From: Bacteroidia bacterium
Lineage (GTDB): Bacteria > Bacteroidota > Bacteroidia > Flavobacteriales > Schleiferiaceae
Reading direction: 5' to 3'
Assembly: GCA_030427785.1 (NCBI GenBank)
Contig: JAUICR010000007.1
Span: forward strand, 1-34,783
Length of the DNA stretch: 34,783 nucleotides
Shown here: positions 1 through 34,783 of the stretch, in pieces
How positions within the stretch are numbered: position 1 is the first letter of the stretch
Layout of the letters: each line of letters starts with the position of its first letter
Made by a program: the position numbers and the translations under genes
The notes under the pieces: generated by a model
Told to the model about the DNA's origin: nothing
The model's database searches: none
Seen by the model: the letters and a program-made list of their open reading frames with translations, nothing else

Positions 1-41
1 GATTAACAGTCAGATGCTCTAACCAACTGAGCTAAGGAGGA
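1..41 (-). tRNA. tRNA-Asn (GTT), partial; 3' part lies beyond the window start
   Basis: Reverse complement reads TCCTCCTTAGCTCAGTTGGTTAGAGCATCTGACTGTTAATC: acceptor 5' strand, D-arm, anticodon loop CTGTTAA with anticodon GTT. Confidence 0.93.
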
Positions 42-130
42 ATATGTTTTCCGTTAAATTTCGGGCTGCAATATTAGAACCTTTCAACTAATTACACAAT
101 ATTTGCGGCCACATTTTCAATTAAAAAAAT

Positions 131-1051
131 ATGAGCCTAGTAATAGTTGGTACAGTTGCCTTTGATGAATTAATAACACCCTTTGGAAAATCGGGAAAAA
201 TAGTCGGTGGGTCAGGTACTTACGCGGCACTTTCGGCTTCCAACTTTATAGATGATTGTAAAATCGTCTCTATTATTGGTGAGGATTTTCCAGAAAGCCA
301 ACTAAAAGAATTTCAGGCAAAGGGAATTTCTACAGAGGGAATAGAGGTGGTAAAAGGCGGAAAAACTTTCTTTTGGAAAGGAGAGTATCATAATGATATG
401 AATACCAGAGACACCTTAGATACTCAGCTGAATGTACTTGCTGATTTCAATCCGAGTCTTCCAGAAAATTGTAAAAACGCAGAGTTTTTGATGCTAGGCA
501 ATCTTACACCTCAAGTGCAGTTAAGCGTACTTAATCAAATGACAAAACGCCCAAAACTGGTTATTCTTGATACCATGAACTTTTGGATGGACATTGCCTT
601 GGATGAGTTGAAAGAAGTGTTGAAGAAGATTGATGTTTTAACTATTAATGATGAAGAGGCCCGTCAGTTGAGTGGTGAGTACTCCTTAGTAAAGGCTGCC
701 AAGAAAATATTTGAAATGGGCCCTAAGTATCTTATTATCAAGAAAGGCGAACATGGCGCATTGTTGTTTGATAAGGATGAAGTGTTTTTTGCACCGGCAT
801 TACCTCTAGAGGAGGTTTTTGACCCTACCGGAGCTGGAGATACTTTTGCTGGTGGCTTTATTGGTTATTTGGCAAGATCAAGAGATATCTCGTTTGACAG
901 CATGAAGAGAGCGGTTATTTATGGTTCTGCATTGGCTTCTTTTTGTGTTGAGAAATTTGGAACGGAAAGAATAGCAGAAATTACTAAAGCTGAAATGCAT
1001 CAACGGGTAAGGCAATTTAGAGAATTAACACAATTTGAAATAGAATTGTAA
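131..1051 (+). CDS. PfkB-family carbohydrate/nucleoside kinase
   Basis: 306 aa ORF with GGSGTYAALSAS near the N-terminus and C-terminal DPTGAGDTFAGGFIGYLA PfkB signature. Confidence 0.9.
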   Translation: MSLVIVGTVAFDELITPFGKSGKIVGGSGTYAALSASNFIDDCKIVSIIGEDFPESQLKEFQAKGISTEGIEVVKGGKTFFWKGEYHNDMNTRDTLDTQLNVLADFNPSLPENCKNAEFLMLGNLTPQVQLSVLNQMTKRPKLVILDTMNFWMDIALDELKEVLKKIDVLTINDEEARQLSGEYSLVKAAKKIFEMGPKYLIIKKGEHGALLFDKDEVFFAPALPLEEVFDPTGAGDTFAGGFIGYLARSRDISFDSMKRAVIYGSALASFCVEKFGTERIAEITKAEMHQRVRQFRELTQFEIEL

Positions 1052-1090
1052 TTGAGCTCGTATCGATAAATAATTGAAACGTACCGTTTA

Positions 1091-1119
1091 AAAAATCCCG
1101 ACCTAGTCGGGATTTTTTG
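1091..1119 (+). terminator. Rho-independent terminator
   Basis: AATCCCGAC-cta-GTCGGGATT stem followed by a T-run, just after the PfkB stop. Confidence 0.85.
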
Positions 1120-1279
1120 TTTTATACCCAACCAATAGTGCTTTACCAGCGTTAAAGGTATAACGAGTGGGGATTTAACACTCAAAAAATATTTTTTACG
1201 ACTTCTTTTGGTGAATTGTTCGGTTGTACCGGGTAAGCTGGTTTTCAGTAAATTGGCTTTCCCGGTTTTTCTTCTAAAA

Positions 1280-1837
1280 ATGAACCTAGATAAGAATCTT
1301 ATACCAGCATGCATTAAAGAGGATCGTAAGGCTCAGTTTGAGCTTTATCGAGTGTGCTACTCTGTGCTTATGTCAGTATGCTTGCGATACGAAAGGAATA
1401 AGGAGGACGCAGAATTTGTGTTAAATAATGTTTTTTTCAAGATCTTGAAGAATCTGAAAAACTATGATCCTAATATTCCTTTTGAAGCGTGGATACGAAG
1501 AATAGCTATTAACACTCAGATTGATGAGTTTAGGAAAAAAAGTAGGAGCCAGATTGAATACCATGAGGCGCCAATGCAGCTTGCTAACCTAACCATGATG
1601 GATTATAACGAAGCGGATAAAATGTTTGATGCTGAAGAATTGGAAATAATGATTCGGACATTACCGCCTACCAGTCAGAAGGTATTTAACCTTTATGTAA
1701 TTGACGGTTATAATCATAAGGAAATTGGGGAGCAGCTGAATATAAGTGAAGGAACAAGCAAGTGGCACCTGAGTAGTGCCCGAGCTAAGTTGAAAGAGCT
1801 GATGCGGAAAATTTTGAACAATGTGGCAGCGGTGTAA
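1280..1837 (+). CDS. RNA polymerase sigma-70 family (ECF-type) sigma factor
   Basis: Region 2-like (RNKEDAEFVLNNVFFKILKNLKNYDPNIPFEAWIRRIAINTQIDEFRKKSR) and region 4-like (YVIDGYNHKEIGEQLNISEGTSKWHLSSARAKLKELM) motifs. The ATG at 1280 is more plausible than the GTG/ATG-like start at 1208 of the ORF track. Confidence 0.9.
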   Translation: MNLDKNLIPACIKEDRKAQFELYRVCYSVLMSVCLRYERNKEDAEFVLNNVFFKILKNLKNYDPNIPFEAWIRRIAINTQIDEFRKKSRSQIEYHEAPMQLANLTMMDYNEADKMFDAEELEIMIRTLPPTSQKVFNLYVIDGYNHKEIGEQLNISEGTSKWHLSSARAKLKELMRKILNNVAAV

Positions 1838-3048
1838 TGACGGAGAGAGAACTAGAAAAATTATTTAGATCAAAACTCAACAATAGAGAGTTTCCTGTGA
1901 ATGAGGAAAACTGGGCTAGAATGGAGAGTATTCTTGACGCCAATCAGGTAAAGGCAGGTGCCTACTATTGGCGTTCGGTTGCTGCTATTTTAATGTTCGC
2001 TTTTTCGATTGTAGGGCTTCAGTTGTATAATGCTAAAGTTGCCTCACATAAAGAAAACCTAATTGTGGCCCCTAGTTCGCAAGAAATAGGAATAATGCCT
2101 ATGGAAAGTCAAACGGAAACCTCCGAGCCTAGAGATGCGCAGGATAACGTAACAAACACATCCGTAGCCAGCTCTAGCGCAGCAGAGCCCAAACCTACTG
2201 CCGTTCAAGCAGAAAAAGCAAATAAAACCCTTGCCACGAATATTGTAACCAGCGAGCTATTGAGCGAAGAAGTGTATGCAGAAAGTTCAGAGGTAGCAAG
2301 CCAAGGGCGTTTCGAAAGCCAAGAGGGAATAAGTTTAATTGGTAAAAGTAAGCTGCCTGGTTTGAAGGTTTCGTTTGCTGGATTGACAGGTTTAAAGACA
2401 GTTTCCTCTTTGGAGGCTAATACATCACCAATTTCTAAAACGGATTATAAAGGAAATTTGTTCATAGTAGCAGGCCCGGTGTTTAGTGGATCTTTTAATG
2501 ATAATACTCTCGGAACCGGGTTTCAGGCTGGCTTGGCATATCAATATAAGTTTGCTAATAAGCTAAATATGGAACTGGGGGTAAATTATGTTCGCTTAAA
2601 CAATGTAGGCCTCACTAGCCAATCAGATAGCACCTTTTTCCACTTTGGCATGGAGCGGGTAGAAACAGAGTCCTTATGCGACCAGTTAGATTATGTAGAA
2701 ATACCGCTTAGCGTTTCTTATCAGGTATTACCTAAGCACGAAATTGGTTTTAGAGGATATGCATCACTTTTGGTAAACGCCAGCCAAGAAACCACAAAAA
2801 CTACCTATGCCTCAAAATCTGGAGTGCGTGTAGAGAATACATCGTCCAAAGGATATAATGAGGGTTTTAATCGTTATGATTTTGGAATTGGAGCATTTTA
2901 TAGATATACGTTTAATCAAAGCTTTAGTATGGGTATACAAGTTAATAGAGGCTTGGTAGACGTATCTACTATGGATGATGATTTGACGGACAACAGTAAT
3001 CATGTAAATCTCAATACTAGGATAGAGTTGAGGTACAATATTTTTTGA
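1837..3048 (+). CDS. Putative membrane-spanning anti-sigma-like protein with C-terminal outer-membrane beta-barrel domain
   Basis: Short soluble N-terminus, single TM (approx. aa 46-62, RSVAAILMFAFSIVGLQLY), about 140 aa Ser/Glu/Ala-rich linker, then alternating beta-barrel-like C-terminal domain ending in ...RIELRYNIF. ATG overlaps the sigma factor stop (TAATG). Confidence 0.75.
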   Translation: MTERELEKLFRSKLNNREFPVNEENWARMESILDANQVKAGAYYWRSVAAILMFAFSIVGLQLYNAKVASHKENLIVAPSSQEIGIMPMESQTETSEPRDAQDNVTNTSVASSSAAEPKPTAVQAEKANKTLATNIVTSELLSEEVYAESSEVASQGRFESQEGISLIGKSKLPGLKVSFAGLTGLKTVSSLEANTSPISKTDYKGNLFIVAGPVFSGSFNDNTLGTGFQAGLAYQYKFANKLNMELGVNYVRLNNVGLTSQSDSTFFHFGMERVETESLCDQLDYVEIPLSVSYQVLPKHEIGFRGYASLLVNASQETTKTTYASKSGVRVENTSSKGYNEGFNRYDFGIGAFYRYTFNQSFSMGIQVNRGLVDVSTMDDDLTDNSNHVNLNTRIELRYNIF

Positions 3049-3051
3049 TAA

Positions 3052-4170
3052 ATGAAGCGAATACTTGTACATATTAGTCTTTTGTGTGTGATACTAGCAG
3101 CCTGTTCAAAAGAGGCAGGGCACACAGATCAGTATGTTGATAATCACCGGTTTTTCCTAAAGGGAGAAGTAAATGGAGAACCCTTTGATATAAAAGCCGG
3201 AGAAGACGACTATTTTCTGGAGACTAGTTACAGTAGAGATAATGGTATAGTTATTATGGAGGGCACTTTAGCAAGGACGACCGAGCCAAATCGCAATGCC
3301 TTCAGTATTAAAATAAGAGGCGCTGAGGTTTCATCATCTCAAACTCAGTTTTTGGTAGACGAAAACATAGTTGAAAAAAACTATGCTTTTAGAGACAAAA
3401 GTGGTTTTAATTCACAACCTGAGAAGTATGAGATTTCTTTTTTTGGTGATACTACTTTGGCCAATTTAGAATATACCTGGACGTTTCCTGATGGAAGTTA
3501 CTCTAACGACCAAAGTCCTACCCGAACCGTAGATATAAATAGCTATGTAGATTTTCCGGTAAGTATGCAAACCAGCCAAAATGGTGGTTGCCAAAGTTTG
3601 GTAACGCATTACGTAAACTTAGCAGATGATTGCGATGGTACATTCCGTATGGAAATTCCAAGTACGGGTAGTATGTACAAAACAGAGGTGAAAACCTGGG
3701 CGGGTGATATAGACAGGGCCGAGTGGTTTTTAGATGGCAATCAAGTGTATCCAAACTTTTTCAACGAAATAGATATAAATCAAGTGCCGGGGGCAAGCGT
3801 ACTAAGCTGTGATATCTTATTTAAGGACGGTTGTACAAAGAGAATAGAGAGAGACCTGAGCGTAACAAACTATAACCCCTGCGTTACTGATATGTGGTAC
3901 AGCAAAAACAAACCTGTAATCTTTAATCCAAATCAGTATTCAACCATAGAGATTGAGTACTATGACAGTGCGGGTGAGCTTTATAGCTCTTATTACTCTA
4001 ATGTAGAAGGTGAGTTTAAAATTGTTTCTACTTCTCCATTTCAGCAAAATGAAAACGGGCAAAGCACTATACGCTTCTTTATGGAGCTAGACGTGATGCT
4101 CAAAAACGATCAAGGCGAAACTCTTTCTCTAAAAAATGTATTTGGAACTTTGGCGGTAGCGCACCCTTAG
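3052..4170 (+). CDS. Hypothetical lipoprotein with PKD-like region
   Basis: Signal peptide and lipobox MKRILVHISLLCVILAACSKE; 3 bp after the preceding stop; YTWTFPDGSYSNDQSPTRTV is PKD-like. Confidence 0.75.
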   Translation: MKRILVHISLLCVILAACSKEAGHTDQYVDNHRFFLKGEVNGEPFDIKAGEDDYFLETSYSRDNGIVIMEGTLARTTEPNRNAFSIKIRGAEVSSSQTQFLVDENIVEKNYAFRDKSGFNSQPEKYEISFFGDTTLANLEYTWTFPDGSYSNDQSPTRTVDINSYVDFPVSMQTSQNGGCQSLVTHYVNLADDCDGTFRMEIPSTGSMYKTEVKTWAGDIDRAEWFLDGNQVYPNFFNEIDINQVPGASVLSCDILFKDGCTKRIERDLSVTNYNPCVTDMWYSKNKPVIFNPNQYSTIEIEYYDSAGELYSSYYSNVEGEFKIVSTSPFQQNENGQSTIRFFMELDVMLKNDQGETLSLKNVFGTLAVAHP

Positions 4171-4673
4171 GCTTCAAAAGCTAAAAGCACTTCGTTTTTT
4201 TCTACTGCTTTTCCAATCTCGGCATGCACAGATTTTACAATAGCATCACTTTCAGCTTTCAGCATATTTTCCATTTTCATAGCCTCTAATACAACTAGTG
4301 GCTGCCCTTTGCTTACACTCTCGCCCTCTTTTACAAGCACCTTTAGTACTAAGCCAGGCATTGGGGCTTTAAGGTCGTTTACCTTACTGCCCACAAGGTT
4401 ATCCATACCCAACTCTGCCAGCAATATTTCAAATTGATCTTTGGCTTCAAGCGTATACTCAGTATTATTTACCCTTAGCGTAAAAGTATGAGTCTCGTAA
4501 TCGGCATGCACCAGCGATACGTTGTAGCTTTTTAGGTCATGAAGAATATTTAATTCCGTAGATGTACCGGCTATATCAAGTGAATAATCTACACTATCAA
4601 TTTTTCCAGAATTCGGATTATCCTTGTTAGGCTCTAGTTTATACGTTTTTTCTCCAATGCTAATCTGATACAT
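4167..4673 (-). CDS. Biotin/lipoyl attachment domain protein (biotin carboxyl carrier protein of an acyl-CoA/pyruvate carboxylase)
   Basis: Biotinylation motif VVLEAMKMENML with APMPGLVLKVLVKEGESVSKGQPL. Confidence 0.92.
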   Translation of the reverse strand: MYQISIGEKTYKLEPNKDNPNSGKIDSVDYSLDIAGTSTELNILHDLKSYNVSLVHADYETHTFTLRVNNTEYTLEAKDQFEILLAELGMDNLVGSKVNDLKAPMPGLVLKVLVKEGESVSKGQPLVVLEAMKMENMLKAESDAIVKSVHAEIGKAVEKNEVLLAFEA

Positions 4674-4698
4674 ATTCTTCAGCTTTAAATAATGCCAG

Positions 4699-4706
4699 TA
4701 TTTTTG
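4699..4706 (+). promoter_or_regulatory. Bacteroidota -7 promoter box (TATTTTTG, fits TAnnTTTG)
   Basis: TAnnTTTG match 20 bp before the ATG at 4727, in the divergent intergenic gap; no clear -33 TTG checked. Confidence 0.4.
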
Positions 4707-4726
4707 ACGAAATTTTTGACGCGAGC

Positions 4727-6439
4727 ATGCAAAGATGGCTAATTTTTATTTTCTGTTTACCGCTTATCAGCTGGGGGCAAAATGCCAATGTTGAAGTCAT
4801 CAGCACGGAGCTGTCTTATTGGCTAGCGGGTTCGCAAATGAATGCGGATACATCAATAATAAATGGTAAAGCGAACATTGAGTTTCGCAGCCTACAGTCT
4901 TCTCAAAGCTTAAACCTAGAAGTTGGAGCATTGCAAGTAAAATCTATTTCGTTAAAGGAAGGAAGAATAAAACGTGCACTGCCGTTTGAACACAAGAATG
5001 GTATTTGTAAAGTACCGTTTGAAACAGAGATTTATCAACATATCGAATGGCAGATAGACTTTGAGCTCCCTTATAGGAACGACAGCTATTCTGCAGACGT
5101 TTTTCTAAAAAAGAACTTGATGGTTCTTAATCCGATTGCAAGCACACAAGAAGGAGTTGGGTCTTTGGCGTATTTTTTTCCGCGTTTCGGTGATGATGTG
5201 GGAGTATTAAAGCTAAACCTGAGCTTTCCGGTGAGTAAGACAATTGGTTTTCCAGGCAAATTAGAATTTGAGGTAACACAAAAGGGAGGCGTTCAAAGTC
5301 AGTTTTGGACCTCTGAAAAAGCTATCTCTGCCAAGGAGTTTTATCTATTCGTTTCCGAATTTGAAGAAGAGCAAGCTAAAGATCCTGATCAGGAGTTTGA
5401 ATTGACGAGCTTTGAGTTAGATGCTATAAGAGCGAGTACAGCACCAGCACGTATGGCTCCCGCCCTTCTTTTTTTTGGAATTGAGCCACAATCATATACT
5501 GACAGCCAGTTGGTAGAAATTGATAGCTTAAGTGCTGGGCTATTTACTGGGTTTTTTATACAAGGAAATGAGCCAAATATGGGTGTGCTGGCTGAGGAAC
5601 TAAATCGGAGAAAAGCCCTGGCCCTATATATTAATAGCAATGATACCGCCTTAGCTTCTGACCTTTTGTGGAAAACAATGACAGATGAAAAGGGTAAGGA
5701 ATGGGAAGAAGAAGTGCTTAAGGATAAGTGGGAGAAAAGAAGATACTTGAAGACTCAATTTCAGCCAATAGTATATGCTTGGCGTTTTGATAAGTGGAAA
5801 AACGCAAATCCCAAATTGGTATCGGCTTTAGATTATGAGCAATTAGACACAGGTTTTTTACAGCCATTTTTAATCAGCCAAAGCATGTATAGCTTAAGCT
5901 TGAGCTACTACTACGTAGGGGGCGATAACACATTTTATGTAAGTTATGAGCAAGACAGTACTGCGGCTCCACCCTATATAATGCCTATACAGATTACAGT
6001 GTTTACTAGCCAAGGTGTAATAGATACTATAGGAATAATAATAAAGCAGCAAGGACGAATAGAGGTGAATTGTCAAGTAGCGCCCAGTGGTGTACAAGTG
6101 TATTTAGGCGAAAACAAACTGGGTACCTACGTAGATGTAAAACCAGATGCTTATTTGTTATTTCAACTAAGCAAAGCTGAAAGTAAGGAACAACGAAAGG
6201 AAGCTCTAGAGGGGTTGTTTAAGACAGCGAACCCAAATTTGTTTTCTACGGCCTTGGGCATAGCCATGCGCGATGAAGCAGATGAAATAAAAATAATGGC
6301 GTTGCAAAATGCAGGAGATTTAAACATTGCACAACAGTACAAGTTAAAAGCTACCATCATCAGTTTGAGCCAAAATAATAATGCTGAAGTACGAGAATTA
6401 GCTTCGGCTTTGGTGGTCAAATATTATCCTGACAAGTGA
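4727..6439 (+). CDS. Hypothetical secreted protein; possible M1-aminopeptidase-like architecture without catalytic motif, C-terminal HEAT-like segment
   Basis: Signal peptide (MQRWLIFIFCLPLISWGQ); beta-rich N-terminal half; PYIMPIQITVFTSQGVIDTIGIIIKQQGRIEVNC segment; C-terminal helical repeat; no HExxH found. Confidence 0.55.
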   Translation: MQRWLIFIFCLPLISWGQNANVEVISTELSYWLAGSQMNADTSIINGKANIEFRSLQSSQSLNLEVGALQVKSISLKEGRIKRALPFEHKNGICKVPFETEIYQHIEWQIDFELPYRNDSYSADVFLKKNLMVLNPIASTQEGVGSLAYFFPRFGDDVGVLKLNLSFPVSKTIGFPGKLEFEVTQKGGVQSQFWTSEKAISAKEFYLFVSEFEEEQAKDPDQEFELTSFELDAIRASTAPARMAPALLFFGIEPQSYTDSQLVEIDSLSAGLFTGFFIQGNEPNMGVLAEELNRRKALALYINSNDTALASDLLWKTMTDEKGKEWEEEVLKDKWEKRRYLKTQFQPIVYAWRFDKWKNANPKLVSALDYEQLDTGFLQPFLISQSMYSLSLSYYYVGGDNTFYVSYEQDSTAAPPYIMPIQITVFTSQGVIDTIGIIIKQQGRIEVNCQVAPSGVQVYLGENKLGTYVDVKPDAYLLFQLSKAESKEQRKEALEGLFKTANPNLFSTALGIAMRDEADEIKIMALQNAGDLNIAQQYKLKATIISLSQNNNAEVRELASALVVKYYPDK

Positions 6440-6450
6440 AATCCAATCCC

Positions 6451-6458
6451 TAAATTTG
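6451..6458 (+). promoter_or_regulatory. Candidate Bacteroidota -7 box (TAAATTTG) for rseP
   Basis: TAnnTTTG match in the 85-bp gap before rseP. Confidence 0.35.
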
Positions 6459-6524
6459 CGGGCTGTGAAAATAAAGCAGATTAAAGGCGTTTAGTAAGAT
6501 AATCAAGCGCACTAAAGAAACATA

Positions 6525-7844
6525 ATGGAGATTTTTATTCAAGCTTCTCAGTTTATACTGAGTCTTTCCCTTTTAATAATATTACACGAGTTGGGTCATT
6601 TTATACCAGCTAAACTTTTCAAAACCAAAGTGGAGAAATTCTACTTGTTTTTTGATCCATGGTTTTCGTTGGTAAAAAAGAAAATAGGTGATACCGAGTA
6701 CGGTATTGGGTGGTTGCCATTGGGTGGTTATGTAAAAATAGCTGGGATGGTAGACGAGAGTATGGATAAGGAGCAAATGAAACAAGAACCTAAGCCTTGG
6801 GAGTTTCGTTCAAAGCCAGCTTGGCAGCGACTTATTATTATGCTAGGAGGGGTTACCGTAAATGTGATTCTTGCCATTGTCATTTATACAGGTATGATGA
6901 TGCATTATGGCGAGGAAGTGTTGCCAAATGAAAACATCACCTGGGGTTTGGCGGTAGATAGTACGGCTGAGCAGTTAGGCCTTAGAGACGGTGATAAGAT
7001 TGTATCGATAGACGGGAAAAAGATAGAGTCTTTTAGAGATATTTCATTGGAATTGCTTTTGGGTGAGGCGGGCCAAATTGAGGTAGACCGAAATGGTGAA
7101 ACTCAAATGATATCCGTGTCGGATGCTCAAAAAGGAATGGTAATAGCCGCTAAAACGGAGCTGGTGAGCCCTCGTTTTCCTTATGTAGCAGGAGGTTTTG
7201 TTGAAGGGTCTGCTTCTGCAGAATCAGGAATGAAAGAGGGTGACTCGTTGATTGCTTTAAACGGCAAACCCCTTTACTTTTTTGATCAGTATGTAGAAGA
7301 AATTCCGAAACTAAAGAATGAAGAAATACACATAACAGTAGTGCGCGCGGGTGAAACCTTAGATGTGCACATGACCGTACCCGAGGAAGGTAAAATTGGG
7401 CTAAGGCCACTTGCTCCAGGTCATTTCTTCGAAATTGATTCTAAAAAATATGGCTTTGTAGAGGCGGTGCCTGCGGGCTTTTCAAAATCGAAAAAAGTGC
7501 TTACGGATTACATCCGTCAGTTTAAGCTAATCTTTAATAGCGAAACGGGTGCCTACAAAGAACTTGGAGGTTTTATTATGATTGCCAATCAATTTGACCC
7601 GGTATGGAACTGGGAAAAATTCTGGGGCTTCACGGCTTTCTTAAGTATTATGTTGGCCTTTCTTAATATTCTTCCTATTCCGGCCTTGGATGGCGGCCAT
7701 GTGGTGTTTGTACTTTGGGAAATGATAACAGGCCGCAAACCCTCCGAAAAAGTCTTAGAGTATGCTCAAATGGTTGGGTTTATAATTCTCCTTGGGCTTA
7801 TCCTTTTGGCCAACGGAAACGATATAATTAAGCTCTTTAACTAA
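6525..7844 (+). CDS. rseP: RIP (site-2) zinc metalloprotease RseP
   Basis: ILHELGHFIPAKLF (HExxH), two PDZ-like regions, C-terminal NILPIPALDGGHVVF motif. Confidence 0.95.
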   Translation: MEIFIQASQFILSLSLLIILHELGHFIPAKLFKTKVEKFYLFFDPWFSLVKKKIGDTEYGIGWLPLGGYVKIAGMVDESMDKEQMKQEPKPWEFRSKPAWQRLIIMLGGVTVNVILAIVIYTGMMMHYGEEVLPNENITWGLAVDSTAEQLGLRDGDKIVSIDGKKIESFRDISLELLLGEAGQIEVDRNGETQMISVSDAQKGMVIAAKTELVSPRFPYVAGGFVEGSASAESGMKEGDSLIALNGKPLYFFDQYVEEIPKLKNEEIHITVVRAGETLDVHMTVPEEGKIGLRPLAPGHFFEIDSKKYGFVEAVPAGFSKSKKVLTDYIRQFKLIFNSETGAYKELGGFIMIANQFDPVWNWEKFWGFTAFLSIMLAFLNILPIPALDGGHVVFVLWEMITGRKPSEKVLEYAQMVGFIILLGLILLANGNDIIKLFN

Positions 7845-7849
7845 AACGA

Positions 7850-8347
7850 ATGACGGCTCAAGAAATAATCAATTCCCTAGGCTTGCAAGAGCACCCTGAA
7901 GGTGGTTATTTCAAAGAAACTTACAGAAGCAAGGATCAGATTGGATTAGAGAGTTTGGATAAGGCGTATGACAGTAAGCGGAATTACTCTACGGCTATAT
8001 ACTTTCTGCTGACTTCCGATACGTTTTCTGCTTTTCACAAAATCAAGCAAGATGAGTTTTGGCATTTTTATAAAGGTAGCTGTATTAAGTTGCATCAAAT
8101 TTCGCCAGAAGGAGCATATAAGTGCGTACTAATAGGTGCTGACTTAACAGCGGGCCAGGTGCCTCAATATGTAGTGCCTGGTGGTTATTGGTTTGCTGCT
8201 GAGGTATTGCAAAAAAATAGTTTTGCACTGGTGGGCTGTACGGTTTCTCCGGGCTTTGATTTTGCTGATTTTGTATTGCCCTCTCGTCAAGAAATGAAAG
8301 ACTTATTTCCGCAGCATAGTGATGTTTTTGAAAGGCTATGTAGGTAG
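7850..8347 (+). CDS. Cupin domain protein (DUF985-like)
   Basis: LGLQEHPEGGYFKETYRS...STAIYFLLTSDTFSAFHKIKQDEFWHFYKG...VPGGYWFAAEV. Confidence 0.9.
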   Translation: MTAQEIINSLGLQEHPEGGYFKETYRSKDQIGLESLDKAYDSKRNYSTAIYFLLTSDTFSAFHKIKQDEFWHFYKGSCIKLHQISPEGAYKCVLIGADLTAGQVPQYVVPGGYWFAAEVLQKNSFALVGCTVSPGFDFADFVLPSRQEMKDLFPQHSDVFERLCR

Positions 8348-8470
8348 AATGTCTATTAGTGATTGCATGTTTTAGGTTTTAGCAGCCTTTTTTTGGGATA
8401 GTAAAGTTTGGTTTAATATCAACTATGATTATTTTAACAGTGACCTGAGCCAAATTCTATCTCCCATCCT

Positions 8471-8794
8471 ATGAAAAGAAAAATCAAAATACCTCCCATT
8501 GTAAAGCCTTTTGAGCACAAGGAAAAGCTTATATTAAGGGACTACTTGGCTATGCAGCGCACCACGCTTGCTAACGAGCGCACCTTATTTTCGTACATAC
8601 GTACCAGCCTGTATCTGGTAATTGGTGGTATAGGGCTTTTAAAACTTGAAGACTTCCAAAGCCTTCGCTGGCTTGGTTATGTTGCCCTGGGTATTAGCGC
8701 CTTGATGATTATTTACGGCCTTGTTCGCTATCTAGTGCTTAAGCGTACACTTACTAAGTTTTATCGCGACTTAGGTATGCCAGAGGAGGTGTAA
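8471..8794 (+). CDS. DUF202 family membrane protein
   Basis: LAMQRTTLANERTLFSYIRTSLYLVIGGIGLLKL signature plus a second TM segment. Confidence 0.9.
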   Translation: MKRKIKIPPIVKPFEHKEKLILRDYLAMQRTTLANERTLFSYIRTSLYLVIGGIGLLKLEDFQSLRWLGYVALGISALMIIYGLVRYLVLKRTLTKFYRDLGMPEEV

Positions 8795-8875
8795 CCAGCC
8801 TACCAAAGGAAAAAGAATTCCAAAAAATTGACTGAAGATATCCAAAGGCATAGGTGCTTGGCTAAGTAAAGCTTA

Positions 8876-8891
8876 TGGCTCAAACGAGCCA
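8876..8891. terminator. Weak hairpin between convergent genes
   Basis: TGGCTC-aaac-GAGCCA stem; no strong U-tract on either strand. Confidence 0.3.
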
Positions 8892-8893
8892 AT

Positions 8894-9268
8894 TTAGTGT
8901 TCTATACCTGCCTTAGTAAAAAGCTCCTTAATATCTGGGGTAATAGGTAAGGAGCGTAAGGGAGGGACGTTAGCACCACCAGTGTTTCCAAGGGGTATTT
9001 TTCCAACAAAAGATTTTACACCACCCACCAAAAGCCGCGGTATTTGACCCAGAATTTCCTTAGGGCTTTTGATCTTAAATCCAAATTGCAACATTTTCCA
9101 ATGCGCATAACTATGGTGCCAGGGCGATGCCTGACCAATTACATGAGCTCGTTCTAAATGTTGCCAAGCCAATTGTAGTTGTCCAGAGTGTAGTTGGGTT
9201 TGATAGTCGTCCAATTCCTTTTGGTAGAATGGCTTTAAGTACGGATGAATGGTAAAATGAAATTTCAC
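8894..9268 (-). CDS. DUF3703 family protein
   Basis: LQLAWQHLERAHVIGQASPWHHSYAHWKMLQFGF. Confidence 0.85.
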   Translation of the reverse strand: MKFHFTIHPYLKPFYQKELDDYQTQLHSGQLQLAWQHLERAHVIGQASPWHHSYAHWKMLQFGFKIKSPKEILGQIPRLLVGGVKSFVGKIPLGNTGGANVPPLRSLPITPDIKELFTKAGIEH

Positions 9269-9312
9269 GGCAGATTATTTAAGGGATAAAATTAAATTTT
9301 TCTACGGGCTTA

Positions 9313-9320
9313 TATTTTTG
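9313..9320 (+). promoter_or_regulatory. Candidate Bacteroidota -7 box (TATTTTTG)
   Basis: TAnnTTTG match 37 bp before the ATG at 9357. Confidence 0.4.
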
Positions 9321-9356
9321 CAAGCCCTAAATTCACCGATTATTAAAACTACAACA

Positions 9357-10079
9357 ATGCGTAAATCAATACTTGTTATTTCTGGTCTTTTGTTTCTGTT
9401 TAGCTGCACCTCTAGTACTAAGCTTGTTAGCTCCTGGAAAAGTGATAGTGCGGGCACTAAGGATTTTAAAAAGCTGATGATAGTGGCTATGACCCCAAAT
9501 TTGCAAACAAGAGTAACCATAGAAGAAGCGGTAGTAAGACACCTAAAATCACAAGGTGTACATGCTACAATAGGCTATGATTTGTTTCCGATGGCAGGAA
9601 AAGCCAAGGAGTTGTTGGGAATGGCTAGAGATAGCGCTATGGTAGCCAGTATGAAAAATAATGTGCGCAAGAAAATAAAAGATAATGGTGTAGATGGGCT
9701 AATGATTATTAGTGCTTTTGATGTACAAAAAACTGAACAGTATCATGAAGATGCTAGTCTAACAGTGGTGGCGCCCGCTTATGGCTATTACCCAGGTTAT
9801 TATGGCGGAAATCCATATGCCTACACAGGTTCGTATTACGATTATTACGCTTACACGGCAGGTACGGTGCATTCTGAAGGTTATTACACCACATCTACCA
9901 CTTATTATATTCAAAGTAATTTGTTTGAGACAAATGATGACAAATTGATTTATGCGGTACAAAGTAAGACCGTAGATTATACCAACTTGAATAATGAGGC
10001 TGACCTGTTTGCAACCCTACTTGTAAAAGATATGGTGGAGAAACAGGTAATGATTACTACACCTCCTCCAGCAAAATAG
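9357..10079 (+). CDS. Hypothetical lipoprotein with Tyr/Gly-rich segment
   Basis: MRKSILVISGLLFLFSCTSSTKLVSSWKS lipobox. The internal ATG at 9357 gives a proper signal peptide, unlike the ORF-track start at 9318. Confidence 0.8.
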   Translation: MRKSILVISGLLFLFSCTSSTKLVSSWKSDSAGTKDFKKLMIVAMTPNLQTRVTIEEAVVRHLKSQGVHATIGYDLFPMAGKAKELLGMARDSAMVASMKNNVRKKIKDNGVDGLMIISAFDVQKTEQYHEDASLTVVAPAYGYYPGYYGGNPYAYTGSYYDYYAYTAGTVHSEGYYTTSTTYYIQSNLFETNDDKLIYAVQSKTVDYTNLNNEADLFATLLVKDMVEKQVMITTPPPAK

Positions 10080-10218
10080 GAGTTACCCGGTTTTTTTTGA
10101 ATCTATTTAAGGATTTAAATAAAGACCAAAATGTCGGAATTTGACTAAAGCTAGTTTGTTTTAACTTTAGGTAGTTGTTTTTGAGCAACGCATTACCAAT
10201 CGTAACACCTAATTAATT

Positions 10219-11889
10219 ATGAAAAAGCTAGCACTTTTTTGCTTATGCTCGGCTATAAGCATTTCAACCTTTGCCCAAGATTTATCAATTACTTCAACCA
10301 ACTCCATTGAGTTGACCAAGACCTCAAGAAACGGAAGGTATGGTGGAACCTTTATAATGGGAGACGAAGTCAAGGTTCTTTACGTGTCTGGAACCAATGA
10401 TGATGGTGCACAAATAGAACAATATGACCTTAAACTTTCTGGCGGGGACGCAAGCGTAGCTGAGAAATTTATTTCTAGTGATGAGGCTGAGAAATCCTTT
10501 CCATGGTATATGCCACAATCAAAAGTTGACAATCTAACATCAACCAACGGAAAATGGCTATATGCAGGTGCTGCTTTTGGTAGTGGTATGAAATTATCCA
10601 GGGGGCATATCCAAAAAAATTATACGCTTGGAGTGTACACCGGAATGCAGTTTGTGAAGGAGGAGAACATCAAACCAAAAGCGGGCGATATTTGGCGAAT
10701 CATTCCTGGAGGTTTTAAAAGCTTAAGTGATATAGACGCTCTAGCCACTTCAAACGGATTTTATCGAGACCTTCAGAAGTATGGCAACCCCTTGCTGATG
10801 CCAGCCAACTCTACCCTTTTGGCGGCTGGAGTGATTACTGAAAAAATTAGCCTTAAGAAAGATCAGAAATATGCCTCTAATCGAGTAGCGGTATTGACGA
10901 TGAATGGAATGGATTTCGAAGACATGAAATACGAAACGTATATCCTGCCTTATACCGCTTTGACTATAAGTTCAGGGCTGGGACAGGACGGTCACCTTTG
11001 TTCGCTTTTTGGGCCTTTGAATGGACCAACTAATTTGGCGTCATTAAAACCACTTTACTGGAAGCATAATAAAAATCACTTTACGCTTATTCGCTTTGAT
11101 GATGAACGAAAGTTGGTGGACTCAGTTTCTTTTCAGAGCAAATTGATGTGGGGTGATTATAGTATAATAAATGGTCAAAAGTCCACTTTTATCCTAGCCA
11201 AAGGCGATGCCAAGTTTGACGGATGGTACAGGGGTTTGGTATACAAAAAGTTAACAGGTATGCAGGTGGTAAAAGTAACTGATGGAAAGGTGAAGTATGC
11301 CAAACTATTTACCAAAGAGGAGTTGGAGGAAAAGATGGTTGGCCCTAAAGGGCAGAAAGTAAAATTTGACATGTTTCTTCATCATAATTATTTCAGAGAA
11401 GTAATGGACTTACCAAATGGCGATGCTTTGGTATACGGTTATTCACCCATGCAATCGTATGCTTTGCAGCTCTCGCCTACAGGTGATTTAAAGGCGTTCT
11501 ATTATATTCCGTTATATGGGAAGAAGGATGTAACTGGAATCGTAAATTATCAGTACGTGTTTAAAGGCGATGATTTGATTTTAGTGATCAATCAAATGCC
11601 TGCTGAGTTTACCACCGTTGCACAAGTTAGTACTAGTACTTCAAAAGGCTATTATTCCTCAAGTACCACTACAACTGTGACAAAGCTAAACGAAGTTTAC
11701 CTGCAAAGCATAGTGGTGCGAATAAATACGCAAGAAGGAACTATGAGCAATGCTTTGGAGCTAACGGGTAAGGATTTTTACCCAATGGGTAGTTTCCCTG
11801 CAATGTTTACTGAAAATTCGGTATACTTTACGGGACGAGAAAAAGGCCCAAAAGGAAAGGTGATTCATACCGTACGAATAGATTTCTAA
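10219..11889 (+). CDS. Hypothetical secreted protein
   Basis: Signal peptide MKKLALFCLCSAISISTFAQ; 556 aa; no domain recognised by eye. Confidence 0.75.
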   Translation: MKKLALFCLCSAISISTFAQDLSITSTNSIELTKTSRNGRYGGTFIMGDEVKVLYVSGTNDDGAQIEQYDLKLSGGDASVAEKFISSDEAEKSFPWYMPQSKVDNLTSTNGKWLYAGAAFGSGMKLSRGHIQKNYTLGVYTGMQFVKEENIKPKAGDIWRIIPGGFKSLSDIDALATSNGFYRDLQKYGNPLLMPANSTLLAAGVITEKISLKKDQKYASNRVAVLTMNGMDFEDMKYETYILPYTALTISSGLGQDGHLCSLFGPLNGPTNLASLKPLYWKHNKNHFTLIRFDDERKLVDSVSFQSKLMWGDYSIINGQKSTFILAKGDAKFDGWYRGLVYKKLTGMQVVKVTDGKVKYAKLFTKEELEEKMVGPKGQKVKFDMFLHHNYFREVMDLPNGDALVYGYSPMQSYALQLSPTGDLKAFYYIPLYGKKDVTGIVNYQYVFKGDDLILVINQMPAEFTTVAQVSTSTSKGYYSSSTTTTVTKLNEVYLQSIVVRINTQEGTMSNALELTGKDFYPMGSFPAMFTENSVYFTGREKGPKGKVIHTVRIDF

Positions 11890-12050
11890 GCGATGGCTCG
11901 GATATAAAAAGCAAGGTATCAGCTTTACAAAAGAAAAAGAGATGCAAACTAGCTAAGTAATGGCGATAGCTAATTTGTCGAAATATTGCAAAAGAGACAG
12001 TTCACTTTTGTAGGCAAATTTTTGTGATTGTTTAAAATCAACCATTACCT

Positions 12051-12494
12051 ATGAATCTATCCAGTGTTTTCACTAAAACGATCTTGGCCACTTTGTGTCT
12101 CTTTTTGCTTTCAGGTTGTTGCAGGTATATCAACTGCGACTGCGCTCCAGGGCCTACCGTGGGGGTGTATTACGAAAGCGATAGTGTATCCTGCCCAGCA
12201 GATTTCGCCAGTTTAATTTCCGCAACCAGATACAATGAAAGTACAAATCAAATAGTGGCGGAAGCCGATTACCTTTATTTTCATAGCTGTAGTATTAGCT
12301 TCAGTTATGTTGCCGATAGTTATTGGGTGATTACTTCTGATTCACTTGGTATAAACGACACTTTAAGAATAAAGGAGGCCAGCTTTTTTCAATCAAAAGA
12401 TAATTGTTGCCATTGTGGCCCTCAGTTTAGCAATGTAGAGTTAGATGTAAATGGGCAAGTTTCTTCGGGGAATACCATAGTTCGAAAATTTTAG
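12051..12494 (+). CDS. Hypothetical Cys-rich lipoprotein
   Basis: LCLFLLSGCCRYINCDCAPGP lipobox; SCPAD, HSCS and DNCCHCG cysteines. Confidence 0.7.
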   Translation: MNLSSVFTKTILATLCLFLLSGCCRYINCDCAPGPTVGVYYESDSVSCPADFASLISATRYNESTNQIVAEADYLYFHSCSISFSYVADSYWVITSDSLGINDTLRIKEASFFQSKDNCCHCGPQFSNVELDVNGQVSSGNTIVRKF

Positions 12495-12525
12495 GTAAAC
12501 ACGCGTAAGGATAGGGTATATTGTA

Positions 12526-12568
12526 GGTAAATGGTTAGCACCATGGTGGCCCTTTACCCCTATTTTTT
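12526..12568 (+). terminator. Possible terminator/stem-loop
   Basis: GGTAAA...TTTACC arms enclosing the palindrome CACCATGGTG, followed by CCTATTTTTTATT, about 30 bp after a stop codon. Confidence 0.45.
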
Positions 12569-12867
12569 ATTCGATAGATAAAAAAGAACCACTTTGCCAT
12601 ATTGGTATGCATTTTGAAGGTAGTAGCGCATTTAAGAGTTAGTTATTATGATACCCAAGAATCATATTTTTTTCAAAAAAGCCAAAGTCATCTTTCCGAC
12701 TTTCTAAGCACCAGCGAGTGTGCTTCTATACATCCCGTTTACTTTATTATTTATACAGACCGTATCAGTATACAGCTGTAAAATACTCGCTACATAAAGT
12801 TTTAGCCCTTCCGCGGTAATCGGGATTTAGGTTTTATCATTTTAAATAATTTTTTAAACGTATTGTC

Positions 12868-12987
12868 ATGGCAAGAGGAAAGAACCTTAAAACCCCAAAA
12901 AAGGATTTGAAACAGTTAAAACAAGAAAAGATCCTTAAAAAAATAGAAGAGAAACAAGCAAAGAAGCGAAAAATGAGAGTGGCATAG
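12868..12987 (+). CDS. Small highly basic protein, 39 aa (not in the supplied ORF track)
   Basis: ATG...TAG ORF MARGKNLKTPKKDLKQLKQEKILKKIEEKQAKKRKMRVA immediately followed by a strong terminator hairpin. Confidence 0.55.
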   Translation: MARGKNLKTPKKDLKQLKQEKILKKIEEKQAKKRKMRVA

Positions 12988-13017
12988 TGAACCCTTGTTG
13001 GGGTTGGTTTGGTGGAG

Positions 13018-13048
13018 AGCCGGTGGAGAAATCTGCCGGCTTTTTTTT
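13018..13048 (+). terminator. Rho-independent terminator
   Basis: AGCCGG-tggagaaatctg-CCGGCT followed by TTTTTTT. Confidence 0.85.
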
Positions 13049-13076
13049 GATAAATAGTGTAGACTAGCGCTCTAAC

Positions 13077-13943
13077 TTAGGTAAGGTTGGCAGATTTGAA
13101 GCTCAATCGCTTTAGCAGTTTACTCCACCCCCAAGCACCAGCAAACAATATACCCGCCACAGTTGCCATGGCTCCTGCAATACTTCCATCCAAAACTAAT
13201 GCTAGGTAATAACCACCGATAGCGGTTAATACACCGAGTAGTGCCGTTAGCCAAAGCATCTTTTTAAGACTATCAGTAAGTAGATATGCAGCAGCAGGAG
13301 GTGTGATAAGTAGAGCAACTACCAAAATAGCTCCTACCGATTCGAATGAAACGACCGTAGTAAGGCTTACCAGGCCCATAAAACCAAAGTGCCAAAAGGC
13401 TGTAGAAATGCCTAATGCCTGAGCATAATCAGCATTGAAAGTAGTAAGCACCAATCCTTTATAGCCACGCCATAGGGCTAGCAAAATCAAAACTATTACA
13501 GAGCCGCTAATCCACAGCGCACGAGGGCCTATCGAGTTTCCTCCTACAGTTAGGGTATCCAGCGGCACATAGGCTATTTCGCCATACAATACACACTCTT
13601 GGTCCAAGTCTATTTGGCCAGTATAGGCCGATATAAGGATGACTCCCAAAGCAAATAGCCACGTAAACGTAACTCCTATTGAGGCGTCTTCTTGAAGTTT
13701 GGCTTTCTTATGCAACAGCTCGATGATAACTGTAGTAAGCACCCCAATGATAGATGCGCCTATTAGCATAGGAAGGTTTCCTCTTGAGCCTGAAATGAGA
13801 AAGGCCAGAACGATACCTGGCAGCACGGCATGAGAAATGGCATCGCCAACCATTGCCATTTTTCGAAGGATTAAAAAGCAGCCAAGCAAGCCGCAGCTTA
13901 CGGCTATTACTGATGCTGTGAGTATAATGTAGAATGCTGCCAC
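13077..13943 (-). CDS. Metal (Mn/Zn/Fe) ABC transporter permease, ABC-3 family
   Basis: GCFLILRKMAMVGDAISHAVLPGIVLAFL; ESVGAILVVALLITPPAAAYLLT. Confidence 0.92.
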   Translation of the reverse strand: MAAFYIILTASVIAVSCGLLGCFLILRKMAMVGDAISHAVLPGIVLAFLISGSRGNLPMLIGASIIGVLTTVIIELLHKKAKLQEDASIGVTFTWLFALGVILISAYTGQIDLDQECVLYGEIAYVPLDTLTVGGNSIGPRALWISGSVIVLILLALWRGYKGLVLTTFNADYAQALGISTAFWHFGFMGLVSLTTVVSFESVGAILVVALLITPPAAAYLLTDSLKKMLWLTALLGVLTAIGGYYLALVLDGSIAGAMATVAGILFAGAWGWSKLLKRLSFKSANLT

Positions 13944-13983
13944 GCTGTCTTTTCTGTTTTATTTTTTATTACCCTACCTTTTT

Positions 13984-14145
13984 TCTTGATAAAAAAGTAG
14001 GCAAAAAATCAAGGCTTCTTATAACCTTCTAAAATGCTACGGCTCTCTTACCCTTCGAAGCCCCAGCCGTTTCGCTCAGCTGCACTTCGGCACTTCTCTG
14101 GGGTAAGCTTTACTAGCTTTTCTACGAAGTTTCTAAAAGGCCGGT
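13984..14145 (+). repeat. Interspersed repeat copy A
   Basis: Aligns by eye with 16391-16565: shared CTTGAT..AAAAAAG..CAAAAAATC.AGGCT at one end and TTCTAAAAGGCC[GA]GTC at the other. Confidence 0.6.
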
Positions 14146-14222
14146 CCTAAATTGCTAAGCAATTTTAGGTTGGGTTAATTCTCCTTTTCATTTGTCTGGA
14201 TCGGTTTTCAATTTTTTAGCTT

Positions 14223-14264
14223 CCCTACTCCCTACTCCCTACTCCCTACTCCCTACTCCCTACT
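14223..14264 (+). repeat. Heptanucleotide tandem repeat (CCCTACT)x6
   Basis: Six perfect consecutive CCCTACT units, overlapping the last two bases of the permease stop-codon region. Confidence 0.97.
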
Positions 14265-15552
14265 ATTTATACGGAATCGGACTTTCATGTGGGTCCTTAT
14301 CAGGGTAACCCAATTCACGAATTAGTTCTTCTTCTATTTCGGGGCTAATAATATGTTCAATAGTTTCGGCATTTGGGTGAATATGATCGGCCTTGAGGCG
14401 CATACGCTGGGTGAGATACATTTCCCAAAGGCGGTGCAAACGCACCACACGCATAGCTTCTGTGCGGCCTACTTCAGTTAGTTTAAAACCATCATTTTGG
14501 CTAAGTATTAAGAACCGTTTTGACAATAAACGCAAGCCCTTTTTTAGTTCAGCTTCTCCAAATTCTCGAATCCCTTGTAGATCTTCTAAGCTAATGATGG
14601 AGCTAAGGTTTTTACGCCTTTCGCTCAAGTGATAAGCCGCTTTTAAAATGTTTTCCGTCAAAATCTTTTCTCGGTTTTGACGCTGCCTTTTTAGTTTTGA
14701 CCATAGCCCGCGCTTGGGTGCCCACACCAATGAAATAATAGCAATGGCCGATAGGCTCATCACTATCCATGGGCCTGTGGGCATGTTAGGAGCAGTAAAG
14801 CTAATATAAGACCCAACTAGGCCCGAAAACATTCCTGCAAAACCTGCAATAAGCAGTAATGTCACCAAGTTCTCTGTCCATGAGCGAGCAGCTGCAGCAG
14901 GTGTAATAATCAAGGCTGCCATCAACACTACCCCTACTGCTTGTATACCGGTAGCAATGGCCAGTACTGTAATAGAGGATAAAACAAACTCTAAGCTACG
15001 AACAGGCAGGCCGGATATTTTTGCAAATTCAGCATTGAAGCTTAAAAGTTTGAATTCTTTAAACAGCAGTGATACTACAATTAACAGAAAAGCGGCTACA
15101 ATAGAATAAGCCTTAAGATCAGCAGTAGTCATGGAGGCAGCTTTGCCAAATAAAAACTGATCGAGCCCAGCCTGATTGCCCGCGCCCGAGTGCTGAATAT
15201 GGGTTAAAAGCAGTATACCAACACCAAAAAATACGCTAAGAACAAGGCCTATGGAGGTATCTGCCTTTAGCTTAGAATGTTTGGTAATGGCTTCAATAAG
15301 TAGAATCGCTACCCATCCGGCCAGCAAGGCGCCAAACATTAAGTAATAAGGGTTTTTACTTTGGGTGACCATAAAGGCTATGGCAATACCGGGGAGAATA
15401 GCGTGGGCTATAGCATCGCCAATAAGTGAGCGCTTGCGCAAAAAAGCAAAACTACCCACCATGGCGGCACTCATGCCTATAAACATGGTACCGAGTGTAA
15501 CTACCCTCACATTGGGGTTGCTAAAGCTTAAAAATTCAAGAAGCTCTTTCAT
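14263..15552 (-). CDS. Metal ABC transporter permease (ABC-3) fused to a C-terminal DtxR/MntR-like domain
   Basis: N-terminal ABC-3 permease (FLRKRSLIGDAIAHAILPGIAIAFM; QAVGVVLMAALIITPAAAAR). The C-terminal 131 aa align with the MntR ORF at 17682-18341. Start at 15552 (MKELLEFLSF) preferred over 15588. Confidence 0.88.
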   Translation of the reverse strand: MKELLEFLSFSNPNVRVVTLGTMFIGMSAAMVGSFAFLRKRSLIGDAIAHAILPGIAIAFMVTQSKNPYYLMFGALLAGWVAILLIEAITKHSKLKADTSIGLVLSVFFGVGILLLTHIQHSGAGNQAGLDQFLFGKAASMTTADLKAYSIVAAFLLIVVSLLFKEFKLLSFNAEFAKISGLPVRSLEFVLSSITVLAIATGIQAVGVVLMAALIITPAAAARSWTENLVTLLLIAGFAGMFSGLVGSYISFTAPNMPTGPWIVMSLSAIAIISLVWAPKRGLWSKLKRQRQNREKILTENILKAAYHLSERRKNLSSIISLEDLQGIREFGEAELKKGLRLLSKRFLILSQNDGFKLTEVGRTEAMRVVRLHRLWEMYLTQRMRLKADHIHPNAETIEHIISPEIEEELIRELGYPDKDPHESPIPYK

Positions 15553-16366
15553 CACCTGGTCCTTCTTTTTCTTTAAACTCGCTTTCACGCATAGGAAAAT
15601 CTTGCTTTGCCATCAAATCTCCAATACGAGAAAGAACCGTAAGTCTGCCTCCGTAAGCCTCCTGAAGGAGCTCGGTAGAAAACACCTCTTGCTTGGGACC
15701 TGACGCCACCAAGCGCGTGTTCAAGAGTACTATCCAATCAAAATATTCGTAGGCCGTTTGTAAATCGTGATGCACAATAACCACTGTTTTTCCTTCCTTT
15801 TTCATTTCCGAAAGTAGGTTAAGAATAGATTCTTCAGTAGCTGCATCTACCCCTACAAAGGGTTCGTCCATTAGGTATAAATCGGCCTGCTGCGCCAATG
15901 ATCGAGCAATGAAAACCCGTTGTTGCTGTCCTCCCGATAGCTGAGATATTTGTCTATTGGCAAAGGGTAGCATGTTTACTTTTTCAAGTGATTCGGTGGC
16001 TATATCACGATCTTTTTTGCTAAGCCTCTTAAAAATATTGCTCTTGCGATAGCGGCCCATCAGCACTACGTCCATCACATTGGCTGGAAAATCCCAATCT
16101 ACAGTTTCGCGCTGGGGCACATAGCTTACTTTTTCGCGAACTTCGTCAAGCTTTTTCCCAAACAGATTTACATATCCGCTGTCGGGTTTCATAAGGCCCA
16201 TCATATTTCGCAGCAACGTAGTTTTTCCTGAGCCATTAGGACCTACAATACCAATTAGCTGACCTTGAGGTAAACTAAAGTCAATATCCCACAATACCGG
16301 CTTGCGGTTGTAACTAGCTGTAAGGTTGTGTACCTCTATTGCAGTTTTTTCAGGTCTGATGTCCAT
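15536..16366 (-). CDS. Metal ABC transporter ATP-binding protein
   Basis: Walker A GPNGSGKTT, signature LSGGQQQRV, Walker B ADLYLMDEPF. Confidence 0.95.
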   Translation of the reverse strand: MDIRPEKTAIEVHNLTASYNRKPVLWDIDFSLPQGQLIGIVGPNGSGKTTLLRNMMGLMKPDSGYVNLFGKKLDEVREKVSYVPQRETVDWDFPANVMDVVLMGRYRKSNIFKRLSKKDRDIATESLEKVNMLPFANRQISQLSGGQQQRVFIARSLAQQADLYLMDEPFVGVDAATEESILNLLSEMKKEGKTVVIVHHDLQTAYEYFDWIVLLNTRLVASGPKQEVFSTELLQEAYGGRLTVLSRIGDLMAKQDFPMRESEFKEKEGPGDERAS

Positions 16367-16390
16367 GTTTCTTTTATGTTTTGATGTTCG

Positions 16391-16565
16391 TTCTTTGCTG
16401 GATCAAAAAAGAACCAAAAAAATCGAGGCTACTAATAAATTTCTTGAAAACCAAGGCTTTAACTTTCTCCCGAAATCCAAGCCATTCCGCTACGCTTCAT
16501 TTCAGGATTTCTCATAAATCGAAAGTTTCATCCTTGTTTTCTACCAAATTTCTAAAAGGCCAGTC
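16391..16565 (+). repeat. Interspersed repeat copy B
   Basis: Diverged copy of 13984-14145 in the same orientation. Confidence 0.6.
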
Positions 16566-16667
16566 ACAATACGTCATAGTTTTCGGTTGTCAGATCGAGA
16601 GGCTAGTGCTGAGCTGAGTCGAAGTAGAGCCGAGACTACTTGGTCTTCGGTTCTCACCCTTTGGTAC

Positions 16668-16685
16668 CCCCGATAGCTATCGGGG
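16668..16685. repeat. 18-nt perfect palindrome CCCCGATAGCTATCGGGG
   Basis: Read directly; sits in the gap between the SBP and ATPase genes. Confidence 0.9.
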
Positions 16686-16767
16686 TTAGTTTTTCATAAT
16701 CACTCAGGATGACACTCCCAACTAGGCACATTTTCAACTTTTTAACCTTTCACGTGTAACTTTCAAT

Positions 16768-17685
16768 CTATCTCAACGCCTCCGTTATCACCTTCACATT
16801 GTGCTCTACCATTCCAATGTATGTTCCTTCTGCAGTGCCAGCCGCCCCAAGGGCATCAGAAAAAAGCTCCCCTCCAAGCTGCACCTCATGGCCGTTTTCT
16901 TTGCATCCCTCTATCACGGCTTCTATAGATTTTGTTGGAACTGAGCTTTCCACAAAAATGGCTTTAATCCTTTTTTCGGTAATATAGTTTACCAAATCAC
17001 TCACATCTCTAAGGCCATATTCTGCAGCTGTACTTATGCCCTGTAGTCCTCTTACTTTCACACCATAGGCTTTGCCAAAATACTTAAAAGCGTCATGAGC
17101 CGTAATGATTACTCGTTGATCCTGAGGAATACTGCTAATACTTTTCTTTACAGACTGATGTAAATCCTTCAATTGAATTACATAAGCTTCTTGGTTTTTA
17201 GCTATAAATTCTGCCATATTGGGATACCTTATTTGTAGCTGCTCGCTCAATCCGTTTATTGCTTGAATCCAAATAGATACATCAAACCAAATATGGGGAT
17301 CCTCACCGCCTTGAAATTCTGAATTATTAATCAGGCTGGTTCGAGGAACCTGGTCTCCCATGGAAATTACGGCTTTGCTAGAAGTGAGCTTTTCAAAGAT
17401 TTCTCCCATTTTTCCTTCCAGATGCAGCCCATTGTAAACCACTACATCGGCCTTTGTCAATGCTTCAATATCTCCTTGCGTAGCCTTGTACAAATGTGGG
17501 TCAACACCAGGCCCCATAAGGGTTATCACCTCAAGGCTATCGCCCACCAAGTGTACTACAGCATCGCTTATCATTCCAGTAGTACATACTATAGAGGGGC
17601 GTTTTTTTCCCGGAGCCTCAGCATCACAGGCCATTGTACCGAAGGCTGCCAAAAGCACAAGGCTTATTTTTTTTAAGAGTTTCAT
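16768..17685 (-). CDS. Metal ABC transporter substrate-binding lipoprotein (TroA/MntC/ZnuA family)
   Basis: Lipobox LLAAFGTMACDAE; GPGVDPHLYKATQGDIEALTKADVVVYNGLHLEGKM; EDPHIWFDVSIW; HDAFKYFGKAYG; no His-rich loop. ATGA overlap with the mntR stop. Confidence 0.95.
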   Translation of the reverse strand: MKLLKKISLVLLAAFGTMACDAEAPGKKRPSIVCTTGMISDAVVHLVGDSLEVITLMGPGVDPHLYKATQGDIEALTKADVVVYNGLHLEGKMGEIFEKLTSSKAVISMGDQVPRTSLINNSEFQGGEDPHIWFDVSIWIQAINGLSEQLQIRYPNMAEFIAKNQEAYVIQLKDLHQSVKKSISSIPQDQRVIITAHDAFKYFGKAYGVKVRGLQGISTAAEYGLRDVSDLVNYITEKRIKAIFVESSVPTKSIEAVIEGCKENGHEVQLGGELFSDALGAAGTAEGTYIGMVEHNVKVITEALR

Positions 17686-18341
17686 TTTGTTATCACAAAT
17701 AGATTAGCGCATACTTGATGACTTAGATTTAGTAAGGAACCACCGTTTATTTTTACTTTCATAGAGTTATCATAGTCCTCTTTTTCAAGAATTTCCAACT
17801 CTTCACCCAGCCCTAGATTTAGTTTTTTCAAATAGTTTAAAAAATCGGCTGATGTGTCCTTTACGCCCTTCACTATTACGATGTCATTTAATGAGCACTC
17901 TGTAAGGGTTTGGTCAGTGCGGTTCGGAAAAACCAAATCCTTATTAGGTATAGGGTCTCCATGTGGGTCATACTTTGGAAAAGCCAAAAACTCATCCAGT
18001 TTGTCAGTAAGCTTGGTTGATTGGATATGCTCCAGCTGCTCGGCAATCTCATGCACTTCCTCCCAGCCAAATTCTAGCTTGTTTACTAAAAAAACCTCCC
18101 ACAAGCGATGCTTTCGTACGGTCTTTATAGCTACAGTTTTACCCAAGTCAGTAAGATTTACCCCTTGGTATTTCTTATAAACCAGTAATTTTTTATCACT
18201 AAGCTTCTTAAGCATATCCGTTACTGAGGCTGCTTTGGTATTAAGTCTTTCGGCTATGGCATTGGTGGCAGCGCCTTTCTTTGTATTCTCAGAGAGGTGA
18301 TAAATGGCCTTTAAATAGTTTTCTTCTGTAAATGTGTACAT
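17682..18341 (-). CDS. mntR: DtxR/MntR-family metal-dependent transcriptional regulator
   Basis: YTFTEENYLKAIYHLSE...AASVTDMLKKLSDKKLL...TVRKHRLWEVFL...VHEIAEQLEHIQS. ATG at 18341 preferred over the TTG at 18356 used in the ORF track. Confidence 0.9.
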   Translation of the reverse strand: MYTFTEENYLKAIYHLSENTKKGAATNAIAERLNTKAASVTDMLKKLSDKKLLVYKKYQGVNLTDLGKTVAIKTVRKHRLWEVFLVNKLEFGWEEVHEIAEQLEHIQSTKLTDKLDEFLAFPKYDPHGDPIPNKDLVFPNRTDQTLTECSLNDIVIVKGVKDTSADFLNYLKKLNLGLGEELEILEKEDYDNSMKVKINGGSLLNLSHQVCANLFVITK

Positions 18342-18357
18342 ATCACTTGTTGACAAA

Positions 18358-18408
18358 GCAAATCTAAAATTATTATTTGATAAGTACTTGTGTAATATTT
18401 AGATTTGC
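18358..18408. promoter_or_regulatory. Divergent promoter/operator: 11-bp perfect inverted repeat GCAAATCTAAA...TTTAGATTTGC
   Basis: Arms 18358-18368 and 18398-18408. Each arm holds TAGATTTG (TAnnTTTG) reading outward. + strand has TTTG (18376-18379) 20 bp upstream of TAGATTTG (18400-18407). Confidence 0.7.
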
Positions 18409-18434
18409 CTAAATTTAAACTTTGACCAACAAAA

Positions 18435-20708
18435 ATGCAAAAAACCTTAGCAACAGTATTTAGTCTAGTATGCTTGCTTAGTGCGGTCGGTACCCTAGCA
18501 CAAAAAGGTAAGATTGTAGGTCGTGTGATTTCTTATGACGGGCCAATTCCGCAGGCTAATATTATTGTAAAAGGGACGAGCATAGGAGTAGCTACAGGAG
18601 TGGATGGAACCTACAGCCTTGCCATGGCAGTAGGTAATTACGAAATAGAAGGGAGTTTTATTGGGATGGCTACCCAAACGCAAAACATCGAAGTAAAGGC
18701 AGGTGAAACTACAATTGTGAACTTTTTTTTAAGTGAGTCATCTTCTGGTCTTAATGAAGTGGTTGTAAGTGGCACGATGAAAGAGGTTAGCCGCTCTGAA
18801 AGCCCAGTGCCTGTGGAGGTGTACACAGCTAAGTTTTTCGAAAAAAACCCTACACCAAGTCTATTTGAAGCATTACAAAACATAAATGGAGTAAGGCCCC
18901 AACTCAACTGCAACGTGTGTAATACGGGCGATATTCACATAAATGGATTAGAAGGCCCTTATACGCAAGTGCTTATTGATGGAATGCCAATAGTTAGCGG
19001 TTTGTCTACCGTGTATGGGTTGATGGGAATCCCAAATTCGATGGTAGAAAGGGTGGAGGTAGTAAAAGGCCCTGCATCTTCGCTGTATGGTTCAGAGTCG
19101 GTAGGTGGATTAATAAATGTGATAACAAAAATGCCCAATCTTGCTCCTGTATTTTCTTTAGATATAATGGGAACCACCTGGCAGGAGCTGAACGTAGATA
19201 TTGGTTTAAAAAATAAAGTAGGTGAAAAGGCTTCGGTTTTAACAGGTATTAATTTGTTTAACTACACAAACCCGGTTGACAATAACAAGGATCACTTTAC
19301 AGATGTAACTCTTCAGGAGCGAGCGTCCATTTTTCAGAAGTGGGATTTCAGCAAAAACAATCGCCTGTTTACACTTGCAGGTCGCTACTTTTATGAAGAC
19401 CGATATGGGGGTGAAATGAATTGGACCCCTCAGGACAGAGGGAGCGATGAGGTGTATGGGGAGAGCATTATTACCAAACGATGGGAGCTTACTTCGCAGT
19501 ACCAATTACCACTGCAGGAAAAGGTTATGTTTTGGCTGTCACTTAACGGTCATCATCAGAATTCTTACTATGGAGACGTTCCATATTTTGCCAATCAAAA
19601 GATATTTTTTGGACAATTAACCTGGGATAAGGAAATTCAAAAACACGCATTACTCTCTGGTGTGGCCTTGCGATTTACACATTATAATGATAATACTCCG
19701 GCTACAGCACTTCCTGCTAATACCCCTCTTCCGGGAGTGTTTGTGCAGGATGAAATTTCCTTTTCAAAAAAGCACTTGCTTTTGCTAGGAATCAGGTACG
19801 ATTATCATCGTGAGCATGGGGGCATTTTTACGCCTCGTATGGCTTATAAATGGAGTTTGAAAAAAAATAGCTCTATTCGCATTAATGCTGGCTCGGGCTT
19901 TAGAGTGGTTAATTTGTTTACCGAAGAACATGCCGCTCTTACTGGTGCAAGGGAGGTTGAGGTTATAGAAGAGTTATCACCGGAGCGCAGTTATAATATA
20001 AATCTAAACTACCTGAAAAAATGGTTTTTGGGAAAGGCGTATGTAAGCATCGATGGCTCTGCATGGTATACCTATTTTACCAATCAAATACTTCCGGATT
20101 ACGATACAAATCCCAACAAGATTATTTACGATAATTTGAATGGCTCAGCTGTGAGTAGGGGTATCAGCTTAAATCTTGAGGCTGTACTGCAATCGGGTAT
20201 TAGCCTTAGGGCAGGAGCAAGCTATTTGGATATTTATACCGCTGAGGTAAACGAAAGTGGAGAGACTATTACAAAAAGACCTGTACTGGCCGAAGAATGG
20301 ACAGCTACCTGGGCCCTAAGTTACCACTGGAAAAAATTAGACTTAAGTTTTGATTACACGGGCAATTTGTACGGCCCCATGCGGCTGCCTTTACTTGGTG
20401 AATTAGACCCAAGAGATGAATATTCACCATGGTGGAGCATTCAGAATATTCAAACCACCTGGGCGCCCAAGGGCAAGAAATGGGAACTGTACGGAGGGGT
20501 AAAAAACTTATTGAACCTTACACCACCAGCCAATAGTATTGCTCGTGCAAATGATCCCTTTGATAAAAATGTGGTTTTTGATGTGGATGGAAACCCCGTA
20601 TCTACACCAGATAACCCGTATGCTCTTACCTTTGATCCGGGCTATGTATATGCTCCAAACCAAGGAATTAGAGGCTACATTGGGTTTAGGTACAGATTTT
20701 CAAATTAG
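18435..20708 (+). CDS. TonB-dependent receptor with N-terminal carboxypeptidase-like regulatory domain
   Basis: GKIVGRVISYDGPIPQANIIVKGTSIGVATGVDGTYSL; plug GDIHINGLEGPYTQVLIDGMPIVSGLSTVYGLMGIPNSMVERVEVVKGPASSLYGSESVGGLINVITK; C-terminal barrel ending YIGFRYRFSN. Confidence 0.95.
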   Translation: MQKTLATVFSLVCLLSAVGTLAQKGKIVGRVISYDGPIPQANIIVKGTSIGVATGVDGTYSLAMAVGNYEIEGSFIGMATQTQNIEVKAGETTIVNFFLSESSSGLNEVVVSGTMKEVSRSESPVPVEVYTAKFFEKNPTPSLFEALQNINGVRPQLNCNVCNTGDIHINGLEGPYTQVLIDGMPIVSGLSTVYGLMGIPNSMVERVEVVKGPASSLYGSESVGGLINVITKMPNLAPVFSLDIMGTTWQELNVDIGLKNKVGEKASVLTGINLFNYTNPVDNNKDHFTDVTLQERASIFQKWDFSKNNRLFTLAGRYFYEDRYGGEMNWTPQDRGSDEVYGESIITKRWELTSQYQLPLQEKVMFWLSLNGHHQNSYYGDVPYFANQKIFFGQLTWDKEIQKHALLSGVALRFTHYNDNTPATALPANTPLPGVFVQDEISFSKKHLLLLGIRYDYHREHGGIFTPRMAYKWSLKKNSSIRINAGSGFRVVNLFTEEHAALTGAREVEVIEELSPERSYNINLNYLKKWFLGKAYVSIDGSAWYTYFTNQILPDYDTNPNKIIYDNLNGSAVSRGISLNLEAVLQSGISLRAGASYLDIYTAEVNESGETITKRPVLAEEWTATWALSYHWKKLDLSFDYTGNLYGPMRLPLLGELDPRDEYSPWWSIQNIQTTWAPKGKKWELYGGVKNLLNLTPPANSIARANDPFDKNVVFDVDGNPVSTPDNPYALTFDPGYVYAPNQGIRGYIGFRYRFSN

Positions 20709-20789
20709 GGTTGCTAAACTGTCTTTGGCGTATTTTACTGTAATTGGTTGGCACATCGTTTTTTCATAAGTTGTTGTCAAATTTGCTAA

Positions 20790-21566
20790 ATGAGAAATTA
20801 CCTGCTACTCCTTGTATTTAGTTTCAGTGCGGTACCTGTCTTGGGCCAAACAAGCATTTCTGAAACAATCATTACTGACAGGCCTACACAATCTTTTGCG
20901 CCCTATGTTATTGGTAAAGGAGTTTTTCAGATTGAATCGGGCTTAAGCTATCAAAGTGTAGAAAGCGTAAAGGGCTTTAAGCTAGAGCAATGGGCACTGC
21001 CAAATGTACTATGGAGACTAGGGATAAATCAATGGCTGGAAGTAAGAGTGGTAACGCAGCCAGAGTTACAAAAGCAATTTGTTTCGGATACCTTAAATAA
21101 CAAAACGCTTGGATTTGCAGATCTGCAGCTAGGGTTTAAGGTCAATATTTTGAACACGGAAAATGGTAAAACACAAATAGGCTTTTTGTCTCACCTCATC
21201 GCCCCATCGGGCACCGGAGGAATTTCTAGTGAAAACTATGGTATTATCAATCGATTGCTTTTCTCAAATGTGTTGTTCGAAAAGTTGAACCTAGGCTATA
21301 ACCTGGGCTACGATTATTTTGGAATAGGAAATGGAGATATCATTTATACTGTAGTTTTCGGTAGCGGAATAAGTGATAAGCTGTCTGTTTATGCAGAAGT
21401 ATATGGGGGAATCTATAATATTGAAAACTTTGAAGGAAATCTTGATTTTGGGTTTACCTATCTTATGAACCGCAATATTCAATTGGATTATTCATATGGT
21501 TTTGGTCTAAACGAAAAAATGAACTACCACTCCTTAGGATGTAGTTTTCGTATAGCAGCCAAGTAA
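20790..21566 (+). CDS. Outer-membrane beta-barrel 'transporter' (Phenol_MetA_deg-like family)
   Basis: Signal peptide; ETIITDRPTQSFAPYVIGKGVFQIESGLSYQ; barrel-like C-terminus. Confidence 0.7.
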   Translation: MRNYLLLLVFSFSAVPVLGQTSISETIITDRPTQSFAPYVIGKGVFQIESGLSYQSVESVKGFKLEQWALPNVLWRLGINQWLEVRVVTQPELQKQFVSDTLNNKTLGFADLQLGFKVNILNTENGKTQIGFLSHLIAPSGTGGISSENYGIINRLLFSNVLFEKLNLGYNLGYDYFGIGNGDIIYTVVFGSGISDKLSVYAEVYGGIYNIENFEGNLDFGFTYLMNRNIQLDYSYGFGLNEKMNYHSLGCSFRIAAK

Positions 21567-21603
21567 AGCGTATATTTAAACTCCTAACCAATACAATACT
21601 ACT

Positions 21604-21762
21604 ATGCTACGATGGGTCTTGATTTTTCTGGTAATTGCTGTAATTTCAGGAATTTTTGGCTTTGGCGGAATTTCGGAAAGTGCTGCCGGAATTGCCAAAA
21701 TCATATTTTACATCTTCCTTATCCTATTTGCTATTTCCTTGGTGATGAAGCTCTTTAAATAA
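21604..21762 (+). CDS. DUF1328-like small membrane protein, 52 aa (not in the supplied ORF track)
   Basis: MLRWVLIFLVIAVISGIFGFGGISESAAGIAKIIFYIFLILFAISLVMKLFK. Confidence 0.85.
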   Translation: MLRWVLIFLVIAVISGIFGFGGISESAAGIAKIIFYIFLILFAISLVMKLFK

Positions 21763-21773
21763 CACGCTACCGA

Positions 21774-22076
21774 TTAATGAATTTTTATTTTTTTTAAAAC
21801 TTCTGCTGAAATGCTATCGGAGTACGTTCCATAGGCATCTATCAAGGTTCCTTTTTTACCGCTTGTGGTAGAAACAGCGAATACGATAGACATGTCAGCT
21901 GGATTAGAGTTTCCTTCAAACCGATGAAATTCATCGATATGAAAATCGGCTGCCTTAAATTTTTCGTTGGTTTTTCTACATTCTATTCCATCCGATACTA
22001 AGTTGAAGTCTATTGTATAGCCTCTTTTACTTAATTCGTTGGTAGCTTCAGATAAGGTGTCGTATTGATTATCCAT
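21774..22076 (-). CDS. Small conserved hypothetical protein
   Basis: 100 aa ORF MDNQYDTLSEATNELSKRGYTIDFNLVSDGIECRKTNEKFKAADFHIDEFHRFEGNSNPADMSIVFAVS. Confidence 0.75.
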   Translation of the reverse strand: MDNQYDTLSEATNELSKRGYTIDFNLVSDGIECRKTNEKFKAADFHIDEFHRFEGNSNPADMSIVFAVSTTSGKKGTLIDAYGTYSDSISAEVLKKIKIH

Positions 22077-22215
22077 GTTCCAAAGATTTAGGGTTTTTAT
22101 TAGTATAAATACCTTTAATTTAGCAGGTATCCCTAAAATAATAATTACAGAAAGACCTAACTAATTTGAAAGAAAATTTCTCTAGTAGGACTTTTTAAAA
22201 TTGAATCAAAGCCGC

Positions 22216-22623
22216 TTACTTAAACTCGGTACCGCAATCTTTGCATCGCTTTACGGTATTAAGGTGCACAGGATAAATCATCATAAGAAATGAAATGGCA
22301 ATTGAAACAATGCCTGCAAGGCCTTTGAAAGATTTAAAGCCATAGTACAAATTAGAAGATTTGCACCGCGGGCATTTCAAGATTTCCTCGTTTTCGTCTA
22401 TTAAAGGCTGGCTTAAGTATGCTTGGGTTATGCCTTCAGCTATTTCAAAGTGCTCTTGCCTTACTTTTAGTTTGATACCTCCAGTAGCCAAACTGTACAA
22501 GGGCATCACAGTACTTATATTTTCATCAAACAGGAAACAAGGAATATCTTCACTTTCCAATTTGCTTTTTAGCAAATGGGCTTCTACTGAATTTTCGAAA
22601 GTGTAAATGGTGATAAGCTCCAT
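22216..22623 (-). CDS. DUF2007-like protein with C-terminal zinc-ribbon-like CxxC pairs
   Basis: YTFENSVEAHLLKSKLESEDIPCFLFDE; CPRCKSSN...CKDCGTEF. Confidence 0.8.
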   Translation of the reverse strand: MELITIYTFENSVEAHLLKSKLESEDIPCFLFDENISTVMPLYSLATGGIKLKVRQEHFEIAEGITQAYLSQPLIDENEEILKCPRCKSSNLYYGFKSFKGLAGIVSIAISFLMMIYPVHLNTVKRCKDCGTEFK

Positions 22624-23382
22624 TTAGCTTTCAAATTTTTTCAACTCCATTTTTTCACCGTCAAACACACCATAGGTAAAATATTGAATCCAATCACCAA
22701 GGTTTATATAGCGGGTGTTTTCGCCCACTTTTAAGTCAAGCGGCAAATGACGATGACCAAAAACGAAATAGTCAAAATGTTCTTTTAGCAATACTTCTTT
22801 GCAATAGATGGCAAGCCATTCATTTTCTTCACCTAAAAACTTGGCATCTGAATCACCGGTTTTTGCTCGGCTTTTTTTACTGAAGAAATCCGCAAGCCAA
22901 ATTCCAAAGTTTGGGTGCAACCTGGCAAAGCACCATTGAAGAAAGGGATTGGCAAATACCCTTTTGATAAATTTATAGCCATGATCTCCAGGGCCGAGGC
23001 CATCGCCATGGCCGATGTAAAATTTCTTTCCGTTCCATTCGCGTTCTACAGGCTTGCGAGATAGCGTGCAGCCTATTTCATGCGGCAAATAATCAAAAAT
23101 CCACATATCGTGGTTTCCAGTAAACAGATGAATCGGAATTCCGGAATCGGCAATTTCGGCCAGTTTTCCTAGCACACGAACGAAACCTCGTGGTACGGCT
23201 CTTTTGTACTCAAACCAAAAATCAAACAAGTCGCCTACAATAAAAATCTCTGTAGCATCTTTAGATACCACATCCAGCCAACGCACAAATTTCTTTTCGC
23301 GTACAAGGCTATCCTCATAGTTTGGTGTACCCAAATGCTGATCAGATGCGAAGTAGATTTTTTTTCCAGGGGCTAATTGCAT
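22624..23382 (-). CDS. lpxH: UDP-2,3-diacylglucosamine diphosphatase (LpxH-like metallophosphatase)
   Basis: FASDQHLGTPN, IVGDLFDFWFEYK, FTGNHDMW, FYIGHGDGLGPGDHGYK, FVFGHRHLP. Confidence 0.88.
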   Translation of the reverse strand: MQLAPGKKIYFASDQHLGTPNYEDSLVREKKFVRWLDVVSKDATEIFIVGDLFDFWFEYKRAVPRGFVRVLGKLAEIADSGIPIHLFTGNHDMWIFDYLPHEIGCTLSRKPVEREWNGKKFYIGHGDGLGPGDHGYKFIKRVFANPFLQWCFARLHPNFGIWLADFFSKKSRAKTGDSDAKFLGEENEWLAIYCKEVLLKEHFDYFVFGHRHLPLDLKVGENTRYINLGDWIQYFTYGVFDGEKMELKKFES

Positions 23383-23414
23383 GGGGGCGAAGATAATGAA
23401 GCTTTAAAATTGAA

Positions 23415-23447
23415 AAACCCTCCCTGTCACAAAGACAAAGAGGGTTT
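23415..23447 (-). terminator. Probable terminator of the SOD gene
   Basis: AAACCCTC...GAGGGTTT inverted repeat 24 bp after the SOD stop; - strand continues into TTC. Confidence 0.55.
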
Positions 23448-23470
23448 AGTAAATTGATAAACAAACAATA

Positions 23471-24079
23471 CTATTTAGCAGCAGCGTATCGCTTAGCTAC
23501 TTCATCCCAGTTTACTACATTAAAAAATGCGTTGATATAATCAGGACGTCTGTTTTGATAGTTTAAATAATACGCATGTTCCCATACGTCAATTCCTAAG
23601 ATTGGAGTTCCTTTTACTTCAGCAAGGTCCATCAAAGGATTATCTTGATTTGGCGTGGAGCTTACTTTTAGTGAGCCATCAGCCATTACTACCAACCATG
23701 CCCATCCTGAACCGAATCGGGTAGCTGCAGCTTTAGAAAATTCGTCTTTAAAACCATCAAAAGATCCACAAGCTGCATTGATAGCAGCAGCTAAGTCGCC
23801 TGATGGAGCACCACCACCGTTTGGACTCATCACTTTCCAAAACAAGTCGTGATTGTAATATCCACCGCCATTGTTTCGTACTGCAGCAGAGTGCTGCGAA
23901 ATATTGGCTAAAATATCTTCGATGCTCTTGCCTTCTAGATCAGTTCCGTTTATGGCATTGTTCAAGTTATTGGTATATCCTGCATGATGCTTACCATGAT
24001 GAATTTCCATAGTGCGTGCATCTATGTGGGGCTCAAGGGCTGCGAAGTCATATCCTAATGGGGGAAGTTGAAAGGCCAT
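23471..24079 (-). CDS. sodA: Superoxide dismutase, Mn-type by active-site context
   Basis: [67 protein letters not shown](Y) and NQD context resembles MnSOD rather than FeSOD (AAQ / NAA). Confidence 0.93.
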
Positions 24080-24240
24080 AATGTTTAATTTAATAATTAT
24101 AAAATGAATAATTTTCTGCTAAGTTAACAAGCGTAAATCTTATAGGTTTACCAAATTAGAAATTACTGATAAGCCAATCAGTTTTATCAGTTAAAATCTT
24201 ACATTATTCGCATCAATTAATAGGTAACCTAAAAGAACGA

Positions 24241-27200
24241 ATGGGAGAATTTCAAATTTATAATGCCTCGGCTGGTTCGGGAAAGACTTACGCGCTTGTA
24301 AAGAATTACCTAAAAATTTGCCTAAGCTCAAACAATCGCATGTTGTTTCGAGAGATCCTGGCCATCACCTTTACCAATAAGGCGGCCAATGAAATGAAGG
24401 ATCGAATACTCGATCAATTGATGCTATTTGCGGCTTATAAGAAAGAAATGGCCGCTGATTCAGAATACTCGATGCTAAGGGATTTGGCCAGTGAAATGAG
24501 CATAGAAGCGGAGCTACTGAGCAATCGGGCTAAAGAAGTTCTGACTACTATTCTTCATAATTATTCGGCTTTTTCGGTTTCTACCATTGACACCTTTACC
24601 AATAGGCTGGTACGCTCATTTGCTCACGATTTAAAATTGAGCAGCACTTTTGAATTGGAGATTGATGGCCAACAGATAATTGTAGACGCAATTGACAAAA
24701 TGCTTTCTACCCTTACAGAGGGTTCAAAACTTACCGATGTACTGGTGAAGTTTATAAATGAAAAGCAACAAGACGAAAAGTCAACTAGAATAGAGAGCGA
24801 CCTTAGCAATATAGGTCAGCACCTTATGGCCGAAAGCTCTGCCCCATATACAAAGCAGCTCAAAAGCATGAGTATGCAGGAGATAATGGATGCCCAAAAA
24901 TCTCTGAGAAAAGAAAGGAAGGAGCTGAGCGATCAGATGAAGGGAGAGGCTAAATCCTTACTCAATTTTATCCATGCGGCTGGCCTGGAGAAAACGGACT
25001 TTTCGGGTGGATATGTGTACAATCATATTCAGAAAACAGCAGAAGGAGAATGGAAAACACCTGTGGCCAGTGTTCTTAAAGTTACTAATGGAGAGGTAGA
25101 TTTTTATACCAAAGGAAAGGCGGCTACTCTCGCGCCCAAATTTGCACCCGTAGAGGCCGACCTATTGAGCAAGCTTCAGAACCTTGTGAGCTCCTACAAT
25201 ATACACTACCCGAGGTACCATTTGGTAAATCAAGTATTATCCAGCATATATTCTTTGGCAACGTTACGAGCCATTGAAGAAAATTTATCGGAGGTGAAGG
25301 AAGAAACCAATCGCTTGCCACTGGCAGAGTTCAACAAGATAATTAGTGAAAAACTAAAGGAAGAACCGAGCGACTATATTTTTGAAAAACTGGGCGATAG
25401 ATACAGCAATTTCTTTATAGATGAGTTTCAGGACACGTCTATTTTGCAATGGGAAAACCTGGTGCCATTGGTTAATAATGGGATGGCAGCCATGGGTTCG
25501 GCTATGCTGGTAGGAGATGCTAAGCAATCAATATATAGGTGGCGCGGGGGTGATGTTGCACAGTTTATGAATCTGAGTAATGACACACATAATTCGAATA
25601 AAGTGATGCATGCAGATAAAGCGATTGAGCTGTATAAAAGGCATCAAAAATCTTTGGATTACAACTATAGGAGCCGTAAAAATATCGTGCAGTTTAATTC
25701 AGATTTTTTTACCAGTACCAATTCATTGCTAAAGGGGGAAGACTTTATCAAATTGTATGATACTGCCGCACAAGGAAGCATGGGTAATGAGGGGGGCTAT
25801 GTTTCATTACAATTACTGAATCACCAAGACTATGCAGTATTGCAATGCGAAGAATGTGAATTGATAGTAAAGGATGCCTTGTCAAGAGGATTCGACTATT
25901 CGGATATCACAATCATTATGCGGTCGTCTGCCAACATCAAAACCATGGCTGAGTATTTTGTGAGCAAAGGCATCCCTGTGGTAAGCAGCGAGGGTTTGTT
26001 GGTAGGAAGTTCAAAGGAGGTTTTGGCCTTAATTTCATTTTTAAGAACCTTGGAAAGGCCTACAGAAATGGCGGCACGATTTGATTTTCTGGCTTATTTA
26101 TGGAACAAGCCTATGGTGATGAATAATTTTCAGGAGCGACATATTTTTTTGAGTGAAATGCTGAATGCCACTCCAGAGGATTTTCATAAGAAATTGGAAA
26201 CTCAATTGCCAGGTTATCAATATCAGGCCTTACTGCAACTACCCGTGATTGATCGTTTGTTTTATATAGCACAAATTCTTGACCTCAATCTTCACCAAGA
26301 TTTGTACTTGCATGCCTTGATTGATCATGTGCATGATTATCAAAATAAGAAAGGCGATGGGGCAGCAGGCTTTTTACAGTGGTGGGATGAGAAAGGAAAA
26401 GATAAAAGCATAGAGTTGCCGCCAGGTATAAATGCTGTGCAAATGATGACCATTCATAAGAGCAAGGGCCTTGAGTTTTCTATATGTATTGTGCCATTTG
26501 CCAATTGGAATGCAACTTCAGAAAAAGGTGGAAGCCAAGCCTGGATGGTGTTTGAAGAAAAGGAAATGTACGGATTGCCGGTGGCCAATGTAAAGCTCTC
26601 ATCTAAAGAAGAGCAGGCTGATGAAACTTATAAACGTATCACTAAACGGAATTTGGAGTATGTAAGCCTTGATAATTACAATATGGGTTATGTGGCTTTT
26701 ACTCGTGCAGTAGATGAACTTTATGTTTTGGGCAAAGCGCCTAAGAATAAGGATAACTCAACCTTTAGTATGTATCTCAAAAGCTATATGGATAACCATG
26801 GCGCTGAAGACAACCACTGGCAAAAGGGAGAGAAAATTATTAAACCAGAGAAAAAAGAGCCTAAAGAAAATGACCGATTAACTGAGTATAAATCTGCTTC
26901 GTGGCTCAAAAAATTAAAAGTATCTGTAGATGCGCCTCTCAGCTGGACAGATAGTGAAGAAGGTAGTTCTTTTGGCAAATTGGTACACAGTCTTTTGGCG
27001 CGAGTAAGCACTATGGCTGATGTGGAGAAAGTACTTTCTTCTAGTTTGGCTAATGGTGAAATAAACTCAGAGCAGCTGGATAACATAAAACCAATGCTTA
27101 AAGGATTAATGAAGCATCAGGACTTACAACAATATTTTGAAGATAATCTTGAGGTGCTAAATGAGGCAGACATTTTAATACCAAAAGCCAAAATGCAAAG

Positions 27201-27384
27201 ACCTGACCGTGTGGTAGTAAAAGGAAAGGTGGCCCATATAATAGATTACAAAACAGGAAAAGCGTTCGAAAAACACAAGAGTCAGGTAGCGTCTTATCAA
27301 AATGTGTTGGCCGAAATGGGCTACGAAAAAGGTGATCGGGTGTTGGTTTATTTACAAGAAGAGCTGGAGGTGGTTAAGTGGTAA
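24241..27384 (+). CDS. UvrD/AddA-like helicase with C-terminal PD-(D/E)XK nuclease
   Basis: NASAGSGKTYALVKNY (Walker A), FFIDEFQDTSILQW, GDAKQSIYRWRGGD, MTIHKSKGLEF, C-terminal RPDRVVVKGKVAHIIDYKTGK. Confidence 0.93.
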   Translation: MGEFQIYNASAGSGKTYALVKNYLKICLSSNNRMLFREILAITFTNKAANEMKDRILDQLMLFAAYKKEMAADSEYSMLRDLASEMSIEAELLSNRAKEVLTTILHNYSAFSVSTIDTFTNRLVRSFAHDLKLSSTFELEIDGQQIIVDAIDKMLSTLTEGSKLTDVLVKFINEKQQDEKSTRIESDLSNIGQHLMAESSAPYTKQLKSMSMQEIMDAQKSLRKERKELSDQMKGEAKSLLNFIHAAGLEKTDFSGGYVYNHIQKTAEGEWKTPVASVLKVTNGEVDFYTKGKAATLAPKFAPVEADLLSKLQNLVSSYNIHYPRYHLVNQVLSSIYSLATLRAIEENLSEVKEETNRLPLAEFNKIISEKLKEEPSDYIFEKLGDRYSNFFIDEFQDTSILQWENLVPLVNNGMAAMGSAMLVGDAKQSIYRWRGGDVAQFMNLSNDTHNSNKVMHADKAIELYKRHQKSLDYNYRSRKNIVQFNSDFFTSTNSLLKGEDFIKLYDTAAQGSMGNEGGYVSLQLLNHQDYAVLQCEECELIVKDALSRGFDYSDITIIMRSSANIKTMAEYFVSKGIPVVSSEGLLVGSSKEVLALISFLRTLERPTEMAARFDFLAYLWNKPMVMNNFQERHIFLSEMLNATPEDFHKKLETQLPGYQYQALLQLPVIDRLFYIAQILDLNLHQDLYLHALIDHVHDYQNKKGDGAAGFLQWWDEKGKDKSIELPPGINAVQMMTIHKSKGLEFSICIVPFANWNATSEKGGSQAWMVFEEKEMYGLPVANVKLSSKEEQADETYKRITKRNLEYVSLDNYNMGYVAFTRAVDELYVLGKAPKNKDNSTFSMYLKSYMDNHGAEDNHWQKGEKIIKPEKKEPKENDRLTEYKSASWLKKLKVSVDAPLSWTDSEEGSSFGKLVHSLLARVSTMADVEKVLSSSLANGEINSEQLDNIKPMLKGLMKHQDLQQYFEDNLEVLNEADILIPKAKMQRPDRVVVKGKVAHIIDYKTGKAFEKHKSQVASYQNVLAEMGYEKGDRVLVYLQEELEVVKW

Positions 27385-27474
27385 GGCACCTATTTAATAA
27401 TGACTTTATCGCAGTATAAAAGGCATGCGTTTTGCTAAAGCGGTTTTTTTACTTTTAGGCCAGACAAATTACGA

Positions 27475-28554
27475 ATGCAGAATCAGAAACCTCCACAGGC
27501 CTTAGCGCCTTTTTCACTTAAGTATAGCCCGCAAGTGCCGGAGCTTTTACATAAGCTAGGTTGCACATTAGCGCTTTCTACTTATCAGGCGGGTAAACTT
27601 ATTTTTATTTCTGCAAAGGATGAAGATTTCTTGGTGCAACTTCCCCGCAATTTTGAAAAACCAATGGGCATTGCCCTAAGCCAAGATGGAGAAAAGATGG
27701 CGGTAGCCTGCAAAAATCAGGTTATCACATTTGCTAATTCTGCAGATTTGGCCATGCATTACCCTAAGTCGCCAAATAAGTATGACGCCTTGTATATGCC
27801 GCGAGCCACTTACCATACTGGCCCGCTCGATATTCACGATTTGCGCTATGGCGAAGGAGGTAGATTATTTGCTGTAAACACTTTGTTTTCATGCTTGGTG
27901 GAGATAAATGGAGATTACAATTTCAAGCCCTTTTGGTCGCCCCCCAATATTAGCGCTATGGTTTCAGAAGATCGTTGTCACCTAAATGGGATGGTAGTAC
28001 AAAACGGAAAACCAAAGTATGCCACAGCGTTTAATCAGGGAGATACTGCGCAAAGTTGGAGAGATACAGTTACCACAAGTGGGGTGATTTATGATGTAGA
28101 ACACAACTCAATTATTGCCGAAAACTTACCCATGCCCCACTCACCCATGGCATTAGGCGATAAGCTATATGTGCTATTGTCTGCCACTGGCGAGTTAGCA
28201 CAGATAGATAAGGAAACGGGAGAGTATCATGTTATTACCAAAGTGGATGGTTTTGTGCGTGGTATGGCTCTTTGTCAAGACTATCTATTTATAGGTTTAT
28301 CAAAGCTTAGAAAGAACTCAAGCACCTTTGCCAAATTACCTTTTGCTGATAAAGCCAACCATTGTGGGGTTTCAATCGCTCATTTACCTACAGGTAGTAT
28401 TACTGGTAAAATAACCTATGAGACTTCTGTTGACGAAATTTATGATGTACACCTAATCCCTGGAAAACGAAGAGCCAATATTTTAAATACCCTAACTGAC
28501 GATCACTATCTGGGTTTAGCAACTCCAGAAAACACATTCTGGGCAAAAAATTAA
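27475..28554 (+). CDS. TIGR03032/DUF4915-like protein
   Basis: HKLGCTLALSTYQAGKLIFIS...FEKPMGIALS...YMPRATYHTGPLDIHDLRYGEGGRLFAVNTLFSCLVEI...SEDRCHLNGM. Confidence 0.85.
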   Translation: MQNQKPPQALAPFSLKYSPQVPELLHKLGCTLALSTYQAGKLIFISAKDEDFLVQLPRNFEKPMGIALSQDGEKMAVACKNQVITFANSADLAMHYPKSPNKYDALYMPRATYHTGPLDIHDLRYGEGGRLFAVNTLFSCLVEINGDYNFKPFWSPPNISAMVSEDRCHLNGMVVQNGKPKYATAFNQGDTAQSWRDTVTTSGVIYDVEHNSIIAENLPMPHSPMALGDKLYVLLSATGELAQIDKETGEYHVITKVDGFVRGMALCQDYLFIGLSKLRKNSSTFAKLPFADKANHCGVSIAHLPTGSITGKITYETSVDEIYDVHLIPGKRRANILNTLTDDHYLGLATPENTFWAKN

Positions 28555-28569
28555 TAATTAAAAAAATAT

Positions 28570-29874
28570 ATGAATCATTCCTACGCAAGAAAAATGAGGC
28601 ATTTGAAGCAGCTAGCCACAAAGCTTCAGCTTGCTTTAAATCAAGAAGAAAAACCTAAAGAACTAGTTCGTCTTTTGGTTTCTAAAATCAAAAGTTTGCT
28701 TAATGAGCTGAGGCTGGCGGTATCAGGCTATGACCTTAAGAAGGCAATGGGAGCCGTGGCAGTATTTTTTGGCCTGGCGGTAAGTACCAATGCAAGTGCT
28801 CAATTATTTACTACACCAGTGCTTAATCCATTTGGTTTGGATAGTGTATCGTACTATGCTTTGCCAGCGGTGGCTGATCTGGATGGAGACGGAGACTTAG
28901 ATTTACTAGTAGGTGAAGAGTACGGCAGCTTGCAGTATTTTCAAAATACAGGGACAAAAACAAGCCCTATGTTTGGCGCCCCTGTGCAAAATCCCTTTGG
29001 TATATCAGTAACTTCGGCATACTATGTAAGGCCAGTTTTTGCTGATATGGATAATGATGGCGACCAAGATTTAATACTCGGTGATTTTTATGGTGGAGGA
29101 ATCCTGTATCAACAAAATACAGGTACTGCAACAAGCCCCATGTTTGCGGCAGCAGTAACTAATCCTTTTGGTATCACACCAGTGGCCATTGCTCAATTAC
29201 CAACTATTGCCGACCTAGATAATGATGGCGATTTGGATATGCTAGTGGGTGAAGAAAATGGAAACATGCGCTATTTTGAAAACACAGGTTCCAAAACCAA
29301 TCCTATGTTTGCGGCTGGTGTTTTAAATCCCTTTGGGCTTGCACCCACTTATTATTTTGCAGCACCGGCATTTGGGGATGTTGATTTGGATGGCGACTTT
29401 GACTTGATGGTAGGGGAGTATTATGGAGCCATTCAATATTTTGAAAATACAGGAACAAAAACCAACCCTGCTTTTGGTGTTGCTCAAAACAATCCCTTTG
29501 GTATTGTTTCTACCCTTGATGCTGCATTTCCTGTAATGGCTGATTTTGATGATGATGGAGATCAGGACTTGTTGGTAGGTGAATATTATGGAACGATGAA
29601 ATACTTCCAAAATTTAGACCCCACTGTCAGTTTATTAGAAAGCCCAGCTTTTGCCTTTTCCCTGTTTCCATCTCCTGCATCTGAGTATTTCAGTATTGTG
29701 ACACAGGAAACCATTGTGAAAATTGAAATTATCTCTTTGACCGGGCAGTTGGTAGAGCTTATTGAAAAGCCAAAAGAAAGAATAGATATTTCGAAACTAA
29801 ACAACGGGACTTATCTCGTAAAGCTGTATAATGCTAGCGGAGAAGCCTCGGTAAGAAAGTTGAATAAGATTTAA
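28570..29874 (+). CDS. FG-GAP/VCBS-repeat secreted protein with C-terminal T9SS sorting domain and long N-terminal extension
   Basis: Five ADLDGDGDLDLLVGE-type repeats; C-terminal FSLFPSPASEYFSI...IEIISLTGQLVE...LNNGTYLVKLYNASGEASVRKLNKI; hydrophobic AMGAVAVFFGLAVSTNASAQ only at about aa 58-78. Confidence 0.88.
   Translation: MNHSYARKMRHLKQLATKLQLALNQEEKPKELVRLLVSKIKSLLNELRLAVSGYDLKKAMGAVAVFFGLAVSTNASAQLFTTPVLNPFGLDSVSYYALPAVADLDGDGDLDLLVGEEYGSLQYFQNTGTKTSPMFGAPVQNPFGISVTSAYYVRPVFADMDNDGDQDLILGDFYGGGILYQQNTGTATSPMFAAAVTNPFGITPVAIAQLPTIADLDNDGDLDMLVGEENGNMRYFENTGSKTNPMFAAGVLNPFGLAPTYYFAAPAFGDVDLDGDFDLMVGEYYGAIQYFENTGTKTNPAFGVAQNNPFGIVSTLDAAFPVMADFDDDGDQDLLVGEYYGTMKYFQNLDPTVSLLESPAFAFSLFPSPASEYFSIVTQETIVKIEIISLTGQLVELIEKPKERIDISKLNNGTYLVKLYNASGEASVRKLNKI
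28819..29610 (+). repeat. Intragenic tandem repeats (5 units, 165/171/165/165-nt period) encoding VCBS-like units
   Basis: Units start at 28819, 28984, 29155, 29320 and 29485, each with a NPFG(I/L) motif. Confidence 0.85.
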
Positions 29875-29896
29875 AACAGCTTATTCACAGCTATTT

Positions 29897-29937
29897 ATTA
29901 GGCTAGGTGTCTTGTGTACCTAGCCTAATTTTGTTTG
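29897..29937 (+). terminator. Rho-independent terminator
   Basis: Perfect 12-bp stem ATTAGGCTAGGT-gtcttgtgt-ACCTAGCCTAAT followed by TTTTGTTT. Confidence 0.85.
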
Positions 29938-29979
29938 CACCCTTCTGTATTATATCTAATTATAAGGCAAAGGGATTTA

Positions 29980-29987
29980 TATCTTTG
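29980..29987 (+). promoter_or_regulatory. Bacteroidota -7 box (TATCTTTG) for kbl
   Basis: TAnnTTTG match 25 bp before the ATG at 30013. Confidence 0.45.
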
Positions 29988-30012
29988 TTCATCACAAAAA
30001 ATAACCAACAAA

Positions 30013-31203
30013 ATGTACGGCAAACTAAAAGAGCACTTACAAGAAGAACTTGACAATATAAAAGCGGACGGACTGTATAAATCGGAGCGCATCATAGAGG
30101 GAGAACAGGGGGTAGAAATATGTGTGAACGGAAGCACCGTTCTAAACTTTTGTGCCAACAATTACCTGGGTCTTTCTTCGCACCCACGTGTGATAGAAGC
30201 GGCAAAGAAAACTTTGGATACCCATGGTTTTGGAATGTCCTCCGTACGTTTTATTTGCGGTACTCAAGATATCCACAAGGAGCTAGAGCAAAAGATTGCC
30301 GACTTTTTAGGAACAGAGGACACTATATTATATGCCGCAGCTTTTGATGCCAATGGTGGTGTTTTTGAACCTTTGCTCTCAGCAGATGATGCCATTATCT
30401 CTGACTCATTAAACCATGCATCTATCATAGACGGGGTACGCTTGTGCAAAGCGCAGCGCTATCGCTATAATAATAATGACATGGCTGATTTGGAGGCCAA
30501 GCTTATAGAGGCGAAGGATACTGCACGTTTCAAAATGATTGTTACCGATGGAGTTTTCTCAATGGATGGCTATGTAGCACAGTTGGATAAAATATGCGAT
30601 TTGGCTGAAAAGTATGATGCTCTTGTTATGGTAGATGAATGTCATGCAAGTGGTTTTATAGGAAAAACTGGCCGTGGTACACATGAGCTTAAAAATGTGA
30701 TGGGGCGAATTGATATTATCACCGGTACTTTAGGTAAAGCCCTTGGCGGTGCTATGGGTGGATTTACTTCGGGTAGGAAAGAAATTGTGGAGATGCTACG
30801 TCAGCGCTCGCGCCCGTATTTGTTTTCTAATTCATTAGCACCCGTTATCGTAGGGGCTTCTATTGAGGTGTTTGATATTTTGAGCAAAAGCACAGATCTG
30901 AGAGACAAGCTTGAGAATAATGTGAACTACTTTAAAAAAGGTATTAAAGCTGCCGGTTTTGATATAAAGGATGGTGACTCGGCCATAGTGCCTATTATGC
31001 TTTATGATGCTGCTTTGAGTCAAGAGTTTGCCAATAAGCTTTTAGAGGAAGGAATTTATGTTATCGGGTTCTTTTATCCGGTGGTTCCCAAAGGGCAGGC
31101 CCGTATTCGCGTGCAGTTGTCAGCAGCACATGAAACAGAACATCTTGACAAAGCCATTTCCGCCTTTACCAAAATAGGTAAGGAGCTTGGCGTAATAAAA
31201 TAA
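30013..31203 (+). CDS. kbl: Glycine C-acetyltransferase (2-amino-3-ketobutyrate CoA ligase)
   Basis: [28 protein letters not shown]...[47 protein letters not shown]...TLGKALGG. Confidence 0.95.
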
Positions 31204-31222
31204 TTCCTCAATCAAATGAGAA

Positions 31223-31864
31223 TTGACTTATAAAGGGAATGTAATCTGGTCGGACAGTAGTATCGACCAGATTGCAGATTCCTTAGCAGATAAGGACTTC
31301 TGTATAATTGATGATTTTTTGCAGGCTGAGGATGTAATGCGCCTTAAGGAGGTGATGAATCATCATCGCGAGCATGAAGCCTTTCAAAAGGCTGGCATAG
31401 GCCAATTGCATAATTTTCAGGTAGATCGCGATATCCGTGGCGATCGTATAAAATGGATTGACAAAGAGGAGGCACTTAGTCCTACTCGAATGTTTCTTGA
31501 AAAGATTGAATCCCTTATGCGGGAGCTCAATCGCTGTCTGTTTCTTAGTCTCAAAGATTACGAAACACATTTTGCCATTTACCCCAAAGGCACGTACTAC
31601 GAAGCTCATATTGATCAATTTCAAAGTTCAGGGGCTCGAAAAATTTCCTTTGCTTTTTATCTTAATGAAAAATGGAAGCTTGGAGATGGTGGAGAATTAC
31701 GGATTCATTCAGATGATGGCAACCTGGATATAGTGCCACTGTCAGGGCGCATTGCTCTTTTTAGAAGCGACACTGTATTGCACGAGGTGCTGCCAACCCA
31801 AGTAGATAGATACAGTATTACAGGATGGATGTTGGATAGGCCAGTTGGAATCACCTTTTTATAA
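31223..31864 (+). CDS. 2OG-Fe(II) oxygenase (prolyl-4-hydroxylase-like)
   Basis: YYEAHIDQFQ (HxD) ... DTVLHEVLPTQVDRYSITGWML (distal His and Arg); start appears to be TTG. Confidence 0.85.
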   Translation: MTYKGNVIWSDSSIDQIADSLADKDFCIIDDFLQAEDVMRLKEVMNHHREHEAFQKAGIGQLHNFQVDRDIRGDRIKWIDKEEALSPTRMFLEKIESLMRELNRCLFLSLKDYETHFAIYPKGTYYEAHIDQFQSSGARKISFAFYLNEKWKLGDGGELRIHSDDGNLDIVPLSGRIALFRSDTVLHEVLPTQVDRYSITGWMLDRPVGITFL

Positions 31865-31970
31865 AAATTGTAAAACACGTATTTTTTTGCTTTTTGTATT
31901 ATCCAAGTCTGTTACTTTGCATCGAATTTCACAATCTAAGTAAGTTGGATGTGTAAATAAAAATGTAATC

Positions 31971-33365
31971 ATGAGAAATAAGTATTTCGATCTAATAGAT
32001 CAAACCTTTGATTGGCCACAAAAAGAATTTGAGTTGGAAGATGATCAAACTCTGATGTGGAACGGAGTTTATTTAATGGATATCATAAAGCAGTACGGAA
32101 CTCCATTAAAGGTATCGTACCTGCCCAAAATAAGTGAGCAAATACAGCGAGCCAAGCGCATGTTTAATGTTGCCATAGCAAAGTCGGGCTACGAAGGAGA
32201 GTATAACTATTGCTATTGTACCAAGAGCTCTCACTTTTCATTTGTATTAGAGGAGGCCCTAAAGAATGGTATTCATATAGAAACCTCTAGTGCCTTTGAT
32301 ATAAATATAGTTGAGTCTCTATTTGAAAGTGGTAAAATTAGCAAGGATCAATATATTGTGTGCAATGGGTTCAAGCGAAATCAATATGTGGAGAACATTG
32401 CTCGCCTGATAAATACGGGATACACGAATGTAATACCTGTAGTAGATAATAAGAATGAGTTGGACTTGTTTGACCAAAGCTTTAAGAATCCAACTAAGCT
32501 GGGTATACGTATTGCGTCTGAAGAAGAGCCAAAGTTTGAGTTTTATACTTCCCGATTGGGTTTAGGCTATAAGGATATCGTACCTTTTTATAAAGATAAA
32601 ATTCAAAACAATAAGAAGTTTGAGCTTAAGATGCTGCATTTTTTCATTAATACTGGAATAAACGATACAGCATACTATTGGAGCGAACTGCTAAAGTGTG
32701 TGAATGTATATGTAGAGCTAAAAAAGATTTGTCCAACCCTTGATTCATTGAACATTGGAGGAGGATTCCCAATTAAAAACAGCTTGAATTTTAATTATGA
32801 TTACGATTATATAGCTGAGCAAATTATTGAACAAATAAAAATGATGTGTAATAGCAAAGGGGTAAAGGAGCCGCACATTTTTACTGAGTTTGGCTCTTTT
32901 ACTGTAGGAGAAAGTGGTGCTACTTTCTTTTCTATTATCGATCAGAAAAAGCAAAATGATCGTGAGAATTGGAACATGATCGATGGATCTTTTATGACTT
33001 CCTTGCCAGATGCATGGGCCATCAATAAGAGGTTTATTATGTTAGCGGTAAATCGCTGGGATGCGGAATATGAAAGAGTTTTGTTAGGTGGCCTTACTTG
33101 CGATAGTGATGACTATTACAATAGCGAGCAGCATTCTAATGCGATCTATTTGCCAACCTATAACCCGGATGAAAAACAGATAGTTGGCTTCTTTCATACA
33201 GGAGCTTATCAAGAAAGTATAGGAGGATATGGAGGTATACAGCATTGCTTAACACCGGCCCCAAAACATGTAGTAATAGACCGAGATGAGGATGGCGAGG
33301 TACGCACAAGATTGTTTGCCAAAGAGCAGAGCTACAAGTCTATGATGAAAATATTGGGATACTAG
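31971..33365 (+). CDS. speA: Arginine decarboxylase (PLP fold-III type)
   Basis: YCYCTKSSHFSFVLEEALKNGIHIETSSAFDINIVESL, LNIGGGFP, EFGSFTVGESGATFFSI, FHTGAYQESIGGYGG. Confidence 0.88.
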   Translation: MRNKYFDLIDQTFDWPQKEFELEDDQTLMWNGVYLMDIIKQYGTPLKVSYLPKISEQIQRAKRMFNVAIAKSGYEGEYNYCYCTKSSHFSFVLEEALKNGIHIETSSAFDINIVESLFESGKISKDQYIVCNGFKRNQYVENIARLINTGYTNVIPVVDNKNELDLFDQSFKNPTKLGIRIASEEEPKFEFYTSRLGLGYKDIVPFYKDKIQNNKKFELKMLHFFINTGINDTAYYWSELLKCVNVYVELKKICPTLDSLNIGGGFPIKNSLNFNYDYDYIAEQIIEQIKMMCNSKGVKEPHIFTEFGSFTVGESGATFFSIIDQKKQNDRENWNMIDGSFMTSLPDAWAINKRFIMLAVNRWDAEYERVLLGGLTCDSDDYYNSEQHSNAIYLPTYNPDEKQIVGFFHTGAYQESIGGYGGIQHCLTPAPKHVVIDRDEDGEVRTRLFAKEQSYKSMMKILGY

Positions 33366-33423
33366 TGAAATAAATGTTGAATAATTCAAATCAATTTAAA
33401 ATCTTGCAGAAGGAATAAATATT

Positions 33424-34404
33424 ATGGTTAAAGAAAGAAATACGATATCGAAGTTCATAGAAGAGAATTATCTACACTTTAATGCTGCAGCGCTAATAGA
33501 TGCCGCAAAGGGATATGAAGAGCACTTGGAGAAAGGTGGAAAGATGATGATTACCCTGGCTGGAGCCATGAGTACAGCTGAGCTAGGAAAGACTTTGGCT
33601 GAAATGATTCGTCAGGATAAAGTGCAAATTATTAGTTGCACTGGCGCAAACTTAGAGGAAGACATTATGAACCTTGTGGCACATAAAAGTTATAAGCGTG
33701 TGCCCAATTATCGTGATTTGAGCCCCAAAGAGGAGCGCGAATTACTAGATGGAGGATTCAATAGAGTAACCGATACTTGTATACCAGAAGAGGAGGCCTT
33801 TAGAAGATTGCAAGCACATATTGAGAAAATATGGAAAGATGCTGAAGCAAATGGCGAGCGCTACTTGCCTCATGAGTACATGTACAAAATGTTGCTGAGC
33901 GGAGATTTGGAGCAGTATTACGAGATAGACCCAAAGAATAGCTGGATGCTAGCTGCAGCCGAAAAAAACCTTCCTATTATCTGTCCCGGATGGGAGGATA
34001 GCACTATGGGAAATATATTTGCTTCGTACTGTGTGAAGGGAGAACTTACTCCTACCACAGTAAAAAGCGGGATAGAATATATGACTTGGTTGGCTGACTG
34101 GTATGTGAAAAACTCTGAAGGCCATGGCGTTGGTTTTTTCCAAATAGGCGGAGGTATAGCGGGCGATTTTCCAATTTGCGTGGTACCTATGCTTTATCAG
34201 GATTTAGAGATGGAAGAGATTCCTTTTTGGAGTTACTTTTGCCAAATATCAGATTCTACTACCAGCTACGGCTCGTATTCAGGAGCTGTGCCAAATGAGA
34301 AAATAACCTGGGGAAAGCTAGATATTGATACCCCAAAATTTATAATTGAATCGGATGCCACTATTGTTGCTCCTTTAGTTTTTGCATGGCTTTTAAACTA
34401 CTAA
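33424..34404 (+). CDS. Deoxyhypusine synthase-like protein
   Basis: MITLAGAMSTAELGKTLAEMIRQDKVQIISCTGANLEEDI; NSWMLAAAEKNLPIICPGWEDSTMGN; GGGIAGDFPICV; NEKITWGKLDIDTPKFIIESDATIVAPLV. Confidence 0.92.
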   Translation: MVKERNTISKFIEENYLHFNAAALIDAAKGYEEHLEKGGKMMITLAGAMSTAELGKTLAEMIRQDKVQIISCTGANLEEDIMNLVAHKSYKRVPNYRDLSPKEERELLDGGFNRVTDTCIPEEEAFRRLQAHIEKIWKDAEANGERYLPHEYMYKMLLSGDLEQYYEIDPKNSWMLAAAEKNLPIICPGWEDSTMGNIFASYCVKGELTPTTVKSGIEYMTWLADWYVKNSEGHGVGFFQIGGGIAGDFPICVVPMLYQDLEMEEIPFWSYFCQISDSTTSYGSYSGAVPNEKITWGKLDIDTPKFIIESDATIVAPLVFAWLLNY

Positions 34405-34422
34405 ACACAATGATATATAGTT

Positions 34423-34734
34423 ATGAAACAAAACCCACAGCCACAGAAAAGAGTCATTATTGACTATAAAAATATAACTCCCGAAATCTTGGAGTTATTA
34501 ACCCAAAGGTTTCCGTACGGATATGATTCTGAAGACATCATTAAGTTTAAGAATGCCGCTGGAGATAATGTATCGGCATTACCTATACAAACCACTGACG
34601 CTTATTACTTAATAAAGGTAAGTGTAGAAATGGATCGAAAAATCGAGAATTTCCTTGACGATGATGACGATTCGGATGATGATACGGATACCGATGCTGA
34701 CTTGGAGGCTCCAGAAGAAGTAGACGAAGATTAA
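34423..34734 (+). CDS. Conserved hypothetical protein with poly-Asp/Glu C-terminal tail
   Basis: 103 aa ORF downstream of the DHS-like gene; tail DDDDDSDDDTDTDADLEAPEEVDED. Confidence 0.8.
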   Translation: MKQNPQPQKRVIIDYKNITPEILELLTQRFPYGYDSEDIIKFKNAAGDNVSALPIQTTDAYYLIKVSVEMDRKIENFLDDDDDSDDDTDTDADLEAPEEVDED

Positions 34735-34759
34735 ACCTAAAAGGGTAGTAATAACAAAA

Positions 34760-34783
34760 GAAGGCGTTCAATTGAACGCCTTC
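34760..34783 (+). terminator. Terminator stem (perfect palindrome), truncated by window end
   Basis: GAAGGCGTTCAA/TTGAACGCCTTC 24-nt perfect palindrome after the last CDS; the T-run would lie outside the window. Confidence 0.65.

Follow-up and report, generated by a model that had tools for sequence, protein, structure and literature searches.

The window, i.e., the whole stretch of 34,783 nucleotides that was analysed, contains an operon on its forward strand that begins with the gene for a Das-like ECF sigma factor of 185 aa (1280..1837), assigned by Pfam and NCBIfam models and by a tree with the Das sigmas. The second gene encodes its putative partner, a Dma-type anti-sigma factor of 403 aa (1837..3048; ORF, Pfam, AF2 and Foldseek). 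This ORF is intact, its product ends in ...YNIF, and its ATG has 1 base in common with the sigma stop codon TAA (1835-1837), which bears out the gene overlap that the first-pass annotation had claimed. The sigma protein contains the Pfam domains Sigma70_r2 and r4_2, and is additionally matched by TIGR02985 and by a PG0214-type model, both below their cut-offs. A longer ORF with a TTG start at 1208 was rejected as the sigma gene, the start of which is the ATG at 1280.

The third gene (3052..4170, forward strand) encodes a lipoprotein of 372 aa with a PKD-like domain, although the PKD similarity is weak. The model of this lipoprotein is confident, yet a fold search with it gave only spurious matches to fluorescent proteins. 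Cysteines are conserved among the third-gene lipoproteins, which also carry ...FGxFAVAHP as a C-terminal signature. Upstream of the sigma gene lies a gene for a pfkB-type kinase. The operon is followed by a gene for a biotinyl-type protein and then by one for an RseP-type site-2 protease (Peptidase_M50 and PDZ; 6525..7844, forward strand), which lies in the same conserved neighbourhood. An RseP-type gene is also present near three of the other loci (L080, L081 and L083). The protease is a possible processing enzyme for the anti-sigma factor.

Predicted domain architecture of the putative anti-sigma factor

The AF2 model of the window protein, made from an alignment of 27 sequences, starts with a predicted sigma-binding module (anti-sigma domain, ASD) at aa 1-40 (1837..1956). 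It consists of two helices, 3-15 and 23-35, modelled with moderate confidence (62-80), and its motif is LFxxKLxxxxFxxNxxNWxxMExxLD. The first 35 residues rank among the best-conserved parts of the protein in the alignment of homologs. The module is followed by a single inner-membrane helix at aa ~41-68 (1957..2040; 40-68 in the AF2 model). The order of about 45 soluble residues and then one membrane helix had been proposed beforehand and holds, with the limits of the helix itself, first set at aa 46-62, corrected to ~45-66. As had been claimed, no N-terminal signal peptide is found in the window protein, and no conserved signal-peptidase site was seen after the helix in the homolog alignment. 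Summed over 27 homologs, the 15 residues before the membrane segment contain 73 K+R against 14 in the 15 residues after it, which places the N-terminus inside.

Next comes a disordered stretch at aa ~69-203 (2041..2445), with a pLDDT below 50 across most of 73-202. A linker of about 140 residues, rich in Ser, Glu, Ala and Pro, had been described here; its disorder and approximate length (~135 aa) stand, but its abundant residues are Ser, Glu, Ala and Thr, not Pro (S 22, E 15, A 14 and T 12 of 135 residues). Its sequence is completely divergent among the 27 homologs, while its length is steady at 127-175 residues. Such retention of length without sequence conservation would fit a tether that has to cross the periplasm.

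The C-terminal part, aa 206-403 (2452..3045), is predicted to be an eight-stranded outer-membrane beta-barrel with an aromatic C-terminus. AF2 places the eight strands across 206-401, mostly with a pLDDT above 90, and Pfam recognizes PF13568 (OMP_b-brl_2) at aa 222-376 with 28.8 bits, above the curated cut-off of 27 bits, a domain that is also matched by 25 of the 27 homologs. A Foldseek search with the model gave the barrels of OmpA, OmpX, Ail and NspA as the closest solved folds; a PDB search with the sequence returned no meaningful relative. Conserved residues are found in strands and turns. The C-terminal domain was also checked for a soluble periplasmic fold, and a membrane barrel was predicted instead, in line with the earlier reading of a barrel ending in Phe.

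Homologs and paralogs

The window protein has matches in 29 of the 88 genomes of its family. An initial search of genome contigs with the single protein as query gave no match; an alignment-based search led to eight named loci, with Owenweeksia and Cryomorphaceae MAGs as the relatives. The homolog set consists of ~27 proteins from this one family (Flavobacteriales, Owenweeksia-like). A sigma gene lies directly 5′ at every homologous locus where the contig extends far enough, so that the linkage to sigma genes that was checked for is present wherever it can be seen, and the two genes overlap by 1-4 bases at most loci. The order sigma, anti-sigma and then usually a PKD-type lipoprotein is constant across the ~27 homologs. 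The lipoprotein gene is present 3′ of the anti-sigma gene at nearly all loci; one locus (G004/L078) is without it and keeps the rest.

The window's genome contains further sets of this kind. One locus (L066, G000:C53) encodes a second fused ASD-TM-linker-barrel protein of 585 aa with its own sigma factor. Another (L067, G000:C202) is a split set, with a sigma factor, a 251-aa ASD-TM protein without barrel, a 135-aa secreted protein and a separate barrel protein with a signal peptide. A further pair (L068) is cut by the end of its contig.

Tandem anti-sigma modules

In several relatives the N-terminal unit of 38 aa forms a head-to-tail array, followed by one TM helix and one barrel. In genus g7, from the same family, it occurs three times in L010, L012, L014, L016 and L020 and four times in L008 and L011, with a period of 38 and once of 39. 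Two copies are present in L205, L207 and L211, which represent two further families of the order. The window protein itself has a single module. Repetition of the unit in tandem indicates that the ASD is an independent module. Wherever dS is unsaturated, it far exceeds dN in every copy (dN/dS by copy between L016 and L020: 0.011/0.108, 0.011/0.353 and 0.057/0.813), which argues that the extra copies are kept by purifying selection. There is an even chance that one molecule anchored in the outer membrane would hold several sigma molecules, as a multivalent store that sets a threshold or a graded response. A literature search on anti-sigma domains in tandem returned no papers of that kind.

Candidate promoter and leader hairpin

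Upstream of the sigma gene, alignment of the loci and a pattern search revealed a candidate ECF-type promoter, CCCAACC-N16-CGT (1127..1152, forward strand). By reading, (C)CCAACC-N16-CGT precedes the sigma gene at all 13 aligned loci, always with the same spacing and once with CCAACC only, and the exact pattern CCCAACC-N16-CGT is present at the operon in 12 genomes. This is a typical form of ECF promoters. Its conservation before the sigma gene suggests autoregulation, in which the sigma factor would transcribe its own operon. Genome-wide scans gave 96 matches against 56 for the reversed control in the 16 operon-bearing genomes (summed), 17 against 23 in six genomes without a match to the protein (summed), and 3 against 6 in the window's own genome. 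An excess occurs in several operon-bearing genomes and is absent from the window's own. The matches precede varied lipoproteins and secreted proteins and define no regulon.

Just before the sigma start codon, the leader can form a terminator-like hairpin of 16 bp with a T run (1228..1271, forward strand). Its folding z is -5.4, compensatory changes occur at 9 of 15 consensus pairs, and 91% of cells are paired compared to 83% in shuffles. Similar hairpins precede the sigma gene at more distant loci as well, and an Rfam search with the leader gave nothing credible. A short alternative hairpin (TTCGGT...ACCG) overlaps the 5′ arm and is a potential competitor of the main one. The simplest reading of the leader hairpin is an attenuator; alternatively, it may serve as an operator, or may insulate the operon from pfkB read-through.

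Relation to Dma proteins and Das sigma factors

The defining features of Dma proteins are four domains and an ECF21 sigma factor encoded next to them (PMC13088901, citing Pardue et al., 2024 PNAS). In Bacteroides thetaiotaomicron, Dma1 and Dma2 pair with Das1 and Das2, and BT_1559-1558-1557 form an operon in which BT_1557 is a DUF4943 protein (PMC13088901). A search of the class for DUF4943 led to dma2-type operons at two Bacteroidaceae loci (L095 and L096), where the order of sigma, Dma2, DUF4943, the gene at the DUF4858 position and an FMN-type enzyme matches that of BT_1559 to BT_1555 (PMC13088901). This gene order makes Dma2 orthologs available for comparison. The comparison set comprised these two loci and further Dma-type proteins collected from the same family; those called Das1-like and Dma3-like were so labelled by their gene order and architecture.

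The profile of the ASD matches the N-termini of the Bacteroidaceae Dma proteins in a local match over 32 columns (prob 75, score 24.3), a score reached by none of 200 column shuffles (null maximum 16.0). The barrel profile matches the Dma set with prob 99.0. Dma barrels score 34-77 and ordinary OMP_b-brl_2 barrels of the window's genome 16-65, i.e., nearly as high, so that the barrel match is weak evidence of common descent. Of the two profile comparisons, the one with the N-terminal module gives the better evidence. In a sigma tree built with a quick method, with midpoint root and some long branches, the window-type sigma groups with the Das1-like, Das2 and Dma3-type sigmas; another five ECFs from the window's genome branch apart at 96% SH-aLRT. 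The FecI-like sigma of that genome (C185) falls outside the Das-type clade. With profile homology in the ASD and a sigma factor in the Das-type clade, the window protein would work like Dma, and judged by its sequence it most probably adds a new, distant member to the Dma kind, from a lineage new to it.

Proposed mechanism and alternative explanations

The domain order, the N-in signal, the disorder, the barrel fold, the sigma linkage, the Dma-like N-terminal module and the promoter-like element are all computational results. They agree with the architecture first proposed, an anti-sigma factor that spans both membranes, for which the AF2 barrel, the N-in charges, the sigma-linked homologs and the paralogous pairs of sigma and ASD-TM protein in the window's genome all speak. 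In the proposed mechanism the cytoplasmic N-terminal ~45 aa with their two-helix module would bind the co-encoded ECF sigma and hold it at the inner membrane, in which the TM helix would anchor the protein. The disordered tether of ~135 residues would cross the periplasm, and the OmpX/OmpA-like barrel, presumably inserted in the outer membrane, would fix the other end there. As we infer it, the barrel is a direct sensor of the outer membrane; a change at the barrel or elsewhere in the envelope would pass along the tether, and pull or proteolysis, for which the RseP-type protease encoded nearby is a candidate, would free the sigma factor. The freed sigma may then transcribe its own operon from CCCAACC-N16-CGT, including the downstream lipoprotein gene, and probably further envelope genes. 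Taken as a whole, the explanation of an anti-sigma factor across both membranes that holds back and releases its co-encoded sigma is considered quite likely to be right.

Three other explanations were weighed. That an ASD-TM anti-sigma factor and an OMP barrel were fused independently, giving a protein that works in a Dma-like way, is the less likely history. The barrel is only slightly more similar to Dma than to generic barrels, the split ASD-TM and barrel set exists in the window's genome, and the Bacteroidaceae Dma3-like proteins are without any ASD, all of which would fit such a fusion. A common origin is favoured instead by the homologous ASDs and by a domain order that recurs with the same sigma clade. 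Somewhat more doubtful is the idea that the barrel is an anchor only, with sensing at the inner membrane or via the co-transcribed lipoprotein, and with a tether that keeps the anti-sigma factor stretched or positioned. The split set, with its sigma, its barrel-less ASD-TM protein and its separate barrel protein, indicates that the barrel need not share one chain with the ASD-TM part, and the lipoprotein of the third gene is itself conserved. However, fusion and tether length are retained across ~27 genomes, strands and turns of the barrel carry conserved residues, and locus L078 keeps everything else without the lipoprotein. Finally, it is very improbable that the protein is a conventional outer-membrane barrel that has a long N-region, loses its signal sequence by cleavage and shares no more than a transcript with sigma: extended signal peptides exist and a single hydrophobic helix does precede the OMP domain, but the conserved N-terminal 35 residues resemble the Dma module, this module is duplicated 2-4 times in relatives with copies under purifying selection, and a conserved signal-peptidase site after the helix is not seen.

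A Dma-type anti-sigma factor at this locus would extend a mechanism so far described from gut Bacteroides to a different lineage, the Flavobacteriales, and points to a phylum-wide route by which the outer membrane may report directly to transcription. Across the homologs, the ASD, tether length, barrel and sigma linkage are conserved, whereas the linker sequence and the third gene vary. The module repeats in relatives, the conserved promoter and the covarying leader hairpin are the novel elements; repeated modules, hairpin and exact-spacing promoter offer testable handles.

Comparison with known systems

Eight-stranded barrels such as OmpA, OmpX and Ail resemble the predicted barrel fold of the window protein, which differs from them by the lack of a signal peptide and the presence of a cytoplasmic module and TM helix. 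FecR/FecA cell-surface signalling likewise puts an ECF sigma under control from the outer membrane. There, the anti-sigma factor and the outer-membrane receptor are separate proteins, whereas the single chain of the window protein is predicted to span both membranes.

Dma3-like proteins share the TM helix, linker, OMP_b-brl barrel and a sigma of the same clade (L127) with the window protein and its partner, but have the sigma inside their own chain. In the Bacteroidaceae examples (L127 and L129-L145) the ECF sigma is joined straight to TM helix, linker and barrel. A sigma/ASD interface was sought within these natural fusions; as the sigma runs directly into the TM helix without an ASD between them, they cannot reveal it.

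Dma1 and Dma2 (PMC13088901) share with the window protein the ASD, one TM helix, a long disordered tether, a C-terminal barrel and a sigma gene directly upstream; the ASD profiles are homologous and the sigmas belong to the same clade. The Dma2 operon also has a downstream third gene with a lipoprotein-like signal, which is DUF4943 there and a PKD-like lipoprotein here (PMC13088901). In contrast to Dma1 and Dma2, the window protein occurs in the Flavobacteriales, shares so little full-length identity with them that simple alignment fails outside the barrel, and is encoded in a different neighbourhood, with pfkB preceding the operon and the biotinyl protein and RseP following it. A covarying leader hairpin and a CCCAACC-N16-CGT promoter were found at the operon in the window.

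Follow-up and report, generated by a model that had tools for sequence, protein, structure and literature searches.

The window, that is the whole stretch of 34,783 nucleotides analyzed here, contains an operon for an ABC metal importer on its minus strand. The gene order is mntR, substrate-binding protein, ATPase, permease::DtxR and permease 2. The free MntR (17682-18356, with a likely start at ATG 18341) comprises a helix-turn-helix (HTH), a metal domain and a FeoA domain, with PF01325, PF02742 and PF04023 all scoring over their cut-offs. It is followed by a substrate-binding protein of the ZnuA/PsaA family (16768-17685; PF01297, 241 bits) and the ATPase of the importer (15536-16366; PF00005, 111 bits), for which the best NCBIfam models are Mn/Fe ATPases. 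Downstream of the fusion gene (14263-15552) the last gene encodes a second ABC-3 permease (13077-13943; PF00950, 175 bits) that has no DtxR extension and ends near the transmembrane border. A single transcript across the operon is likely, despite gaps of about 400 bases between the genes for the binding protein and the ATPase and about 320 bases between the fusion and permease 2. The two intergenic gaps on either side of the ATPase and fusion gene pair contain the sequence GGCCTTTTAGAAAnTTnGTAGAAAA at 14118-14142 and 16537-16561 (minus strand), and these are its only two copies genome-wide. Directly after the stop codon of the fusion there are six copies of the 7-base tandem repeat TCCCTAC (14222-14264).

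A TonB-dependent receptor gene (18435-20708) is divergent from mntR, and between the two lies the 16 bp palindrome TTTAGGCAAATCTAAA (18398-18413), the probable operator of the free MntR. No other site in the window fits its pattern without a mismatch; the pattern was defined after seeing the site, and if two mismatches are allowed the count in the window is no more than expected by chance. A TTTAGG-N4-CCTAAA-like site with p ≤ 0.04 by mononucleotide shuffling is present in 28 of 31 regions upstream of mntR, including that of the window. Perfect sites number seven in the 391 kb of 30 loci, and all are just upstream of mntR. We infer that MntR binds this palindrome, and both mntR and the divergent receptor gene may be under its control.

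Anatomy and conservation of the fused domain

The fusion (14263-15552, minus strand) is a single open frame of 429 amino acids. Its longest version extends to 15588 with a GTG start, giving 441 amino acids, but ATG 15552 is the likelier start; it agrees with the boundary given in the preliminary description, and falls inside the ATPase gene so that the two genes overlap. The ABC-3 (PF00950; 214 bits, E = 2.8e-63) and Fe_dep_repr_C (PF02742; 82 bits against a cut-off of 27, E = 2.7e-23) families both score far over their cut-offs, which rules out a chance match. In the AlphaFold model (pLDDT 86.8) an ABC permease fold precedes one that resembles DtxR. In Foldseek searches the model matched PsaBC with E = 6.6e-16 (7kyp, target TM 0.89), and its matches to DtxR/MntR repressors include 8pw0, over 129 columns with an rmsd of 1.9. 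The preliminary description of this locus, as an ABC metal permease joined to a DtxR/MntR-like domain, is thus borne out by the intact frame, by both Pfam families and by the structural model. That description took the domain to be a full one. The winged helix and the metal domain are indeed there, but the third (FeoA/SH3) domain, which the operon's own MntR possesses, is absent from the fusion.

The permease part comprises residues 1-276 (14725-15552), as supported by PF00950 and the Foldseek match to 7kyp. Residues 277-360 (14473-14724) form a linker and winged-helix domain in the AlphaFold model, with a conserved AP..RG motif at the border. An unbroken helix from 283 to 313, with pLDDT of about 90, starts just past the last membrane helix, and its end is the first DtxR helix, bearing the ligand N300. 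Residues 361-429 (14266-14472) make up the metal-binding/dimerization domain (PF02742), which contains ligands H372, E376, H391, E395, E398 and H399.

The metal site is strongly conserved. H372, E376, H391, E398 and H399 are identical in 28/28 Bacteroidota fusions. E395 is E in 26 of these and D in the other two, and N300 is N in 17, D in eight and H in three. We take H372, E376 and H391 to be the equivalents of the ancillary ligands His79, Glu83 and His98 of DtxR. N300 is the N-terminal metal ligand of the fusion, at the place of Asp8 in Bacillus subtilis MntR. The MntR ligand set comprises Asp8, Glu99, Glu102 and His103, together with Glu11 and His77 (PMC9861239), and the counterparts in the fusion are N300, E395, E398, H399 and H372. 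The Glu11 position is lysine in both the fused domain and the free MntR of the window. A further histidine that is specific to the fusions, His389, lies beside the metal site in 25 of the 28. In fusions of other phyla H391 is replaced by D in 9/26, and the E395 position is E, D or H. The ligand positions named at the outset are therefore present and kept across homologs, and the recognition helix differs from that of the free MntR, as had been stated.

The DNA-reading part behaves differently. In 20 genomes that have both proteins, the mean pairwise identity in the recognition helix is 27% for the fused domains and 66% for the free MntRs, compared with 55% and 60% respectively in the metal domain. 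The corresponding interaction (helix or metal domain, fused or free) is 0.34 ± 0.03 by jackknife. Free Bacteroidota MntRs have an ASVTxM-like conservation in the recognition-helix columns, with Met at 100%; the alignment revealed nothing comparable in these columns of the fusions, where the equivalent segment (residues 332-345; 14518-14559) is unconserved. The wing is unconserved too. PF01325 (Fe_dep_repress), the N-terminal DNA-binding family, gave no match with the fusion protein of the window, and was matched by only 6/28 fused domains, all weakly, as against 28/28 free MntRs. The HTH is degenerate even in the two genomes (G205 and G221) where no free DtxR-like protein turned up. We rejected separate translation of the DtxR domain from an internal start, since no start codon common to the relatives was found in the fusions. 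IdeR, a relative of DtxR, is reported to read DNA by indirect readout (PMC8464063). The divergence of the recognition helix therefore weakens, rather than excludes, DNA binding by the fused domain.

Distribution and age of the fusion

Of 397 Bacteroidota genomes searched, 74 gave a match at E ≤ 1e-60, and in 32, including that of the window, this was full-length to the end of the query. Full-length identity to the closest relatives is 51-52%. Most of the full-length relatives have retained the order of the operon, and a free MntR adjoins most full-fusion operons. A frameshift or assembly joint, raised earlier as a possible artefact, is rejected by this recurrence of both architecture and operon.

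Three architectures were found in Bacteroidota. In the first, that of the window and of most of loci L103-L118, permease 1 carries the winged helix and metal domain, permease 2 is plain and a free mntR lies upstream. In the second there is a single permease, which is fused (L075, L078, L079, L081, L082). In the third, a short class (L063-L102), each permease has a C-terminal tail of about 90 residues that consists of the winged helix and lacks the metal domain; 31 loci have the tail on both permeases. Similar fusions are frequent in Verrucomicrobiota and Planctomycetota, often in tandem on both permeases, and a free MntR is present there too.

In profile comparisons the short tail of permease 1 aligns with the fused winged helix with probability 99.1 (E = 8.6e-19), and those of permease 2 with probability 98.2-98.4; the tail of permease 1 gave no alignment with the metal domain. 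The tail of permease 2 is modelled as a winged helix (pLDDT 85.9), with weak Foldseek E-values of about 0.02. Each tail has invariant histidines, H36 and H43 in permease 1, and H35, H39 and H57 in permease 2, and these might form a separate metal site between the subunits. Since the short class keeps the winged helix on both permeases, this module evidently remains part of the transporter when the DtxR dimer domain is gone. It also follows that the wider family can do without the metal domain.

Some loci depart from these arrangements. At L091, L092 and L093 the permease carries the complete set of three DtxR domains, FeoA among them, and neither an ATPase nor a binding-protein gene was found adjacent. 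L119, L120 and L121 have full fusions with no other transporter genes nearby, and in the genomes of the first two (G205 and G221) no further Fe_dep_repr_C match was found. Open reading frames of 855 and 735 amino acids (L280:3058-5622 and L281:5315-7519) have a C-terminal Fe_dep_repr_C-like domain; in L280 this is preceded by Pfam ABC_tran, i.e. a DtxR fusion on the ATPase side. A search of plasmids returned mostly plain permeases, plus a Halomonas permease of 368 amino acids (L305:4489-5595) with a short winged-helix-like tail, so that such tails may occur in Gammaproteobacteria too. In the genome of the window, which is 92% complete, no Fe_dep_repr_C domain was found apart from those of the fusion and the free MntR.

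A tree of 115 domains (132 columns, quick search) places 55 fused domains apart from 60 free MntRs with an SH-aLRT of 98; one of the 55 is labelled free, as its reading frame is cut. The fused domain of the window falls among Bacteroidota fusions, and its MntR among Bacteroidota MntRs. The tree therefore does not support the suggestion that the fused domain was duplicated from the neighboring mntR, at least in the local sense, and we reject a recent duplication. As judged from this tree, the fused lineage is old and common to at least three phyla. Relaxed constraint on the HTH could itself pull the fused sequences together, and a single origin is therefore likely but not proven.

Function of the fused domain

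The reading best supported by these comparisons is that the fused domain senses metal in the cytosol and acts on the transporter, rather than being a DNA-binding repressor, because the ligands are invariant, the recognition helix is unconserved and the free MntR has a probable operator that is itself conserved. On balance we lean towards the view that the window protein is a Bacteroidota member of an old permease::DtxR (YtgCR-like) family, part of an MntR-controlled Mn/Fe ABC importer, in which the C-terminal domain senses cytosolic metal and most likely shuts the transporter down when Mn/Fe is high. The preliminary description had offered a sensor or a membrane-tethered regulator. The sensor is now the better supported of the two, whereas feedback gating is something that we infer.

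On this model the C-terminal domain would stay at the cytosolic side of the permease. Cytosolic Mn/Fe would fill a site made by N300, on the helix continuing from the last membrane helix, together with H372, E376, H391, E395, E398 and H399. Mn in the N-terminal site of MntR acts as a glue between the N-terminal and dimerization domains (PMC9861239), and metal might similarly pin the two halves of the tail together, fixing the tail relative to the permease and passing strain on to it. The transporter would then most likely be shut down, and control of transcription would be left to the free MntR and the TTTAGG palindrome. Metal binding by the fused domain is predicted from its ligands, and gating of the transporter is the presumed consequence; inhibition by high cytosolic metal is suggested by analogy with MetNI and ModABC, as ABC importers under transinhibition do exist (PMC10710835). 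Several points count against this model. A P1-P2 transporter has a single fused permease, so that dimerization of the DtxR domain would require either a second transporter or a partner. DNA binding is made less likely, rather than excluded, by the diverged recognition helix, and the short class has lost the metal domain altogether. In addition, chlamydial YtgR binds DNA and is cut off its permease.

In one alternative, the domain would be a metal-loaded repressor of DNA targets, either released from the permease by cleavage or still tethered to the membrane. The fusion and gene order are as in Chlamydia ytgABCD, where YtgR undergoes cleavage, binds DNA together with Fe2+ and acts as a repressor of its own operon (PMC5599777, PMC6504234), orthologous fusions have been reported in 11 phyla (PMC5599777) and the fusions keep their metal ligands. 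Yet the recognition helix and wing are unconserved and PF01325 is lost, the relatives share no internal start codon, and the job probably falls to the free MntR with its conserved site. We consider such a repressor unlikely. It is less likely again that the domain hands over or buffers metal, accepting Mn/Fe where it leaves the permease on the cytosolic side and relaying it with transport unregulated. Invariant ligands on a cytosolic tail, with the fusion-specific His389 beside the metal site, would suit such a role, but the domain is homologous to a metal switch, and the continuity of the N300 helix with the linker from the membrane helix fits signaling better. The domain might also be a structural leftover that does no more than stabilize the permease, or the interface between permease and ATPase. 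The sister short class retains the winged helix only, which is consistent with this, but it has invariant histidines of its own, and in the full fusions none of the metal ligands varies although the winged helix drifts elsewhere; we regard a purely structural role as very improbable. The least probable is that the fused domain pairs with the free MntR through the DtxR dimer interface, coupling transporter state to repression: the dimerization domain is retained, a free MntR is encoded in the same operon and one fused domain per transporter leaves the interface free, but the fused and free domains diverged long ago, fusions are kept in genomes that yielded no free DtxR-like protein, and in single-permease operons two fused copies could pair with each other.

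Comparison with known systems

The permease-repressor fusion as a kind is already known from Chlamydia trachomatis YtgCR (CT069/CTL0325), in which the YtgC permease is fused to YtgR, a cleaved, Fe-dependent, DNA-binding protein (PMC5599777, PMC6504234); the preliminary description did not mention this precedent. The same transcriptional mechanism has been suggested for orthologous fusions, which were reported in 11 phyla (PMC5599777). Beyond the chlamydial papers, our search of the open literature found no work on permease::DtxR fusions. Like YtgCR, the window protein has an ABC-3 permease and a C-terminal DtxR-like domain in one polypeptide, and the fusion is the third gene in the order binding protein, ATPase, permease::DtxR, permease, both in the window and in its relatives. 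Metal ligands are kept in both, on the chlamydial side according to the literature. The systems differ in that YtgR is described as the only identified iron-dependent regulator there, whereas the operon of the window is headed by a free MntR. They differ also in that YtgR has been shown to be cleaved and to bind DNA, whereas fusions of the window type have an unconserved recognition helix.

What is new in these phyla, on the sequence comparisons, is that the DNA-reading part appears not to be maintained while the metal site is, together with a class that lacks the metal domain. A broader proposal, which we put forward tentatively and with less confidence than the sensor role itself, is that, in Bacteroidota, Verrucomicrobiota and Planctomycetota, a cytosolic sensor that derives from DtxR and has given up DNA binding directly gates the Mn/Fe importers. 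The short class, after losing the metal domain, would have rebuilt the same sensing role with histidine sites on the winged-helix tails of both permeases, and chlamydial YtgR would then be the exception rather than the model for the family. Permease-repressor fusions have so far been read from Chlamydia alone, as a route to a repressor; our comparisons suggest that metal sensing is all that the fused domain has retained in several large phyla. If so, a transcription factor would have been turned into a post-translational brake on Mn/Fe uptake.

The fused domain shares its fold, its metal/dimerization domain and its ligands with MntR, DtxR, TroR and IdeR, but is attached to a permease, lacks FeoA and is unmatched by PF01325. 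The permease, ATPase and binding protein are of the same families as those of PsaBC, MntABC and TroABCD, but the solved permeases, with chains of about 290 residues, have no C-terminal domain. In MetNI and ModABC the sensing domain is located on the ATPase and is not DtxR-like. The resemblance to these importers is that one of the subunits bears a fused cytosolic domain that senses the substrate (PMC10710835), the sensor of the window being a predicted one. If that prediction is correct, DtxR-type switches would join the small set of known regulatory domains of ABC importers.
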